A stretch of 64,000 nt of DNA from Roseobacter sp. HKCCD6576-2. GTDB lineage: Bacteria > Pseudomonadota > Alphaproteobacteria > Rhodobacterales > Rhodobacteraceae. Of this stretch, positions 1 to 64,000 are shown one piece after another. The position numbers were made by a program, and so were the translations under genes. Where the stretch lies: assembly GCF_013179285.1 (NCBI RefSeq), contig NZ_WVNW01000005.1:62001-126000 (forward strand). The letters are read 5' to 3'. Numbering within the stretch: position 1 is the stretch's first letter; each line of letters opens with the position of its first letter. Below the pieces are notes generated by a model. The model was not told the DNA's origin. It searched no databases and worked only from the letters and a program-made list of their open reading frames with translations.

Positions 1-164
1 CGATTGTGGTGACCCATGACCTGGCGGTGGTCCGGCTTCTGGCGGACCGGCTGATGGTGATGAAAGACGGGCATGTTGTGGAAACCGGGCTGACCGATCA
101 GGTGTTGGACGATCCACAACATGGCTACACGCAGCTGCTGGTCAGCTCGGTTCTGCAGGTTTGA
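1..164 (+). CDS. phnK: PhnK, C-P lyase accessory ABC ATPase (C-terminal end only)
   Basis: The window opens inside this gene; only the last 53 or so codons are present, in the frame that starts at base 3. The visible part begins with the end of the ABC ATPase core (VTHDLAVV, with the H-loop histidine) and ends with a tail containing PQHGYTQLLVSSVLQ, which is characteristic of PhnK. PhnK is an ABC-type ATPase that associates with the PhnGHIJ carbon-phosphorus lyase core. The stop codon lies 12 bases before phnL, whose Shine-Dalgarno sequence (gaggag) overlaps the end of this gene, so the two are clearly co-transcribed. The rest of the gene, and presumably phnGHIJ, lies to the left of the window. 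Confidence 0.9.
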   Translation, partial: IVVTHDLAVVRLLADRLMVMKDGHVVETGLTDQVLDDPQHGYTQLLVSSVLQV

Positions 165-176
165 GGAGACGGCACG

Positions 177-860
177 ATGATCGAGGTTCAGGATTTGGGC
201 AAAAGCTTCACGCTGCACAATCAGGGCAGCGCGGTGATCCCCGTTTTGGAGGGCGCTGGCTTTGTGGTCGCGCCCGGCGAATGCGTCGCGCTGACCGGGG
301 CGTCGGGGGCGGGCAAATCCACCGTGATGCGCATCCTCTATGGCAATTACCTGGCGCAAGCGGGCCGGGTGGTGATTGGCGGCGTTAACCTGACGCAAGC
401 CGAGCCGCGCGATATCCTGACACTCCGGCGTGAGACGCTTGGCTATGTCAGCCAGTTCCTCCGCGTCGTCCCCCGGGTGCCAACGCTGGAGGTTGTGGCC
501 GAACCTTGCCTGGCCATTGGCATGGACGAGCACGATGCCTTTGACCGTGCCCGGGATTTGTTGGCGCGGCTGAACATCCCCGAACGGCTCTGGTCGCTTT
601 CGCCCACCACCTTCTCGGGCGGGGAGCAACAGCGGGTGAACATCGCGCGCGGCTTTGCCCATGGCTATCCGGCGCTTCTTCTGGACGAGCCGACTGCCAG
701 CTTGGACCCGGAAAACCGCGCGGTGGTGCTGAGCCTGATCGAGGAGGCGAAGGCCCGCGGCGCGGCGATTGTCGGCATCTTCCATGATGCACCGGCCCGC
801 GCCCGGATTGCCGATCGGGAGATTGATGTCAGCGCCTTCACCCCAAGGCAGGCCGCATGA
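177..860 (+). CDS. phnL: PhnL, C-P lyase complex ABC ATPase
   Basis: A 227-residue ABC ATPase of normal PhnL length. Walker A is GASGAGKST (about residues 41-49), the signature is SGGEQ (147-151), Walker B is LLLDEPTA (167-174) and the H-loop histidine is near 203. PhnL is a non-transport ABC protein of the C-P lyase system. It is needed to make ribose 1-methylphosphonate triphosphate from ATP and the phosphonate, although its exact step is less well defined than that of PhnI or PhnJ. It follows phnK by 12 bases with a good ribosome-binding site, and its last four bases (ATGA) overlap the start of phnN, which indicates translational coupling in one operon. Confidence 0.93.
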   Translation: MIEVQDLGKSFTLHNQGSAVIPVLEGAGFVVAPGECVALTGASGAGKSTVMRILYGNYLAQAGRVVIGGVNLTQAEPRDILTLRRETLGYVSQFLRVVPRVPTLEVVAEPCLAIGMDEHDAFDRARDLLARLNIPERLWSLSPTTFSGGEQQRVNIARGFAHGYPALLLDEPTASLDPENRAVVLSLIEEAKARGAAIVGIFHDAPARARIADREIDVSAFTPRQAA

Positions 861-1402
861 CACAAGGACGGTTCATCGCGGTCGTTGGCCCCTCGGGCGT
901 TGGCAAAGACAGCGTGATGGAGGCGCTTTGTGCAGCCCGGCCTGATCTCTATCGGGTGCGCCGGGTGATCACCCGCGCCGCCGAAGCCGGCGGCGAAGAT
1001 TATGAGCCGGTCAGCCGAGAGATGTTTCAGACCCGCGTCGCCAACGGCGATTTCGCGCTGCATTGGGAGGCGCATGGTCTGTCATATGGTATCCCATCTG
1101 GCGTCGCCTCGCGCCTGAGCGCGGGCCAAGACGCCTTGGCGAACCTGTCCCGCAGCATGTTGGGCACGGCGGCCAGCGTGTTTGCCGAGGTGCATGTGTT
1201 GTCGATCACCGCATCGCCAGAAGTTCTGGCGCAGCGTTTGGCGGATCGCGGACGAGAGACGCCAGCGGATGTTGCTGCCCGGCTGGCCCGGACCGCACCA
1301 CCAATGCCGCAGGGCGTTCGCGTGACACAGATCAACAATAGCGGCGCACTCGCCGACAGCGTCGCCACGGCACTTGCCGCGCTTTACCCGGCCAAGGTGT
1401 AG
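857..1402 (+). CDS. phnN: PhnN, ribose 1,5-bisphosphate phosphokinase
   Basis: A 181-residue P-loop kinase related to guanylate kinase. The P-loop GPSGVGKDS is at residues 11-19, and a following RRVITRA segment matches the family's substrate-binding region. PhnN phosphorylates ribose 1,5-bisphosphate, the by-product left after methylphosphonate breakdown, to PRPP, returning the sugar to nucleotide metabolism. It overlaps phnL by four bases. Its 3' end overlaps the convergent DUF1045 gene by 19 bases, so neither gene has room for a terminator between them. Family assignment is strong from sequence and context. Confidence 0.93.
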   Translation: MTQGRFIAVVGPSGVGKDSVMEALCAARPDLYRVRRVITRAAEAGGEDYEPVSREMFQTRVANGDFALHWEAHGLSYGIPSGVASRLSAGQDALANLSRSMLGTAASVFAEVHVLSITASPEVLAQRLADRGRETPADVAARLARTAPPMPQGVRVTQINNSGALADSVATALAALYPAKV

Positions 1403-2070
1403 CGGTGGATGAGATGAAACCGTCCATCCTCCGCCTCGCCCATCAAGGCCAGAGTGTCGATCACGTAGGGCCGTTCCAGAACCGGCGCGAGATGATCCGA
1501 CAGACGCGCGGCCAAGGCATCGGCCTCCACCTCGGGCAAGCGACCGCTGAGCGTCAGGTGGAAGCGGAACTCCTCCAACACGTAAGGATAGCCCCAGGCG
1601 GCCAGCATCGCCTCCTGCCGGGCGTTGAGGCCGGATGTGCGACGGCGCGCCAGTTCGGCCTCGGTCGGCGGCGCACGGAAGCGGTCCAAACCTTTCACGA
1701 CCGCGCCTGCGAGCGCAGCCAGGTCCGGCGCGGGGCCGTCGGGCACCAGCGCCACAAACCCGCCCAAGCGCCGCACGGTCAGACCGGGAAGCTCAACTGG
1801 GGCGAGGCTGGCAAGCAAAGCCGCCGCCGCGTCTTCCAGAGCCGCCCGCGTGGTTCCCTCCGCCAAACGGAACGGCGGCTTGATCGTGCCGTGAAAGCCG
1901 TATTTGCGGGGCGTCGCTGTCAACTCTGCAACCGGCCTGGGCAAATCGTCCAACATCGGCTGCGCCACCTCTTGCCCCGAAACGGCATCCCAACCCAACC
2001 AGGCCGCCCCCGCATCGTAAAGCGCCCCTTGCGGCAATACATAAATCGCGTAACGGGTGAATGCGGTCAT
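1384..2070 (-). CDS. DUF1045 phosphonate-metabolism protein, 2H phosphoesterase-like
   Basis: A 228-residue protein with two H-x-T motifs, HGT at about residues 60-62 and HLT at about 171-173. These are the paired active-site motifs of 2H phosphoesterases (2'-5' RNA ligase-like). The N-terminal RYAIYVLPQG and the YGFHGT segment match DUF1045, a family found almost only in phosphonate clusters. A plausible role is cleavage of the cyclic ribose phosphate product of C-P lyase, a job done by PhnP in other bacteria; no phnP is visible here, so this is an inference. It is transcribed against phnN and divergently from phnM, with only 38 bases between the two starts, which must hold both promoters. 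Confidence 0.85.
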   Translation of the reverse strand: MTAFTRYAIYVLPQGALYDAGAAWLGWDAVSGQEVAQPMLDDLPRPVAELTATPRKYGFHGTIKPPFRLAEGTTRAALEDAAAALLASLAPVELPGLTVRRLGGFVALVPDGPAPDLAALAGAVVKGLDRFRAPPTEAELARRRTSGLNARQEAMLAAWGYPYVLEEFRFHLTLSGRLPEVEADALAARLSDHLAPVLERPYVIDTLALMGEAEDGRFHLIHRYTLAG

Positions 2071-2108
2071 CGTTTTGCCCCTTGCCTACTTGATCGGAGA
2101 CTATCGCC

Positions 2109-3254
2109 ATGCCAGATGCGGTGATCCTTGCCAATGCCACCCTGGTTCTGCCCGAAGAGACCCTGACCGGTCATCTGCGGTTCGAGAATGGTGAAATCAC
2201 AGATGTGGTCGCGGGCAGTGCCGTGCCTAAGGGCGCAGTCGATTGCGGCGGCGATATCGTCGCGCCCGGGCTGATTGAACTGCACACAGACAATCTTGAG
2301 CGGCATCTCCGCCCACGTCCCCGTGTCGACTGGCCACATAATGCGGCGATTGTGGCCCATGATGCAGAGCTTGCGGCAACCGGCATTACAACCGTGTTCG
2401 ATGCGATCCGTGTCGGGTCGCTGGAAGGGAGTATCAGCACCGGATGGACGCGGTATGCCCGGAAAATGGCCGATGAAATCCTCGCCATGCGCACAGCGGG
2501 CGCGCTGAAGATCAGCCATCATCTGCACCTGCGGGCTGAGATCTGCTCGCACAGCTTGATCGAGGAGTTGGATGGGTTCGGCCCGGATGATCGGGTTGGA
2601 ATTCTCAGCTTGATGGACCACACGCCGGGGCAACGGCAGTTCGCCGATCTCACCCAATATGAAGCCTATATGCGGGGCAAACACGGGATCAGCCAAGAGG
2701 CGTTTGAAGCCCATGTCATTGAGCGGACGGCATTGGGCGCAAGAGTCCGCGCCCCGCATGAGGCCGCCGCGGTGGAGGCCGCGCAACGCTATGGCGCGGT
2801 TTTGGCCAGCCATGACGACACCACCGTTGATCACGTGGCCGTCTCGGCGGCGCATGGCATCCGCTTGGCCGAGTTCCCGACCACGATGGAGGCCGCCCGC
2901 GCCTGCCGCCAGAATGCAATCGCGGTGATGATGGGGGCGCCGAACCTGATCCGAGGCGGCTCGCATTCGGGCAATGTGGCCGCTGAAACCCTCGCTGAGG
3001 CAGGCCTCTTGGACATTCTGTCGTCGGATTATGTCCCCGCCGCGCTGCTTTATGCGGCGATGAAGCTGGGCACGCTCTGGGGGGATATGTCCCGCGCCAT
3101 GGCGACGGTCACCTCCGCCCCCGCCAAAGCGGCGGGGCTGATGGATCGCGGCATGATCGCGCCCGGCAAACGCGCCGATTTGATCCGCTTTGCGCAGGTC
3201 GGCGATGTGCCTGTTCTGCACGGTGTCTGGTCGAATGGCACGCGCGTGGCTTGA
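2109..3254 (+). CDS. phnM: PhnM, ribose 1-methylphosphonate 5-triphosphate diphosphatase (copy 1)
   Basis: A 381-residue amidohydrolase-fold enzyme. The metal-binding HTD motif is at about residues 59-61 (GLIELHTDNLERH), followed by VAHDAELAATGITTVFDA, a SLMDHTPGQRQF segment and a SHDD motif, all typical of PhnM. It removes pyrophosphate from ribose 1-methylphosphonate 5-triphosphate before C-P bond cleavage by PhnJ. The start has a clear upstream cggaga ribosome-binding site. It is divergent from DUF1045 and ends one base before the stop of the convergent isomerase gene. This copy looks closer to the canonical enterobacterial enzyme than the second copy at 4104-5258. Confidence 0.92.
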   Translation: MPDAVILANATLVLPEETLTGHLRFENGEITDVVAGSAVPKGAVDCGGDIVAPGLIELHTDNLERHLRPRPRVDWPHNAAIVAHDAELAATGITTVFDAIRVGSLEGSISTGWTRYARKMADEILAMRTAGALKISHHLHLRAEICSHSLIEELDGFGPDDRVGILSLMDHTPGQRQFADLTQYEAYMRGKHGISQEAFEAHVIERTALGARVRAPHEAAAVEAAQRYGAVLASHDDTTVDHVAVSAAHGIRLAEFPTTMEAARACRQNAIAVMMGAPNLIRGGSHSGNVAAETLAEAGLLDILSSDYVPAALLYAAMKLGTLWGDMSRAMATVTSAPAKAAGLMDRGMIAPGKRADLIRFAQVGDVPVLHGVWSNGTRVA

Positions 3255-3255
3255 T

Positions 3256-4089
3256 CTAGCAAGCAAGCCCTTCGCCTTCCAAATAGGCCATCGCGGCGGG
3301 GATATCGGTCACCTGGCGCAGCTCCAGCACAAGATGCGGCTTAACGGGAAGCGCGGCCAGAGCACGGAACACCTGATGCCAGTTGATCGTACCCTGCCCC
3401 GGCGCCCAATGCCGGTCGGCATAGCCATCGGCATCCTGCAAATGCACATGGTCCAGCATCGCGCCCGCTTGGCTCACGAAATAATCGACGGGCGGTGCCC
3501 CTGTGGACCCGTGGGCGTAGTGCGCATGGCCGGTATCAATTGAGAGCTTCACGACGTCCGAGCCGAAGCTTTGGGCCAGCTCAAGCCGATCGCCGGGGGC
3601 GATATCCTCGATATTCTCTATGACCAGGGTCACGCCCTGGGCCGCCGCCCGGTCCACCACCGGGCGCATCACAGCATGGACCTGCGCGATCTTCCGCTCC
3701 CGCGCCGAGGGGCTGTTGCCGACCCGTGGGTTGTTGTTGAAATTATTGTAATCCCAGGTGGTATAGGGTGAATGCACCACCATCTGCGTTGCACCAAGCG
3801 CGGCACAAATCTCCAGCCCGGTCAGGAACCGTTTGGTGATAAGCGGCGCGATCTCCGGATCGTCATTGTCGATTGGCACGCCGATAAACGGCCCATGGAT
3901 GCCAAGCCGCCCCTCGAACCCGTCGAGCAGCGATTTCGCCTGATCCACACGCGATTGCCAATCGCCAAGCAGAAGCTCGGTTGCAAAGAAGTCCTGAATT
4001 TCAAGATCGCGCTGCCCGTCGATCAACCAATCGCGATAGTGGGGCAGATCGGCCACCATCAAGGCAGCGCCAATTTGAAGCGGGTCCAT
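3256..4089 (-). CDS. TIM-barrel sugar phosphate isomerase/epimerase family protein
   Basis: A 277-residue AP endonuclease 2/xylose isomerase-like TIM barrel. Expected strand-end metal-ligand motifs occur in order: HGPF, VVHSPYT, VIENIED, DTGHAHYAHG, HVHLQDADG and a final LELR. Such enzymes isomerise or epimerise sugars, or cleave phosphosugar-like substrates, using divalent metals. The start at 4089 was preferred over an upstream in-frame start because it has a gcggagcg ribosome-binding site and lies 14 bases after the upstream phnM stop. It is probably co-transcribed with the second phnM, suggesting a role in handling a sugar phosphonate or ribose phosphate intermediate. The actual substrate cannot be read from sequence. 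Confidence 0.8.
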   Translation of the reverse strand: MDPLQIGAALMVADLPHYRDWLIDGQRDLEIQDFFATELLLGDWQSRVDQAKSLLDGFEGRLGIHGPFIGVPIDNDDPEIAPLITKRFLTGLEICAALGATQMVVHSPYTTWDYNNFNNNPRVGNSPSARERKIAQVHAVMRPVVDRAAAQGVTLVIENIEDIAPGDRLELAQSFGSDVVKLSIDTGHAHYAHGSTGAPPVDYFVSQAGAMLDHVHLQDADGYADRHWAPGQGTINWHQVFRALAALPVKPHLVLELRQVTDIPAAMAYLEGEGLAC

Positions 4090-4103
4090 CGCTGTCGCTC
4101 CGC

Positions 4104-5258
4104 TCAAAAGACCTGCCGCCCGGCGCGCCATGCGGCGGTGACGACGGGCTGACCATCCGTGACACGCACCGCCACCAGATCGGCGCGCAACCCCTCCGCG
4201 ATCCGCCCACGGTCCGTGAGGCCGGTCAACTCGGCGGGGGCGGTGCTCACCATGGCAATGGTTTGCGACAGATCGTAGGGCAGGTCCGGATCCGCCGCGA
4301 TGGCAAAGGCCGCATCCAGCGGGCTACGCGGGATGTAGTCGGAGGCCAGCACGTCAACGAGCCCCTCGGCCAGAAGCTTTTTGACCGCCACATTGCCCGA
4401 TTGCGACCCACCGCGCAGATAGTTCGGCGCACCGGCCACAATCGCCTGGCCCAAGCCGCGCGCATGGCGCGCCGCCTCGATGGTGGTTGGAAACTCGGAA
4501 ATGCGGATGCCTTCGGCCTGGGCCTGATCCACATGCGCCAAAGTCCGGTCATCATGGGTCATCAACGGCACACCCTCCGCCTTGGCGGCGGCGATCACAT
4601 GAGCGCGGACTTCGGGGCCGAAGCGGGTGGAGCGTTCGAAGAGCTCCTTCATCCGCGCGCGGCCCTCGTCTTCGCCGACCTCCATATCGCGGATCATGTG
4701 CCAGAACCATTTCTCGATATCCGGGCTTTGCCGGTCGCCGGGCGTGTGATCCATGACCGAGATCAGTTGCGCGATTTCGCGTCCGATGGTGGCATCGACC
4801 AGACCGAAGGTGGCGGGGTCGGAAATCTCGCAGCGCATATGCAAGATGTGCTCCGCCCGGAACATACCCGCGCGCTGTCCCTCTTCCATCGCTTCGATCA
4901 ATGGAACGAGGATTTCCCGGCGCTCCGGCTTCTGCATCGCGGCACCGACGGACAGACTGTCGAACACGGTTGTGGTGCCGCCAGAGATGACCACCGCATC
5001 ATGCGCCATCAACGCTGGTAGAAAGGCCCATTGCACGGAGGTCCGGGGATGCACATGCGCCTCGACATGATCGGTATGGAGATCGACGATCCCCGGGATG
5101 AGGATTTGCCCGGTCAGATCTTGCCCGCCCGTGACGGTCGCGCCGATCTCGGCGATCTTTCCATCGTCGATCATCACCCCGCCTTCGACGAGACCATCGG
5201 GCGTGACCAGCGTGGCATTGCTCAACAAAAGCGGGCGGTTTGCGGGGGCATCGAACAT
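4104..5258 (-). CDS. phnM: PhnM-like ribose 1-methylphosphonate 5-triphosphate diphosphatase (copy 2)
   Basis: A 384-residue PhnM family amidohydrolase with HTDHVEAH near residues 61-68, LMAHDAVVISGGTTTVFDS, VMDHTPGDRQ, a MTHDDRT segment and GAPNYLRGGSQSGNVA. The frame stays open upstream to 5426, but 5258 is chosen because it gives normal PhnM length and has aagga upstream. It differs substantially from copy 1 (GGSQ for GGSH, different residues after the HTD metal site), so it is an old paralogue and not a recent duplicate. It leads a two-gene unit with the TIM-barrel protein and is preceded by a good Pho box at 5353-5370. It may act on a different phosphonate-derived sugar. Confidence 0.87.
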   Translation of the reverse strand: MFDAPANRPLLLSNATLVTPDGLVEGGVMIDDGKIAEIGATVTGGQDLTGQILIPGIVDLHTDHVEAHVHPRTSVQWAFLPALMAHDAVVISGGTTTVFDSLSVGAAMQKPERREILVPLIEAMEEGQRAGMFRAEHILHMRCEISDPATFGLVDATIGREIAQLISVMDHTPGDRQSPDIEKWFWHMIRDMEVGEDEGRARMKELFERSTRFGPEVRAHVIAAAKAEGVPLMTHDDRTLAHVDQAQAEGIRISEFPTTIEAARHARGLGQAIVAGAPNYLRGGSQSGNVAVKKLLAEGLVDVLASDYIPRSPLDAAFAIAADPDLPYDLSQTIAMVSTAPAELTGLTDRGRIAEGLRADLVAVRVTDGQPVVTAAWRAGRQVF

Positions 5259-5352
5259 CGCATGCGCATCCTTATCGGGGGTGATTGAGCGCGGGCACGC
5301 GCATTCTGGCCCTGTCTTGAGCGTGCTTGTGTAACGGGCCGGTGCAGCTCTG

Positions 5353-5370
5353 ATGATAGTTTCATGACAT
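5353..5370 (-). promoter_or_regulatory. Probable Pho box (PhoB binding site)
   Basis: Read on the minus strand the site is ATGTCATGAAACTATCAT. The textbook Pho box is two CTGTCAT half-sites separated by four bases; here the halves are ATGTCAT and CTATCAT, each matching 6 of 7 positions with the correct 11-base phasing and an A-rich spacer. It lies 95 bases before the second phnM and 78 bases before the divergent acetyltransferase gene. PhoB could therefore switch on one or both units under phosphate limitation. Orientation favours phnM. Confidence 0.7.
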
Positions 5371-5447
5371 CGGCAGCGGAGGGGTTTCAGAACCCCAATA
5401 GGCACGCCTAGGGTCGCGCCAAACATCCCTCAGACCGCGAGACCGCC

Positions 5448-6071
5448 ATGGCCCAGAAACAGCTCAGCGAACGTCCAAGCATTCATCCCGACGCCGAGGT
5501 GGCCGCCGATGTCTCCCTCGGCCGTTGGACCGAGGTTGGGCGCCGGACGCAAATGAAAGCCAGCGAGATGGGGGATTACTCCTATATCACCGAGGATGGT
5601 CATGTGATCTGGACCACGATTGGCAAGTTCTGTTCCATCGCCAATGGTGCGCGGATCAACCCGGGCAATCACCCGACATGGCGGGTGTGTCAGCATCACG
5701 CGATCTATCGCGCCGCCGCCTTCGATCTGGGCGAGGATGACACGGAGTTCTTCGAGTGGCGTAAGGAGAATTGGGTGACGCTTGGCCATGACGTCTGGCT
5801 TGGTCACGGGGTGACGGTGACCGCTGGCGTGACCATAGGTACGGGCGCCGTGATCGGCGCGGGCGCTGTGGTGACTAAAGATGTGCCGCCCTATACGATT
5901 GTCGGCGGTGTTCCGGCCCGCGAAATCCGTCGCCGTTTTACCGAAAAACAGGGCGAAGCGCTGATGGACATCGCCTGGTGGGATTGGACCCATGATGAAT
6001 TGCGCGCCGGTTTGCCCGATTTCCGAGCGCTCGATATCGACGCCTTTATTGAGAAATACCATCCGGGCTAG
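5448..6071 (+). CDS. Hexapeptide-repeat acetyltransferase of phosphonate clusters (chloramphenicol acetyltransferase-like)
   Basis: A 207-residue left-handed beta-helix protein. The core has imperfect hexapeptide repeats ([21 protein letters not shown]), followed by the family-typical [20 protein letters not shown]. Overall length and the N-terminal IHPDAEV segment fit the transferase family that accompanies phn genes (TIGR03308-like). Proteins of this shape form trimers and transfer acyl groups from acyl-CoA. A role like that of PhnO, acetylating aminoalkylphosphonates so that C-P lyase can use them, is possible but unproven. It is divergent from the second phnM and shares its Pho-box-containing upstream region. 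It sits 219 bases before phnD in the same direction. Confidence 0.83.
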
Positions 6072-6290
6072 GCCCCGCACGAACCAGCTTACCCGTGAAT
6101 CTCTGGCCTCCTCAGCGGTTTACGTCCGTTTCCGCGGAGTTGTCGAATTGCCGGTTACGAAGGTTTAACAATTTCGTCGCCTAACCGTCACTGTCCCAGC
6201 CTACCCCACGGCGTGCATCTTGGGGACCAGGGCTCAACAGAGGACAGCCCTGGCTCTGAACATCAAAAGCGTTCAGGACGGGACTAGATC

Positions 6291-7220
6291 ATGTTCAAAA
6301 CCACACTCAGCGTCGCCATTATCGGCGCCACGGCCCTCACCTCCACCGCAGCTCTCGCGCAAGACGCCGATTGGCGCGACGAAGTTCCAGTGTTCCGCGT
6401 TGGCATCCTTGGCGGCGAAAACGAAGCCGACCGTCTGCGGGAGCACGCGTGTCAGCAAGCTTACCTCGAAGAGCGGCTCGGCGTGCCGGTCGAGCTCTTC
6501 CCCGCCTCTGACTATGCGGGCGTCATGCAAGGCCTTCTGGCCGGTCAGCTTGAGTTCGCAGGCTTGGGATCTTCGGGCTATGCTGGCATCTCGCTGCAAG
6601 ACCCCGACGCGGTTGAGCCGCTTTACACGACCATGCAGATCGACGGCTCGCTCGGCTATTACTCGGTGATGTATGCGCGCGCCGATAGCGGCATCGAGAG
6701 CCTGGCCGATATGGAAGGCCACAGCCTCGCCTTCGCCGATCCGAACTCCACCTCGGGCTACCTGGTGCCGTCTTACGAGTTGGCCGCCGAGGAAGGCCTG
6801 AATTTCGAGGAGTTTTTCTCCGAAACCGGCTTTGGCGGTGGTCATGAACAAGCCGTGGTTGCGGTTCTGAACGGTCAATATGATGCGGGCGTCACCTGGA
6901 CTTCCGGCGTTGGCGACATTGCCGAAGGTTATAGCCGCGGCAACCTGCGCTCGATGGTCGACAAAGACATGCTCGATATGTCGGAGATTCAGATCATCTG
7001 GCAATCGAACCTGATCACCAACGGCCCCCGCGTGATCCGCTCCGACCTGCCGCAAGAACTCAAAGACTTGGTCATGGGTGCGATGATGCAGCTTCAGGTC
7101 TCCGACCGGGACTGCTTCGACGCGATCAACGATGGCGAATCCATGGGCTATTGGCCGATCAATCATGAGTTCTATGAGCCGATCATCAACATGCGCCGTG
7201 AGCTTCAGGGCGACCGTTAA
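6291..7220 (+). CDS. phnD: PhnD, phosphonate ABC transporter periplasmic binding protein
   Basis: A 309-residue type 2 periplasmic binding protein. Residues 1-23 form a Sec signal peptide (hydrophobic VAIIGATALTSTAA, cleavage after ALA). The mature part has FRVGILGGENEADRL and the SSGYAGISL and FADPNSTSGYLVPSY segments typical of PhnD-type binding proteins, where the STSGY loop contacts the phosphonate. It delivers phosphonates to the PhnE permeases. The 219-base upstream region contains a perfect 8-bp inverted repeat at 6227-6253 (CCAGGGCT/AGCCCTGG) in the likely 5' leader. A strong terminator follows the gene at once, which should give phnD more transcript than the downstream permease genes. 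Confidence 0.93.
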   Translation: MFKTTLSVAIIGATALTSTAALAQDADWRDEVPVFRVGILGGENEADRLREHACQQAYLEERLGVPVELFPASDYAGVMQGLLAGQLEFAGLGSSGYAGISLQDPDAVEPLYTTMQIDGSLGYYSVMYARADSGIESLADMEGHSLAFADPNSTSGYLVPSYELAAEEGLNFEEFFSETGFGGGHEQAVVAVLNGQYDAGVTWTSGVGDIAEGYSRGNLRSMVDKDMLDMSEIQIIWQSNLITNGPRVIRSDLPQELKDLVMGAMMQLQVSDRDCFDAINDGESMGYWPINHEFYEPIINMRRELQGDR

Positions 7221-7239
7221 GCAGACCTAAAAGATACCG

Positions 7240-7270
7240 GGGTCGGGCGCTTTGCCCGGCCCTTCTTTTT
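7240..7270 (+). terminator. Intercistronic rho-independent terminator between phnD and phnC
   Basis: A 9-bp stem (7240-7248 with 7254-7262, one G-U pair) with a GCTTT loop is followed by TTCTTTTTT. It lies 20 bases after the phnD stop and 84 bases before phnC. Partial termination here is the usual way of making more binding protein than permease. Confidence 0.85.
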
Positions 7271-7353
7271 TGTATGTCAGCCCGCGCCATTTCCGACCGG
7301 GACAGCCGGAACCGCCAGGGCCCTTCCACCACAACAGCAGGGGGCACCCAATC

Positions 7354-8169
7354 ATGCTGAAACTAGAGAAATTGACCCGTCGGTTTGGCGAGACCGCCGC
7401 CGTTGATAACGTGACGCTCGACATCCCAGATGGCCAGATGGTGGGCATCATTGGCCGCTCTGGCGCCGGGAAATCGACCCTGCTGCGCCTCTTGAACCGG
7501 CTCACCGACCCTTCGGAAGGGCAAATCCTCTTTGGCGACACGGATATTGCGCAGTTGAAAGGCCGGGCCTTACGTCAATGGCGTTCGGACTGCGCCATGA
7601 TTTTCCAGCAGTTCAATTTGGTCGGTCGCCTTGATGTGTTGACCAATGTTCTGACCGGTCGGCTTTTCGATCTGCCCGGTTGGCGCGCATTGGCCCAAGT
7701 CTACACGCCACAAGAGCGCGCCTTCGCGGTTCAAGCGCTCGACCGGCTGACCATGGCCCACACCGCGTTGCAACGCGCCGAAACCCTCTCCGGCGGGCAG
7801 CAGCAGCGCGTCGCCATCGCCCGCGCCTTGGCGCAGGAACCGAAGATTTTGCTGGCCGACGAGCCGATCGCCTCGCTGGATCCGCTCAACGCAAAAGTCG
7901 TGATGGATGCGCTCCGCACGATCAACCAGCAGGACGGGATCACCGTGATCTGCAACCTGCACACGCTCGACACCGCCCGCGACTATTGCGACCGGATCAT
8001 CGGCATGCAGGCCGGCCGCGTCGTATTTGACGGCACGCCAGCGCAACTCACACACGGCATGGCCCGCGATATCTATGGCGCGGAAGCCGACGAAGCGCTG
8101 AACGAGGGGGCCACATCCACCAATCTCGCCGCCCGCCGTCCGGCCGAACCCGCGCACGCCTTGGTCTGA
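7354..8169 (+). CDS. phnC: PhnC, phosphonate ABC transporter ATPase
   Basis: A 271-residue ABC import ATPase. Walker A is GRSGAGKST (about residues 34-42), the Q-loop is MIFQQFNLV, the signature is LSGGQQQRV, Walker B is ILLADEP and the switch region is VICNLHTLD. The start at 7354 is chosen because it matches the family N-terminus ([12 protein letters not shown]) and follows a purine-rich caggggg site; the frame is open further upstream but would run into the phnD terminator. It energises phosphonate uptake with PhnD and the two PhnE proteins. A roughly 25-residue tail ([16 protein letters not shown]) lies beyond the usual ATPase core. Confidence 0.92.
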
Positions 8170-8180
8170 CGGGGGCGACA

Positions 8181-9089
8181 ATGAGCGATCAAACCGCACT
8201 CGGGGCCGTTGGGCTCTTTGAAAAACATCGGGCCGAACTCAAGGCCTCCAAACGCACGATGAACCTGATCATGCTGGCGGCTTTCTTGGTCTGTTTGGCA
8301 TTGTCAGTCTATATCAGCCAATTCTACCCTGAGCGGCTGGCCAATGGCATCCCGCGGATTTTCGAGTATTTCGGCACCATTATCCCCAACCTGCAATGGG
8401 AGGTGCTGTTCGAAGGGCGCACCGAAGATGGCCGCGCCGTCGCAGGGTCAATCACCTATTGGTACACGGATTTCTGGACCTATGTGACGCTGATCTGGGA
8501 GACGATCCTGATGGCGATCACCGCCACGTTGATCGGAACCGCAGTGGCCTTCGTGCTGAGTTTCCCGGCGGCGGCGAACCTCGCCCCGAATAGCTGGATC
8601 TACTGGATCTCGCGCCGGTTCCTGGAAATCTGCCGCGGCATCCCCGAGATTCTTTTGGCCCTGGTCTTTGTCTTCATGATCGGGATCGGCCCGCTGGCCG
8701 GGGTCATCGCCATCGCGATTCACTCGGCGGGCGCGTTGGGCAAGCTCTTCGCTGAGGTCAATGAAAACGCCTCCGCGCGCCCCGTGGAAGGCATCACCGC
8801 GGTCGGCGGCACCTGGGTGCAAAAGATGGCCTATGGCGTCGTCCCGCAAGTCACGCCGAATTTCGTCAGCTACGCGCTGCTACGGTTCGAGGTGAATGTC
8901 CGTGCCTCTTCGATCATCGGCTTTGTGGGGGCGGGTGGCATCGGCCAGGAACTCAACCGCGTCATCAGCTTCTATTCCGATGACCGGGTTTTGGCCGTGC
9001 TGATCCTCGTCGTTCTGATGGTGACGTTGATCGATCTGCTCAGCGAACGCCTGCGTTTGGGCTATATCGGCCGGGAGAATTTCGCATGA
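8181..9089 (+). CDS. phnE: PhnE permease 1 of the phosphonate ABC transporter
   Basis: A 302-residue inner-membrane permease. A hydrophobic segment near residues 25-45 (LIMLAAFLVCLALSVYI) is followed by a periplasmic stretch and a bank of transmembrane helices. The EAA loop region reads ARPVEGITAVGGTWVQKMAYG with the following VVPQVTPNF. The C-terminal part has SIIGFVGAGGIGQEL, a hallmark of phosphonate and phosphite type permeases. It starts 11 bases after phnC and overlaps the second permease by four bases. Together the two PhnE proteins probably form a heterodimeric channel. Confidence 0.91.
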   Translation: MSDQTALGAVGLFEKHRAELKASKRTMNLIMLAAFLVCLALSVYISQFYPERLANGIPRIFEYFGTIIPNLQWEVLFEGRTEDGRAVAGSITYWYTDFWTYVTLIWETILMAITATLIGTAVAFVLSFPAAANLAPNSWIYWISRRFLEICRGIPEILLALVFVFMIGIGPLAGVIAIAIHSAGALGKLFAEVNENASARPVEGITAVGGTWVQKMAYGVVPQVTPNFVSYALLRFEVNVRASSIIGFVGAGGIGQELNRVISFYSDDRVLAVLILVVLMVTLIDLLSERLRLGYIGRENFA

Positions 9090-9943
9090 CTTTGGCCACT
9101 GTTTCTGCCGTCTCCGACGCCGAGATTGCCGCAATTCGGGAGAGCCATCCGGGCGTGTTCGACACGCCGGGCAAGCTGATCAAACGGTGGGGCCTTTGGG
9201 TTGTTGCCATCGCCTATGTGCTCTGGTCGCTCTGGTTTTTCGACATCGCCCGGTTCTTCGAGACCTCAGACCGCGTCTTGGCGCTACTCCGCGCCTTCGT
9301 GGTTTGGGAAGACATGGCAACCTGGCAATACGCGAATATCTATCGCGGCATCGCCGAAACCCTCGCCATGGCCTTTCTCGGCACGCTTCTGGGCACCCTG
9401 GGCGCGCTTGTCGTGGGCTTTCTGGCCGCGCGCAACATCGTCACCTTCGCCCCCTTGCGACAATTGGTGCGGCGCTTCCTCGATATCCTGCGCGGAATTG
9501 ATCAACTGGTCTGGGGTCTGGTGTTTGTGCGCGCGGTCGGGCTTGGCCCGCTAGCCGGCGTCTTGGCGATTTTCGTCAGTGACCTCGGGACGCTGTCCAA
9601 GCTCTATTCAGAGGCGATCGAGAATATCGACCGCAAACAAGTTGAAGGCGTGAAATCAACCGGTGCCGGGCCGATCCAGGTGATCCGCTATGGGTATCTG
9701 CCGCAGGTTCTGCCGGTCTTCATCTCGCAATCGCTCTATTTCCTGGAGAGCAACACTCGCTCCGCCACGATCCTTGGCATCGTCGGCGCTGGCGGAATCG
9801 GGATGATCATTATCGAGCGGTTCCGGGCGTCGCTCTATGACCAAGTGGCCTTCGTGGTGCTGAACGTGTTGATCCTGATCTTCGCCATCGATTGGCTGTC
9901 GAAACGGGTCCGCACCTGGGCGATTGGCGCGCAGCAGGACTAA
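9086..9943 (+). CDS. phnE: PhnE permease 2 of the phosphonate ABC transporter
   Basis: A 285-residue permease homologous to its upstream neighbour. The EAA-type loop is RKQVEGVKSTGAGPIQVIRYG followed by YLPQVLPVF, and the end has SATILGIVGAGGIGMII. Hydrophobic segments include WGLWVVAIAYVLWSLWFF near the N-terminus. It starts in the ATGA overlap with the first phnE, so translation is coupled. Having two different permease genes, and not one, is common in alphaproteobacterial phosphonate transporters and implies a heterodimer. A strong hairpin terminator follows 19 bases after the stop and closes the operon. Confidence 0.91.
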   Translation: MTLATVSAVSDAEIAAIRESHPGVFDTPGKLIKRWGLWVVAIAYVLWSLWFFDIARFFETSDRVLALLRAFVVWEDMATWQYANIYRGIAETLAMAFLGTLLGTLGALVVGFLAARNIVTFAPLRQLVRRFLDILRGIDQLVWGLVFVRAVGLGPLAGVLAIFVSDLGTLSKLYSEAIENIDRKQVEGVKSTGAGPIQVIRYGYLPQVLPVFISQSLYFLESNTRSATILGIVGAGGIGMIIIERFRASLYDQVAFVVLNVLILIFAIDWLSKRVRTWAIGAQQD

Positions 9944-9962
9944 GGCGCCCCTGCTTCGAGAT

Positions 9963-9996
9963 GGCCTGTTCCGATAAGATCGGAACGGGCCATTTT
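9963..9996 (+). terminator. Terminator of the phn transport operon
   Basis: A 13-bp stem (GGCCTGTTCCGAT with ATCGGAACGGGCC, one G-U pair) has a three-base loop and is followed by ATTTTC. It begins 19 bases after the second phnE stop. The U tract is short but the stem is long and GC-rich. Confidence 0.75.
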
Positions 9997-10135
9997 CGGT
10001 TTGTCGCCAAGACCGGCAAACTGCACGCAAGACCAACATATGAAGCGCAAAATCTAGGCTGCCCACTCCGCATCAGTTGACGGTGCGTTCAATTCTGCCG
10101 ATGATCCGGCAAATTGCCTTATCAAAGGATGCATC

Positions 10136-10615
10136 ATGCGCGACGCGCTCGACCGCCGGATTATCACGGAACTTCAGCACAACGCCCGCGCCGCGACCTC
10201 TGAGATTGCCGCGCGCCTCGGCGTCGCGCGTTCCACGGTTCATGAGCGGATCGCCCGAATGGAGCGCGATGGCACAATCACCGGCTATTCGGTCGTTCTG
10301 GGACAGAACCCTGGTGACGAAACCGTGCAAATCTTGATGTTATTGGAGATCAGGCAACAAGATACGCGAAAAATCCTCGACCGGCTCACCCATTTCCCCG
10401 AGATCAAAATCTGCCTGTCGATCAATGGTGAGTTCGATCTCTTCCTCACTGCAGAGGCCCCCAGGATTGAGGATTTGGACCTCTTGATTGACGAACTTGT
10501 CGAAATTCCGGGTGTACTGCGCACCAAAACCTTCGTCGTCTTCGGCCGGAAGTTTGACCGCCGCTATAGCGAGACAGCGGCCCGGATTTTACAACAATCC
10601 GCAGCCATCGCCTGA
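10136..10615 (+). CDS. Lrp/AsnC family transcriptional regulator
   Basis: A 159-residue protein of standard Lrp/AsnC size. The N-terminal winged helix-turn-helix runs over about residues 5-55 (SEIAARLGVARSTVHERIARM). The C-terminal half fits the RAM/AsnC ligand-binding domain. The start is supported by aaagga eight bases upstream. Members bind amino acids and control amino acid metabolism or transport genes. The next gene in the same direction, 126 bases on, encodes a saccharopine-dehydrogenase-type enzyme, so lysine or a related amino acid is a reasonable guess for the effector. No operator was identified. Confidence 0.88.
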   Translation: MRDALDRRIITELQHNARAATSEIAARLGVARSTVHERIARMERDGTITGYSVVLGQNPGDETVQILMLLEIRQQDTRKILDRLTHFPEIKICLSINGEFDLFLTAEAPRIEDLDLLIDELVEIPGVLRTKTFVVFGRKFDRRYSETAARILQQSAAIA

Positions 10616-10741
10616 CATATCGTGAAACCGCCCGACAAATCGTCGGCCCGCTCTTCGATTTTCGTCAGTTTGCCCTCTACGCGCCCGACAGGCTCCGCGC
10701 TGAACTGGGGTTAGCGAACAGACAAAGACGAGGAGAGCTCA

Positions 10742-11851
10742 ATGGCGCGTTGGACGGTAGGCATTGTGGGTGCGGGCAAGATTGGGCGCATGATTACGGC
10801 ACTCCTCAAAACCTCCTCGCACTATGACATTCGGGTCATTGATCACGACACAGAGAGCCTGGCCCAAATCGGAACGCCTGGCGTTCAAGTTCTGCAAGCC
10901 GATGTCACCGATGCCCCGGCCCTGACGCAAGCGCTCACCGGCTGCGACGCGGTGATCAGCGCGGCGCCGTTCTTCCTGACGCCTGCGATTGCGACTGCCG
11001 CCAAAGCCGCAGGCGCGCACTACTTCGATCTGACCGAAGACGTGGCCGCGACCGACGCCGTGCGCGGCTTGGCCGAGGGCGCAAACACAGCCTTCATGCC
11101 GCAATGTGGCTTGGCCCCCGGCTTTGTTGGGATCGCGGGCGCCGATCTGGCCGCACAATTCGATGAGCTCGACACGCTGTCACTCCGCGTGGGTGCCTTG
11201 CCGCTCTATCCAACCAACGCGCTGAAATACAATCTCACCTGGTCCACCGATGGGCTGATTAACGAATATCTCAATCCTTGTGACGCCCTGCTTGACGGGC
11301 AGCCGGTCAAGCTTGCACCGCTGGAAGACCTGGAAATCATTGGCCATGATGGTGTTGAATACGAGTGTTTCAACACCTCGGGCGGACTCGGCACCCTGTC
11401 GGAAAGCCTTGCGGGCAAGGCGCGGCGGGTGTCCTATCGGACGATCCGCTACCCAGGCCATCGCGATATCATCAAGCTGCTTCTGGATGATCTGGGCCTC
11501 GCGCGCCGCCGCGACCTTCTAAAAGAAGTCTTCGAAACCGCCCTGCCCCGGACCAAACAAGACATGGTCTTGGTCTATTGCACGGCAACCGGCATCCGCG
11601 ACGGGGTGTTCACCGAACGCTCTTATATCAACAAATCCACCGCCCGAGAGATCGCTGGCAAGACCTGGAGCGCCATTCAAGTGACCACCGCCGCCGGTGT
11701 CACCGCCGTCGTCGATCTGATGCGGCAAGGCCGCTTGCCTCGGGCCGGATTTGTTGGCCAAGAACAGGTGGGGCTGTCGGATTTTCTCAGCACCGAGTTC
11801 GGCGCGCTTTACGGGCCGGGCACGGTGACCGCTTTGGATACCGCCGCTTAA
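10742..11851 (+). CDS. Saccharopine dehydrogenase family protein (lysine dehydrogenase-like)
   Basis: A 369-residue oxidoreductase with an N-terminal Rossmann nucleotide-binding motif, [11 protein letters not shown] (residues 6-16), followed by [10 protein letters not shown] and a HYFDLTED segment. The central [14 protein letters not shown] is conserved in saccharopine dehydrogenases and in lysine 6-dehydrogenases. These enzymes oxidise lysine or saccharopine-like substrates with NAD(P). The length, near 370 residues, fits lysine 6-dehydrogenase or carboxynorspermidine-type relatives better than the shorter fungal enzyme. It has a good gaggag ribosome-binding site, follows an Lrp regulator, and overlaps the stop of the convergent deiminase gene by four bases. 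The exact substrate is not determined. Confidence 0.8.
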
Positions 11852-12939
11852 ACCGCTGGCATCTGTTGCGTCGCGCAATGGATGCCGCCACCCACCTCGC
11901 CCACCGGATCAACCTCCAGCATAACGATCTCGCGCCCAGGATAGAGCCGCGCGAGGGTCGCCTCCGCTTCGGCGTCGGTTTCTGCATCGCCAAACTGCGC
12001 CGCAATCACCGCGCCGTTGCACACATAATAGTTCACGTAAGAGGCGACAAAATCATCCGAGGTCACACGCGTATCCCAAGGCTCCGGGATCACGACCATC
12101 TCCAACGGGCGCCCCTCTGCATCGGTCGCAGCGGCGAGGATGTCATAGGTTTCAAATGCTGCACGAGACCACGGGTCCCCCCGCCGCGGGGCCTCCGGCA
12201 TCTGGATCACCACCTTGCCCGGCTCGGAAAATCGCGCAAGCGAGTCGATGTGGTAATCGGTGATATCCGCCCCCACGACGCCAGGTGCCCAGATCATTTT
12301 ACGCGCGCCCAGAACCGATAAGAGCCGCGCCTCGATCTCCTCTCGGCTCAACCCTGGGTTCCGGTTATCGATCACCCAGGAGCTTTCATGCGCGATCAAA
12401 GTGCCATCGCCGTCGCTTTCCAGCCCGCCCGCTTCCCCCACGACACCGCTCTCAATCAACGGCAAACCGAGCCGATCCGCGACTCGCGCGGCGATCTCGC
12501 CATCATGCGCATGAGTCTGTTTCCCGCCCCACCCGTTGAAATTCAGCTGAGCCACAGCGAGGTCGCCCGCCGCATTGCGTAGAAACACCGGCCCGGAATC
12601 GCGGCACCAGAGATCATCGGTTGGGATATCCCAAATCTCCACGGCGTCGGACAGCATCCGGCGCGCCTGCGGCGCGAACCGGGCCTCCATCAACATCACC
12701 ACCGGCTCAAAATCGGCGATCGCGTTGGCGATATCCGCGATCGATTGTTGCAGCATCTCAAGGAAAACCCGATCGGGATGTACCTCGCGGTTCACCGGCC
12801 ATTGCATGAAACTGCGCTGATGCGGCTCGGCCTCTTCTGGCATCCAGAACCCATTTGCCCGCACAACCTCATCCCCCAATGCATACCGCCCGAGGAGACC
12901 CGCCGCGACACCGCTTGCCAAAAACACCCGTCGCTGCAT
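11848..12939 (-). CDS. Agmatine deiminase family protein with Tat-like signal
   Basis: A 363-residue guanidino-modifying enzyme of the agmatine deiminase/bacterial peptidylarginine deiminase family. Family motifs are [19 protein letters not shown], the NFNGWGGK segment, and the C-terminal [12 protein letters not shown] whose cysteine (near 355) is the catalytic nucleophile. The start at 12939 has a gggagg ribosome-binding site. The N-terminus [17 protein letters not shown] resembles a twin-arginine signal, which would place the enzyme in the periplasm; ordinary agmatine deiminases are cytoplasmic. It converges on the preceding dehydrogenase with overlapping stops. Confidence 0.85.
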
Positions 12940-12989
12940 GACGCCTCCCTCTCCGCGGCCCATCTCGCCAAGGTGCGGCCAGCCTGTCA

Positions 12990-13025
12990 AAGAAAAACGC
13001 CGCGCGAAGCAGGGTTCGCGCGGCG
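12990..13025 (-). terminator. Terminator of rplY
   Basis: Read on the minus strand, an 11-bp perfect stem (CGCCGCGCGAA with TTCGCGCGGCG, loop of six) is followed by TTTTTCTTT. It starts 27 bases after the rplY stop, a textbook position. Confidence 0.92.
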
Positions 13026-13051
13026 TCTCAATTGTCTTTCGGGCGTGTGGC

Positions 13052-13711
13052 TTACGCCTCTTCGTTTGCCTCTTCGGTCGCCTCTTCGCCGGCTTCGGCC
13101 TCGGTGGCCTCGCCCTCATCGGCATTGTCGGCGGAGACCAAGCTGGACGGTGCCGTCAGGTTGGCAATCACGAAATCACGGTCGATGATCGGCCGCGTGC
13201 CTTCCGGCAAGCTGATCGCGCTGATCGTGATCGTGTCGCCCACGTTCAGACCGGCCAAATCGACCACCAGCTTCTCGGGGATATCGCCTGCAGTGACCAT
13301 CAGTTCCACTTCGGGACGCACAACGGTCAACACGCCACCGCGCTTCAGGCCGGGCGCCTCATCCTCGTTGATGAACTCAACAGGAATGAAGAGGTTGATC
13401 CGCGTGTTGCGGCGCAGGCGCATGAAATCCACATGCGTCGGCAGGTCTTTGACCACATCGCGCTGCACGTTCCGGCAGATCACGCGCACATCGTCCTGGC
13501 CCTCGACCTTCATGTTGAAGAGCGTCGAGAGGAACCGGCCTTGCTTCAGCCGCTTCAGCAGAACGTTAAAGGGGATGTTGATTGGCAGCGGATCTACGCC
13601 ACCACCATAAACGATACCGGGCACTTTGCCTTCACGGCGTGCTTGACGAGCGGCCCCCTTGCCTGTCCCCGTCCGTGCCTCGGCTTCGAGATCAGGAATC
13701 TCACCAGCCAT
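13052..13711 (-). CDS. rplY: 50S ribosomal protein L25 (Ctc/TL5 type)
   Basis: A 219-residue two-domain L25/Ctc protein. The N-terminal 5S rRNA-binding domain covers roughly residues 1-95, beginning with [19 protein letters not shown], which is diagnostic. A beta-barrel Ctc domain follows, and the last 30 or so residues are an acidic Ala/Glu-rich tail ([18 protein letters not shown]). It binds 5S rRNA in the central protuberance of the large subunit. Other alphaproteobacteria often have rplY next to pth; here pth is about 17 kb away. A strong terminator follows. Confidence 0.95.
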
Positions 13712-13848
13712 TGCTATTCTCCATCAATGTAAACTGCGGCTGCCTCCAAGGGTGTCGGGCCGCGAGAAGCCGTGCGTATAGGGCAGATCGCCAGATTTGA
13801 AAAGGTGATTCTCCATTTGACGGCTTGTGCCGTTTCGCGGCCCGTGTC

Positions 13849-15015
13849 ATGCGCGATTTTATGTCTGTTCTGACCGCCCTCCACCTGTCTCGTCGCGCCG
13901 CGCTTGGGTTCGTGGCGATGGGGTTGTTATGGGGCAGCTTTGCCGCCTTGGTGCCCGTGCTAAAGGCACAGATCGGGGCGGATGATGCGCTCTTCGGACT
14001 TTTGCTTTTAGGCAGCCCGATCGGGCTTCTGGCAACGCTCTGGCTGGCGCCGATATTCGACCGCCGCATGGGCGCATTCTCACTTCCAATGGCAACGCTG
14101 GTCGTTGCGGTCGCCTATTTGGTGCCCGGCCTGGCGGGGACGGCGACCGTATTTCTGTTGGCAATGGTCGGTCTGGGCCTTGGGTCGGGGCTTCTCGATA
14201 TCGTCTCCAACGCGCGGGTCTCGGAACTGGAGGCGCGGCACAATCGCTCTTTGATGAATGCCAATCATGGCATGTTCTCCATCGCCTATGCGCTCAGCGC
14301 CATGGCAACCGGCCTGGCCCGCGAGGCCGGGTTTTCCGCCGCCGCGATTTTCACTGCCCTGGCGCTGGTGGTGGCGCTTCTGAGCCTTGGCATGCGGACC
14401 GAAGTGACACAGGTTTCCGAGGCCGAGCGGAGAGCGGTGCGTCTGCCCTGGGCGATTGTGCTGCTGTGCGGCGGGATCGTTTTGACGGCGTTCTTTGTCG
14501 AGGCCGTGGTGGAAAGCTGGTCCGCGCTTCATATCGAGCGCACCCTTGACGGCCGCGCGGCGGAGGGCGCTTTCGGGCCAGCAATCCTGGGGCTGACCAT
14601 GGCGCTTGGGCGGTTTTCAGGTCAAGCCATCACCGGTCGCTTCGACGATGTCTCGATCATCACGCTTGGTGCCGTCATGGCCTGCACCGGCGCGTTTCTG
14701 GCCGCCATCGCGGGCGGGCCGCTCCTGGCCTATATCGGCTTCGGCATCATTGGGCTTGGCGTCTCAGTTGTGGGGCCGATGGCCTTGGCGCTTGTGGGCC
14801 GTCTGGTGCCCCCCGCGCATCGCACATCGGCCGTCGCTTGGGTCAATGTGATGGGCTTCGCCGCCTTCCTGTTGGCGCCGATCGTGATGGGGCAAGTGTC
14901 CGACGCCTATGGGCTCCGCGTAGCGTTTGCCGTGGTGGGCGGGCTGGCCTTGATCGCGCCGATCCTCGCGCTATTGCTGCGCTCACGGCAGGCGCGTCAC
15001 GCCCAATCGCCGTGA
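13849..15015 (+). CDS. MFS transporter
   Basis: A protein of about 388 residues with roughly 12 hydrophobic segments. The first (AALGFVAMGLLWGSFAALVPVL) is followed by a loop with FGLLLLGSPIGLLATLWLAPIFDRR, a position where the MFS signature loop between helices 2 and 3 is expected. Its substrate cannot be deduced; the closest resemblance is to small sugar or drug-type MFS proteins of the FucP/Bcr-like grade. Possible starts are 13825, 13849 and 13861, none with a convincing ribosome-binding site; 13849 is a compromise. Its end overlaps the convergent lactate dehydrogenase gene by 19 bases. Confidence 0.8.
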   Translation: MRDFMSVLTALHLSRRAALGFVAMGLLWGSFAALVPVLKAQIGADDALFGLLLLGSPIGLLATLWLAPIFDRRMGAFSLPMATLVVAVAYLVPGLAGTATVFLLAMVGLGLGSGLLDIVSNARVSELEARHNRSLMNANHGMFSIAYALSAMATGLAREAGFSAAAIFTALALVVALLSLGMRTEVTQVSEAERRAVRLPWAIVLLCGGIVLTAFFVEAVVESWSALHIERTLDGRAAEGAFGPAILGLTMALGRFSGQAITGRFDDVSIITLGAVMACTGAFLAAIAGGPLLAYIGFGIIGLGVSVVGPMALALVGRLVPPAHRTSAVAWVNVMGFAAFLLAPIVMGQVSDAYGLRVAFAVVGGLALIAPILALLLRSRQARHAQSP

Positions 15016-16160
15016 AAATCCTTGGGCACAAGCAGATCATGTTTGCCCAGATTGGCCACATCCCGCTCGCCGCAAAGCGCCATGGTCACGTCCAGTTCTT
15101 TATGGATGATCTCCAGCGCTTTGGTCACGCCCGCCTCCCCCATGGCCCCAAGACCATTCACAAAGGCCCGCCCGATATAAGTGCCCTTGGCCCCCATCGC
15201 GAGCGCCTTCAACACGTCTTGGCCTGAACGGATACCGCTATCGAGGTGGATTTCGACTTTGTCACCTACGGCCTCCACAATCGGCTCCAGCATCTTGATC
15301 GAACTGAGCGCGCCATCCAATTGCCGCCCGCCATGGTTCGACACAACAATCGCATCGGCCCCGACCTCTGCGGCCTTGATCGCGTCCTCAACATCCAAAA
15401 TCCCTTTCAGGATCACCTTGCCGCCCCACATCTTGCGGAACTGTTTGATCCGTTCCCAGTCGAGCGAGGGGTCGAAGGCTTCGGCCGTCCAGGAGGCCAG
15501 TGAGGATGGATCGCTCACCCCCTTTGCGTGGCCCACGATATTGCCGAAAAAGCGGCGCTTGGTGCCAAGCATTTCCAGACCCCAAGGGACTTTCGTGGCC
15601 AGATTGGCCATGCTTTTGACGGTGAATTTTGGCGGGGCGGAGAGGCCATTTTTCAGATCCTTGTGGCGCTGCCCCATGATCTGCAGATCGACCGTGATGA
15701 CAATGGCGGAACAGTTCGCCGCCCGCGCCCGATCAAACAGGCGCTGCATGAACTCGTCGTCTTTCAACGTGTAAACTTGGAACCAGAACGGTTTCGACGT
15801 ATGCGCCGCAACGTCTTCGATGGAACAGATCGACATGGTGGAGAGGCAAAACGGCACGCCAAATTTCTCCGCCGCGCGGGCCGCTTTGATCTCACCATCG
15901 GCGCATTGCATCCCCGTCAGTCCGACTGGTGCGAGACCCACCGGCATGGAGACATCCTCACCAATCATCTGGCTGGCGGTAGAGCGTCCCGCCATATCCA
16001 CCGCGATGCGCTGGCGCAGCCGGATCAGATCGAAATCGGAGCTGTTCTCGCGGAAGGTCTGCTCGGTCCAACTGCCGGATTCCGCATAATCGTAGAACAT
16101 CCGCGGCGTGCGGCGCTCATGCAGGCGGCGCAGGTCTTCGATCTCGGTAATAACGGGCAT
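14997..16160 (-). CDS. lldD: FMN-dependent alpha-hydroxy acid dehydrogenase (L-lactate dehydrogenase type)
   Basis: A 387-residue enzyme of the FMN-linked alpha-hydroxy acid oxidase family. Visible motifs are the N-terminal RRTPRMFYDYAESGS, PVGLAPVGLTGM, the active-site VVSNHGGRQLDG with the catalytic histidine and arginine, and the FMN-phosphate site DSGIRSGQDVLKALAMGA. It oxidises L-lactate or a similar 2-hydroxy acid and passes electrons to the quinone pool (membrane LldD type) or to oxygen. The start at 16160 has aaggggag upstream and gives family length; the open frame continues further upstream without support. Substrate could also be another 2-hydroxy acid. Confidence 0.88.
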   Translation of the reverse strand: MPVITEIEDLRRLHERRTPRMFYDYAESGSWTEQTFRENSSDFDLIRLRQRIAVDMAGRSTASQMIGEDVSMPVGLAPVGLTGMQCADGEIKAARAAEKFGVPFCLSTMSICSIEDVAAHTSKPFWFQVYTLKDDEFMQRLFDRARAANCSAIVITVDLQIMGQRHKDLKNGLSAPPKFTVKSMANLATKVPWGLEMLGTKRRFFGNIVGHAKGVSDPSSLASWTAEAFDPSLDWERIKQFRKMWGGKVILKGILDVEDAIKAAEVGADAIVVSNHGGRQLDGALSSIKMLEPIVEAVGDKVEIHLDSGIRSGQDVLKALAMGAKGTYIGRAFVNGLGAMGEAGVTKALEIIHKELDVTMALCGERDVANLGKHDLLVPKDFHGDWA

Positions 16161-16248
16161 CGGCTCCCCTTCCGGCACGTATTGGTCAAGAAGGGTTACC
16201 AATGCGCTGGATTTTAGGCAATGCGGCGAAGTGATACCGCCCGTTGCG

Positions 16249-17040
16249 CTAGGCCCGATGCGCGCCGTCCGCGAGGGATTTGACGAAATCAAGGACCTCA
16301 GACACGGGTTTTCCCGCCGCAATCTCAGACACAATTGCCGAGCCCACAACCGCACCATCGGCTACGCTGGCGATGGACTCCGACGCCTCAGGCGTCTTGA
16401 TCCCAAAGCCAACAATCACCGGTAGATCGGTCTGCGCCTTGATCCGAGCGACCTCTGGGCCGACATCGCCCGCTTGCGCGTCGGCTGCGCCGGTGATGCC
16501 GGTGATCGACACGTAATAAACAAAGCCCGAGGTGTTTTGCAGGACTTTGGGCAAGCGCGCATCATCGGTGGTCGGCGTGGCCAGGCGGATGAAGTTCAAC
16601 CCCGCCTTCTGCGCCGGGATGCAAAGCTCATCATCCTCTTCTGGCGGCAAATCGACCACGATAAGCCCATCAATCCCCGCCGCTTTTGCATCGGCCAGAA
16701 ACTGATCAACACCGCGATTATAGATCGGGTTGTAATAGCCCATCATCACAATTGGCGTCCTGTCATCCTCTTTACGCAGTTCGCGCGCCATTTGCAGGGT
16801 CTTTTCAAGCGTCTGCCCGGCCTCCAGCGCGCGTTGCCCGGCCAGTTGGATCGTCGGTCCATCGGCCATCGGGTCGGTGAAAGGCAAGCCCAGTTCGATG
16901 ATATCCACACCTGCGCTTGGCAGGCCCTTCACGACCTCAAGCGATGTCTCATAATTCGGATCGCCCGCCATCACATAGGCCACAAAGGCTTTCTTGCCCT
17001 CTGCATTGAGCCGCGCAAATGTGTCGTCGATCCTGGTCAT
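16249..17040 (-). CDS. trpA: Tryptophan synthase alpha subunit
   Basis: A 263-residue TIM barrel. The catalytic pair falls at Glu49 and Asp60 in the segment [18 protein letters not shown], the same numbering as in the Salmonella enzyme. Later [12 protein letters not shown] and GFGIKTPE (phosphate-binding) are typical. It cleaves indole-3-glycerol phosphate to indole and glyceraldehyde 3-phosphate, passing indole to TrpB. trpB and trpF are about 17 kb away (34025-36353), so the tryptophan genes are split. An 88-base gap separates it from the lactate dehydrogenase gene downstream. Confidence 0.95.
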
Positions 17041-17153
17041 GGGCCGTCCCTCAGCGATGTCCTCGCGCGGGTTTGGGCCATGTGGCGCAGGAAATCAATG
17101 GGCACCGGGAAACAGGCGCCTTCCGTCCGGGTATCGCGATAAATTCGGCGCGG

Positions 17154-17567
17154 TCAGGAGATGTGTTCGTTGGTGGAGATCATCCAGTTGATCCCGAAGC
17201 GATCCCGCAGTGTTCCAAAGCCGGGTGTCCAGAAGGTCTCGCCATAAGGCATCCTAACTTCACCGCCCTCCGCCAGCTTCTCGAAGGCCACGCGGCCCTC
17301 TTCGGCGGTCGGAAAGGCCATATGGATCGAACTGCCCTGCATCGCTTCTGCATCGCCGAACATATCGTCGGAGGCGAAAATCGCGCCGCCGCCCTCGAAT
17401 TGCAGGCCGGTATGCATGACCCAGTCTTCTTTACCGTGCGGCACCTCGAAATCGGGCGCATCGCCCGGTTTCATCATCATATCGATCTCGCCGCCAAAGA
17501 CGTCGGCATAGAATGTCATCGCCTCCCGGCAGGTGCCCTGGAAGGTCAGATAGGGAATCGGGGTCAT
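17154..17567 (-). CDS. VOC family protein, PhnB/3-demethylubiquinone methyltransferase-like glyoxalase fold
   Basis: A 137-residue protein with the glyoxalase/bleomycin-resistance (vicinal oxygen chelate) fold of the PhnB type. The opening PYLTFQGTCREAMTFYADVFGGE and the closing FGTLRDRFGINWMIS are diagnostic. Despite the family name PhnB, these proteins have no shown role in phosphonate use, and this one is far from the phn genes. The start at 17567 is preferred because it restores family length and removes overlap with the neighbouring MATE gene. Function unknown; probably a small metalloenzyme or ligand-binding protein. Confidence 0.82.
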   Translation of the reverse strand: MTPIPYLTFQGTCREAMTFYADVFGGEIDMMMKPGDAPDFEVPHGKEDWVMHTGLQFEGGGAIFASDDMFGDAEAMQGSSIHMAFPTAEEGRVAFEKLAEGGEVRMPYGETFWTPGFGTLRDRFGINWMISTNEHIS

Positions 17568-17619
17568 AATGGGCCTCTTCGCACGCGTTTCGAATGGTGC
17601 TGTTCTAGCACATTTGCGA

Positions 17620-18969
17620 TCAACGCGGCGCGGTTTGTCGCCAGAAGCGGACGGAGAGCAAGACCGCCACCAATCCGATACCGGTGCCATAGCCCGCCCA
17701 AACCCCGATCGCGCCATAACCCATCGGGAAGCCGATCACATAGGCGGCGGGCAGCGCCAGCGGCCAATAGCTGATCAGCGTCATCGCGGTCGGCACGCGG
17801 TTATCCGACATGCCCCTGAGCGCGCCAAGCGTGCTAGACTGTATCCCATCGGCCACCTGCACCAGGGCCGCCACAATGAAGAGGCCCACGGCGAGGTCCA
17901 CGACGGCCTGATCCTCCGTCAGCGCTTCGGACATGGCGCGCCCCCCGAAGATATAGAGCGCTGTGATGGCAAGCATCCACAAAGTGATGATCCAGAGCGC
18001 CGCGCTCAGGATCGGACGCAACCGGGCGCGTTCCGACCTGCCGACGGCGAAGCCGATCCGGATCGACACCGCGCTCGCCATGCCAAGCGGGATCACATAA
18101 AACACGCCGCCAATGGCATTCACCACCTGGTTCGCGGCCAGTTCAACCGCGCCAAACCAGCCGAGCATGATACCGAGAAAGGCGTAAGCCCCGCCCTCGC
18201 CCGCATAGCCGATACAGATCGGCAGGCCCTCGCGGTAAAGCGATTTGATCCGCGCCCAAGTGACTGGCACCACCTGACGATAGGCCGCAAGATCTGGCGA
18301 GCGGCGCCAGAACATCCAGGCAACGACAAGCGATGCGAGGCTGGACAACACACTGGCAATACCCGCGCCCACCAGCCCCATACCAACCTCATGGATCAGC
18401 CCGTAGTTCAGCGGAACGTTCACCACCACGCCGAGATAGGAGATCGCAACACCGGTCCAAGGCCGCCCAACCGTGTCGAAAAGCGTCTTGAAGGCGAAGA
18501 ACATTAGGATCGGCACCAGCCAAATCGCCATGCTGATCCAATAGGGCAAGAGGATCGCCAACACTTCCGGCGGCTGGTTGAGCCAGGTCAGAAACGGGAA
18601 CGCGACGAGCATCAACGCTCCAGCCCCGGCCGCGCCAATAGCACAGAGTGCCAGACCGTTGCGCAGATGTGCGGACACTTCTTTGGCGTCATCCGCGCCA
18701 TGGGCCTGCGCAATCTCCACCCCAATCACGGTCACAAGACCCCAAAGGGCCGAGATCATGATGATCAGAAACGCGGTGGTGATCCCGGCGGCGGCCAGCG
18801 GCACGGTGCCCAATGGGGCAATCATGACCGTATCGACCACGCCAATCAGCGTGGCCGCCGCGAAGGCGATCATCAGCGGCATCGACAGCCGGATAAGCGG
18901 CATCACCTCAGCACGGGTGCCACCATCCGACGGCACGGGGCCGGGTTTGGTTTGCTCGATAACCGACAT
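17620..18969 (-). CDS. MATE family efflux transporter
   Basis: A 449-residue membrane protein with about 12 hydrophobic segments in two similar halves. The N-terminal LIRLSMPLMIAFAAATLIGVVDTVMIAPLG matches the first MATE helix pair, and the second half has LPICIGYAGEGGAYAFLGIMLG. MATE pumps export cationic drugs or metabolites using Na+ or H+ gradients. It is transcribed toward the VOC gene with 52 bases between them and is divergent from ychF. The substrate cannot be predicted. Confidence 0.88.
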   Translation of the reverse strand: MSVIEQTKPGPVPSDGGTRAEVMPLIRLSMPLMIAFAAATLIGVVDTVMIAPLGTVPLAAAGITTAFLIIMISALWGLVTVIGVEIAQAHGADDAKEVSAHLRNGLALCAIGAAGAGALMLVAFPFLTWLNQPPEVLAILLPYWISMAIWLVPILMFFAFKTLFDTVGRPWTGVAISYLGVVVNVPLNYGLIHEVGMGLVGAGIASVLSSLASLVVAWMFWRRSPDLAAYRQVVPVTWARIKSLYREGLPICIGYAGEGGAYAFLGIMLGWFGAVELAANQVVNAIGGVFYVIPLGMASAVSIRIGFAVGRSERARLRPILSAALWIITLWMLAITALYIFGGRAMSEALTEDQAVVDLAVGLFIVAALVQVADGIQSSTLGALRGMSDNRVPTAMTLISYWPLALPAAYVIGFPMGYGAIGVWAGYGTGIGLVAVLLSVRFWRQTAPR

Positions 18970-19172
18970 GGGTCTGACTTGCTGCGCACCCGGCGGGCGC
19001 CCGGTTTGCGCGAAACGGCGTCTCCTCAGCCACGCGAGGGCAGCCCAAAGGGGCCTGCGCGCGCGACACTACCTTGGGAAAGGCCCGAGTCAAGATCGCG
19101 ATCGGCTTGACGGGCAGGCTCCTGCCAAACTAGATGCGCGGCGATATTCACTTGCAAAACACGGGGCCGGTC

Positions 19173-20270
19173 ATGGGTTTTAAAATGGGCATTGTTGGAT
19201 TGCCGAATGTGGGCAAATCCACGCTGTTTAATGCACTGACCCGGACGGCGGCGGCGCAAGCGGCGAATTTCCCGTTCTGCACGATTGAGCCCAATGTCGG
19301 CGATGTGGCGGTGCCGGACACGCGGCTCGACCAGCTGGCCGCGATTGCAGGCTCGAAGCAGATCATTCCGACTCGGATCACCTTTGTCGATATCGCCGGT
19401 CTGGTGAAAGGCGCGTCGAAGGGCGAAGGCTTGGGCAACCAGTTTCTGGCCAATATTCGCGAAGTCGATGCCATCGCCCATGTGCTCCGCTGTTTCGAAG
19501 ATGGCGATGTGACCCATGTGGATGGTCGGATTGACCCGATTGCCGATGCCGAGACCATCGAGACCGAGTTGATGCTGGCCGATATGGAAAGCATCGAGAA
19601 GCGGATGCAGAACATCGTACGGAAGGTTCGTGGGGGCGATAAGGAAGCGGTTCAGCAGGAGCGCCTGCTGAAAGCCGCTTTGGCGATGCTGGAAGACGGC
19701 AAACCCGCACGGATGGTCGAGGTTGATGCCGAAGACGCCAAGGCCTGGGAGATGCTGCAACTTCTGACCACCAAGCCGATCCTCTATGTTTGTAATGTCG
19801 AGGAAGATGCCGCCGCTGAGGGCAATGCCCAATCGGCCCGCGTGGCGGAAATGGCCGCCGAGCAAGGCGCGGCGCATGTGGTAATCTCCGCCCAGATCGA
19901 GGAGGAGATCAGCCAGCTCGACGCCGACGAGGCCGAGATGTTCCTGAGCGAAATGGGACTGGAGGAAGCCGGGCTCGACCGGCTGATCCGCGCCGGTTAC
20001 GCGCTTTTGGACCTCGAGACCTATTTCACCGTCGGCCCCAAAGAGGCCCGCGCCTGGACCATCACCGCGGGCACCACGGCACCAAAAGCCGCGGGCGTGA
20101 TCCATGGCGATTTCGAGAAAGGCTTCATCCGCGCCGAGACAATTGCGTATGAGGACTTCGTAACACTCGGAGGTGAACAACCGGCGAAAGACGCCGGCAA
20201 AATGCGGGCGGAAGGCAAGGGCTACACCGTCAAAGACGGCGACGTGCTGCATTTCCTGTTCAACACTTAG
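19173..20270 (+). CDS. ychF: YchF/OLA1 family redox-regulated ATPase
   Basis: A 365-residue Obg-like P-loop protein. The G1 motif GLPNVGKST is at residues 9-17, followed by NFPFCTIEPNVGDV, DIAGLVKGASKGEGLGNQFL and a C-terminal TGS domain ending KDGDVLHFLFNT. YchF binds ribosomes and prefers ATP to GTP; it is linked to stress and redox responses. The start at 19173 (MGFKMGIVGLP) gives the conserved N-terminus and normal length; an in-frame start 39 bases upstream is not supported. Confidence 0.95.
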   Translation: MGFKMGIVGLPNVGKSTLFNALTRTAAAQAANFPFCTIEPNVGDVAVPDTRLDQLAAIAGSKQIIPTRITFVDIAGLVKGASKGEGLGNQFLANIREVDAIAHVLRCFEDGDVTHVDGRIDPIADAETIETELMLADMESIEKRMQNIVRKVRGGDKEAVQQERLLKAALAMLEDGKPARMVEVDAEDAKAWEMLQLLTTKPILYVCNVEEDAAAEGNAQSARVAEMAAEQGAAHVVISAQIEEEISQLDADEAEMFLSEMGLEEAGLDRLIRAGYALLDLETYFTVGPKEARAWTITAGTTAPKAAGVIHGDFEKGFIRAETIAYEDFVTLGGEQPAKDAGKMRAEGKGYTVKDGDVLHFLFNT

Positions 20271-20508
20271 ACGGTGCGCACAGGATCTAGTCAGGTAAGT
20301 TAGCGCCGGGGCCACACAAATTGATCAGTATCGGTCAGCACGTTGCGCAGGTAGTGTTGCCAGCCCTATTCAGCCAGATAGATCAGCGCTTAGGTTGTAT
20401 CGCATTGGGCCCTAAGCCGACGCCACCCATCAATCTAATTGCCCAAGGCGGAGAACGTCTTCGTATTTGATCTTGTGACCCGCCCCTGGACCCACTAAAC
20501 GGGTCGAC

Positions 20509-20598
20509 GGAGACGTGGCCGAGTGGTCGAAGGCGCTCCCCTGCTAAGGGAGTAGGCCCGGAAGGGTCTCGAGGGTTCGAATCCCTTCGTCTCCGCCA
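20509..20598 (+). tRNA. tRNA-Ser (anticodon GCT)
   Basis: A 90-base tRNA with a 7-bp acceptor stem (GGAGACG with CGTCTCC), a long variable arm as in class II tRNAs, anticodon loop CTGCTAA reading AGC/AGU serine codons, T-loop GGTTCGAATCC and encoded CCA (20596-20598). All arms can be folded by eye. Confidence 0.95.
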
Positions 20599-21012
20599 TT
20601 TACGGCTAAAATTCTGATATAAAACGACAACAGCTTTCGAGAAGGCCGAAATCCGTGCCTGGTTCAGTGTGGGCAAGGATGGCCACCATAACCATGGCTG
20701 GTTACACGCGAGCGGGTCATCGCGAGACCAGAACTGTCAGAATCCAAGCTTCTGAATATGGCGGGCGCACTGAGCTAAAGTGGTCCGATCGCATCCGGAC
20801 CACCGAAAACAGCCCACACAAAACAGATTACTGAAGCTGAGGCGATTAGACTCAAGCGATGGTCGACGCAGCTGCGTTCTTATTCGCCGCACGCATCGCT
20901 GCACTGGGCAGCCAGTTTTGAAGGGACCCAGTGAGCGGCGAAGACAACCGCCTTTTAACCAGAGCCTGCCGACCCGCAGACGAAACGATGTGTCGAACCC
21001 GTCGCGAAAACT
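20599..21012. other. Intergenic region after tRNA-Ser, no gene recognised
   Basis: About 410 bases between the tRNA-Ser and the end of the mrp operon. No open frame here shows coding character or a ribosome-binding site. A 7-bp inverted repeat (CACTGGG ... CCCAGTG) lies near 20910-20945. tRNA-Ser 3' ends are common integration sites, but no integrase gene and no second copy of the tRNA end was seen, so this may only be decayed sequence. Confidence 0.5.
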
Positions 21013-21387
21013 TCACTTATCGGAAGCACCATCCGGCGGATCATCATAAACCGACCAACCATATTCGCTAGCGCTATCCGGCAACTGATCTTTACGCAGG
21101 TTCCGCGCCAGATAGGCCTTGGCGATGAAGTTCGCGGTGATCGGCGCGGTCAAGAACAAGAACACCGAGATTAGGAGTTCGTGCACCGAAATATGCCCGG
21201 TTTCCGCGTAGAAGAAGATCAACGAGGCGGCCAAGACGCCGCCGACGCCAAGCGTCGTGGCCTTGGTTGGCGCGTGCAAACGCTGCACGGTGTCTTTCAG
21301 CTTCACGAGGCCATAGGACCCGACGAAACCAAAAAAGCCGCTGACCACGAGGGAGAGGGCAATAAGGAGTTCTGCGATAAAGCTCAT
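21013..21387 (-). CDS. mrpG: Mrp/Pha monovalent cation/H+ antiporter subunit G
   Basis: A 124-residue subunit with three hydrophobic segments. Motifs typical of MnhG/PhaG are GSYGLVKLKDTVQRLHAPTKATTLGVGG and SVFLFLTAPITANFIAKAYL. The ATG at 21387 is chosen; an in-frame GTG lies 12 bases upstream and overlaps the mrpF stop. The last gene of the operon, it is a small structural subunit of the multi-subunit Na+ or K+/H+ antiporter. The C-terminal tail is short and polar (PDSASEYGWSVYDDPPDG). Confidence 0.92.
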   Translation of the reverse strand: MSFIAELLIALSLVVSGFFGFVGSYGLVKLKDTVQRLHAPTKATTLGVGGVLAASLIFFYAETGHISVHELLISVFLFLTAPITANFIAKAYLARNLRKDQLPDSASEYGWSVYDDPPDGASDK

Positions 21388-21395
21388 GAGTGACC

Positions 21396-21665
21396 TCACT
21401 CAATAATGTCGCCGCGCAACAGAAAGCGGCAATAGGCGACGGTGGAGACGAACCCGACCATGGCGATCAGCATTGCGGCTTCGAAATAGATCGCGGTGCC
21501 ACGCCATACGCCGTAAAGCACCAGAAGCGCGATCACATTGATCACCATGGTGTCGAGCGCAAGAATGCGATCGGCGGCGTCGGGGCCCACGGCAATGCGC
21601 CAGAGATCGAGTAGCAGGGCCACGCCGTAGCATCCGGCGGCGAAAAACAGAGCATATTCGATCAT
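21396..21665 (-). CDS. mrpF: Mrp/Pha antiporter subunit F
   Basis: An 89-residue protein with three membrane segments. RIAVGPDAADRILALDTMVINVIALLVLYG is the conserved MnhF/PhaF core. Its start overlaps the mrpE stop by four bases (ATGA), implying coupled translation. It is a small subunit needed for assembly of the Mrp antiporter, which handles Na+/K+ and pH homeostasis. Confidence 0.92.
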   Translation of the reverse strand: MIEYALFFAAGCYGVALLLDLWRIAVGPDAADRILALDTMVINVIALLVLYGVWRGTAIYFEAAMLIAMVGFVSTVAYCRFLLRGDIIE

Positions 21666-22153
21666 GGAAAAATCTCCTTCAATCGCCGTTCATAGCGGGA
21701 TTTGATCTCGTCACGGACGCTGTCCGGGTCATCGGTGTGGAGGCAGTGAACAAGGACGCAGCCGCCATCGGCGGACAGGGTCGCCGAGACGGTGCCAGGG
21801 GTCATGGTGATGGTGCCCGCCAGGACCGTTATCGCTTCGGCAGAGGTCAGTTCCAGCGGGACCGGGATCCATTTCGAATGGATTGTCCGCTCGCGCCGGA
21901 ACAAGATGATCATCGCGACCTGCACATTGGCGACGATGATATCCCAGAGCACGACCAGGCAGTATTCGACGATCTTCAATGGCCGGGCGAGTTTCGGGCG
22001 GTCCGGCCAGTAGGCGGCGGTGACCATGGGAACGATCAAGCCAATCGCACTTCCCAGAATGAGATTGCCGAGCGTGAAGGTGTTGACGAGGCCAATCCAG
22101 ACCAAGACCAACGTGAGGCTCAGGAGTGGATGGGGGATAAGACGGGTCAGCAT
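21662..22153 (-). CDS. mrpE: Mrp/Pha antiporter subunit E
   Basis: A 163-residue MnhE/PhaE protein. The N-terminal half is hydrophobic (PLLSLTLVLVWIGLVNTF, GSAIGLIVPMVTA), then comes the family segment VVLWDIIVANVQVAMIILF, and the soluble C-terminal part holds TMTPGTVSATLSADGGCVLVH. It lies three bases after mrpD and overlaps mrpF by four bases. It is a structural subunit of the cation/proton antiporter. Confidence 0.93.
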   Translation of the reverse strand: MLTRLIPHPLLSLTLVLVWIGLVNTFTLGNLILGSAIGLIVPMVTAAYWPDRPKLARPLKIVEYCLVVLWDIIVANVQVAMIILFRRERTIHSKWIPVPLELTSAEAITVLAGTITMTPGTVSATLSADGGCVLVHCLHTDDPDSVRDEIKSRYERRLKEIFP

Positions 22154-22156
22154 GGA

Positions 22157-23704
22157 TCAGCCCTCCTCGCCTGGATTGAGAACCGCCGCAACATAGCCCT
22201 CGCGGTCGAAAAGCTGTGCTGAGGTGTCTTCGAGATAGGCCGACACGGGTCCGGCGAAAGCGGCTAACAGGGCCAGGACCGCGAGGGTCAGCATGCTCGG
22301 CGCCAGTTGCATCGGAGTGGCCCGGATAGGCTCCGGCGCGTCGTGCACGGTGATGGCCTCCGGGTCCGGCTCCGGCACGGGCGTGGCGGTGGATTTCCAG
22401 AAGAGCGCGCTGCCAGCCCGCGCGAACCCAACCATGGTCAGGAGAGAGCCGACCAGGATCGCCGACCAGGCCCAAGGCATCGCGCCGGGTGCGCGAAGGG
22501 CATCAAGCACCAAAAGCTTGCCCAGGAACCCGCTGAGCGGTGGCATGCCCGCCATACCAATCGCGGCGGCGAAGAAAAGCGCCGCGAAAAGGCCATTTTG
22601 CACGGTCGCGGGCATTGGCGTCAGCGTGTCGGCCTCTCGTTGCGTGACCACCAAATCGGCGATCAGGAACAGGCACGCCGCGGCGAAGGTGGAATGTACC
22701 ATATAGTAGAGCGCCGCGGAGGTCGCGGTGGGCGAGAAGGCGGCGACTGCCACAAGGAGCGTGCCCATCGAGCCAACCACGGAAAAGGCGATGAGCGGCA
22801 TCAGACGCCGCGCGCCGAGCACGCCGAAGGCCCCGACTGCGATGGTGACGATCGCGGCGGGGAATAGCCAAGTGCCCGCCAGCCCCTCGGTTCCGCCGCT
22901 GCCTGGGCCGAAGGCGGTGGTGTGGACCCGCAGGATTGCATAGGCCCCGACCTTGGTCATGATTGCGAACAGCGCGGCCACCGGCGCAGGGGCGTTTGCG
23001 TAAGTCGCGGGCAGCCAGAACTGCACCGGGAAGAGCGCGGCTTTCACGGCGAAGACGATCATCAGGAGGATCGCCGCCACCCGCACCAGAGCGGCCTCTT
23101 CTACGGGAATCTCCGGGATGCGCGCAGCGAGATCGGCGATGTTAAGCGTGCCGGTCGAGGCGTAAAGCGTGCCGAGCGCAAAGAGGAAGAGCGTGGAGCC
23201 CGCGAGGTTCATCACCACATATTGCAGGCCCGCGCGCATCCGCTCGCGCCCGCCGGAATGGATCATCAAGCCGTAAGACGCGATCAACAGCACCTCGAAA
23301 AAGACGAAAAGGTTGAAAATGTCACCAGTCAGGAACGCGCCGCAAATCCCCATAAGCTGAAACTGGAAGAGGGCATGGAAATGCCGCCCGCGCGCATCCC
23401 ACCCTGTTGTGATCGCGTGGATCAGAACGATCAGCGCCAGCACCGCCGTCAACAGAACCATCAAGGCGGACAGGCGGTCGAGCACCAGGACGATCCCGAA
23501 GGGCGCGGGCCAGTCGCCGAGCCGGTAGATATGCGTCGTACCGTCGGCCGCCATGCCGGTAAGCCCGATGGCAATCGCCAGAAGCAAAACGGTGCCGGTG
23601 AGCGAGGCCGCACGCGCCAAGGTCATGTCGTGGCGCATGACAAAGCCGATCAGCGGCGCAAGAAGGGCCGGTAGAACCACCGGTAGAATAATCCAGTGCA
23701 TCAT
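22157..23704 (-). CDS. mrpD: Mrp/Pha antiporter subunit D
   Basis: A 515-residue membrane protein homologous to proton-pumping subunits NuoM/NuoN of complex I. The central LLIASYGLMIHSGG, PAPVAALFAIMTKVGAYAILR (with the conserved lysine) and MVHSTFAAACLFLIADL are typical. With MrpA it provides the proton and cation pathway. It overlaps mrpC by four bases. The gene order A/B-C-D-E-F-G and the lack of other nuo genes separate it from a true complex I operon. Confidence 0.94.
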   Translation of the reverse strand: MMHWIILPVVLPALLAPLIGFVMRHDMTLARAASLTGTVLLLAIAIGLTGMAADGTTHIYRLGDWPAPFGIVLVLDRLSALMVLLTAVLALIVLIHAITTGWDARGRHFHALFQFQLMGICGAFLTGDIFNLFVFFEVLLIASYGLMIHSGGRERMRAGLQYVVMNLAGSTLFLFALGTLYASTGTLNIADLAARIPEIPVEEAALVRVAAILLMIVFAVKAALFPVQFWLPATYANAPAPVAALFAIMTKVGAYAILRVHTTAFGPGSGGTEGLAGTWLFPAAIVTIAVGAFGVLGARRLMPLIAFSVVGSMGTLLVAVAAFSPTATSAALYYMVHSTFAAACLFLIADLVVTQREADTLTPMPATVQNGLFAALFFAAAIGMAGMPPLSGFLGKLLVLDALRAPGAMPWAWSAILVGSLLTMVGFARAGSALFWKSTATPVPEPDPEAITVHDAPEPIRATPMQLAPSMLTLAVLALLAAFAGPVSAYLEDTSAQLFDREGYVAAVLNPGEEG

Positions 23705-24063
23705 GCTTGGTCATCCTTCGCCGGCTCGGCCTCGTCCTCGGGCGCGATGTCAATCCGGTCGCTCTCGGCCTCGAGATACGCGGCCAGCCCGATCATCACC
23801 AGCACCGCCGTCATCCCGAAAGAGATCACGATGGCGGTCAGAACCAACGCCTGGGGCAGCGGGTCGGTATAGCTGGCTTCGCCATAGCGCGACAGGATCG
23901 GTGACATGTCGATGGCCAACCGCCCGCTTGCGAACAGGAAGACGTTGACCGCATAGGACAAAAGCGTGATGCCCAGGATCACCGGGAAGGTCCTGAGCCG
24001 CAGCAGGAGGTAAACCCCGCCCGCCGTCAAAACGGCAATCGTGCTTGCAACGATAAGCTCCAT
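23701..24063 (-). CDS. mrpC: Mrp/Pha antiporter subunit C
   Basis: A 120-residue NuoK-like subunit with three transmembrane segments (IVASTIAVLTAGGVYLLL, PVILGITLLSYAVNVFLF, QALVLTAIVISFGMTAVLVMIGLA). The start at 24063 gives the expected NuoK-like N-terminus (MELIVAST) and lies one base after the mrpA stop. The acidic C-terminal tail (IAPEDEAEPAKDDQA) is cytoplasmic by charge. It is part of the six-gene antiporter operon. Confidence 0.93.
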   Translation of the reverse strand: MELIVASTIAVLTAGGVYLLLRLRTFPVILGITLLSYAVNVFLFASGRLAIDMSPILSRYGEASYTDPLPQALVLTAIVISFGMTAVLVMIGLAAYLEAESDRIDIAPEDEAEPAKDDQA

Positions 24064-24064
24064 C

Positions 24065-26926
24065 TCAGGTCTCCGCCTTGGTCTCGGCGACCTGATCGCC
24101 GGGGTCGTAATCCATGGGCTCCACATTCACCGTTTCGCCCGCGAAGCGCGCGATTCGAGAAAGGCTGTAGAGCATCAACATGACCGCGCCCAGAACGGTC
24201 AGGAACACGCCAAGATCGAAAAGCATGGCGGTGGCCAGTTCAAATTCCTCAATCGGCGGCAGATGCACATAGGTATAGGCGCTGGTCAGGAACGGCGTGC
24301 CCGACAGCCAGGACCCGATCCCGGTTGCGCCCGCGATAACGACGCCAAGGCCGATCATCGTGTGGTACTCGATCCGCTTACGCTCCTGCGTCCAGGCGAA
24401 ACCGGAGGCCATGTATTGCATCAAAAGCGCGATGGCGACCACAAGGCCTGCCACAAATCCGCCGCCCGGCTGGTTGTGGCCGCGTAGGAAGATGTAGATG
24501 CCCACGACAATCGCGATCGGCATCAACACACGGGTGACCACAACCATCATCAGCGGGTGCCGGTCGCGGGACCGGTCCTGCGAATAATCCATGTTCTTAA
24601 GCCGCCGCACCGCGGGCCCATCGAGCAGCGCATGCATCAGGGCATAGATCACAAGGCCCGCGATCCCCAACACGATGATCTCGCCATAGGTGTCATAGCC
24701 CCGGAAATCGACCAGGATGACATTGACCACATTGGTGCCGCCACCGCCCTCATAGCTGTTGTCGATGTGGTAGCTTGAGATCGTGTCGATATCGCGCAGG
24801 AGGAAGGCATAGGCCAGCGCCCCAACCCCACCACCGGCAGTCAGCGCGATGAACGCATCGCGGAGTTTGAGGCCCATCGGGCTCTCTTTCGGCGTCTCCT
24901 TCGGCATGAAGTGTAGCGCCAGCAGCAAGAGCATGATCGTCACCGTCTCAACCGAAATCTGCGTCAGCGCCAGATCGGGGGCCGAGAGATAGGCAAAGCC
25001 AGCCGAGATCGACAACCCTATGACCCCGATCAAGACCAGCGCGCGGAACCGACGGTGATGCATTACGACAACTGAGACCGTGGCCACGATCAACATCAGC
25101 CAGACGACAGCGATGACCGCCGGAACCGGCAAAAGCTCTCGCGTGGGGGCCGACAGGCCGCTGCCGGAATAGGCGATCCAGCCAAGTGCGACGGCGGTCA
25201 CCGTGAAGATGGCAAGGTAGCGGCTGATGGCACCGTTATGGGTGATCTCGGTGATTCCACGCGTGAATGAGACAAGCGCCGCGACCAACCGATCGAAGAT
25301 TGCTTTCGCTTCGGGGCGTGGCGCGGCGATCCAGGCCCGGTCGAGGGGGCGATGCAGCAGGAGCACCATTGCACCGCCCAAAATGGCGATGATCGACATC
25401 CACAGCGCGGGCGTCACGCCGTGCCAGATTTTCAGATGCGGGTGCAAATCCGCGCCCGTCACCGCATTGGCCGCCGCCGTCACGACCCCTTCGGCCAGGA
25501 AGGGCGCCATGCCGATCACCAGGACGAGGACCACCAGAAGCCCGGGCGCGGCCCACATGCCGAAAGGCGGATCATGCGGTGTCGACGGATAGTCATCGCG
25601 CTTGGGCCCGAGGAAGACATGCGCGACGAAGCGGAAGGAATACGCCACCGACAGAAGCGCGCCGATTGTCGCTGCGATCGGCACGGCGTAATGGCTGCCG
25701 AGCCAGTCGGTATGCGAGGCCTCCTCCAGCATCATTTCCTTCGACAAGAACCCGTTCAGGAGCGGGAGACCGGCCATCGACAGCGCCGCCACCGTCCCGA
25801 TCAGGAAGGTGATCGGCATCAGATGCCTGAGCCCGCCGAGCCGTTTGATATCCCGTGTATGGGTTTCGTGATCGACGATCCCGGCGGTCATGAAGAGCGC
25901 GGCCTTGAAGGTCAGGTGGTTGATGATGTGGAACACCGCCGCCACCGCCGCGGCTTGGGTTCCGAAACCGAGCAACATGGTCAAAAGGCCCAGATGACTG
26001 ACCGTCGAGAATGCCAGAAGCGCCTTGAGATCATCTTTGAAGAGCGCGATCAGCGCGCCCAGCACCATGGTCACAAGGCCCGTGGTCGCGACGATATAGA
26101 ACCAGGCATCCGTTCCCGACAGCACCGGCCACATGCGCGCCATCAGGAACACGCCCGCTTTCACCATCGTCGCCGAATGCAGATAGGCCGAGACCGGCGT
26201 CGGCGCGGCCATCGCGTGGGGCAGCCAGAAGTGGAATGGGAATTGTGCGGATTTGGTGAAGGCGCCCAGCAGGATCAGGATCAGCGCGGGCAGATACCAT
26301 TCCGACGCGCGGATCTGGTCCCCCGCTTGCAAGATATCGGTCAGGTTGTAGCTGCCGACGATATTGCCGAGGATCAGCATGCCGCCAATCATCGCCAGCC
26401 CGCCCGCGCCGGTCACGGCCAGTGCCATCCGCGCGCCTTGCCGCCCTTCGGGCAAGTGCTTCCAATAGCCGATCAAGAGGAAGGACGACAGCGAGGTCAG
26501 CTCCCAGAACACCAGCAAAAGCAGGATATTATCCGAGATCACGATGCCCAGCATCGCGCCCTGGAATAGCAATAGATAGGTATAAAACTGCCCCATCGGG
26601 TCCTCGCCCGACAGGTAGAACCGCGCGTAAAGCGTGATCAGAAGGCCCACACCCAGGATCATCCCGGCAAACAGCAGCCCGAGCCCATCCAGGAAGAAAG
26701 AGGCCGACAACCCCAGTTGCGGCAGCCATTCAAGCTCGGCCTGGATCACCTCGCCGCGCATAACCGCCGGCGCGAGGGTTAAAAGCATGATGAGTGCCAA
26801 AGTTGTCGGCACTGCGGTAAAGATCGCACATGCATTGCGCCCAGCCCGGATCATCAGGCCCGGCACGAGGGCCCCGATGAAGGGAAGCAGCGCGATGAGA
26901 AAAAGAAGGTTGCCGCCGTCGCTCAT
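24065..26926 (-). CDS. mrpA: Mrp/Pha antiporter fused subunit A+B
   Basis: A 953-residue fusion. Residues 1 to about 780 form MrpA, homologous to NuoL: FWELTSLSSFLLIGYWKH, SAQFPFHFWLPHAMAAPTPVSAYLHSATMVKAG and HLTFKAALFMTAGIVDHETHTRD are classic. The remaining part is an MnhB domain with PIAIVVGIYIFLRGHNQPGGGFVAGLV. An A+B fusion is the form known as PhaAB in rhizobia and relatives. It starts the operon and carries the main ion translocation path. The upstream start region has only a weak ribosome-binding site (gggcagaga). Confidence 0.95.
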   Translation of the reverse strand: MSDGGNLLFLIALLPFIGALVPGLMIRAGRNACAIFTAVPTTLALIMLLTLAPAVMRGEVIQAELEWLPQLGLSASFFLDGLGLLFAGMILGVGLLITLYARFYLSGEDPMGQFYTYLLLFQGAMLGIVISDNILLLLVFWELTSLSSFLLIGYWKHLPEGRQGARMALAVTGAGGLAMIGGMLILGNIVGSYNLTDILQAGDQIRASEWYLPALILILLGAFTKSAQFPFHFWLPHAMAAPTPVSAYLHSATMVKAGVFLMARMWPVLSGTDAWFYIVATTGLVTMVLGALIALFKDDLKALLAFSTVSHLGLLTMLLGFGTQAAAVAAVFHIINHLTFKAALFMTAGIVDHETHTRDIKRLGGLRHLMPITFLIGTVAALSMAGLPLLNGFLSKEMMLEEASHTDWLGSHYAVPIAATIGALLSVAYSFRFVAHVFLGPKRDDYPSTPHDPPFGMWAAPGLLVVLVLVIGMAPFLAEGVVTAAANAVTGADLHPHLKIWHGVTPALWMSIIAILGGAMVLLLHRPLDRAWIAAPRPEAKAIFDRLVAALVSFTRGITEITHNGAISRYLAIFTVTAVALGWIAYSGSGLSAPTRELLPVPAVIAVVWLMLIVATVSVVVMHHRRFRALVLIGVIGLSISAGFAYLSAPDLALTQISVETVTIMLLLLALHFMPKETPKESPMGLKLRDAFIALTAGGGVGALAYAFLLRDIDTISSYHIDNSYEGGGGTNVVNVILVDFRGYDTYGEIIVLGIAGLVIYALMHALLDGPAVRRLKNMDYSQDRSRDRHPLMMVVVTRVLMPIAIVVGIYIFLRGHNQPGGGFVAGLVVAIALLMQYMASGFAWTQERKRIEYHTMIGLGVVIAGATGIGSWLSGTPFLTSAYTYVHLPPIEEFELATAMLFDLGVFLTVLGAVMLMLYSLSRIARFAGETVNVEPMDYDPGDQVAETKAET

Positions 26927-27379
26927 TCTCTGCCCTTAAAAGAGTCTTTGTCTGCACACTGGATAACGATGGTCTTCTTGACTGTAAAACAAAGCTTTGC
27001 GCTTCGCATGCGGCGGTTCGATGCAACATCGGTCGGAAGACAAGCAAACTATGGCTCCGACCCATCGGATTTCCCGACATTTCAACCGAGATCCATGCGG
27101 CCAGAATCTAGATGGCCGTCCCTTAATCCGCGATGACTGTGGATGTCGCGAACGACGCAGTGCAGTTCGCCGGATCAGTTTCAGATTAAACGCAGGGAAA
27201 GGTCTATCTCGGCAGTGCTGAGACGGCTGTCATGACACAGGCAGCTAAGGCTCAATGTCGCTAGCGACCAAGCTTAACAGGAACGGCAACGCAAAACCCG
27301 CGGCGTATCCAGCGGACCTATCTGGCGTGTGCGCCGGGAGATTGATGCCAACGAAGGCCGACTAAAAATGGCATTGCAC
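26927..27379. other. Intergenic region upstream of the mrp operon
   Basis: About 450 bases with no convincing gene on either strand. It should contain the mrp operon promoter near its left end (reading leftward), but no clear -35/-10 pair or operator was picked out by eye. Base composition is less GC-rich than the flanking genes. Confidence 0.5.
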
Positions 27380-27401
27380 GGAGGCGGCTTTAGCCGCCTC
27401 C
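27380..27401 (-). terminator. Hairpin after the sulfurtransferase gene
   Basis: A perfect 9-bp stem (GGAGGCGGC with GCCGCCTCC) with a four-base loop lies 15 bases after the stop at 27416. The five-T run on the minus strand is about 12 bases further on and not adjacent, so it is an imperfect terminator. Confidence 0.55.
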
Positions 27402-27415
27402 GCATAGAACAATCG

Positions 27416-28327
27416 TTATGATCCTGTTGTCCGGGGCAGATCATCATCGACGCCCCATTCAGCCCAAGAGCGGTGATAGACGCGGACTCGGGGGAACCCC
27501 AGAAGGCGCAGCGCGACATAACTGTGCGATGAGGCGAGACCGACTTGGCAATGGATCACCACATTCCGGTCAGCCGTCACACCATGCTCGGCAAAATGCG
27601 CCGTCAGCGCCTCGGCTGGCTTGTAGAACCCATCCTCGTCCAGATTACCGACCCAAGGCAGGTTGATCGCCCAAGGGATGTGACCTTCTTCGTACATCGC
27701 CGGCGGGCGCACATCGATGACCACTGTCTCTGCATCGCCACGGTGCCCCAGAACATAATCTGCGGTGGCAACCCGGCGCGACATCGGCGCGGGGACAAAT
27801 ATGCTGGCCTCATATGGCGTGGACTGCTCCGCCAAACGGCCACCGGCAGCTTGATAGGCCGACAAGCCGCCGTTCAGCAGGGCCACATTCTGATGCCCCA
27901 GATATTCCAGGAGCCAGAACATTCGCGCCGCATGGAACCCACCACGATCATCATAGATCACCACTCGGGTCTCAGGGTCGATCCCTAAGAGGCTCAAGAT
28001 CTCGGCCAAATCGGGGACGGGCAACAGCGCGCCCTCAATCGGCGACTGCTCGGCCACTACGGCATTTGGGTCCAGATGCAGAGCACCAGGGATATGCCCG
28101 GACGCATAGTCTTCCGCCGAGCGGATATCGAGCAGTAACATGCCCTGGCTGCGATAGAGCGGAGTGCTGGTTTCTGCCGCGGGCAAAGCGAGCGGGACCA
28201 AGTCTTGAGCCGCCATGAGCAGGTCAGGGTTGGCATATTCCATCGTCTGGGCAAGCCCTAGCCGGGGCAGCAGGGCAGCGGCGATAGCAGCACCTCCGAA
28301 CCCTCTGCGGGTTAAAGAAACACTCAT
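27416..28327 (-). CDS. Exported rhodanese-type sulfurtransferase (two rhodanese domains)
   Basis: A 303-residue tandem-rhodanese protein of the thiosulfate/3-mercaptopyruvate sulfurtransferase type. The N-terminus MSVSLTRRGFGGAAIAAALLP has a twin-arginine pair (R7, R8), so it is probably exported by Tat. The first, inactive rhodanese domain covers about 55-170; the second covers about 185-300 and carries the catalytic Cys260 in HCQVGLASSH, then SWAEWG near the end. The start at 28327 has ggagga upstream. It follows the peroxiredoxin stop by 33 bases, so the two form an operon linking periplasmic sulfur transfer to peroxide defence. Confidence 0.86.
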   Translation of the reverse strand: MSVSLTRRGFGGAAIAAALLPRLGLAQTMEYANPDLLMAAQDLVPLALPAAETSTPLYRSQGMLLLDIRSAEDYASGHIPGALHLDPNAVVAEQSPIEGALLPVPDLAEILSLLGIDPETRVVIYDDRGGFHAARMFWLLEYLGHQNVALLNGGLSAYQAAGGRLAEQSTPYEASIFVPAPMSRRVATADYVLGHRGDAETVVIDVRPPAMYEEGHIPWAINLPWVGNLDEDGFYKPAEALTAHFAEHGVTADRNVVIHCQVGLASSHSYVALRLLGFPRVRVYHRSWAEWGVDDDLPRTTGS

Positions 28328-28360
28328 TCGTTCCTCCATTAATGTGTATTTATCAAAAAG

Positions 28361-29020
28361 TTATCTTGGCTGCGGGACAATCCGCATATAGGGGCGCGGC
28401 GCCTCCCACCCTTTCGGGAACCGCGCCCGAGCATCGGCATCCGACATCGAAGGAACGATCACGACATCATCGCCCTGCTTCCAGTTTGCCGGGGTCGCCA
28501 CCTTGTGCTGCGCAGTCAGTTGCAAACTGTCGATAGCGCGCAGCAACTCCCGAAAATCTCGGCCCGTCGTCATCGGATATGTCACTGTCAGCATGATCTT
28601 CTTGTCCGGACTGATCACGAAGACGGAGCGTGTGGTGGCATTGTCCGCAGCGGATCGGTCATCCGACGAACCCACCGCATCTTCGGGCAGCATGCCATAA
28701 AGCTTCGCGAGCTTGAGCTCCGGGTCACCGATCAACGGAAAATTCGGGGCGATGTCCTGGGTCGCAACGATATCCTCAATCCAACGTGTATGGGCGGCGA
28801 TCGAGTCGACGCTGAGGCCAATAACCTTGACATTCCGAGCGTCAAATTCGGGTTTCAGCCGCGCCATACTGCCAATCTCTGTGGTGCAGACGGGTGTGAA
28901 ATCCTTTGGATGCGAAAACAAAACGCACCAGTTATCACCCATCCACTCATAGAAATGGATGGTGCCTTGGGTGGTCTCGGCCTTGAAATCTGGCGCTGTA
29001 GCGCCGAGCGCGAGGGTCAT
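28361..29020 (-). CDS. 1-Cys peroxiredoxin (Prx6 type)
   Basis: A 219-residue peroxiredoxin. The peroxidatic motif PKDFTPVCTTE places the active cysteine at 45, within PxxxTxxC. No resolving cysteine of the 2-Cys type is seen. The long C-terminal domain (TPANWKQGDDVVIVPSMSD) is typical of the Prx6/AhpC-TSA 1-Cys subfamily. It reduces hydrogen peroxide and organic hydroperoxides in the cytoplasm. The start at 29020 has aggaagg upstream; the frame is open for a further 64 codons that do not resemble the family. Confidence 0.92.
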   Translation of the reverse strand: MTLALGATAPDFKAETTQGTIHFYEWMGDNWCVLFSHPKDFTPVCTTEIGSMARLKPEFDARNVKVIGLSVDSIAAHTRWIEDIVATQDIAPNFPLIGDPELKLAKLYGMLPEDAVGSSDDRSAADNATTRSVFVISPDKKIMLTVTYPMTTGRDFRELLRAIDSLQLTAQHKVATPANWKQGDDVVIVPSMSDADARARFPKGWEAPRPYMRIVPQPR

Positions 29021-29171
29021 GTCGGTTTCCTTCCTCTGTCCTGGTCCAACATTGCCGCCAGCCGGAGAGGTCCCGGCCAAGACGGCAGGCCCGAGATAGC
29101 TGTCACCCGTCGGAAAGACCTGAAAAGGATCGGAAGGTTTTCTGAATACTGCGAAGCGTAGGGGGCTGAGC

Positions 29172-30206
29172 CTAGGTGATAGGCGTGGCCTCGACCCCAA
29201 GAGGAAGCGCACCCGTCGAAATCAGGATTTTGCCCGCGCTCATCCGGGCGGCGTAGTCAGCGGGTGCGGTCGCTGCGTCGGCCAGATCACGAATTTCGGC
29301 CACCTGGCTTTGCGCTGCACCGGATTTCAGCGCCGCCACGATCCGGCGCATGATCATCATCTTTTGCGGCAGCGGGCGCTTCTCTAGCCATTTCGACACC
29401 CAAAACCCACGCACCGTGATGCCTTTAAAAATCATCGTACCCGGATTCAAGGTCGAGGCCGCCCCGGCCAAAGCGCCATAAATCAACACCTCACCCTTCG
29501 GCGCCAACGCCTCGACCAATTGCCCGGTCATCTCTCCCCCGATCGCATCCAGCGCCAAACGGCATTTCTTGGCCTGGCCAAGCGTGACCAAATCAGCCGG
29601 AAATGGCGGCGCGGAGAGATCGCAGATATGCGCCGCCCCCTCGGCCTTGAGCCGCGCCACCTGCGCCGGGCCGCGCACGACATTAATTACCTCGATACCC
29701 GCCTCTGCCGCCATCCGGCGGGTCATCGCGCCAAGCGCCCCGCCTGCCGCGGTACTGATCAGGGATTTGTGCCCGCCAGCCTTCGCGATCTGGATGAACG
29801 CCACCGCCGTCAGCGGGTTCACCACCGCCATCGCCGCCGTTCCAAGCGGCAGGTCGTGCGGCAATGGCAGGCAGAGCGCGGCTTGCGTCACCATATATTC
29901 GGCCCAACAGCCCTGTTTGTCCGCCGTGCAGGACACCGGTTTGCCCATCACATAGCGCCCCATCAAGCCAGGGCCCGCCGCCACAACCTCGCCGCTTCCC
30001 TCCAGCCCGGGGATCAGAGGATAGGGCCAGTTCAGCCCATATTCTCCCTCTAGAAAATGCAAATCCGACGGGTTGATCGGCGAGGCCGCGATCTGCACCA
30101 AAACCTCGCCCGGGCCAGGCGTCGGCACCGGGACCTCCTGCAACTCCAGGGGCGCGCCGGGCGCGGTCAACACGAGCGCGCGCATGGTTTTGGGCAAGTC
30201 AGGCAT
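29172..30206 (-). CDS. Zinc-type alcohol dehydrogenase/quinone oxidoreductase family protein
   Basis: A 344-residue medium-chain dehydrogenase/reductase. The GroES-like half has INPSDLHFLEGEYG and PLIPGLEGSGEVVAAG; the Rossmann half begins near TAAGGALGAMTRRMAAEAG. The zinc-binding cysteines of classical alcohol dehydrogenases are missing, so it belongs to the zinc-independent NADPH:quinone or enoyl reductase group. The start at 30206 has ggagag upstream and is followed by the family N-terminus MRALVLTAPGAPLELQEV. It precedes the peroxiredoxin gene by 151 bases; whether it shares the transcript is unclear. Confidence 0.85.
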   Translation of the reverse strand: MPDLPKTMRALVLTAPGAPLELQEVPVPTPGPGEVLVQIAASPINPSDLHFLEGEYGLNWPYPLIPGLEGSGEVVAAGPGLMGRYVMGKPVSCTADKQGCWAEYMVTQAALCLPLPHDLPLGTAAMAVVNPLTAVAFIQIAKAGGHKSLISTAAGGALGAMTRRMAAEAGIEVINVVRGPAQVARLKAEGAAHICDLSAPPFPADLVTLGQAKKCRLALDAIGGEMTGQLVEALAPKGEVLIYGALAGAASTLNPGTMIFKGITVRGFWVSKWLEKRPLPQKMMIMRRIVAALKSGAAQSQVAEIRDLADAATAPADYAARMSAGKILISTGALPLGVEATPIT

Positions 30207-30322
30207 CAAGCTCTCCAAAGGCTGTTCTCGCAACACTGCCATGACGCGGCGCGGCATTCCAGCTTGGCAAAACCGGCCCGGGCTGGCATCACCGGCCCAT
30301 CCATCAGCAAGGGAGAGACCCC

Positions 30323-31009
30323 ATGCGCCTTTTCGTCGGGCTGGGAAATCCAGGCGCGAAATACGCCGGAAACCGCCATAATATCGGGTATATGGCCGTG
30401 GATCGGATCGCCGAGGATCACGGATTTGGGCCGTGGCGGTCAAAATTTCAGGGTCAGATCGCCGAAGGGCGGTTGGGCCGCGAAAAGATCATGCTGCTCA
30501 AGCCAGAAACCTTCATGAACCTTTCTGGCCAATCCGTCGGCGAGGCGATGCGGTTTTTCAAGCTCGAACCAGGCGATGTGACGGTGTTTTACGATGAGTT
30601 GGACCTCGCCCCCGGGAAGCTCCGGGTGAAAACCGGCGGGGGGTTGGCGGGCCATAACGGTCTGCGTTCCATCGACGGGCATATCGGGCCGGAGTTCACC
30701 CGGGTGCGGATCGGCATCGGGCATCCTGGGCGGAAAGACCTGGTCTCACGCCATGTTTTGTCCGATTTCGCCAAAGCGGAACAGGATTGGCTGAGCGATC
30801 TTTTGCGGGGTGTCAGCGACGGCGCGCCGGAGTTGGCTGGCGGCGATTCCGGCAAGTTTATGAACGCCGTGGCGCTGCGCGTGGCCCCGCCCCGGTCGTC
30901 CAATCGGGTAGCTGAAGCAAAACCTGCGTCGGCGCCAAAATCAAAACCCGCTGAAGCGGCGCCTGATGATCGGTCGCCCCTGCAAAGATTGATGGATAAA
31001 TTCAAATGA
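30323..31009 (+). CDS. pth: Peptidyl-tRNA hydrolase
   Basis: A 228-residue Pth enzyme. [20 protein letters not shown] carries the catalytic histidine at 19, then [10 protein letters not shown] and [26 protein letters not shown] follow. It releases tRNA from peptidyl-tRNA that dropped off the ribosome. Compared with the usual length near 190, residues 190-228 are an extra Ala/Lys/Pro-rich tail, a feature common in alphaproteobacterial Pth. Its ATGA end overlaps the next gene. Confidence 0.95.
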
Positions 31010-32037
31010 GCGAAGTGTTACGGAGCGCCTTCCAGTCGCAAGCCAGAGCCTGCGCGAAACTGGGTTCTCCGTTCATGGAGCGGCTGATGACGCTCATGGC
31101 CGAGCGGCTGACCGCTGAGAGCGCGGTCGCTGAACGGCTGCTTGCCTGGACTGGCGATGTCACCTCTTCCGGGCAATCGGTGCCGTTGCGGATCGCGGGA
31201 AGCCTGCATGGGCTGGTGCTGGATGGCAGTGATCCGGCGTTGGCTGCGGTCTATCCCCCTCATGAGGTCAGTGATGACGTGCTCTGGTCCGAGGTCGCGC
31301 GCGCCTTTGTGGCGCATGAGGCCAGATTGATGGCCTGGCTGGATCTACCGCCGCAAACCAATGAGGTTCGCCGGAGTGCCGCCCTGATCCCCGCAGCTCT
31401 GCAGGTTACGGAGATGTTCGGTCTACCGCTCACGATCTCGGAACTGGGTGCCAGCGCGGGCTTGAACCTGGCCTTCAGCGATTTTGCCTTGCTGGCAGAT
31501 GGTGCCTTGCGAGGTGCCGAAAACGCGCCCGTGCGCCTGACACCAGACTGGACGGGTGCCTTGCCTCCGGACCTCCCGCTCAAGGTCATTGATCGGGCCG
31601 GCGTCGATCTGAATCCGCTCGACCCAAGCGCACCTGATCAGGCGCTGCGTTTGCTGTCATATCTTTGGCCAGATCAACCCGACCGGCTCCGCCTGACCCG
31701 CGCCGCGATGAACCTGGCCCAGACGCGCCCCGCCAAAGGCGATGCGGCGGGATGGCTGGCGGATCGCCTGGCGACACGACGCCCCGGCACAACCCATTTC
31801 ATTTATCACACCATCGCCTGGCAGTATTTCCCGCCCGATACCCAAGCGGCCTGCACCGCGGCAATGGAAGCTGCTGGATGCAACGCCACCCTTGATGCCC
31901 CAATCGCGCATTTCGCAATGGAAGCCGACGCTCAAAGCTCTGGCGCTGGAATGACCTTGAAAACATGGCCCGGCGGCGAAGAGATCGACCTGGGCCGCGT
32001 GGATTTCCATGGGCGGTGGATCGATTGGCGTCTTTAG
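31006..32037 (+). CDS. DUF2332 family protein
   Basis: A 343-residue protein of the DUF2332 family. The central segment [19 protein letters not shown] is its best-known motif and looks like the SAM-binding glycine loop of a methyltransferase. Other conserved parts are [16 protein letters not shown] and [19 protein letters not shown]. No function has been assigned to the family; the Rossmann-like motif suggests a methyltransferase fold. It is coupled to pth by a four-base overlap, but that arrangement may be only co-expression. Confidence 0.82.
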
Positions 32038-32100
32038 CCATTGCATTCAATAATAAGAGGATTATTCTATCGGAACGTGCGAATTCGGGGAGTTTCGACT

Positions 32101-32487
32101 ATGAGTTTCGATATGGCGCCGTCCGTCAATGTCTTGGGCGGCACGCTGCAAAGCTGTTCCAAAGATCCGGTCACAGGCTTCTTTCGCAATGGATGCTGCG
32201 ACACCGGCCCGACCGATCATGGCTCGCACACGGTCTGCGCCGTGATGACGGCGGAGTTCCTCGCCTTCTCGAAATATGTCGGCAATGACCTCAGCACGCC
32301 GCGCCCGGAATATGGCTTCGCGGGGCTGAAGCCGGGCGATCAATGGTGCCTTTGCGCCACTCGCTTCCTGCAAGCCCATGAAGAAGGCGTCGCGCCGCGG
32401 GTCAATCTTGCGGCCACCCATAGTGGTGCGTTGGCGATTGTGCCGCTGCCGGTTTTGCAGCTCTACGACTTGAACGAGGACGCATAA
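32101..32487 (+). CDS. DUF2237 family protein
   Basis: A 128-residue protein of DUF2237. The conserved line is NVLGGTLQSCSKDPVTGFFRNGCC, then DHGSHTVCAVMTAEFLAFSK, KPGDQWCLCATRF and NLAATH. Several cysteines and histidines are conserved and could bind metal. The start at 32101 has gggag upstream. It lies 63 bases after DUF2332 in the same direction. Function is unknown in the family. Confidence 0.85.
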   Translation: MSFDMAPSVNVLGGTLQSCSKDPVTGFFRNGCCDTGPTDHGSHTVCAVMTAEFLAFSKYVGNDLSTPRPEYGFAGLKPGDQWCLCATRFLQAHEEGVAPRVNLAATHSGALAIVPLPVLQLYDLNEDA

Positions 32488-32494
32488 GCGGCCC

Positions 32495-33010
32495 CTACTC
32501 CGCCGCGACGACCCCGTCGCCCATCAGATCATCAACAAAGACGCTGAGCAGTTGCGGCCGTCCCGTGACACCCGCCTTACGGTAAATTGCGTTGGTTTGC
32601 GCCTTAACCGTGCCCTCGGAGGTCGCGCGTAGGGCGGCAATCTCCGACAGGCTCATCCCCTTCAGGGCAAAAAGCGCCACGTCCCGCTCTGCGGGCGTGA
32701 GTTTCCACTCGTCAAAACGCTCCTCAACCAAGTCCATAAACGCACCAGAGGCAGCGCGGAGCGCCCGCTCCGCCGCGCGCGTCCGACGCAGCGCGGAGCG
32801 CAACAACAACGCCCCGAGAACGACGCCAAGGATCAGTCCAACGCCCGCCCCGATCTCAATCAACTCATGAACTTGCCAGGGGATGGGCGCGAAAGGCAGG
32901 CCCAAAACGGACATCATGATTTCCGACACAAAGAAAACCGCGCAGAGCAACTGCACGACAAGGATCACGACAAAAACGACCGGGCGCCTCAACATCTCCA
33001 AACGTCCCAC
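32495..33010 (-). CDS. Membrane-anchored LuxR-type helix-turn-helix regulator
   Basis: A 171-residue protein with two N-terminal membrane segments (VVFVVILVVQLLCAVFF, about 11-27, and GAGVGLILGVVLGALLL, about 53-69) and a C-terminal GerE/LuxR DNA-binding domain at about 100-165 (LTPAERDVALFALKGMSLSEIA, then EGTVKAQTNAIYRKAG). There is no receiver domain, so the signal must come through the membrane part or a short linker. The likely start is the GTG at 33010, nine bases after the stop of the upstream poly-aspartate gene; an ATG at 32995 is an alternative. It appears to be the third gene of the operon with the two exported acidic proteins. Confidence 0.82.
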   Translation of the reverse strand: MGRLEMLRRPVVFVVILVVQLLCAVFFVSEIMMSVLGLPFAPIPWQVHELIEIGAGVGLILGVVLGALLLRSALRRTRAAERALRAASGAFMDLVEERFDEWKLTPAERDVALFALKGMSLSEIAALRATSEGTVKAQTNAIYRKAGVTGRPQLLSVFVDDLMGDGVVAAE

Positions 33011-33019
33011 ATCACCATC

Positions 33020-33427
33020 TCAGTCGTCGTCACCATCGTCGTCGTCATCGTCATCATCGTCGTCGTCATCATCGTCATCATCATCATCGCCGCCACCATT
33101 ACCGCCGCCCGCCTGTCCGCCACGTGACCCGGACTGATCATCGTCATCGTCCGACGCCCCAAACAACCCGGTTGTGTAGTCGCGGAGGATCAGGCCGTTG
33201 CGCGGATCAAAGACGACCTCGCGGGATTGATCACCACGCCGCGCGATGATCCGCACGCGACCCAAAAGGGTTCGGTTCATCCGCTGAACAGTGTATCCCT
33301 GATCCCGAAGCTGCGCGACGACTTGGTCTGTGACGGTCGATTGCGCGGTGGCCGACCCAGCCCCCAACACCACGGCAAATCCCGCGGCAAGCATGTCTCT
33401 GCGTGTCACCATCTTCGTCGACCTCAT
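33020..33427 (-). CDS. Exported PepSY-like protein with poly-aspartate tail
   Basis: A 135-residue protein. The N-terminus (MVTRRDMLAAGFAVVLGAGSATA) is a signal peptide with a twin-arginine-like TRRDM, cleaved near ATAQS. Residues about 30-95 (VTDQVVAQLRDQGYTVQRM, then VRIIARRGDQSREVVFDP and NGLILRD) look like a PepSY-type small domain. After a glycine-rich linker, the protein ends in 18 consecutive aspartates, a glycine and three more aspartates. Such a tail should be unfolded and bind Ca2+ or other cations. The ribosome-binding site (ggggagga) lies inside a stable hairpin at 33435-33472. Precise function unknown. Confidence 0.75.
   Translation of the reverse strand: MRSTKMVTRRDMLAAGFAVVLGAGSATAQSTVTDQVVAQLRDQGYTVQRMNRTLLGRVRIIARRGDQSREVVFDPRNGLILRDYTTGLFGASDDDDDQSGSRGGQAGGGNGGGDDDDDDDDDDDDDDDDDDGDDD
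33023..33088 (-). repeat. GAY trinucleotide repeat encoding aspartate run
   Basis: Twenty-two codons, all GAC or GAT except one glycine codon (GGT), encode the acidic tail of the first exported protein. Such triplet runs are prone to length change by replication slippage without breaking the frame. Confidence 0.9.
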
Positions 33428-33434
33428 CAAAAAT

Positions 33435-33472
33435 GATCCTCCCCGGCCTGCGCTACGCCGCCGGAGAGGATC
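33435..33472 (-). promoter_or_regulatory. Stable intercistronic hairpin that buries a ribosome-binding site
   Basis: On the minus-strand RNA, GAUCCUCUCCGG pairs with CCGGGGAGGAUC over 12 bp (one G-U) with a 14-base loop. The right arm is the ggggagga ribosome-binding site of the poly-aspartate gene starting at 33427, and AUUUUUG follows the stem directly. It could act as a partial terminator between the two acidic genes, as a translation brake, or both. Confidence 0.7.
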
Positions 33473-33500
33473 TCTGCCATCTTAACCCCATTGGCGGGTT

Positions 33501-33764
33501 TTAGTCATCGTCGTCGTCATCATCATCGTCGTCATCATCGTCATCATCATCATCGTCGTCGTAATCATCATCGTAATCGTCATAGTCGTCATCAGACGCA
33601 TCACGACTGCCGTCGCCCCGCAGCCATTCCGGAAGCCAGTTCTGGGCGATCTCTTCATAGGTATTGGCGTGCTCTTCTTCGGTCTCGATGCTCTGCACCA
33701 AGGCGCCATGGGCCGTGCCACTCAAAAGCATTGCGATCATTGCGGCTGTCAGTGTCTGTTTCAT
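33501..33764 (-). CDS. Small exported protein with poly-aspartate tail
   Basis: An 87-residue protein. Residues 1-21 are a Sec signal peptide (KQTLTAAMIAMLLSGTAHGA). A short middle part (ALVQSIETEEEHANTYEEIAQNWLPEWLRGDG) is followed by an acidic tail of about 30 residues in which aspartate runs are interrupted by tyrosines, ending with 19 aspartates before the stop. The ATG at 33764 has gaggag upstream. It is the first gene of the likely three-gene operon. No family was recognised. Its exported, disordered, strongly anionic tail points to cation binding or a periplasmic sink. Confidence 0.7.
   Translation of the reverse strand: MKQTLTAAMIAMLLSGTAHGALVQSIETEEEHANTYEEIAQNWLPEWLRGDGSRDASDDDYDDYDDDYDDDDDDDDDDDDDDDDDDD
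33504..33593 (-). repeat. GAY trinucleotide repeat with tyrosine interruptions
   Basis: About 30 codons of mostly GAC/GAT with three TAC/TAT interruptions encode the tail of the second acidic protein. The final 19 are uninterrupted aspartate codons. Length polymorphism between strains would be expected. Confidence 0.9.
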
Positions 33765-33953
33765 CTCACAACTCCTCATTTGGTTCGGCCCCAACCCATG
33801 TGCGACCTTGCCTCTACAGAAGACCAAACACTGAGGCGGCTCTATTTCCGCGAGGTTTAGGCGCGGACACGTAAACCCAAAGCCAATCTAGCATCTGTGA
33901 AAATCGTCAGAAATAAACCGAGGTTGATGCGGCAGCGGATCAGCATCACCTCG

Positions 33954-33991
33954 CCTGAACCGCCCTAAACCAAAGGTTTAGGCCGTTCAGG
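33954..33991 (-). terminator. Long hairpin downstream of trpB
   Basis: CCTGAACCGCCCTAAACC faces GGTTTAGGCCGTTCAGG with a three-base loop; the arms pair over about 17 bases with one bulge. It lies 34 bases beyond the trpB stop. There is no adjacent U run, so termination may depend on Rho or the hairpin may protect the transcript end. Confidence 0.55.
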
Positions 33992-34024
33992 TCCAGCACA
34001 GGTTGTAGTCCTCGACGACGGCGC

Positions 34025-35251
34025 TCAGTGCCCGTTCATCTCGAAGCCCAAGGCCCGCGCGACGGTGAAGATATCTTTGTCCCCCCGACCGCACATATTC
34101 ATGATGATCAGGTGATCGCGCGGCAGGTCCGGGGCGATTTTCATCACATGGGCCAGCGCGTGGGACGGCTCAAGCGCCGGGATGATCCCTTCCTGCGCGC
34201 AGGACAATTGGAACGCCTCCAGCGCCTCCGCATCCGTGATCGAGACATATTGCGCGCGGCCAATCTCATGCAGCCAGGAATGCTCCGGCCCGATGCCCGG
34301 ATAATCCAAGCCCGCCGAGATCGAGTATCCCTCAAGGATTTGCCCATCATCATCTTGGAGCAGATAGGTCCGGTTGCCATGCAGCACGCCGGGCCGCCCA
34401 CCGGTCAGCGACGCGCAATGCTCCATCTTGGCATTCACGCCCTTACCGCCGGCCTCAACACCGATGATCTGCACCTCTTTGTCATCAAGGAACGGAAAGA
34501 ACAGGCCCATCGCGTTTGACCCGCCGCCGATGGCGGCGATGATTGTATCCGGCAGACGGCCCTCGGCGGCCATCATCTGTTCCTTGGCTTCCTTGCCGAT
34601 GATCGCCTGGAAATCGCGGACCATCGCCGGATAGGGATGCGGGCCCGCCACCGTGCCGATGCAATAAAATGTGTCGCGCACATTGGTCACCCAATCACGC
34701 AGCGCATCGTTCATCGCGTCTTTCAGCGTGCCCCGACCGCTCGTTACTGGGATCACTTCGGCCCCAAGCAACCGCATCCGGAACACATTCGGTGCCTGAC
34801 GCTCCACATCATGGGCGCCCATATACACCACGCATTTCAGCCCGAATTTGGCACAGACGGTGGCCGTGGCCACGCCATGCTGCCCCGCGCCGGTCTCGGC
34901 AATGATCCGGGTCTTCCCCATGCGACGGGCCAGGATGATCTGCCCTAGCACATTATTGATCTTATGCGCGCCGGTATGGTTCAACTCGTCCCGTTTGAGA
35001 TAAATCTTTGCCCCACCCAGATGCTCAGTCAGGCGCTCCGCGAAATAGAGCGGCGAGGGGCGACCGACATAATGGGTCCAGAGATCGTGCATCTCGTCCC
35101 AGAAGCTCTGATCCGTCTTGGCGAACTCGTATTGCTTCTCCAACTCCAAGATCAGCGGCATCAGCGTTTCAGAGACAAACCGCCCACCGAAATCGCCAAA
35201 GCGCCCGTCTTCATCGGGGCCGGTCATGAAGCTGTTGAAGAGGTCGTTCAT
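34025..35251 (-). CDS. trpB: Tryptophan synthase beta subunit
   Basis: A 408-residue PLP enzyme. The N-terminus [17 protein letters not shown] is family-typical, and the PLP lysine is near residue 97 in [18 protein letters not shown] forms the phosphate cup, and the [13 protein letters not shown] segment is conserved. It condenses indole with serine to give tryptophan. Its start overlaps the GNAT gene stop by four bases. The partner trpA is distant at 16249-17040. Confidence 0.96.
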
Positions 35252-35715
35252 TCCTGATCTCCCGCGTTGGACAGGGTGCGTTTAAAGCCAACATGGTAGG
35301 GCGTAAAGCCGTTGGACATATAGAATCGATGTGTGTCCTCGCGCGTGTGATGCGCCACAAGCTGCAAGAGACCGCATCCCATATCGCGCGCCCGTGCCTC
35401 GGCATCGGCCATCATCTGATGCCCGATCCCCTGCCCACGCAGCCGTTCGGCGACGCGCACATCCTCGATCTGACCACGGCGGATGGCTTTATGCGAGAGG
35501 CCATCGAGCGCGGTCAGTTGGTAGCAGGCGACAATCTCGCCTTCCAATTGCCCGACAACCAGCCGCACATGGGCCTCTCGGTCGATCCGGCTGAACATCA
35601 TCTGATAGAGTGCATCGGGCGCGGTTTCCCGTTCCGCACCAAGATGATCTTCGCGAAGCAGCGCCAGAACCGCCGGAACATCCTCTGGCCCCGCGACGCG
35701 GAAACGAACAGTCAT
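35248..35715 (-). CDS. GNAT family N-acetyltransferase lodged between trpF and trpB
   Basis: A 155-residue GNAT acetyltransferase. The acetyl-CoA site is in [24 protein letters not shown] (motif A, R/Q-x-x-G-x-G), followed by [25 protein letters not shown]. The start at 35715 lies in an ATGA overlap with the trpF stop, and its own stop overlaps the trpB start by four bases, so it is coupled on both sides. GNAT enzymes acetylate amines of small molecules or proteins; the substrate here is unknown. Its fixed place inside the trp operon hints at a link to tryptophan metabolism, but no direct evidence is available. Confidence 0.85.
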
Positions 35716-36353
35716 TGGGACAAGGCGGCGGCGAACCGCGCGATTTTGTCGGCGTCTTTCTCTCCGGGCGCGTGTTCGACGCCGGAGGAGACATCCACTT
35801 GCCGCGCCCCGGTCAGACGCACAGCCTCGGCCACGTTCTCGGGCGTCAGACCACCGGCCAGCATCCAGGGCTTGGTCCAATACTTGCGTCCCGTCAGTAA
35901 CCGCCAATCAAAACTCAGCCCATTGCCACCTGGCAGTTCGGCGCCTTTGGGGGCCTTGGCGTCGATTAACACCTGATCCGCAACGGCGGCATATCGGTCG
36001 ATGGCCTCCAAGTCGCGCGCTTCGGCCAAACCGATGGCTTTCATCACCGGCAAACCATAGCGCGCTTTGATCTCGGAAACCCGATCCGGCGTCTCTGTCC
36101 CATGTAATTGCAGCATATCCAGCGGGACTTGGGCCACAATCTCATCGAGAACCGCATCCGAAGCATCCACGACGAGGGCGACCTTCGCTATTCCGACCGG
36201 CACCTTGAGGGCAAGGGCGCGTGCCTCATCGAAAGTTACCGCGCGCGGTGATTTGGCGAAAAACACAAAGCCGACATATCGCGCGCCCGCCGCCGCAGCA
36301 GCAGCGATGTCAGCCTCGGTTCTCAAGCCGCAAAATTTGATCGCAACATCCAT
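35712..36353 (-). CDS. trpF: Phosphoribosylanthranilate isomerase
   Basis: A 213-residue TIM barrel. The start [11 protein letters not shown] carries the catalytic cysteine near residue 8; [14 protein letters not shown] and [10 protein letters not shown] are conserved; [14 protein letters not shown] and [19 protein letters not shown] close the barrel with the phosphate site. It converts phosphoribosylanthranilate to the ribulose form in tryptophan synthesis. It follows lapA by 11 bases and couples to the GNAT gene. Confidence 0.95.
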
Positions 36354-36364
36354 GGACCCAGCCC

Positions 36365-36727
36365 TTAGCGCGCGGGGCCAGTATCCTCAAGCAGCGCCAA
36401 GATCTCATCCTGGCCCTCATTGGCCCGACCCTTGAGGGTTTGCACCTCGCGCTCAAGCTTCTGCTTGTCGCGGCGATGGGTCTTCGCCTCCGCCCGGTGG
36501 CGATGTTCACGGAGCCATTCCCAGACGAAGCCGATCAACAAGCCGAGGACCACGCCGCCGAAAATCACCAGGAACAGCGGCAGCTCAATCGTGAAGGACC
36601 AGCCCGTCCAGAGCGCCAGGTTCTCCGGCAGAAGCTGCAACATAACCGTGCCGCGATTGGCGAGCGCCAAGATCACCAGCCCAAACGCGACAAGCGCCAA
36701 AAACGCGTATTTCAGATAGCGGATCAC
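36365..36727 (-). CDS. LapA domain membrane protein (DUF1049)
   Basis: A 120-residue protein with two membrane segments ([16 protein letters not shown], and [21 protein letters not shown]) and a charged, coiled-coil C-terminal tail ([21 protein letters not shown]). It matches the lipopolysaccharide assembly protein A domain family. It lies 13 bases after ihfB. The same order, ihfB-lapA-trpF, is common in Rhodobacteraceae. LapA relatives take part in outer-membrane lipopolysaccharide control together with LapB in E. coli. Confidence 0.88.
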
Positions 36728-36740
36728 CTAAGGGAGCCTT

Positions 36741-37028
36741 TCAGCTGTCATGCCCGTTGAGACGATCCCGTAGCAGTTTGCCCGCCTTGAAGAAAGGCAC
36801 ATGCTTTTCCTCAACTGAGACGCTTTCGCCTGTGCGCGGGTTCCGGCCGACCCGGGCGTCGCGCTTCTTCACGGAGAAAGCGCCAAAGCCGCGCAACTCG
36901 ACACGGTCGCCATTGGCCATGGCTTCGATAATCTCTTCGAAAATCGCGTTCACGATGCGCTCGACATCGCGCTGATAGAGATGTGGGTTCTCTTCCGAAA
37001 GCTTGGTAATCAGCTCCGAGCGTATCAT
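36741..37028 (-). CDS. ihfB: Integration host factor beta subunit
   Basis: A 95-residue HU/IHF protein. [33 protein letters not shown] and [27 protein letters not shown] (the DNA-binding arm with the proline that intercalates into DNA) match IhfB. With IhfA it bends DNA sharply at specific sites. A 220-base gap separates it from the tRNA-Arg upstream. Confidence 0.94.
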
Positions 37029-37248
37029 CCTATCCCTCCCAGGTGGTGCACAGCAATTTTCACTGACTATAGGACGATTGCGTCCATCGCGGAACTGAAA
37101 AGCCGCCCCGTTTTCGGGAAACTGAACCCCTATCGCCCTGTTCAGGCGGGAAAATCGCCGCTGATGAGCATGCCTCCGCCGGGAAGAGGGAGAAGACCGG
37201 TGTTTTCACACTTTCGTGATTCGGATCGGAAATGGCGTTAAGAAACTG

Positions 37249-37325
37249 TGGCGATCCCCCGAGGACTCGAACCCCGAACCTGCTGATTAGAAGTCAGCTG
37301 CTCTATCCAGTTGAGCTAGGGGACC
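37249..37325 (-). tRNA. tRNA-Arg (anticodon TCT)
   Basis: A 77-base tRNA on the minus strand: acceptor stem GGTCCCC with GGGGATC (one G-U), D-loop AACTGGAT, anticodon loop CTTCTAA giving UCU for AGA/AGG, T-loop GGTTCGAGTCC, and encoded CCA. All arms fold by eye. Confidence 0.94.
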
Positions 37326-37360
37326 GCTGAGGATCAGTTAGCGCCTTGGCCCGCCGAGGT

Positions 37361-38380
37361 CTAGACTTGTGCCTCATCGAGGGATTGCTCCCATCCGCGC
37401 TTGTGCGCGCGACCGATGCGGCGTCTGAGGGTTGCGAAATCATCTTGATCAAGCAAGCTTACGATCTGATCGCGGTGGGCTTGAATACAGGCCGCGTTCA
37501 ACACGGCCAACTCGTCATCTTGAAGCATCTCGTCCATCGCTGCCCGGACTGGCTCCGACCAGCGCTGAATCCGTGTCTCATCTTGCTGATTGATATTGTA
37601 GCGCCGCCAATAGCTCAGGTCTGCCGAGCGATCCGCATGATTTGCATTGCCGCGCGCCACTTGGGTCAAGAAGCTGTCCATTGAGCGCAGGGCGTAATGG
37701 TTCAACTGCGCGAGGTCATAGGAGAACAGCCCCTCGTCCAGAGATTTGATCTCCCGCACCTTCAATTCGTCCGGCAGCGGCTGCCCCGCGGCATTGACCC
37801 AATTGAGTTCGTGCCCCCGATCGGCAATGGGCCGCGGGGAGTGATTGGTGATGCGATCCACCGGCGCGCCCACACGCGTAAAAGACTTCACGCCGCGCCG
37901 CGGATTTCGCGGGTTCATATGGCCGGTGTAGTTCTGCGACTTGGTAAACCGGTCCATCTGGAACTCTTCGGTGAACTCTTGATGACCTGCGCAGCCGAAA
38001 TTCAACTGATTGATACTGATCACATCGGCGCCATCGCAGGCATTGAACAGATCTTCCAGCCGCCCGTCGCCCGCATTCACACAGATGAACTCATCCATAT
38101 CCAGCGACACGACCCAATCGACCCGCTTCAACCGGCTGAGCGTGTTGATATATTTGATCACCGCCAGATGATGCCGCTCAATCTGCATAATCATCGACGG
38201 GTTGGCATAATGGCGCACGAGACCCAACTCATCGAGCCGGTCCAAAAGCAAGTCCGAGCCATCGGTGCAGTCATTGGAGAAGACCAAGATATCAGTGACA
38301 CCGATCAACCGGTGATAAGCGACCCATTCTAGAATAAATGGGCCTTCATTTTTCATCGGCGTGATAGAAGCAACGCGCAT
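37361..38380 (-). CDS. Glycosyltransferase family 2/92-like protein
   Basis: A 339-residue glycosyltransferase. The N-terminus RVASITPMKNEGPFILEWVAYH is the nucleotide-sugar binding start; SNDCTDGSD and the acidic SLDMDEFI (D-x-D metal site) follow; NQLNFGCAGHQEF and NHYALRSMDSFLTQVARG are conserved in the Glyco_tranf_2_4/DUF23-like group. These enzymes add sugars to cell-surface polysaccharides. The ATG at 38380 is chosen over a TTG at 38401. It stands alone between the tRNA-Arg and the complex I subunit, without other polysaccharide genes. Confidence 0.83.
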   Translation of the reverse strand: MRVASITPMKNEGPFILEWVAYHRLIGVTDILVFSNDCTDGSDLLLDRLDELGLVRHYANPSMIMQIERHHLAVIKYINTLSRLKRVDWVVSLDMDEFICVNAGDGRLEDLFNACDGADVISINQLNFGCAGHQEFTEEFQMDRFTKSQNYTGHMNPRNPRRGVKSFTRVGAPVDRITNHSPRPIADRGHELNWVNAAGQPLPDELKVREIKSLDEGLFSYDLAQLNHYALRSMDSFLTQVARGNANHADRSADLSYWRRYNINQQDETRIQRWSEPVRAAMDEMLQDDELAVLNAACIQAHRDQIVSLLDQDDFATLRRRIGRAHKRGWEQSLDEAQV

Positions 38381-38484
38381 CGTGTTGTCGGTCCTGCTCA
38401 AATCACCGGGTTCAGCCAGATCACAGCCACCCCGGATTATGGATTTCCGCCCGACTATAGCACCGAAAGGCTGGGAATGGGCGC

Positions 38485-38796
38485 TTAATGCGTCCAGGCG
38501 CCGCGCCGATCCGTGGCGAAGTTTTCGCCATAGCCGCGGGCGCGGATATTGGGTTTGCGCTTTTTCGGCTGCATGACGATGGCATCAATCCCGTTCTCGG
38601 CCGCATAATCCTTTGCCGCGTCCAATGTCTCGAAGCTCAGATGCACTTGGCTGTTCATGTCGTCAGAGCTGGTCCATCCCATCAGCGGGTCCACCTCACG
38701 CGGCGAAGCCGGCGCGAATTCCAACACCCAATGATGGGTCTTGGCCGTGCCCGAGGACATGGCGGTTTTGGCGGGCTGATAAATACGCGCGCGCAT
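38485..38796 (-). CDS. Complex I NDUFS4-type accessory subunit (ETC complex I subunit)
   Basis: A 103-residue protein of the NDUFS4/18-kDa family. [57 protein letters not shown] and [13 protein letters not shown] match in order. This subunit is found in alphaproteobacteria and mitochondria, where it stabilises the NADH-oxidising module of complex I. The start at 38796 is supported by gaggag. The gene stands apart from the nuo operon, which is not in the window. Confidence 0.92.
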
Positions 38797-38899
38797 GGGC
38801 GGTCTCCTCATCACTTGCCAGTCTTATCTCCAAACAGAGCCATTGATGCAACGGGCATTCCTGTCGCGCCGACGTGTATATAGGGAGGGGAGGGAAGTG

Positions 38900-38959
38900 G
38901 GTTGCCAACCCGGCTCGAGGGAGCGAGGGGTGGGTGGGTGTCGAACCCGGTTGGCAACC
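38900..38959. promoter_or_regulatory. Pair of GGTTGSCAACC palindromes
   Basis: GGTTGCCAACC (38900-38910) and GGTTGGCAACC (38949-38959) are each palindromes with one central base. They lie 49 bases apart centre to centre, and being mutual reverse complements they could also form a large stem-loop. Paired, phased palindromes suggest a dimeric regulator. The target could be either divergent gene. Confidence 0.5.
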
Positions 38960-38998
38960 GCTTCTGCTGCTTGCTCATTGAAGGTAGGCGGCGGCTGG

Positions 38999-39014
38999 TT
39001 TCATTGCAATGAAA
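38999..39014. promoter_or_regulatory. Perfect 16-bp palindrome TTTCATTGCAATGAAA
   Basis: A fully symmetric 16-base site about 150 bases before uvrB. It is in an AT-rich position typical of operators. It does not match LexA, FNR or Fur consensus sequences known to me. Confidence 0.5.
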
Positions 39015-39166
39015 AATTCGCCTTAAGGTTGTGTGCATTTAACTCAAACACGAGGAAAAATCTTAACCTTTTGGCAAGGCATGTCAGGGGTTCTCGGCAC
39101 ACCCGAGCTTGAGGCCTTGAACAAGAACAAAATAAGACCATTCTAAGGAGGCTGCAGGGGGTTTCG

Positions 39167-41362
39167 ATGCATAACAATTCACCAGAACAAATGCCGGTTT
39201 TGAACCATTCGGTCGATGAGGTCCGCGCGCGGCCCAAACTGGAAGGCGGCAAACAGTTCATTCTACATACAGAATTCGACCCGGCGGGCGACCAGCCCAC
39301 CGCGATTGAAGAATTGGCAGGCGGGATTCGCGAGGGCGACCAGAATCAGGTGCTCCTCGGCGCCACCGGCACCGGCAAGACCTTCACCATGGCCAAGGTC
39401 ATCGAAGAAACCCAACGCCCGGCGATCATCCTCGCCCCTAACAAGACGCTGGCCGCACAACTCTACGGCGAGTTCAAAGGGTTCTTCCCCGACAACGCGG
39501 TGGAGTATTTCGTCAGCTATTATGACTACTACCAACCCGAGGCCTATGTGGCGCGGTCGGACACCTATATCGAGAAAGAATCTCAGATCAACGAACAGAT
39601 CGACCGAATGCGCCACTCGGCAACACGCGCGCTTCTCGAACGCGACGATGTGATCATCGTGGCCTCGGTCTCCTGCATCTACGGCATCGGCTCGGTGGAG
39701 ACCTATGGCGCGATGACCCAGGATCTGATTTCCGGGAAAGAGTATGATCAACGCAAGGTCATGGCCGATCTGATCGCCCAGCAATACCGCCGCAACGATC
39801 AGGCGTTCCAGCGCGGCAGCTTCCGCGTCCGCGGCGACAGCTTGGAAATCTGGCCCGCACACTTGGACGACCGCGCCTGGAAGCTCTCTTTCTTCGGTGA
39901 AGAGCTGGAAAGCATCACCGAGTTCGACCCGCTCACGGGCGAGAAAACCGACACGTTCGAGAAAGTGCGCGTCTACGCCAACTCGCATTACGTGACACCA
40001 CGCCCCACGATGCAGCAGGCGATCAAGGGCATCAAAGCGGAGCTGCAGGTCCGGCTCGACCAGCTCATCGGCGAAGGCAAGCTGTTGGAGGCGCAGCGGC
40101 TGGAGCAGCGGACAAATTTCGACCTGGAGATGTTGGAGGCCACCGGCGTCTGCAACGGGATCGAGAACTATTCGCGCTATCTGACGGGCCGCATACCCGG
40201 CGAGCCGCCCCCCACGCTTTTCGAATACATCCCCGACAACGCGATTGTCTTCGCCGACGAATCCCACGTCTCGGTGCCACAAATCGGCGGCATGTATCGG
40301 GGCGACTACCGACGCAAGTTCACCCTGGCGGAGCACGGGTTCCGCCTCCCCTCCTGCATGGACAACCGCCCGCTAAAGTTCGAGGAATGGGATGCGATGC
40401 GACCGCAGTCGATCTTCGTCTCCGCCACCCCGCAAGCCTGGGAGTTGGAGCAATCGGGCGGCGTCTTCACCGAACAGGTGATCCGCCCCACAGGCCTGCT
40501 CGATCCACAGGTTGAAATCCGACCGGTGGAAATGCAGGTCGATGACCTCCTCGACGAGGTCCGCCGCGTCACCGCCGATGGCTTCCGCACGCTGGTGACC
40601 ACGCTCACCAAACGCATGGCCGAGGATCTGACCGAATACATGCATGAGCAGGGCATCAAGGTCCGCTATATGCATTCCGATATCGACACGCTGGAACGGA
40701 TCGAGATCCTGCGCGACCTGCGGCTTGGCGCCTTCGACGTGCTGATCGGGATCAACCTGCTGCGCGAGGGCCTGGACATCCCGGAATGCGGGTTGGTGGC
40801 GATCCTGGATGCAGATAAGGAGGGCTTCCTGCGCTCGGAAACCTCGCTGGTGCAGACCATCGGCCGCGCCGCGCGGAACGCCGAAGGCCGGGTGATCATG
40901 TATGCCGACCGGATCACCGGCTCAATGGAGCGCGCCATGCGTGAGACCGACCGGCGGCGCGCAAAACAGATTGCCTATAACGAGGAACACGGGATCACGC
41001 CGGAGACGGTCAAGAAGAATGTCGAGGACATTCTGGCCGGGCTCTACAAGGGCGATGTGGACATGAACCGGGTGACTGCGAAGGTGGAGAAACCACTCCA
41101 CGGCGCAAACCTTGAGGCGGTCCTGAACGGCCTCCGCACCGATATGCGGAAAGCGGCGGAGAACCTGGAATTCGAAGAGGCTGCCCGGCTGAGGGACGAG
41201 ATCAAACGGCTGGAAACGGTGGACCTGGTGGTATCCGACGACCCGCTGGCGCGGCAGACTGCGGTGGAGGCGGCGGTTGAAGGGGCCGCGAAGGCCGAGG
41301 GGCGGTCTACGGCGGGACGACCGGGGCAGCGGGGTGGGAATGTGAGGCGGAGGGGGAGGTAG
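39167..41362 (+). CDS. uvrB: UvrABC system protein B
   Basis: A 731-residue helicase-like nucleotide excision repair protein. Walker A is [10 protein letters not shown] (about 65-74), followed by [12 protein letters not shown] (the beta-hairpin that clamps DNA), DESHVSVPQ (Walker B) and the motif VI region QTIGRAARN. The C-terminal UVR domain lies near 645-680. UvrB verifies DNA damage after UvrA and recruits UvrC. The extreme N-terminus (about 25 residues) and C-terminal tail ([19 protein letters not shown]) are longer than in E. coli. It has an upstream gcaggggg site. The abi gene begins nine bases after its stop. Confidence 0.96.
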
Positions 41363-41370
41363 ACTGGTCA

Positions 41371-42276
41371 TTGGTTAAGCTTAAGCACGCGGAGTTGAGG
41401 GCAATTGACGACCTGTTCGAGATGGCTGACGGATATGCGCTCGATTTTTCAAACAAGACATTAGCAGAGTTCTTCGAGGACCAGTTCAACGAAGACATTT
41501 ACGCTGATCGGTACGCATCTAGGGGCAATTCAAAGGCGAACAGGATCCGTGCTTATTTGGACTTAGCCACTCCGCTACAAGCTGGAAAACTGCTCAGGGC
41601 GTTGTGGTCTCACAGGAACCGTCAACGTGAGATTGAAACCCAACGACGAAATAATCTGATCGCGTCCGGTTTTATGGAAGTGGAGGAGCTTGAGGTATTT
41701 CTACTGCCATTTGCAGAGGACGACCAGGCGTTCCATGAACTTGTCGAAGCAATAGAAAAGAGGAACGACAGCGAAATCGTTGCGGCTGCCACAATTCTCG
41801 CAGCAAACTTCAACTTCGACACTGTTGCACTGGAAATCGAGAGAGCGAGAAACTTCGTCGATGACGATCCTGAAGATGCGATTACCGCAGCTTGCTCGTT
41901 GATCGAGAGCGTGTGCCGATCAATCCTGGTCGAGTTAGACCTGCCGCTTCCAAAAGAGCTTTCCGTCAAACCTCTCTACAAAGCAGTACGTGGTCCGCTG
42001 GGGTTGGCACCGGACAAACCGAGCGTTGAAACTCAAGTCGCTGCCGACGTTAGAGCAATTCTTGCAGGCCTGTCGAATTCAATAGAAGGGATAGGTGCAT
42101 TGAGAACGCATGCTGGAGACGCTCATGGTCGCGAGAAAGGTCGACCACGTGTCGATGCCCGGATTGCTCGCCTCTCAGTAAACACAGCCTCCGCCATAGC
42201 GGTTTTTCTCATTGAGACCTGGAGCCGTCGCTATCCAGAACGCGCGCTCCCGAACCCTGGCGCAGAGGTGTCTTGA
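41371..42276 (+). CDS. Abortive infection family protein (Abi_C-type)
   Basis: A 301-residue protein starting at TTG, eight bases after the uvrB stop. The N-terminal 70 residues (LFEMADGYALDFSNKTLAEFF, then SKANRIRAYLDLATPLQAGKLLRAL) match the small helical domain often placed in front of defence proteins. The C-terminal part holds the Abi_C signature ILAGLSNSIEGIGALRTHAGDAHG, then RIARLSVNTASAIAVFLIETW. Proteins with this domain confer phage resistance through cell suicide or dormancy. Sampled 60-base stretches are about half G+C, below the neighbouring uvrB, which suggests acquisition by transfer. No partner antitoxin or other defence gene is adjacent. Confidence 0.83.
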   Translation: MVKLKHAELRAIDDLFEMADGYALDFSNKTLAEFFEDQFNEDIYADRYASRGNSKANRIRAYLDLATPLQAGKLLRALWSHRNRQREIETQRRNNLIASGFMEVEELEVFLLPFAEDDQAFHELVEAIEKRNDSEIVAAATILAANFNFDTVALEIERARNFVDDDPEDAITAACSLIESVCRSILVELDLPLPKELSVKPLYKAVRGPLGLAPDKPSVETQVAADVRAILAGLSNSIEGIGALRTHAGDAHGREKGRPRVDARIARLSVNTASAIAVFLIETWSRRYPERALPNPGAEVS

Positions 42277-42554
42277 AAACGGTGATCTTCCGGCTGGTAC
42301 CACACAAGCCGGTCAAGCGCCTGCCCGTAGGATGGCGCTGCAACGCCTGAGTGACTTGATTTATGGTAGCCAAGTCATTGCTCCGGAAAAGCTGTTCGAG
42401 ACATTTCCAAAGCGCCAGCCCGCCGGGACGGGCAGGCGCTCGACCGGCGCCTCCGGCTTGATTCCGGTCGGGGTGGCTTGTTGCTCGACGCGCGTTCAAA
42501 TGCCAATCCCCCGGGGCTCCGCCCGTTCGCGCCTTGAAACGTCCGCTGGACGTT
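42277..42554. other. Hairpin-rich spacer between abi gene and MmcQ gene
   Basis: The spacer between the two convergent genes is full of inverted repeats: TGACTTG/CAAGTCA near 42351-42377; GCGCCAGCCCG/CGGGCAGGCGC with one mismatch at 42412-42439; CGACCGG/CCGGTCG near 42441-42470; and a perfect 9-bp GAAACGTCC/GGACGTTTC at 42536-42556 that runs into the MmcQ stop. They could be terminators for both genes or a scar where the abi gene entered. Confidence 0.6.
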
Positions 42555-42932
42555 TCACCGGCCTTCGGTCGACCCGGCGCTCCCCCCCAAACCCTCCCGC
42601 ATCTTCTTCGTCATTCCGGCCACCACCAGACGATAGCTCTCCTCGATATGCTCCCGCAGCATCGCGTCACTCATCGCGCCGTCTTTATAGACCTGCAGCC
42701 ATGTCATCCCTCGTGATGCCAGATAAGGCGCGGGGCGGATGCCCGGCTCCCCGCCCAGCACCTCGAAGGCAATCTCGCCCACCTTGAAGGTGAAGGCGTC
42801 CTTGCCATCATTCCAGCCGCAGATGGCAAAGACCTTCGGCCCCACTTTCCACACATCCGCATTGCCCCATTGCACCACATGGGAGGTCGCTGTCATCCCG
42901 CCACAGAAGCTGTTGAATTCGTCACGTGTCAT
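42555..42932 (-). CDS. MmcQ/YjbR family DNA-binding protein
   Basis: A 125-residue protein of the MmcQ/YjbR (CyaY-like fold) family. TRDEFNSFCGGM, KVFAICGWN, FEVLGGEPGIRPAPYLASRGMTWLQV and LREHIEESYRLVVAGMTKK match the family. These small proteins are thought to bind DNA; no cellular role is established. The start at 42932 gives the usual N-terminus. Confidence 0.85.
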   Translation of the reverse strand: MTRDEFNSFCGGMTATSHVVQWGNADVWKVGPKVFAICGWNDGKDAFTFKVGEIAFEVLGGEPGIRPAPYLASRGMTWLQVYKDGAMSDAMLREHIEESYRLVVAGMTKKMREGLGGSAGSTEGR

Positions 42933-43055
42933 CGCCCGACCCTGCGCCGCCAAGCGCGGCAAGACAAGCGCCCTTCATATCCGCACAACCCTCTGCGCGT
43001 TGACCAAAGCCGCCTCTCCCGCTCCAATATGCCCGATCAACAGGAGCCACCGCCC

Positions 43056-43355
43056 ATGTCCCTCCTCGTCCGCTACACGCTCGCCTCAGCCGAGGATCAC
43101 ACCCGTCAGGTCGACGCTATGCGCGCACTCGTTGCCGGGCTTACCTTCGAGGGCGTCGCCGGCCTTCACTATTCCTGCTTCAAAACCGATGAGCCGACGC
43201 AATTCATCGGCGTTCTTGAATTCCCCGATGACGCCACGAAACAGGCCTCCCTCGACAGCCCGTCCTTTGCCGCCTATCGCGCCACCGTCGGCCCCACCTT
43301 CGCCACCCCACCGCAAATGACGCAGATCACAGCCATCGCGTCGACAGGAGGGTGA
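43056..43355 (+). CDS. Antibiotic biosynthesis monooxygenase-like dimeric alpha/beta barrel protein
   Basis: A 99-residue small protein with the pattern of dimeric alpha+beta barrels (LLVRYTLASAEDHTRQVDAMRALVAGL, HYSCFKTDEPTQFIGVLEF). Such proteins include antibiotic biosynthesis monooxygenases and other small oxygenases or isomerases. The ATG at 43056 has caggag upstream. Its stop overlaps the GTG start of the next gene. Function not assigned. Confidence 0.65.
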   Translation: MSLLVRYTLASAEDHTRQVDAMRALVAGLTFEGVAGLHYSCFKTDEPTQFIGVLEFPDDATKQASLDSPSFAAYRATVGPTFATPPQMTQITAIASTGG

Positions 43356-43789
43356 TCCTTTTGCGCGCCCTTGCCTTTCTGATGCTGACCGCGCTCCCGG
43401 CGCAGGCTTGGCAGGCCGGTGTTGAGGGTTCTCTCTGCACGCTCACCCATTCGGAACCTGGACTCGATATCCGCCTGACCTATGATCCGGTCTTGCCCGA
43501 ATACACGATCACTCTGACGCTCGAGCAGCCTTGGCCAGACGGCCCCGTTTTTGGCATCCGCTTCGAGGGTGCCAGCCCCAACACAATCACCACCGGAAAC
43601 CACCAACTCTCGGATGATCGCCGCGCGCTAACCGTGACGGATCGTGGCTTTGGGAATGTTCTGAACGGGTTGGCCGAGAATGAAACGGCCACGGCCTTCA
43701 CCGCGCCTGTCGGCGCACGCTTCGGCCTGGACGGCGCCGCACCCGAAGTGGCGGTGTTTCGGGCCTGTGTGATTGTGCCCTCGGCCTAG
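43352..43789 (+). CDS. Exported hypothetical protein
   Basis: A 145-residue protein beginning with GTG that overlaps the preceding stop, behind a caggag site. Residues 1-19 are a Sec signal peptide (LLRALAFLMLTALPAQA). The mature part is rich in beta-prone residues (YTITLTLEQPWPDGPVFGIRF) and has two cysteines, in SLCTLTH and RACVIVP, that could form a disulfide bridge. No family was recognised. It is translationally coupled to the upstream small oxygenase-like gene, but a shared function is not evident. Confidence 0.6.
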   Translation: MILLRALAFLMLTALPAQAWQAGVEGSLCTLTHSEPGLDIRLTYDPVLPEYTITLTLEQPWPDGPVFGIRFEGASPNTITTGNHQLSDDRRALTVTDRGFGNVLNGLAENETATAFTAPVGARFGLDGAAPEVAVFRACVIVPSA

Positions 43790-43852
43790 TTATTGAACCA
43801 AACCTTTGCACGACCCGACCTATCCCTGAACCATCGATCAGGGAGACCGCTC

Positions 43853-44128
43853 ATGCGCCGCATGATTTCCATTCTTTGCACCCTCGGCCAATTGGCCTTC
43901 ACCGGCCCGGCCGTCGCGCAATCTATCGGCTTTGGCCTCGGCGTCTCAAACGGGCCGGTCACGCTCAGCATTGGCACGGGCAACCGGAATACGCTGACCT
44001 GCGTGACCCGCATTGTGCCCACAGGCGGCGAAGTACGTCTCCGCCGCGGCATGGTGGTCGAAAGCGTCAGCTGCACCGACACAAGCTGCACGGAACAGCA
44101 GGTCGTGATCTGCCCGACGCGGCGCTAA
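43853..44128 (+). CDS. Exported small hypothetical protein
   Basis: A 91-residue protein. Residues 1-23 form a signal peptide (MISILCTLGQLAFTGPAVA, cleaved before QS). The mature part has a Gly/Ser-rich start and four cysteines (TLTCVTR, SVSCTDTSCTEQQVVIC), likely paired in disulfides. The start has agggag upstream. No relatives were recognised. Confidence 0.6.
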   Translation: MRRMISILCTLGQLAFTGPAVAQSIGFGLGVSNGPVTLSIGTGNRNTLTCVTRIVPTGGEVRLRRGMVVESVSCTDTSCTEQQVVICPTRR

Positions 44129-44131
44129 ACC

Positions 44132-44389
44132 TCAGAAATCGAAGATATCGTCCAGGAACGACCCGCGCCGTTTCTTTTTGTGATAGCTCGACGACCGATC
44201 CCGCCCTTGGTCATAGTCATCGCGCCCGCCACGCTGCGGCTGAGGCGGCGCGGATGGGGTCGAGCGCTCGATAATCTTGTCCAATTCACCCCGGTCGAGC
44301 CACACACCCCGGCATTGCGGGCAATAGTCGATCTCCACCCCTTGGCGGTCGGCCATAACCAGTTGGGTTCCGTCGATGGGGCATTGCAT
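44132..44389 (-). CDS. Zinc-ribbon protein (zf-TFIIB type)
   Basis: An 85-residue protein. The N-terminal 40 residues form a TFIIB-type zinc ribbon: CPIDGTQLVM with one cysteine and CPQCRGVWLDRGELDKII with the C-x-x-C pair. The C-terminal half is polar and low complexity (GGRDDYDQGRDRSSSYHKKKRRG) and ends SFLDDIFDF. Small proteins of this kind are common but uncharacterised. The start at 44389 has aaggag upstream. Confidence 0.82.
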   Translation of the reverse strand: MQCPIDGTQLVMADRQGVEIDYCPQCRGVWLDRGELDKIIERSTPSAPPQPQRGGRDDYDQGRDRSSSYHKKKRRGSFLDDIFDF

Positions 44390-44472
44390 TGAGATGTCTC
44401 CTTGACTGTGTGACTGAGACATAGGCGCGGGTTGTCGCCAGGCAAACCGCGATAGCAAAAGCCTATCGGCAG

Positions 44473-44736
44473 CTAGCGTTGCGCCTCCATCTGCCGCGCA
44501 ATCTCGGCGGCCCACTCACCGATGATCGGTAAAAACTCGATCTGGCTGAGCGACCAGACCAGAACCGACAACAGCAGCGATGCGCCCAGCACCGTGCCCA
44601 ACCCAAACGCCAGGCCCCGCGCCAGATTGAACAACAGCACCCGAAACACGGAGTTATGCAGCCGTATGAAACGATGCGAATTCAGCAGCGCCACTTCATC
44701 GCGGAGCGCTCGTATCTCTTGCTCGATTTCGGCCAC
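44473..44736 (-). CDS. Small membrane protein, DUF5665-like
   Basis: An 87-residue protein starting with GTG (agggag upstream). A short N-terminal coiled segment (EIEQEIRALRDEVALLNSH) precedes a membrane region (LARGLAFGLGTVLGASLLLSVLVWSL), then LPIIGEWAAEIARQ. This pattern matches DUF5665, a family of single- or double-pass proteins of unknown function. It lies 11 bases after the monooxygenase-like gene, so both are likely in one transcript. Confidence 0.72.
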   Translation of the reverse strand: MAEIEQEIRALRDEVALLNSHRFIRLHNSVFRVLLFNLARGLAFGLGTVLGASLLLSVLVWSLSQIEFLPIIGEWAAEIARQMEAQR

Positions 44737-44747
44737 GTCCAGGCTCC

Positions 44748-45071
44748 CTAGCTGTCAAACACCGCTTCAACATCGTACATCACCGGCTCGAAACTCCGGC
44801 ACATCTGGGTGATCTCGCGGTTGCGGCGGACCATCTCGTCGCTTCGAAGCATCGCTTGAAAGTCTTCGCGGCGCTGCCACTGAGAGTAATTCGCCACGCG
44901 GGTCTGGGCATCATTCACATGCAGACCAGCCGCAATGAACCCAGGCTGGTGTGAGATGAACACGTCATAAGCTTCGGTCAGTGCCTCAATCAAATCGCGG
45001 CAATTGCCGGGCGTGGTTTCAAAGGTGGTGATCACGGTTTGTAGGGCCGCACCCTTGGCAATGGATGGCAT
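44748..45071 (-). CDS. Antibiotic biosynthesis monooxygenase domain protein
   Basis: A 107-residue dimeric alpha/beta barrel protein. TVITTFETTPGNCRDLIEALTEAYDVF and HQPGFIAAGLHVNDAQTRVANYSQWQRREDFQAML match the ABM fold, with the N-Y-S-Q-W stretch that often lines the active site. Functions in the family range from quinone-forming monooxygenases to heme-degrading enzymes. The start has aaagga upstream. The substrate is unknown. Confidence 0.8.
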   Translation of the reverse strand: MPSIAKGAALQTVITTFETTPGNCRDLIEALTEAYDVFISHQPGFIAAGLHVNDAQTRVANYSQWQRREDFQAMLRSDEMVRRNREITQMCRSFEPVMYDVEAVFDS

Positions 45072-45123
45072 GTGGCTGTCCTTTCTGCCGCAATCGTAGC
45101 GCCCGGCTCAAGCTCCGCGCAAA

Positions 45124-45148
45124 GAAAAAAGCCGCGCATGGGCGCGGC
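45124..45148 (-). terminator. Terminator of the pilin-like gene
   Basis: On the minus strand, GCCGCGC and GCGCGGC pair perfectly over seven bases with a four-base loop, followed by TTTTTTCTTT. It begins 29 bases after the gene's stop. Confidence 0.88.
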
Positions 45149-45176
45149 CTTCTGTCATGCCATCAATCGTCCGGAG

Positions 45177-45644
45177 TTAGCCAGTATAGCCCGCATAGAG
45201 ATCATCATAACTTGGGTTCCCGGCGGGAATGTCGATGTCACGCCCATTCATCTCTGCTTCAAGCGCCCCGATTGAGTCAACGCGGTCGCCAGGGTCGAGC
45301 ATCGTCGGGTGAGCGCCGGCATGGTATGCATTATAGACCTCGACTAACTGATCGTCTGAATACCCGCCAGTCCAGTTTGCATATCCTTGAGCCGTCACGC
45401 CAGAGGTATTTAACAATGGGTTGTTACCCCAGCCGCCAACGTCAAAACTGCCAAAGAGCGGTTCACTAGGATCAATCTCCGCCAATGCAAGCTGAGTTTC
45501 GCCTGTGAGGTCTTCAACGCCGCCAGAGACGACCGCCAAAGTCGCCATAGCAAGGCCAACAGCGCCGGCGGTCAACACGACCCAGTCGACGGTTACAGCG
45601 CCACTTTCGCTCCGCAAGAAATCCGCATTGAACCTGTTACTCAT
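45177..45644 (-). CDS. Flp/type IVb pilin-like protein, orphan
   Basis: A 155-residue protein. Near the N-terminus, FLRSESGAVTVDWVVLTAGAVGLAMATLAVV resembles the class III signal and hydrophobic helix of Flp-type pilins (a positively charged leader, then a glutamate in the mature helix). Mature Flp pilins are usually only 50-70 residues, so the extra 110-residue domain is unusual and makes this a pseudopilin-like or surface protein. No prepilin peptidase or tad genes lie nearby. The ATG at 45644 has gagggg upstream. The gene has its own strong terminator. Confidence 0.65.
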   Translation of the reverse strand: MSNRFNADFLRSESGAVTVDWVVLTAGAVGLAMATLAVVSGGVEDLTGETQLALAEIDPSEPLFGSFDVGGWGNNPLLNTSGVTAQGYANWTGGYSDDQLVEVYNAYHAGAHPTMLDPGDRVDSIGALEAEMNGRDIDIPAGNPSYDDLYAGYTG

Positions 45645-45759
45645 AGTCGTCACCCCTCGTATGGTGTCGGTTTATATGACGTTCGAAAGAAAATATGGTC
45701 GTACCGAGGCAACACCGGGCCCGATGTCAGGTCATGTTGTAGCAATGTCGTGACTCGGA

Positions 45760-46233
45760 TCAGAGCAGATGCGACCGCATCGCCTGATAAACAACGGCTG
45801 TCGCCGCATTGGCCAGGTTCAGCGACCGGATATGTGGGCTTCGCATCGGCAGATGGAAAACACGGTCCGCCATCCCGTCAAGTATCTCCCCTTGCAACCC
45901 CTTGGTCTCGCGACCGAAGACAAGATAGGCATCGGAGGGATAATCCGGCGCATAGACCGATTGCGCGCCATCATCTTCGAAGAAAAACAGCTGCTCACGA
46001 TCCGGCATACGCGCGCTTAGAAAATCTGACCAACTGTCGTATTCGCTCAACCGCACGTGCTGCCAATAGTCCAAACCCGCCCGGCGCACTGACTTTGCGG
46101 AAATGTCGAAGCCATAGGGCTTAATCAGGATCAACTCCAAATCCAAAGCCACGCACGTCCGCCCAATCGTCCCGGTATTGCCTGGAATCTCGGGCGTCAC
46201 CAGCACCACCTTCATCCGCGGCGGCTCAGACAT
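45760..46233 (-). CDS. trmL: tRNA (cytidine(34)-2'-O)-methyltransferase
   Basis: A 157-residue SPOUT methyltransferase. VVLVTPEIPGNTGTIGRTC, LILIKPYGFDIS, YLVFGRETKGLQ and LPMRSPHIRSLNLANAATAVVYQA match TrmL in order, including the knot region. TrmL methylates the wobble base ribose of some leucine tRNAs. The ATG at 46233 overlaps the stop of the preceding gene by eight bases. Confidence 0.92.
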   Translation of the reverse strand: MSEPPRMKVVLVTPEIPGNTGTIGRTCVALDLELILIKPYGFDISAKSVRRAGLDYWQHVRLSEYDSWSDFLSARMPDREQLFFFEDDGAQSVYAPDYPSDAYLVFGRETKGLQGEILDGMADRVFHLPMRSPHIRSLNLANAATAVVYQAMRSHLL

Positions 46234-47068
46234 TGGGTTTGCCCTCAAGCCCCAATATCCGGCGTGTTGTTGTCCAAATCGCGGGCAAGCGTGGTGGTGC
46301 GTCGAGCTCGGCCAGAACCTCGTCTTTCATCGCCCCGCTCAGATGGGTCTCGGCAAAGCCGCGCGCCCACGCCAACAGCGCCGCCTCATCTTGGGGGCGC
46401 AGCCGCACGGCACTGCCGATCAGGCCAACAATCGTGCCAGCGGGTGAGTACCATTCATCTTGGATCGCCCGAATGCGCTCAGGCAAGACCGGGCCGATCC
46501 CTCGGATCAGGGCAGATTCCGAGAAGCGGAGCAGCAGCTTGCCCATCTCCGCCCGGCTATAGCCAATGAGCGGCGGAAAGGTATCAAAGAAGATCGGCCC
46601 GTCGGCCCCCATGGCGAAATTACGGATCGAGGGGTGATAGCCGATCCGCGCCGGTCGGTCGGCCACAGCCTGCCAGAATGCCGCGATGCTAATAGCGGCC
46701 TGATTGAGGAGGGCAATCGCGCGGTCAAGATCGGCCGCGAGTAACATGTCGCGCAGCATCGTTTCCGGCGGCAGCGCCTGTTGCACGATCACAGGTCGGC
46801 GAAATCCGATCTCTTCGAGCACCAGAAACTGCGTCTCGGGCAGATTCACCCCCGCATCGCGGAGACATGCGGCATAAGCCTCATGGCGTTCGGCCAAAAG
46901 CGACAGAACCTCTGGGTCTCGCCCGCCGCGATAGGTCTTGATCACCCTGTCGGAGAGTGGGCCTTGGGCCGGACGAAACGGTGCACAGAAATAGCCCAAT
47001 CGGCTGACGGGTTCAGCACGCTCAGCCAGTGCATCGCGCACCGCCACATTGAGTTGATCTCTGTCCAT
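46226..47068 (-). CDS. Uncharacterised protein with a kinase/phosphotransferase-like fold
   Basis: A 280-residue protein with no firmly recognised family (possibly the DUF6206 group). The middle segment GYHPSIRNFAMGADGPIFFDTFPPLIG has the shape of an aminoglycoside phosphotransferase-type active site, with an H-x-x-x-x-N turn followed by a D-x-F-like motif. An upstream VIKTYRGG could supply the ATP-contacting lysine. It is coupled to trmL by an eight-base overlap. The substrate cannot be predicted. Confidence 0.6.
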   Translation of the reverse strand: MDRDQLNVAVRDALAERAEPVSRLGYFCAPFRPAQGPLSDRVIKTYRGGRDPEVLSLLAERHEAYAACLRDAGVNLPETQFLVLEEIGFRRPVIVQQALPPETMLRDMLLAADLDRAIALLNQAAISIAAFWQAVADRPARIGYHPSIRNFAMGADGPIFFDTFPPLIGYSRAEMGKLLLRFSESALIRGIGPVLPERIRAIQDEWYSPAGTIVGLIGSAVRLRPQDEAALLAWARGFAETHLSGAMKDEVLAELDAPPRLPAIWTTTRRILGLEGKPNV

Positions 47069-47165
47069 GTCAGGCCCCTTTGCTGCCAACCCGTGGTTAG
47101 GGTGCATAGCCAAGGCGCGCAAGGGTGGGCTGGAGCCAAGCACACCTGCGTGGTAACTCTAGATC

Positions 47166-47642
47166 ATGACACGTCAAACCTCCGTCATACGGGACACCGA
47201 TGATGAAGCCCGCGCGCTGGCGCGAAAGCTGATCGATGATGCGCGGTTTGGGGCTTTGGGTGTGTTAGACCCCAAAAATGGCGCGCCGATGGTGAGCCGG
47301 ATCGCTGTGGTGCCCGACAAGGACGGCACGCCGCTCACCCTGATATCGGACCTTTCAAGCCATAGTGCCGCCTTGGCCGCGAACCCAGCCTGCTCCCTCT
47401 TATTGGGTGAACCCGGTGCGAAAGGCGATCCTTTGACTTACCCACGGCTGACCTTGCAGTGTCGGGCAGAGCGTGCCGACAAAGATGGCCTGCGCGCGCA
47501 TTACCTTGCGCATTACCCAAAAGCACAAGTCTATTACAATTTTACAGATTTCCGACTGGTTCGACTTCAAATCACGTGTAGCTTTCTCAATGGCGGCTTC
47601 GGCAAAGCGTTCCACCTCACCACTGCTGATCTCGCCCGCTAG
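47166..47642 (+). CDS. HugZ/pyridoxamine 5'-phosphate oxidase-like protein
   Basis: A 158-residue split-barrel flavin-binding-like protein. DEARALARKLIDDARFGALGVLD and PMVSRIAVVPDKDGTPLTLISDLSSHSAALAANPACSLLLG match the HugZ group used in haem handling. It lacks the separate C-terminal haem-utilisation domain of full HugZ. It is divergent from the kinase-like gene with 97 bases between them. The likely role is haem or flavin-linked oxidation. Confidence 0.8.
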   Translation: MTRQTSVIRDTDDEARALARKLIDDARFGALGVLDPKNGAPMVSRIAVVPDKDGTPLTLISDLSSHSAALAANPACSLLLGEPGAKGDPLTYPRLTLQCRAERADKDGLRAHYLAHYPKAQVYYNFTDFRLVRLQITCSFLNGGFGKAFHLTTADLAR

Positions 47643-47674
47643 GCCTATCCCCCGGCCGAAGCCATGGTGAATAG

Positions 47675-48166
47675 ATGAACGAGATTGACCCCAACCTACC
47701 AGGCATTTGGATCGTTCCCGGCGAAGCCTTCACCTATGAGATCCTGCCAGATGGCAGCTATCACGTCGCTACGCCCCCTGCAGCGCTCACATTTTCCGAA
47801 GATGCCACCGTGATGACCTGGGACGGGTCCGACTATGTCCGACAAAGCGGGAGTGGCAAAGGTGTCGAAGGTCATTGGATGGCGCGCGATGCACGCGAAG
47901 ACTGGCTATTCTCAAACGATGGACGGTACCAGCTCAGGCTTGGTGACGATAGCCCAGCGCTGACGGGCATCTGGGCCCTGCGCAACGGCGGCACCCAACT
48001 CTGGACCCGAGAGCGGCTTGCCCAGTTGGTGACGGATGGGGCGCAGGTCACATTTCAGATGCAGGGGGAACCCTCCATCACCTATGGGTACACCGTATCC
48101 GATGGCGTTTGGGTTCTGATGGACCCGGTTAGCTGGGAAAGACGCGCCACCTATCGCCGACCATGA
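47675..48166 (+). CDS. Hypothetical protein with a repeated beta pattern
   Basis: A 163-residue protein without a signal peptide. Two similar halves appear: LPGIWIVPGEAFTYEILPDG near the N-terminus and LTGIWALRNGGTQLWTRERL in the middle, each a tryptophan-containing beta-strand opening. The remaining sequence is beta-rich with many aromatic residues. No family was recognised. It starts 32 bases after the HugZ-like gene in the same direction and has a weak ribosome-binding site. Confidence 0.6.
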   Translation: MNEIDPNLPGIWIVPGEAFTYEILPDGSYHVATPPAALTFSEDATVMTWDGSDYVRQSGSGKGVEGHWMARDAREDWLFSNDGRYQLRLGDDSPALTGIWALRNGGTQLWTRERLAQLVTDGAQVTFQMQGEPSITYGYTVSDGVWVLMDPVSWERRATYRRP

Positions 48167-48170
48167 CCAG

Positions 48171-48650
48171 TTACCAGTGCTCGGTCCCCAGTGCGCCTTT
48201 GATCTCCCCGCGCAGATTTTCGGTGACCCAACCGCCGTAAAAACTACTGGGCTGCGGCATCACTTTATGCCGCCCCACATAACAGGCCTCCATCGGCTCG
48301 GCATAGAACGCCAGATACCCCGCCAATGGCGCAAAATCTTCGCTCGGTCGGGCATAGCTCCATGCCGCACGTTGGCGTCGCACGCCGCCTGCCGATACAC
48401 TCCAATACCGCGCGGCCCCCTTCCATTCGCAATAGCTGGTGCCCTGCGCGGCCGTCAGAACGCCAGCGGCGACATCTTGTGGCGGGAAATAGTAAGTCGG
48501 CGCGTGATGGGTTTCGAGCACCCGAAAACCGGCACGGGTTTCGGCAATGGTCATCCCGCCAAGCACCACCCTTAAAACCTGCGTCACCGCCTCTAAAGCG
48601 GGTGGTCGTGGATAGTCTTGGACATTTTCTTGTAGAAGATCGGAAATCAC
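48171..48650 (-). CDS. DUF427 domain protein
   Basis: A 159-residue protein. PTYYFPPQDVAAGVL, TSYCEWKGAARYWSV and YLAFYAEPMEACYVG are the DUF427 signature. It begins with GTG behind ggaggt with short spacing. The family is widespread but without known function; its compact beta fold could bind a small ligand. It converges on the previous hypothetical gene with four bases between them. Confidence 0.85.
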   Translation of the reverse strand: MISDLLQENVQDYPRPPALEAVTQVLRVVLGGMTIAETRAGFRVLETHHAPTYYFPPQDVAAGVLTAAQGTSYCEWKGAARYWSVSAGGVRRQRAAWSYARPSEDFAPLAGYLAFYAEPMEACYVGRHKVMPQPSSFYGGWVTENLRGEIKGALGTEHW

Positions 48651-48885
48651 ACACCTCCGATCCGGGGCTCTGCTCTCTTAAGACGCGGAAGATAGCCGGA
48701 CCGTCCCGTCACACAACCCCCAGCGATCAGAATCGATCAACCCCCGGCTCAGTTGATGGCCGCGGATGAGTTGGTCATCTTGCGCCATGTCACTGGCTGA
48801 GCCGAGCCTCAACTATCAACATCTAACTGACGAACCCTACCCCACCCCGCAGCAGCTCAGATCATATTGTCATACCGAGATGATT

Positions 48886-49299
48886 TCAGGCACCAACTTG
48901 GGACGCGCGCAGAAGGCGGACACCGTTGATCTGCCATCCGGCCTCGGTTTCGATCATTTGATACCCCAACACATGCGCTACCCCTTGGCCATCAATGATC
49001 TGCACCCGCTGCACGATGAGCCCGCCAAGCGTCTGCAAATCCAGATAGTCGATCTGCCCAGGTCGCCAGACCATCGGATAGCCCTCTTCGACCATCCGCC
49101 CAAATCGCTCGGGCGTCTGAAACAGGCGCTGGATGTTTGGGCTGGCATAGGTCCACGCGTCGTCCACGTCATCGGCCAGGAAGGCCTCAAACTGGTTCTG
49201 GATCGTGCGTTCAATCGCCGGGTTGGGTGCCAGAACCTCTTGTGCGGCCGCCACCGCGCCCGCACAGATCATCATCATCGCCAAATATATGCGCCGCAT
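48886..49299 (-). CDS. Exported DUF4864 protein
   Basis: A 137-residue protein with a signal peptide at 1-19 (IYLAMMMICAGAVAAA). NPAIERTIQNQFEAFLADDVDDAWTYASPNIQ and RFGRMVEEGYPMVWRPGQIDY match DUF4864, whose fold resembles the SnoaL/NTF2-like barrels. It is probably periplasmic. It follows lysS in the same direction with 70 bases between them. Confidence 0.83.
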   Translation of the reverse strand: MRRIYLAMMMICAGAVAAAQEVLAPNPAIERTIQNQFEAFLADDVDDAWTYASPNIQRLFQTPERFGRMVEEGYPMVWRPGQIDYLDLQTLGGLIVQRVQIIDGQGVAHVLGYQMIETEAGWQINGVRLLRASQVGA

Positions 49300-49369
49300 G
49301 GCCCATGTCCTCCGCCGTCATGTCCGACAAAACGGTAGAGCCCAGACAGCGCCCGTCAACGCGAGAGGT

Positions 49370-50950
49370 TCAAGCGGCCAGCTTGCCTGCCAGCCCATCT
49401 TCGATCAGTTGCACGGTCTCAGCTACGCCATAAAGCGCCACAAACCCGCCAAAACGCGGGCCCTGCGACGCCCCCAAAAGCACTTCGTAAAGCGCCTTGA
49501 ACCAGTCGCGGAGCGGCTCGAACGCATGCTCTTTGCCGACTGCAAAGACGATGGTTTGCAACGCCTCATCTTCCACTGGCCCGTCATAAGCGCGCAGCCG
49601 ATCCGCAAGATTACGCATCGCGGCGGCCTCTTTCTCATCCGCCTCACGGAACACTTTGTGAGGCTTCACGAAGTCGTTGTAGTAGCGCACGGCAAATCCG
49701 GCGGACTGATCCAGATCCGGGTGGCTCTCGGGCGTCGCATCGGGCGCATAACGGCGGATGAAACCCCAGAGCGCCTCTTTATCCTCGGCACTGGCCACCG
49801 AAGCGAGGTTCAACAGCATCGCGAAGCTCACGACCATATTCGACGCTGGCACATTATGCCCATGGATATGGAACACCGGGTTGTTCATCCGCTGCGCCGC
49901 ATCCTGCGTCCCGTATGCGCGGAGTTGCTGATGATACTCATCGACCGCTTTCGGGATCACATCGAAATAGAGCCGCTTGGCGCTTTTCGGCTTCTGATAC
50001 ATGAAGTATTGCAGGCTTTCCGGCGCGGCATAGGTCAGCCACTCCTCCATCGACAGACCGTTGCCTTTCGACTTCGAAATCTTCTGCCCCTGCTCATCAT
50101 TGAACAACTCATAGGTCAGCGTCTCTGGCGCAGGACGTCCAAGCGCGCGGCAGATTTTCGTGGCTTGGGTGACGGAGTCGATCAAGTCTTTGCCCGACAT
50201 CTCATAATCGACGCCCAAAGCGGCCCACCGCATCGCCCAATCAGGCTTCCACTGCATTTTCACATGCCCGCCGGTCACCGGCACTTCGACCCGTTCACCA
50301 TCCGGCTCTTCATAGACAATCGTGCCTTTGGCCACATTGCGTTCCAACGTCGGCACTTGAAGCACATGGCCCGTTTTCGGGCTCACCGGCAGGAAGGGCG
50401 AGTAGGTCGCGCGCCGTTCCTCGCCCAGGGTCGGCAGCATGATGTCGAGAATTCTGTCGAACCGCTCCAATGCCGTCAGCAGCATCTCGTCGAAATGCCC
50501 ATCACGGTAATAGTCGGTCGAGGAGATGAATTCGTACTCGAAGCCATAACTGTCCAAAAACGCGTTCAGACGCGCGTTGTTATGGGCGCCGAAGCTGTCA
50601 TGGGTGCCAAATGGGTCGCGCACTTTGGTCAGCGGCAGATGCAAATCCTCGGCCATCTGCTCCTGGTTCGGCACATTGGTGGGAATTTTGCGCAAACCAT
50701 CCATATCGTCGGAGAAGCAGATCAACCGGGTTGGGATGTCGCTGATCACCTCGAAGGCGCGGCGCACCATCGTCGTGCGCGCCACCTCGCCAAAGGTCCC
50801 GATATGCGGCAGGCCAGACGGGCCATAACCGGTTTCGAACAGCACATACCCCTTCTCGGGCGGCGCTTTTTCGTAACGTTTGACCAGACGGCGCGCCTCT
50901 TCAAAGGGCCAGGCCTTGGAAGTCATCGCGGTGTCGCGCAGATTGGTCAT
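49370..50950 (-). CDS. lysS: Class I lysyl-tRNA synthetase
   Basis: A 526-residue class I LysRS. The class I motifs are GPSGLPHIGTF (HIGH-like, about residues 43-53) and KISKSKGN (KMSKS). Upstream, RLICFSDDMDGLRKIP is a LysRS1 marker. This archaeal-type enzyme replaces the usual class II LysRS in many alphaproteobacteria. It charges tRNA-Lys with lysine. The start at 50950 has gagagacg upstream; an in-frame ATG 24 bases on is possible. Confidence 0.95.
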   Translation of the reverse strand: MTNLRDTAMTSKAWPFEEARRLVKRYEKAPPEKGYVLFETGYGPSGLPHIGTFGEVARTTMVRRAFEVISDIPTRLICFSDDMDGLRKIPTNVPNQEQMAEDLHLPLTKVRDPFGTHDSFGAHNNARLNAFLDSYGFEYEFISSTDYYRDGHFDEMLLTALERFDRILDIMLPTLGEERRATYSPFLPVSPKTGHVLQVPTLERNVAKGTIVYEEPDGERVEVPVTGGHVKMQWKPDWAMRWAALGVDYEMSGKDLIDSVTQATKICRALGRPAPETLTYELFNDEQGQKISKSKGNGLSMEEWLTYAAPESLQYFMYQKPKSAKRLYFDVIPKAVDEYHQQLRAYGTQDAAQRMNNPVFHIHGHNVPASNMVVSFAMLLNLASVASAEDKEALWGFIRRYAPDATPESHPDLDQSAGFAVRYYNDFVKPHKVFREADEKEAAAMRNLADRLRAYDGPVEDEALQTIVFAVGKEHAFEPLRDWFKALYEVLLGASQGPRFGGFVALYGVAETVQLIEDGLAGKLAA

Positions 50951-51071
50951 CGTCTCTCATCCATTCATTGGGGCGCGCCACCTTGCCGCGCGCGCCCCTG
51001 CACCTATTGCCCCGCGCCCCGAGGGTCAATAAATTCCAACCGAAGATACGTGCCCGAGCAGGAGACCACCG

Positions 51072-51491
51072 ATGACCGAAGAAACCGCCCTTTCCGCACA
51101 GGATGCGCTGGTGGCCGTGATGGTGGCCGTTTCGGTCTCTGATGAGAATATCCGCACCTCAGAGCTTCTGACGATGGAAGAGCTCGTCAATCACTTGCCC
51201 GTCTTCGCCGACTATGATGCGGACCGCATGAAACGCGTCTCGCAAACCGTATTTGACCTGTTCGAAGAGGAAGATGGGCTGGATGCGCTCTTCGGTCTGA
51301 TCAAGGATGCCCTGCCGGAAAAGCTGTTCGAAACGGCCTATGCGCTTGGCTGTGATGTGGCCGCTGCGGATGGAAAACTGCGCCAAACCGAACTGCAATT
51401 CTTGATGGAAATCCGCTATCAACTCGATATCGACCGGCTGCACGCCGCCGCGATCGAACGCGGCGCCCGAGCGCGGCATATGACGCTTTGA
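51072..51491 (+). CDS. TerB family tellurite-resistance-like protein
   Basis: A 139-residue all-helical TerB-like protein. SAQDALVAVMVAVSVSDENIRTSE, the acidic VFDLFEEEDGLDALFGLI and CDVAAADGKLRQTELQFLMEI match the family, which has an acidic, metal-binding-like loop. It has a caggag ribosome-binding site. Alone, without other ter genes, its role is unlikely to be tellurite resistance as such. Confidence 0.83.
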   Translation: MTEETALSAQDALVAVMVAVSVSDENIRTSELLTMEELVNHLPVFADYDADRMKRVSQTVFDLFEEEDGLDALFGLIKDALPEKLFETAYALGCDVAAADGKLRQTELQFLMEIRYQLDIDRLHAAAIERGARARHMTL

Positions 51492-51543
51492 ATTGCGGCT
51501 AAGCCCATATGGCGCGTGACGCCAGCGAGGGAAGGATCACCCC

Positions 51544-52341
51544 ATGAACCACGCCGACGTCATCGCAACGACAACCGAGACACTGCGGACCCACCCGAGT
51601 GTTCGGGCTCTATTTCTCAGCGGCAGTTACGCCACAGGGTTCGATGACGCGTATAGCGACATTGATTTTGTCTTGGTGACGCCGGAAGGCGCCACGGATG
51701 AGATCGCAAGCCTGTGGCGAGAGGCCATCAGCAAGACCGGCGAGATCGTCTTGTGGTGGGACCGAAATGTCAGACCGGTGCTGATCAATGCAATCACGGA
51801 GGATTGGCTCCGCACAGATGTCGTGATCTTGAAACCCGATCAGATGGGGGCGCATAAGCAAGACGCACTGAAACCCCTCTTTGATCACGACGAGATATAC
51901 GACACCTTACCCGCGAAAACGGTCGCGCCAGCACCCAACCCAGCATATCTCAGGTACCAGTTTGAAGAGTTTATTCGGATCCTAGGTCTCCTGCATCTCG
52001 CTGCCGGGCGCGAAGAATACATCAACGGCGTACTTGGGGTTTTCCACCTGCGTAATAAGTTGGTCGACCTTCTGATTGCGGAAACCGGCGCGCCTCATAG
52101 GGGGGGTGTCTTGCACCTGAACCGGTTGATCACCGACGCGCAAAAGGAGGTTTTGACAGCATTACCGCCGCCGGTCGCGACCCGGGAGCAGATGATCGCG
52201 GGCCATTTGGCTTATGCGAAGGCATATCTTCCCCGCGCGCGCATGCTTGCAAAGCAATGGGGCGTCGACTGGCCCGAACGTTTTGAGGCCGCAACATGGG
52301 CTCAACTCAAGAAAACGCTATCGATTGAGAAACCTTACTGA
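51544..52341 (+). CDS. Nucleotidyltransferase (aminoglycoside adenylyltransferase-like)
   Basis: A 265-residue nucleotidyltransferase. The N-terminal LFLSGSYATGFDDAYSDIDFVLV carries the G-S-x-x-x-G and D-x-D pattern of the NTP transferase fold. The length and the C-terminal helical part resemble streptomycin/spectinomycin adenylyltransferase-type proteins, but no specific drug-site residues could be verified. It has aaggatc upstream and starts 52 bases after terB. A chromosomal, intrinsic role is as likely as resistance. Confidence 0.72.
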   Translation: MNHADVIATTTETLRTHPSVRALFLSGSYATGFDDAYSDIDFVLVTPEGATDEIASLWREAISKTGEIVLWWDRNVRPVLINAITEDWLRTDVVILKPDQMGAHKQDALKPLFDHDEIYDTLPAKTVAPAPNPAYLRYQFEEFIRILGLLHLAAGREEYINGVLGVFHLRNKLVDLLIAETGAPHRGGVLHLNRLITDAQKEVLTALPPPVATREQMIAGHLAYAKAYLPRARMLAKQWGVDWPERFEAATWAQLKKTLSIEKPY

Positions 52342-52378
52342 CGCCGTTGCGGCCTGCCAGCAGGTCCAGCGCTTCTTT

Positions 52379-53857
52379 CTACCCGTAGACTCCAGCCCAT
52401 CTCTCAATCAGCCGCTGCTGGAGCCGCTTTGACCGTCTTGTATAGCTGCGGCCACCCTCTGGGCGCTCCATTTGCGCCGGGTTGAGCGCCTGTCTCCGGT
52501 CGAGGTCAGCGCAAAAGATTGAGAAGGCCAGATCCCGTCCGCCGGGCGCTCTGGCATAGCCTGCCAGCGAGCTGACGAAATTCAGCGTCCCGGTCTTGGC
52601 CACAACCTCCACTGGATGATCGGCGATCAGATTGCCCTCGGCGTCGCGCATCGGGATGTCTTTCATCAGCCGTCGGACCATCCCATTGGCCCCCGCCTCC
52701 ACCAGGGCATGGGTCATATCCTGCGGTCGGACGCGGCTCGCGTCGCCCAGACCCGAATGGTCAATGAAGGCCGTGTGACGCGACCCAAGCCGCTGGTTCA
52801 TCCATGTGTTCATCTCGGCCGCTGATCCGTCAAGGGAGCCGGGCGCGGCACCCCCGGCGATACTTGCGCTCAAGCCCACCGCCTCGGCGGTGATATTGGT
52901 GGACCAGCGCATCATCCCACGCAGGATATCCTCCAAGGGCTCACTCACATGTTCCGCAAGGACCGAGCCGTTTTGTGGCGAAACACCTTCTCCCGGACCG
53001 GCCAATACAATCCCGTTTGACCGGGCCAAGACCTGAAACACCTCGCCAGCGTAAAGATGGGGACGGCGAACCGGCAACCAACGGCTGCCGCCATTGCCAA
53101 GCGCGCGCCGGGCGACAGTCCAATTCTCGCGGGTCTCGGTTTCTTCATAGGTGTAGACAGGCACATCGCGGTCGGCGACGCGCATCCGCATCCGCGCCAC
53201 GGGCGGGCGCAACGTCTCCGAGCGCGCATCCATCTGAACACTATACTCGCCACCATCCCGCGCCCATTCAAAATGCACCCTGTTGAAATTGAGATTCAGA
53301 CCGGAGATCGCCGGATTATATCCCACATGCGCGGGCTGCTCCGGATCAATCGCGCGGATATAGGGCAATGCGTTGGATGCAAGCATCAACCGCCCGGTCA
53401 CCTCGCGAAGTCCACTTTCACGTAAGGAGCGCGCCATCGCACTCAACTGGTCGGTGCCAAGCAACGGGTCACCGCCACCGACAAGCCATAGGTCGCCATC
53501 AAGACGGCCGTTTTGCACCGGCCCATCCGCGACCAATCGCGTGCGGAACCGATATCCCGGCCCAAGCCGGTCCAACCCATAGGCACAGGTGATCGCCTTG
53601 GCGACGCTGGCCGGGGGCATGCCAAACAGTGGATGGACCACCTCCAACATCTCACCGGTCCGCGCATCAGCCACGGCGAAGCCCACGCGCCCACCCAACC
53701 GTGCCTCGGCGATCAGCTCTACTGCGGATGGGATCGCGCGCCGCGCCAACCCGGTGGGCCGAACCATCGGCCTAAGCGATGTGTCAGGTGGCATTGCCCA
53801 TGCGGGTTGGGCTAATCCGGCCAAAGCGCCGCCTACAAATATGCGCCGTGAAATCAT
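52379..53857 (-). CDS. dacB: D-alanyl-D-alanine carboxypeptidase/endopeptidase (PBP4/DacB)
   Basis: A 492-residue PBP4-type enzyme. The N-terminus SRRIFVGGALAGLAQPAWA is a twin-arginine-like signal, probably for Tat export. Active-site motifs are SVAK (S84, the nucleophile), STN in RWSTNITAEAVG near 300, and KTG in VVAKTGTLNFVSSLAGY. It trims and cleaves peptidoglycan cross-links. The start at 53857 restores the signal; the frame is open upstream. It is divergent from the DMT transporter. Confidence 0.92.
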   Translation of the reverse strand: MISRRIFVGGALAGLAQPAWAMPPDTSLRPMVRPTGLARRAIPSAVELIAEARLGGRVGFAVADARTGEMLEVVHPLFGMPPASVAKAITCAYGLDRLGPGYRFRTRLVADGPVQNGRLDGDLWLVGGGDPLLGTDQLSAMARSLRESGLREVTGRLMLASNALPYIRAIDPEQPAHVGYNPAISGLNLNFNRVHFEWARDGGEYSVQMDARSETLRPPVARMRMRVADRDVPVYTYEETETRENWTVARRALGNGGSRWLPVRRPHLYAGEVFQVLARSNGIVLAGPGEGVSPQNGSVLAEHVSEPLEDILRGMMRWSTNITAEAVGLSASIAGGAAPGSLDGSAAEMNTWMNQRLGSRHTAFIDHSGLGDASRVRPQDMTHALVEAGANGMVRRLMKDIPMRDAEGNLIADHPVEVVAKTGTLNFVSSLAGYARAPGGRDLAFSIFCADLDRRQALNPAQMERPEGGRSYTRRSKRLQQRLIERWAGVYG

Positions 53858-53953
53858 CTGATCAAATACCTCGGAACTCTGTCGCAACTAAACCGCAGGC
53901 CGGGACGCCGCTCAACCCTTTCAGCGGTCACAAAAACCCCATATGCGGGGATC

Positions 53954-54808
53954 ATGAAATCCGACACGCTCCGCGCGCTTCCCCTGATGTTGGTCGCGAT
54001 GGCCCTGATCCCGATGGGAGACAGCGCCGGAAAACTGCTAACCACGACCTACGGGGCCGAACCGGTTTTCGTTGCCTGGAGCCGGTTTGCGCTCGGCGCG
54101 GTTATCCTCGCGCCCTTCGTTCTGCATCTCACCCCGCCGCGCCTGTTTCTGGATTGGCGGATTTGGCTGCGTGCTTTGCTGGTCGTGGCCGGGATCACCT
54201 CAATCCTGACCGCGCTTAAGACTGAACCGATCGCCAATGTCTTCGGCGCATTCTTCGTCGGCCCGATCATCAGCTATTTTCTGTCCGCGTGGCTTCTGGC
54301 CGAGCCGATCTCGCGCGGTCGAACCACTTTGCTTTTGGTCGGGTTCATCGGTGTGCTTTTGGTCGTGAAACCCGGCTTCGGCATGACCCCAGGGCTTGGC
54401 TTCGCGGTCTTGGCGGGGCTTTGTTATGGGGCCTTCCTCACAGCATCGCGCTGGCTGGCGACCGCGGCGCGCGCCCGGGCGCTTCTTTTCTCTCAGTTGA
54501 TGATCGGCGCACTGGTTCTGGCCCCATTCGGCCTGACGGCCCTACCTGCGTTCAGCGCGCCTGTCGCGGCCTATACAACGGTTTCGGCGCTTGGCTCCAT
54601 GCTTGGCAACCTGCTGCTGGTCATCGCACTTCGGTTGGCACCGGCCTCCGCGATGGCGCCCTTTGTCTACACCCAACTCGTGGCAGCGACGTTCCTCGGT
54701 TGGCTCATCTTCAATGATTTCCCAGACATGCTCGCCCTCACTGGGCTGGCTCTGCTGTTGATCTCCGGCCTGGCCTCTTTGGCATTGCCTGCAGGCAAAG
54801 CGCGTTAA
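53954..54808 (+). CDS. DMT superfamily (EamA) transporter
   Basis: A 284-residue membrane protein with about ten hydrophobic segments in two EamA repeats ([22 protein letters not shown], and [20 protein letters not shown] with the second domain). Small drug/metabolite transporters of this kind move amino acids, nucleosides or osmolytes. Its end overlaps the convergent nadD stop by four bases. Substrate unknown. Confidence 0.85.
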
Positions 54809-55407
54809 CGCACCCAATCACCGCGCGCGCGGATCTCACTCGACGACACATCCACCATCGGCACGTTGAGAAAACACCAGGCCGGCGGTTCGGACCAGGC
54901 CAGACCAGGCGCGGCGGAGGCAGGCAGTTTATACCGGCGAAACACCTGGGCCGCCTTTGACGTCCTGGCCGAGATACGCTGCCCCGGGCGCGCCATGACA
55001 CCGACAGGCACATTGCGCATAATCCACTCCCACCGCTGCCAATGATGGAAACTGGCGAGGTTGTCGGCCCCCATCAGCCAGACAAACCGCACGCCTGGAT
55101 ACGCCGCAAACAGCCGCTCCAGCGTCTCGGCAGTGTACTGCGTGCCAAGCTGCGCCTCGACGTCGGTCACCTCGACCCGCGGATGCTGCACCAGTTTCCG
55201 CGCGGCCGCCATTCGGCGTTCCAGACGCGCCGGCCCTTCGGCTTTGAGGGGATTTCCAGGGGAAACCAGCCACCAAACGCGGTCCAAACCGAACCGTTTC
55301 AACGCCTCGCGGCTCACATGCACATGGCCCGCATGTGGCGGATCGAAGGACCCCCCGAACAGGCCAATGGCCTGGCCCTCGACAGCATGAGGCAACGAAT
55401 ATCGCAT
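54805..55407 (-). CDS. nadD: Nicotinate-nucleotide adenylyltransferase
   Basis: A 200-residue NMN/NaMN adenylyltransferase. [18 protein letters not shown] has the H-x-G-H nucleotidyl motif (H25-A-G-H28), and [12 protein letters not shown] near the C-terminus is the ISSTxIR-type ATP site. It makes deamido-NAD from nicotinate mononucleotide in NAD synthesis. The start at 55407 has aagggga upstream; the longer open frame has no support. Confidence 0.94.
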
Positions 55408-55751
55408 GAGTTCCCCTTGGACACGACGGCTTTGATGGGTTGTCGGTGGGGCGCTGTCAATCCATCCCCTCCCCGGTTCGGCGCTGCGGCGCCACTGAAT
55501 CTGAGCAAATCGTATGACACCGACCTGCCGTATCGTCGCGTCAAGGTAATCGGGCCATTCTCTGCGTAAACCGCAGAGATGAAAACCAATGCTGGTTGCC
55601 TGAACCGCGATCGCGAGACGTCCAATCAGTCTCTTTGCCAGCCTTGGAGTCACATCCGCCGACCAAGAACGTCGCAGAAGGTGGCCGACAACCGCCCCGG
55701 TCGAAAACCCAGTGCCACAACGCGCAATACCTTCTGCGGGCCTTAACTCGC
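55408..55751. other. Intergenic region between nadD and the DUF1127-like gene
   Basis: About 340 bases with no supported gene. It contains an 8-bp hairpin (TCTCTGCG/CGCAGAGA, loop TAAAC) at 55559-55579, and lies downstream of the terminator at 55752-55784. The nadD promoter should be near its left end. No CcsR-like anti-Shine-Dalgarno sRNA repeats were seen here. Confidence 0.5.
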
Positions 55752-55784
55752 AAAAATGGGGCCGACCCTCTCGGCTCGGCCCCA
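55752..55784 (-). terminator. Terminator of the DUF1127-like gene
   Basis: On the minus strand, TGGGGCCGA and TCGGCCCCA pair over nine bases around a ten-base loop, followed by TTTTT. It starts 19 bases after the stop. Confidence 0.88.
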
Positions 55785-55803
55785 ATCGCTCATCGTTTCA
55801 GAG

Positions 55804-56019
55804 TTAGAACAACTTATATGGGTTGATCTGCGGCGGATCCGTGGTTCGCGCCCTCCGGGCCTGTGGCAACAACCCGACATCGGCCCGCAAGTAATCGGGG
55901 ACATCGGCAGATCGAGACACATCTGTTTTGGCAGTCTTGGAACGGCCAAACAGGCTCCCCAGAGCGCGCAGCAAACTGCCAAAGCTCCGCCGCCTGAATC
56001 TGATCGTTTGAGGGGTCAT
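55804..56019 (-). CDS. Small basic protein, DUF1127-like
   Basis: A 71-residue, arginine-rich protein (MTPQTIRFRRRSFGSLLRALGSLFGR). The segment VPDYLRADVGLLP resembles the end of DUF1127 proteins (LxDxxLRDIGL), although the match is partial and spaced late in the protein. DUF1127 proteins of Rhodobacter (CcaF1) bind RNA and help make small stress RNAs. The ATG at 56019 has ggagag upstream. The gene sits between two terminators and behind a structured leader, so it may be post-transcriptionally controlled. Confidence 0.6.
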   Translation of the reverse strand: MTPQTIRFRRRSFGSLLRALGSLFGRSKTAKTDVSRSADVPDYLRADVGLLPQARRARTTDPPQINPYKLF

Positions 56020-56071
56020 TTCGTGCTCTCCATTTAATTGATGGAAAGCCGCCACATGAACGGAAGACATG

Positions 56072-56098
56072 AAAAAAGGCCGCGTCATGGGCGGCCTT
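56072..56098 (-). terminator. Terminator upstream of the DUF1127-like gene
   Basis: On the minus strand, AAGGCCGC and GCGGCCTT pair over eight bases with a seven-base loop, followed by TTTTTC. It lies in the leader 53 bases before the DUF1127-like start. Confidence 0.85.
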
Positions 56099-56175
56099 CG
56101 AACAGAACTGCTGTCGCGCCGCGTCTACGGGGTCTGGCCGTGAAGGCCTCGTACCTGTGCGATGGAGCAGTTCAT
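56099..56175 (-). ncRNA. Candidate structured leader/small RNA
   Basis: The 77 bases between the 16-codon ORF start and the terminator contain an 8-bp perfect pairing (GAACTGCT at 56166-56173 with AGCAGTTC at 56105-56112, minus-strand orientation) enclosing a GGCC hairpin. Together with the terminator at 56072-56098 this makes a compact RNA of about 100 nucleotides with its own 3' end. It could be an independent sRNA or a leader that controls entry into the DUF1127-like gene. No promoter was identified with confidence. Confidence 0.5.
56125..56175 (-). CDS. Possible 16-codon leader peptide
   Basis: ATG at 56175 with a good upstream gagagga site opens a 16-codon frame (MNCSIAQVRGLHGQTP) that stops 27 bases before the terminator. 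Its start codon lies in the paired arm of the leader. It contains no run of a single amino acid, so a classical attenuation role is not obvious. It may simply be a chance ORF inside a small RNA. Confidence 0.35.
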   Translation of the reverse strand: MNCSIAQVRGLHGQTP

Positions 56176-56377
56176 TGGATTTCCTCTCAGAGGGGTTCAA
56201 GTGAGGTTGTCCTAGCCAGCCAATGGTAGAGTCGCAACATCGAACTTCGACTCTGGTTCAGATCGGCGGAAAACCGTTGCCCAAACGCACAGAGCAAAAT
56301 CGGCATCCGATGATTGCCCATCGCCCGCGCCCCCATTAAGTAACGGAAAACCCAGATTTCCGACGGAGCATCCCTGC

Positions 56378-58033
56378 ATGGCCAGCTATCAATATGTCTA
56401 TCACATGGACGGTGTCTCCAAGACCTATCCAGGCGGCAAGAAATGCTTTGAAAACATCCGGTTGAGCTTTCTGCCCGGTGTGAAAATCGGCGTTGTCGGG
56501 GTCAATGGCGCGGGTAAATCCACGCTTATGAAGATCATGGCCGGCCTGGATAAAGACTTCTCGGGCGAGGCCTGGGCCGCCGAGGGCGCGAAAGTCGGGT
56601 ACCTGCCACAGGAACCGCAACTCGACGAAACCCTTTCGGTCCGCGACAATGTGATGCTCGGCGTTGCCGAGAAAAAGGCCAAGCTCGACCGGTTCAACGA
56701 ACTCGCGATGAACTATTCCGACGAGACCGCCGACGAGATGGCGCAACTGCAAGATGAGATCGACAGCAACAATCTCTGGGATCTCGACAGCCAGATCGAT
56801 GTCGCGATGGAGGCGCTGCGCTGCCCGCCCGATGAGGCGATGCCGGAGCACCTCTCGGGCGGAGAACGCCGCCGCGTGGCGCTCTGCAAGCTGCTTCTCG
56901 AAGCGCCCGATATGCTACTCCTCGACGAACCGACCAACCACCTGGACGCGGAGACCATCGCTTGGCTGCAACAGCACCTGATCGACTACAAAGGCACGAT
57001 CCTGATCGTCACTCATGACCGCTATTTCCTTGATGACATCACCGGTTGGATTCTGGAACTCGACCGCGGGCGGGGCATTCCCTACGAGGGCAATTACTCC
57101 GCCTGGCTGGAGCAGAAGGCCAAACGGCTGGCGCAAGAGGCCCGCGAAGACAAATCGCGGCAGAAGACCTTGGAGCGGGAACTCGAATGGATCCGCCAGG
57201 GTGCCAAGGCCCGTCAGGCAAAACAGAAGGCCCGGATCAACGCCTATAACGACCTCGCCAGCCAATCCGAGCGCGAGAAACTCAGCCGGGCGCAGATCAT
57301 CATCCCGAATGGGCCGCGTCTTGGCGGCAAAGTCATTGAGGTTGATGGGCTGGCCAAGCATTACGGTGACAAACAACTGATCGAGGACCTGAGCTTTGCG
57401 CTTCCCCCGGGTGGGATCGTCGGCGTGATCGGCCCGAACGGTGCCGGTAAATCAACGCTCTTCCGCATGCTGACCGGTCAAGAAGCCCCCGATGCGGGCA
57501 CGCTCGAATACGGCGACACAGTGGATCTCGCTTATGTCGATCAGTCCCGCGATGCGCTGTCAGGTGACGCAACCGTCTGGGAAGAGATCTCTGGCGGGGC
57601 CGAGATCATCGAATTGGGCGACGCCCAAATGAACTCCCGCGCCTATTGCTCGGCTTTCAACTTCAAGGGCGGGGATCAGCAAAAGAAAGTCGGGATGCTC
57701 TCAGGCGGCGAGCGCAACCGCGTGCATATGGCGAAGCTCCTGCGCTCGGGCGGAAATGTGCTCCTTCTCGACGAACCGACCAACGACCTCGATGTCGAAA
57801 CCCTCCGCGCGCTTGAAGACGCCTTGGTCGATTTCGCCGGTTGCGCCGTGGTCATCTCCCACGACCGCTTCTTCCTCGACCGGATTTGCACCCATATTCT
57901 AGCTTTCGAAGGTGAGGCGCATGTGGAATGGTTCGAGGGCGATTTCTCCGCCTATGAAGAGGACAAGAAACGTCGCCTAGGCCCGGACGCGCTGGAACCA
58001 AAACGGGTGAAGTACAAGAAATTTGTGCGGTAA
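56378..58033 (+). CDS. ettA: Energy-dependent translational throttle protein EttA
   Basis: A 551-residue ABC-F protein with two ATPase domains. First domain: GVNGAGKSTLMKIM, LSGGERRRVALCKLLLEAPDMLLLDEPTNHLD. Second: GPNGAGKSTLFRML, LSGGERNRVHMAKLL, DEPTNDLD. The middle arm (KRLAQEAREDKSRQKTLEREL) and the WIRQGAKARQAKQKARINAY linker are EttA-typical. EttA binds the ribosomal E-site and gates the start of elongation according to ATP:ADP levels. The start has cggagc upstream. Confidence 0.95.
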   Translation: MASYQYVYHMDGVSKTYPGGKKCFENIRLSFLPGVKIGVVGVNGAGKSTLMKIMAGLDKDFSGEAWAAEGAKVGYLPQEPQLDETLSVRDNVMLGVAEKKAKLDRFNELAMNYSDETADEMAQLQDEIDSNNLWDLDSQIDVAMEALRCPPDEAMPEHLSGGERRRVALCKLLLEAPDMLLLDEPTNHLDAETIAWLQQHLIDYKGTILIVTHDRYFLDDITGWILELDRGRGIPYEGNYSAWLEQKAKRLAQEAREDKSRQKTLERELEWIRQGAKARQAKQKARINAYNDLASQSEREKLSRAQIIIPNGPRLGGKVIEVDGLAKHYGDKQLIEDLSFALPPGGIVGVIGPNGAGKSTLFRMLTGQEAPDAGTLEYGDTVDLAYVDQSRDALSGDATVWEEISGGAEIIELGDAQMNSRAYCSAFNFKGGDQQKKVGMLSGGERNRVHMAKLLRSGGNVLLLDEPTNDLDVETLRALEDALVDFAGCAVVISHDRFFLDRICTHILAFEGEAHVEWFEGDFSAYEEDKKRRLGPDALEPKRVKYKKFVR

Positions 58034-58445
58034 GAAGTCGACTGGAAGGTAAATCTTTCCGCCTATCTGGTCCATTCGTCCAGAGGCTAGATATGGCCTC
58101 CTAACTCGACTGTTCTTTGCAGGCAACCTTGCGCAACTGCATTTTTAGGTGATTCCACTTGGTGCACCTCAACGCGTAGGCATTGGTCAGCTCGGGCGCA
58201 GCGGAGCGACTTACTTCTCCGCACCCCTCGATACTCGAGAGTCCGATGGTCGGCAGCGATCTCGGGCCACCACCCTATGGCACGGCTTCGGGTCATACCT
58301 GGCCCAGCACGCGCAACCAACCGCAGGCCAGACCTGCGGCCATGCACAGACGTGCACGATTGCTCACATCGACGCCAGATTGGCGTAACATCTCTGCCCC
58401 GGCGCCGGTTCCGCCCCATGTCTGATCCATGAAAGGAGCCATCCA
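58034..58445. other. Intergenic region after ettA, no gene recognised
   Basis: About 410 bases without a supported gene or clear terminator. The last part contains the upstream region of a small ORF at 58446. No repeats of interest were seen. Confidence 0.5.
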
Positions 58446-58538
58446 ATGACCCGCCGCAAACCAATGCCACCAAGCCAGCCCACTGCGCCGCGACCGGCGC
58501 CCACGCCCTTCCGCTTCACCGATTGGGCGGCTATATGA
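58446..58538 (+). CDS. Small 30-residue proline-rich ORF coupled to a membrane protein
   Basis: ATG at 58446 has a strong aaaggag site nine bases upstream and opens a 30-codon frame (MTRRKPMPPSQPTAPRPAPT at the start, FRFTDWAAI at the end). Its stop TGA overlaps the ATG of the next gene (ATGA). The good ribosome-binding site and coupling suggest it is translated; it may be a small protein or a translational leader for the downstream membrane protein. No relative was recognised. Confidence 0.55.
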   Translation: MTRRKPMPPSQPTAPRPAPTPFRFTDWAAI

Positions 58539-58924
58539 TCGGCCCTATGACCCGCCCGTTTCTCCGATCCGCCATCGCCGCATTCATCGCCGGTCTGTTG
58601 GTGCCGCTTGCCGCTCATCTGGGCTTGACCCGAGCCATGGGCGCGCACCCCTGGTGGGACACGCAGGTCGCCTGGATCGGGTTGGTCTTGGGCTTGCTTC
58701 TTTCAGCACTCGCGAGCCGACTTCCGGCGCGTTTCGCCATCCCTGGATTGGCGTTGGCCACCGGGCTGGCGTTTTGGCTGACGATGACTGGACAAGCCCG
58801 GTTCGCGGCCTCCTTTGCCAGCGATGAGGCCGCCGGGCAGCTCTGGTATTTCGGCTGGATCGCGGTGGCCACATGCGCGGTCGCGCTCTTGGCCTTATCA
58901 GCCATGACCATCGTCCGGCGGTGA
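58535..58924 (+). CDS. Small hypothetical membrane protein
   Basis: A 129-residue protein with four hydrophobic segments (FLRSAIAAFIAGLLVPLAAHLG, VAWIGLVLGLLLSAL, FAIPGLALATGLAFWL, WIAVATCAVALLALSAM). The ATG at 58535 is chosen because it overlaps the stop of the 30-residue ORF; it would be translated by reinitiation. Downstream ATG at 58547 is an alternative. No function is evident. Confidence 0.68.
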   Translation: MIGPMTRPFLRSAIAAFIAGLLVPLAAHLGLTRAMGAHPWWDTQVAWIGLVLGLLLSALASRLPARFAIPGLALATGLAFWLTMTGQARFAASFASDEAAGQLWYFGWIAVATCAVALLALSAMTIVRR

Positions 58925-59121
58925 GTTTTGGTCAGCAAGAGATCGCCAAGCCGGGGCGAATTTTCTTGCTTTGTGACCAAATGCGCCCCATATGCGCCCT
59001 GCGACCGTTACCGCAATTCGACCCGCTGTTTCCCCACCATAGGCGCACGACTCGACCTGCTACTGACTGACGCCGTCGCTGCCGCACCACGCGGGCAGTT
59101 GATTTTAAAGGAGAAAAGCGG

Positions 59122-59328
59122 ATGGCCAATGGCACCGTAAAATGGTTTAACGCAACTAAAGGCTTCGGTTTCATCGAGCCCGAAGGTGGTTCGCGCGACG
59201 TGTTCGTGCACATCTCGGCCGTTGAGCGCGCCGGTCTGACCGGTCTGAACGATGGTCAGAAAGTGACCTTCGACGTCGAAGCTGGCCGTGACGGCCGCGA
59301 AAGCGCGACCAACCTGGCCCTGGCATAA
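59122..59328 (+). CDS. Cold-shock family protein (CspA type)
   Basis: A 68-residue cold-shock domain protein. [21 protein letters not shown] holds RNP1 (KGFGFI) and DVFVHISAV holds RNP2. It binds single-stranded RNA and DNA and acts as an RNA chaperone. The aaaggag site is ideal. The 190-base upstream region has no gene and may be the long 5' leader usual for csp genes. A good terminator follows at 59371. Confidence 0.94.
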
Positions 59329-59370
59329 GCGACAGGTTTTTGCCGTTTCTGGCAAGTTGAGAGTTTCGAA

Positions 59371-59401
59371 CGGGCGCGCCATATGGCTGCGCCCGTTTTT
59401 C
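59371..59401 (+). terminator. Terminator of the cold-shock gene
   Basis: CGGGCGC and GCGCCCG pair perfectly over seven bases around an eleven-base loop, followed by TTTTTC. It begins 42 bases after the stop. Confidence 0.88.
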
Positions 59402-59495
59402 TTTGCCCGTTGCAGCTCTGGCTGGGCAAATGACTGGCAAAATCAGACATAGCCGCTATCGTTTAAGTATTGTCTTATCTACTGGAGATTCCCCG

Positions 59496-60020
59496 ATGCG
59501 ATTGATCCTGGCTTGCGTTGTCACATTGATGACCGCCCCCTTTGCCCAGGCCCAAAGCGCCGAAGAGACGGAATTTATCACCGCGCTCTATATGAATATG
59601 AACCCCCTCTCGATCGAGTTTAATCGCGAGGTCTGCGGCTATGTGGTGCGCCGCCCATCCGGGGAACTCGACAGCACGAAGGTCAGTTGGGGCACCAATG
59701 CCTCTTGCGCCTCCTTACCGGTCCCACCGGGCGTCGAGGTGATCTCCTCCTGGCACACACATGCGGCCTGGGGCGAGGGGTATGATGGGGAGGTCCCCTC
59801 CACAGTCGATGTTGAGGGGGATATGCGACAAGGCGTCAATGGCTGGGTCTCAACCCCGGGCGGGCGGCTCTGGTTTGTGAATGGTCAGACCGGCAATATG
59901 CATCAAGTCTGTGGCCGGGATTGCCTGCCCTCAGACCCGAATTTCTTCCCCGAAGAGCATGGGCCGGTGGCCAAGAGCTATACCCTTGAAAGCCTCCGCG
60001 CGCGCTTCGGTCAGCGGTGA
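59496..60020 (+). CDS. Exported DUF4329 protein with JAMM-like motif
   Basis: A 174-residue exported protein. Residues 1-19 are a signal peptide (LILACVVTLMTAPFAQA). The mature part holds EVCGYVVRRPSGEL, SSWHTHAAWGEGYDGEVPS and STVDVEGDM. The H-T-H followed by S-T-V-D resembles the H-x-H...S-x-x-D zinc site of JAMM/JAB metalloproteases, and an upstream glutamate is in a suitable place. The family (DUF4329) is often attached to secreted toxins or peptidases. Two cysteine pairs could form disulfides. A periplasmic metalloprotease role is inferred only. Confidence 0.75.
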   Translation: MRLILACVVTLMTAPFAQAQSAEETEFITALYMNMNPLSIEFNREVCGYVVRRPSGELDSTKVSWGTNASCASLPVPPGVEVISSWHTHAAWGEGYDGEVPSTVDVEGDMRQGVNGWVSTPGGRLWFVNGQTGNMHQVCGRDCLPSDPNFFPEEHGPVAKSYTLESLRARFGQR

Positions 60021-60242
60021 TATCTCCAAGACACCCCGCGACACCTCGGTGGAGAGCTGACTGAAGATATTCGGCTGATCTCGCGCAGCTTTCTACCGTC
60101 TGACCTGAGTTGCGCAATGAGCGCCTCTGTCGTTCGGCGCACAGGGGCGTGTTTTGCAACAGGCAAACGGGCAGTTGACCGCTTGTCGGAAGGTGCGACC
60201 GTCGTTCTTTAGCGGAGACGCGACCCAGGTTCCAAACCTCTT

Positions 60243-61520
60243 TTACCGAACTTGGCTCTCAGCGCTCGATATCTGGTCACCCGCATCGACAAGCGCCTGA
60301 TTGAGGCGGTCGCATTCGCTGTCATAGAAGTCCTGATCGCTTTCGCCGTTGTGCGGTCCTCGCGACAGGCTGCGGGCCAACTCAAAGAAGCCTTTGCCGG
60401 GCAAGCTGCCTTGTCCGCGGCTGACAGCGCGAGCAGCGATGAAAGGCTGATCTGCCGCCGCGTCCTCCCGCATCGTAGTTTCAAGCGCACGCGTGATCTT
60501 GCGGACGGAGCCCGGCGCCCAAAGCCCAAGCGCGCGCGCCAGCGCCCCATAGGTGACCGGCGCTTGGCTCGGAGCGCGCGCCACAAGATAGGCCCGCACC
60601 CGGTCGGCAAGCTCACGCTCCCGGTTCACGGCGGCATCGGTTTCGCGCGGCGGCGGGATTTCTCGCGCCGTTCCATCGCTCAAGACCTCTGCGGCCCAAG
60701 CGCGGGTGGTCGTGCGCATAATGACTCGAGTCTTGCCCGCATCCGCGCCTTCGCCGCGTTCGGTCACGCCCGTGACATCGCCAAGCTGCAGACCCAGGCG
60801 CAATGCATCTGCTGTCAGGCCAAGCTTCGGCGCAAGATACGCCGGGTCAACGATGATATGCCCATCGTCCCAATCGATCACACCCTCCGGAACGGGCCGG
60901 TTCAGCACCGGCGACGGACCATCGTCGCGCGCATAGAACGGATTGCTGCCCGCAGCATGATCCGTCACATCCACGATCTCGCGGATCTGCGGCAGGGCGG
61001 CGCGTAGCATCCGTTCGACGCCTTCGCGCAGCGTGGCGGACGAGGCTGCACAGCCCTGGCAACCGCCGGACATGCGCAGATAAACCGTCCCGCTTTCAAC
61101 ACGATCCGCCGAGATTTGCCCACCATGGGCGGCGACGGCGGGATTGACCTGACGGTCGAGCAAATCCTCAACCTCTCGGAATAGCACCGCATCTGGGTCA
61201 GCGTCGTCCGGGGCGTCTTCCCAGAGGAGCGGGGTCTCAGTCTCGTCAAGCACGTGGCGGATGACGGCGGCGATGGCAGGCTTCAGCTTGTCCCAATCGG
61301 CGGCTTCGGTCTTCTTTGCCCAGATCGTTGCCCCCGTCACCTCGATCCGCCGCACGCCAGGGATCGCGAAAAGCGCCCGCGCCAGCGGCGGGCCGTCCGG
61401 CGCATCAAAGCGGAGTGGGCTGCCGGATTGCAGAGGCGCATCCAGAACAAAGCCCATGGCGTTTTCATCGCTTGCCGAGCTTTGGGCCCGAATGCGCCGC
61501 CGCGTTGTCGGGTCAGACAT
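60243..61520 (-). CDS. NifU-family protein with two extra C-terminal domains
   Basis: A 425-residue protein. Residues 20-110 resemble the Nfu N-terminal domain; residues 113-195 are a NifU C-terminal scaffold with GGCQGC (C154, C157), which carries a 4Fe-4S cluster. About 215-290 is a beta-rich DUF6522-like domain (DWDDGHIIVDPAYLAPKLGL, ERGEGADAGKTRV). About 315-395 (PVTYGALARALGLWAPGSVRKI, LPGKGFFELARSL) resembles the DNA-binding winged helix of MGMT-type proteins but lacks the catalytic PCHR. Usual Nfu proteins are near 190 residues. The start overlaps the Mrp-ATPase stop by eight bases. Confidence 0.75.
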   Translation of the reverse strand: MSDPTTRRRIRAQSSASDENAMGFVLDAPLQSGSPLRFDAPDGPPLARALFAIPGVRRIEVTGATIWAKKTEAADWDKLKPAIAAVIRHVLDETETPLLWEDAPDDADPDAVLFREVEDLLDRQVNPAVAAHGGQISADRVESGTVYLRMSGGCQGCAASSATLREGVERMLRAALPQIREIVDVTDHAAGSNPFYARDDGPSPVLNRPVPEGVIDWDDGHIIVDPAYLAPKLGLTADALRLGLQLGDVTGVTERGEGADAGKTRVIMRTTTRAWAAEVLSDGTAREIPPPRETDAAVNRERELADRVRAYLVARAPSQAPVTYGALARALGLWAPGSVRKITRALETTMREDAAADQPFIAARAVSRGQGSLPGKGFFELARSLSRGPHNGESDQDFYDSECDRLNQALVDAGDQISSAESQVR

Positions 61521-62679
61521 CTTCAAGCTCCGTCCCCTGCAACGCGCGGAGCGCCTTGAACGTGTAGATGCCAGTGTCGTGCCCATCGGTGAAAGACAGG
61601 CCTAGCGCATAATTCCCGATGCTCCAAATCCGCGTGATCCGTGTGTCGAGCGGCACCGTGTCGGGGTCCAGCAGACGCGCACTCGTCATCTCGTCACGAC
61701 ATTGGGCACAGGTACAGGCCAGGCGTAGATCGCGTTGGGCAAGGCGCTGTTCAAATCCATCGGCCCAACGCAGCGTCAGGCCGCCATCGTCATGGTCCAA
61801 TGCCGCCAGCTTGTCCGGCGCCCCCCCGGTGACGGGTGCGGCTGGCATCGGCTTGCCAGCGCCATCGGCGATCGACCAGGCAAAGGGCGTCGCAATGCCC
61901 CCTGCGCTATCGTCGGTTTGTGCCAATGCCGCCGCGACCTGACGATAAGCCGTGGCCGCCGGGCTGCCCGGAGCGGCCTTGACCAGAGGGGTGCCATCGT
62001 CGCCGCAATCCACGACATTGGGATCAAGCGGAACCTTGCCCAGAAACGCCACACCCAATTCCTCCGCGATGGCTTCTCCGCCGCCTTGGTGGAAAATATG
62101 CGTGACCGTTCCGCAGGACGGGCAGGTAAACCCGCTCATATTCTCGATCACGCCCAGGATCGGCACATTCACCTGTTCCATCATCCGCAACCCGCGTCGG
62201 GCGATTTTGAGGCTCACATCTTGCGGCGTGCTGACCACCACGGCACCCGCGAGCGGAAACGCCTGCGCCAGCGTCAGTTGAATGTCACCGGTGCCTGGCG
62301 GAAGGTCCAAAAGGAGCACATCAAGCTGGCCCCAATCGACCTGCTTGACGAACATTTGCAGATATTTGGTGACCATCGGGCCGCGCAGGATCGCAGGCTT
62401 GTCATCATCGGTCAGCATCCCCATGGAGATGACCTTCACGCCATGCGCCTCGGCCGGGATCACCATTTGCTGCGGCGTCATGGCGGGCTTGGTACCCGGA
62501 ATGCCCAGCATGCCTGGGATCGACGGACCATAGATATCGGCATCCACCACGCCAACGGACAGGCCTGCCTCGGCCATCGCGACGGCGATATTGGCGGTGA
62601 CCGTCGATTTGCCGACCCCGCCCTTGCCGCTGCTGATCGCAATCATGCGGGGTCCCACGGTTTGCTCAGGCCCGGTCAT
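61513..62679 (-). CDS. Mrp/NBP35-type Fe-S carrier ATPase with DUF971 tail
   Basis: A 388-residue protein. Residues 12-24 (MIAISSGKGGVGKS) are the deviant Walker A of the Mrp/ApbC family. VVDADIYGPSIPGML, DLPPGTGDIQLTL, VIENMSGFTCPSCG (C-x-x-C for the bridging cluster) and FLGKVPLDP are typical. The N-terminal DUF59 found in many Mrp proteins is missing. From about 295 on, a DUF971 domain (LTLRWADGFEQRL, LACTCAQCRDE with C-x-C-x-x-C) is fused. Carriers of this type load Fe-S clusters onto target proteins. It overlaps the MarR gene by 14 bases and the NifU-type gene by eight. Confidence 0.87.
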   Translation of the reverse strand: MTGPEQTVGPRMIAISSGKGGVGKSTVTANIAVAMAEAGLSVGVVDADIYGPSIPGMLGIPGTKPAMTPQQMVIPAEAHGVKVISMGMLTDDDKPAILRGPMVTKYLQMFVKQVDWGQLDVLLLDLPPGTGDIQLTLAQAFPLAGAVVVSTPQDVSLKIARRGLRMMEQVNVPILGVIENMSGFTCPSCGTVTHIFHQGGGEAIAEELGVAFLGKVPLDPNVVDCGDDGTPLVKAAPGSPAATAYRQVAAALAQTDDSAGGIATPFAWSIADGAGKPMPAAPVTGGAPDKLAALDHDDGGLTLRWADGFEQRLAQRDLRLACTCAQCRDEMTSARLLDPDTVPLDTRITRIWSIGNYALGLSFTDGHDTGIYTFKALRALQGTELEDV

Positions 62680-63268
62680 CCCGTTCTCCTTCCGTCTTCA
62701 ATGTCTGGCTTGGTCCGCGATAACTCGCGCACAGCTTGTCGATTTCCTCGGTGGCAAGTTCCGCCGAAATGCAGGCGCAATAAGCCGTGCCTCCGTCAGA
62801 TGAGAAATGACTGCAATCGTCGCAGGTGCCGAAAGACGGAACCTCCCTCAGGCTGGCAAGCGTTGTCGCCAGTCGCGACAGTGTTTCCAAGAAACGGTCG
62901 CGCTCTTTGGCGCCAAGCTCATCAATCACACCCATCAGATCGCGCAGCGGATCTTGCATCAGCATCCCTTGCCCGACCTCTGTCAAGTCGAAGCATACGC
63001 TCCGCCCATCCCGGTCCGACCGCCGTCTGGCAATCAGGCCCCGGCTTTCCAGCGATTTGATTATCTGCGAGGCCGTGCCTCGCGTCGTCGCCTGGAAACT
63101 GGCGAAATTCGAGGGCGTCCGCGTGTTGCTGTTGGCCCGCGCGAAGAACCGCAAGCAGGTCCACTGCGCCGCCGTCAGTTCCGAGCGTCCATCCTCGCTG
63201 CGCGCAGCGCGGCCCACATGGACCAGCAATTCAGCGATTCGATCCGGCGTCTGGTGTTCATTGATCAT
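62666..63268 (-). CDS. MarR family regulator with a five-cysteine C-terminal tail
   Basis: A 200-residue MarR-type winged helix protein (ELTAAQWTCLRFFARANSN, FASFQATTRGTASQIIKSLESRGLI, DRDGRSVCFDLTEVG). After about residue 145 an extra tail carries C149, C152, C164, C166 and C180 (TCDDCSHF, YCACISAE, KLCASY), a pattern that could bind an Fe-S cluster or zinc. It leads an overlapping operon with two Fe-S assembly genes and is divergent from an RpoH-like sigma factor. The ATG at 63268 has no clear ribosome-binding site; the transcript may be nearly leaderless. The effector is unproven. Confidence 0.8.
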   Translation of the reverse strand: MINEHQTPDRIAELLVHVGRAARSEDGRSELTAAQWTCLRFFARANSNTRTPSNFASFQATTRGTASQIIKSLESRGLIARRRSDRDGRSVCFDLTEVGQGMLMQDPLRDLMGVIDELGAKERDRFLETLSRLATTLASLREVPSFGTCDDCSHFSSDGGTAYCACISAELATEEIDKLCASYRGPSQTLKTEGERDDRA

Positions 63269-63274
63269 AGTCAA

Positions 63275-63336
63275 CTGGTATCGAATCGAAATCACTTTGA
63301 CAACACCGGGCCGATCTGATTAGTTTCGCTTCGATA
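63275..63336. promoter_or_regulatory. Divergent promoters with shared -35 and inverted-repeat operator
   Basis: Rightward: TTGACA at 63297-63302, 18 bases, TAGTTT at 63321-63326. Leftward (minus strand): TTGTCA at 63303-63298, 17 bases, TACCAG at 63280-63275. The two -35 elements overlap. A 13-bp inverted repeat, TATCGAATCGAAA at 63279-63291 and TTTCGCTTCGATA at 63324-63336 (one mismatch), places one arm beside or over each -10 region. A dimeric repressor such as the adjacent MarR protein could shut both promoters. The -10 elements are weak. Confidence 0.6.
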
Positions 63337-63354
63337 CTAAATGAGTCCGAGCCT

Positions 63355-64000
63355 ATGAACAAACCTGTCCCCAATTTCGGCCGCCACGCGCGCCGCAAGC
63401 GCAGTGCTGACATGCTCTCCGCGGAGGAGGAACGTCATCTGGTTCGCGCCTGGCAAGACCGTGGCGACCGGCGCGCCCGCGACAAGCTGATCCATGCCTT
63501 TGCCCCCTTGGCCGCGTCGATTGCGAAACGCTTCATGCGAGGGTCTGGAGAGGCTGATCCGGATTTGATGCAGCAAGCGAATATCGGGTTGATGAAGGCC
63601 GCCGACCGGTTCGATGTCGATCGCGAAAATCGCTTTGCCAGCTATGCGATCTGGTGGATACGTGCCGAGATTCAGGACTATGCACGCGCCAACAAGTCGA
63701 TCGTCAAGCGGCCCAACTCCGCGCAGACCCGCAAGGCAGCGGCGCAAATCGCGGCTCTTGAGGCAGAGATGGCAACCGGGCCGCGGATTAGCCGCGCGGA
63801 GGCCGACAAACGGCTCGCCGAGGCGCTCGGCATAGATATCGAACGGGTTGCTGAGTTGCGTGCGCAAATCAGCGGTCGCGATCATTCCCTGAACGCACCC
63901 GCCCTTGGCGATGATGGGGAAGACCGTATCGCCCTTCTGGTTGATCCGGACAGTCTCGAGGATCCCGCGCCGCTGCGGAAGCTCGAAGCGACGGCACTAC
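63355..64000 (+). CDS. RpoH-like sigma-70 family factor (3' end beyond window)
   Basis: The first 215 codons of a sigma factor run to the window edge. HAFAPLAASIAKRFMRGSGEADPDLMQQANIGLMKAADRFDVDRENRFASYAIWWIRAEIQDYA is the region 2 core (core binding and -10 recognition) of the sigma-32 group. Compared with standard RpoH, the following WSLVK-type element is replaced by KSIVKRPNS. The ATG at 63355 has no strong ribosome-binding site. It diverges from the MarR gene. It is likely a heat- or oxidative-stress sigma factor of the RpoH2 type, but the missing C-terminal region 4 prevents a firm call. Confidence 0.8.
   Translation, partial: MNKPVPNFGRHARRKRSADMLSAEEERHLVRAWQDRGDRRARDKLIHAFAPLAASIAKRFMRGSGEADPDLMQQANIGLMKAADRFDVDRENRFASYAIWWIRAEIQDYARANKSIVKRPNSAQTRKAAAQIAALEAEMATGPRISRAEADKRLAEALGIDIERVAELRAQISGRDHSLNAPALGDDGEDRIALLVDPDSLEDPAPLRKLEATAL

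Follow-up and report, generated by a model that had tools for sequence, protein, structure and literature searches.

A probable operon for polyaspartate-tailed exported proteins and a membrane LuxR-type regulator in Rhodobacteraceae, a possible autoregulated envelope sensor

In ToxR-like one-component regulators, a winged-helix DNA-binding domain at the N-terminus is joined to a single membrane helix and a periplasmic sensor domain. According to the accessible parts of the literature, ToxR/CadC-type regulators, with their ToxS-like partners, combine an inner-membrane DNA-binding protein with an adjoining gene for an envelope partner, and the locus described here does likewise. UipA is described, in the parts of its source available, as a uranyl- and iron-binding PepSY protein with tandem PepSY domains and a membrane anchor, encoded beside the UipRS two-component system. 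Lanpepsy (LanP) is a periplasmic, metal-binding protein with two PepSY domains, and the accessible text on it mentions no regulator partner. In Caulobacter, the CaBP-SigV circuit uses a sigma factor; neither PepSY nor polyaspartate is mentioned in the accessible part of its description. Finally, EMRE, a subunit of the mitochondrial calcium uniporter channel, carries a C-terminal polyaspartate tail of 5-7 Asp outside the inner membrane, within a Ca2+-sensing assembly with EF-hand proteins (PMC4892889, accessible part).

We have analysed a locus from Roseobacter sp. HKCCD6576-2, in a window of 64,000 nucleotides (the whole stretch of DNA under study). It consists of three genes:

33501..33764, minus strand: gene A, an exported protein of 87 residues with an Asp-rich C-terminal tail (D19) and no PepSY domain left
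33020..33412, minus strand: gene B, an exported protein of 130 residues with a PepSY-like domain at about residues 23-81 and the tail D18-G-D3
32495..33010, minus strand: the regulator, two membrane helices and then a GerE helix-turn-helix, with the ATG at 32995 as the likelier start

An earlier note on this DNA had described two exported poly-Asp proteins together with a membrane LuxR-type regulator, and we found the three open reading frames at these positions with the tails that it gave, D18 plus D3 in B and, in A, D19 after a Tyr-interrupted acidic stretch. Both proteins begin with export signals, a signal peptide in the case of A. Across all six frames of the window, a residue is repeated nine or more times in a row in D18 and D19 alone, their antisense Ser readings aside. 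B starts at the ATG at 33412; the gap between A and B is 88 nt and that between B and the regulator 9 or 24 nt, and this spacing, with the conserved gene order, indicates that the three genes probably form one operon. On its two sides lie what we take to be a trpB-like gene (34025-35251) and a convergent DUF2237-like gene (32041-32487). Neighbour clusters were seen at like positions in 43 and 38 of the 80 loci that represent the best 80 of at least 579 relatives.

In comparison to ToxR/CadC, the regulator has a C-terminal GerE helix-turn-helix, two helices, scarcely any periplasmic part, and PepSY-like and polyaspartate partners. As far as the accessible text on UipA goes, both loci pair a PepSY or PepSY-like protein that bears a negatively charged element with adjoining regulator genes, but where UipA has its tandem domains, anchor and two-component pair, we find a single domain with a tail and a one-component regulator. 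LanP is a periplasmic PepSY protein, as B is predicted to be. The regulator, a membrane LuxR-type protein, stands in the place of the sigma factor of the CaBP-SigV circuit, and with EMRE the likeness is in the tail and its surroundings, for which we do not claim homology.

The regulator has 171 residues from the GTG at 33010 or 166 from the ATG at 32995; the ATG is probably the true start because the closest relatives begin there (MLKRP). The GerE match reaches 26.3 bits against a Pfam cut-off of 23.5, which places the protein among those with a LuxR/GerE helix-turn-helix. Among Pfam matches at E up to 1, we detected neither the receiver domain of NarL/FixJ response regulators nor, ahead of the helix-turn-helix, the autoinducer-binding domain of quorum-sensing LuxR proteins, and the N-terminal part is taken up by membrane helices. 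The protein has two hydrophobic segments (19-residue means of 3.05 from residue 11 and 2.27 from residue 50), and its AlphaFold2 model, with a mean pLDDT of 88.1, contains two long helices, 3-36 and 45-101; segments and modelled helices agree with two membrane helices. Hydrophobicity, model and Pfam scan concur with the earlier description of a regulator with two membrane helices and no receiver domain. Since its GerE domain is C-terminal and the two modelled helices are separated by about 8 residues, the regulator was rejected as a member of the ToxR-like type. On the periplasmic side, P42 (160/165), W45 (164/166), E49 (164/167) and E52 (154/167) are conserved. In the first membrane helix, Gln20 is present in 154/154 rows of the alignment and Cys23 in 142/158; they may have a part in redox chemistry or in holding a cofactor. 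The nearest curated model, that of the NCBIfam LIC13292 family, covers the helix-turn-helix part (residues 74-163) with 64.3 bits, far under the family cut-off of 200, so we did not assign the regulator to this family, on which our search found no paper. The regulator sequence matched none of the solved structures searched; its closest named relatives among the matches listed are Boseongicola sp. H5 (90% identity) and Roseicyclus.

We then looked at how the unit is distributed. A scan of named genomes yielded at least 579 relatives of the regulator, the best 80 of which were analysed as loci. In 79 of these 80 Rhodobacteraceae loci, B lies directly upstream of the regulator, and the 80th locus begins at a contig edge. 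Across 295 Rhodobacteraceae genomes, relatedness ignored, 130 have the regulator together with B, 45 have it without B, one has B alone (G232, E 7.6e-8) and 119 have neither. The regulator is matched in 175 of the 295 at E 1e-15; in a set of 61 genomes, own genome included, 28 have a match at E 1e-3, some of them weak. Co-occurrence, which the earlier note had proposed as a check, is what we observed for B and the regulator, which are kept together in 79/80 loci (best 80 of at least 579) and in 130 of the 131 genomes that have B. By these comparisons the A-B-regulator set is an old unit. In two loci, L182 and L220, we observed two tandem regulator genes on the same strand with a B-like gene upstream of each, a local duplication of the unit.

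Among 240 genomes of the class as a whole, a homologue of the regulator occurs in 14, of which 3 belong to the same family and 11 to others. In five of the ten other-family loci that we examined (L262, L263, L264, L269, L270), a small PepSY protein is encoded upstream. A Pfam-confirmed cytochrome b561 precedes the regulator homologue in three loci (L263:784-1437, L264:876-1451 and L268:930-1454), and in L263 and L264 the small PepSY gene comes before cytochrome b561; by eye, cytochrome b561-like open reading frames are also seen in L269 and L024. In what we call type 2 relatives, the PepSY protein is small and for the most part lacks a long tail; where they belong to other families, cytochrome b561 is found nearby. 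The own genome also contains a paralogue pair on contig C23 (L002:1474-2302), which consists of a regulator and a small PepSY_2 protein, above the Pfam cut-off and without a long acidic tail.

The PepSY_2 match of B in the window has 17.7 bits, under the Pfam cut-off of 24.3; at E up to 0.1, PepSY is found in 25/79 and PepSY_2 in 17/79 of the B homologues. The PepSY-like domain that had been noted in one of the exported proteins is upheld in so far as weak matches recur among homologues, but in B itself the match does not reach the cut-off. The homologue alignment (A2, from which row L019, in a wrong frame, was left out) has the conserved pattern RTLLGRxRI...REIVxNPRTGEILRD in the domain, and the RTLLGRxRI motif is present in B of the window. 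The modelled domain consists of a helix and four strands with a pLDDT of about 97, and the tail has low confidence. In a fold comparison, PepSY-type structures were retrieved (4exr, Z 7.2; 5boi, 6.4; 4k61, 6.0; 4hbr, 5.9; 9a5z, 5.6), interspersed with unrelated chains at Z 6-7.4, and Foldseek with the same fold returned zero matches at E 0.001. When solved structures were searched with the B sequence, acidic tracts and chance matches were all that was retrieved. A PepSY fold is plausible for the model of B. There is a single PepSY-like domain in B, so it does not belong with the tandem-PepSY proteins UipA and lanpepsy.

Following the general definition of a Tat-like twin-arginine motif, we found such an RR motif in the signal of 48/79 B homologues and of 4/53 A homologues (best 80 of at least 579 loci); with a stricter motif, 45 B and 1 A remain from the same sets. 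In the window, this motif belongs to the following feature:

33341-33412, minus strand: signal of B, with a Tat-like twin-arginine motif

These motifs suggest that B may be exported in a folded state.

Gene A of the window is an exception among its relatives, in which A usually has a PepSY domain. No PepSY match was found in it by Pfam at E up to 1 or 0.1, nor an EF-hand domain, and its close relatives L003 and L004 have PepSY in A. With a profile of our own, A has PepSY in 53 of the 80 loci (best 80 of at least 579). The remaining 27 A positions of this set, sorted by eye, comprise 2 EF-hand proteins, 10 acidic proteins without a detected domain, 4 low-complexity proteins that are not strongly acidic, and 11 at which no A was found, several of these loci ending at contig edges. 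One locus counted as having a domain-less acidic A, L051, lies at a contig edge and may retain part of a PepSY domain.

What is common to nearly all these proteins is the charge of the tail. A net charge of -10 or lower was calculated for all 53 A tails and 74/78 B tails, together 127/131 (best-80 loci of at least 579; the truncated L099 omitted). The Asp to Glu ratio is 2247:295 in A and 2064:321 in B. Four of the 78 B tails lie above -10, with a net charge of 0 in L096. L017 and L031 have, at the same position, B-like proteins with Gly-rich, hardly acidic tails, which are natural controls for the role of the tail. In the window's own genes, both Asp codons are in use (GAT/GAC 16/13 for A and 16/16 for B) and their order is no more clustered than in shuffled sequences (P 0.24 and 0.29), which speaks against a recent single-codon expansion of the Asp runs.

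The domains differ in charge: those of A are net acidic (mean -3.85, n=53, 48 negative) and those of B basic on average (+2.2, n=78; 59 positive, 12 negative). Such a distribution would suit an electrostatic tether, in which the acidic tails hold the basic domain of B, or another basic envelope partner, together with the regulator, and free cations are not the signal. According to the accessible part of its source, the EMRE tail does bind a polybasic stretch of MICU1 (PMC4892889), but the tails described here are far longer than that of EMRE, the 12 negative B domains do not fit, and the EF-hands found in A's place (see below) point to Ca2+; we consider a tether unlikely. The tails could also be loosely constrained disordered extensions that serve for solubility or as spacers, the signal, for example redox or heme, being read by PepSY and the membrane helices. 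Their length and make-up vary widely among relatives, some being Gly/Ser-rich, cytochrome b561 occurs in some distant operons, and Gln20 and Cys23 are strongly conserved in the first membrane helix; but almost all tails are highly charged and Asp-biased, and an acidic tail persists where the PepSY of A was lost or swapped. The probability of spacer tails is, in our opinion, low, a little below that of the tether.

In four genomes, the gene at the position of A encodes a signal peptide, paired EF-hand-like loops and an acidic tail (L040, L073, L127/L201 and L142). When the tail was removed, L040, L073, L142 and L201 were each above at least one Pfam EF-hand cut-off; with the tail kept, L040 was above the cut-off, L073 below it, and for L142 there was no match up to E 0.01. 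We built a tree of 167 distinct regulators by pooling named and unnamed loci, two sets with genomes in common (L040 and L145 stand for one genome), and dropping identical regulators. The EF-hands are found in 4/167 of these loci and are scattered over a tree that is weakly supported; since the tree is weak and the pairs look alike, they may come from one replacement event. What speaks most strongly for a cation role is that EF-hands can take the place of PepSY on a tail that is still acidic; this favours Ca2+, an idea to which the replacement in four genomes gives circumstantial support. In Yoonia sediminilitoris (L070:6301-6624), a small exported EF-hand protein is encoded about 0.8 kb downstream of the regulator, with a PepSY-type A upstream.

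A metal other than calcium (a lanthanide, iron or a uranyl-like ion) might be sensed or buffered instead, as with lanpepsy and UipA. The accessible texts report that lanpepsy binds lanthanides with low-micromolar constants, although E. coli cells did not bind more La or Tb because of it, and that UipA, encoded beside the UipRS genes, binds uranyl via a negatively charged PepSY face; the B domains are mostly basic. None of the eight EF loops has Pro at position 2. This residue is a hallmark of lanmodulin. Across the 295 genomes, PQQ alcohol dehydrogenases, a rough lanthanide proxy in which XoxF is not separated from the others, were associated neither with the regulator (odds ratio 1.39, p 0.24) nor with B (1.29, p 0.37; Fisher p-values that ignore relatedness). 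We therefore dropped a lanthanide link by this route, a result that counts weakly against lanthanides, and consider another metal very unlikely.

Between A and B, we observed a further feature:

33435..33472, minus strand: hairpin in the A-B gap, with a 13-bp GC-rich stem

The 88-nt gap folds with z -3.39, and z is below -2 in 34/54 A-B gaps. No T-run was flagged by our script in any of the 54 gaps. A consensus scan gave no sigma-70 match and did not flag the A-B hairpin; it gave three weak terminator-like sites within the regulator gene. The hairpin may lower the output of B and the regulator in comparison to A.

Upstream of A, three sequences were retained:

33854..33877, minus strand: GGTTTA-N12-TAAACC dyad, a candidate operator whose exact copy is unique in the 4.41 Mb genome
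33914..33927, minus strand: TCAACCTCGGTTTA, by upstream comparison a degenerate copy of the family's TAAAC-N4-GTTTA dyad
33966..33980, minus strand: TAAACC-N3-GGTTTA palindrome, its exact copy also unique in the genome

The N3 palindrome is, by our count, one base longer in spacing than the usual N4 dyad of the family, of which the own genome contains no exact copy. Sequence was lacking for 1/53 A upstreams and 3/26 upstreams of loci in which B comes first. Both half-sites, GTTTA and TAAAC, are present at fixed spacings in 50/52 upstream regions of A. These 52 regions contain 36 pairs TAAAC-N4-GTTTA, 26 pairs GTTTA-N12-TAAAC and 32 pairs in which an upstream GTTTA is followed by TAAAC 33 bases on. 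The dyads, as full or half-sites, also precede genes at the A position without PepSY, and in loci with sequence and no A they precede B in four of five (L042, L050, L062 and L086, not L071). Of six type 2 promoters, that of L020 has the exact N4 dyad and those of L002 and L021 the variant TAAACCTTCGGCCTA; L022, L023 and L024 (3/6) have neither. In L023 and L024, the promoters of the small PepSY genes show, by eye, an ATAAGC...GCTTAT-type dyad-like sequence in the place of TAAAC/GTTTA.

In the 752,116 bases of the best 80 of at least 579 loci, all 88 exact dyads are located no more than 2.6 kb upstream of the regulator, in regions that make up about 28% of these bases, and zero exact dyads were found elsewhere. 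Because all 88 fall upstream of the regulator operon, the dyads suggest a dedicated autoregulatory site of the A-B-regulator operon, which would probably be bound by the regulator itself. We also searched for a wider regulon. Across 37 genomes, forward matches numbered 31 for one half-site pattern and 30 for the other, of which 7 and 6 fall at a regulator operon, and the reversed-pattern control gave 129 and 141; in the own genome, with one mismatch allowed, the forward patterns matched at 4 and 2 places and the reversed ones at 11 and 4. Matches being below the reversed-pattern control in both searches, a regulon beyond the operon was rejected.

An operon that controls only itself would also suit a defence against peptides, in which A and B are acidic decoys that the regulator induces when cationic peptides displace divalent cations. 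The large negative charge of the tails would be appropriate for a decoy, but the replacement by EF-hands at the position of A is not what a decoy would lead one to expect, no defence gene came to our notice in an unsystematic view of the flanks, and we regard this role as improbable.

The earlier note had proposed that the acidic tails bind Ca2+ or other cations in the periplasm and that the membrane regulator reads this state; the control of the operon by itself is an addition to that proposal. The reading that we prefer, at a little under an even chance, is that of a self-contained, autoregulated envelope sensor made of the membrane LuxR-type regulator, its partner B and Asp tails that depend on cations, most likely Ca2+. 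In this model, the regulator would sit in the inner membrane and bind the TAAAC/GTTTA dyads at the promoter of its own operon. B would be its dedicated exported partner, the mostly basic PepSY domain of which would touch the short periplasmic face of the regulator (P42, W45, E49, E52), and from A and the tail of B would come polyaspartate chains, long and disordered, that change their state with cations, Ca2+ being the likeliest. A shift in cations would change the way in which the tails hold B, which would switch the regulator and reset the production of A and B, so that their products would be detector and buffer at once. Owing to the A-B hairpin, A could be produced in greater amounts than B and the regulator. 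We infer the contact between the regulator and B, the binding of cations by the tails and the direction of control. Against this sensor model stand the four B tails above -10 and the four A-position proteins that are of low complexity and not strongly acidic, the presence of EF-hands in so few regulator loci, perhaps by one event, the type 2 relatives, mostly without a long tail and with half of their promoters lacking the dyad, and the degenerate N4 dyad of the window itself.

That no described system with this composition was recognised, as previously noted, agrees with our literature search, which covered mainly freely accessible papers, some of them in part, and found no description of the A-B-regulator unit among these. 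As far as we have seen, the parts are of known kinds, and what is undescribed is their combination, the swap of PepSY for EF-hands with retention of the acidic tail, and a candidate operator dedicated to this unit. Two points are new, the conserved TAAAC/GTTTA promoter array and the EF-hand pairs that replace the PepSY of A. A bolder proposal, which we find possible though rather unlikely, is that disordered polyaspartate, interchangeable with EF-hands, is the detector in an undescribed class of envelope calcium sensors, in which a PepSY-coupled LuxR-type regulator controls its own operon only, so that sensor and buffer form a closed loop, one that is common in Rhodobacteraceae.

Little is understood of the ways in which bacteria sense calcium and other cations in the envelope. 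The compact unit described here joins exported proteins with polyaspartate or EF-hands to a transcription factor in the membrane, for which a candidate binding site can be recognised; the unit can be tested with reporters and could show how a disordered polyanion acts as a sensor.
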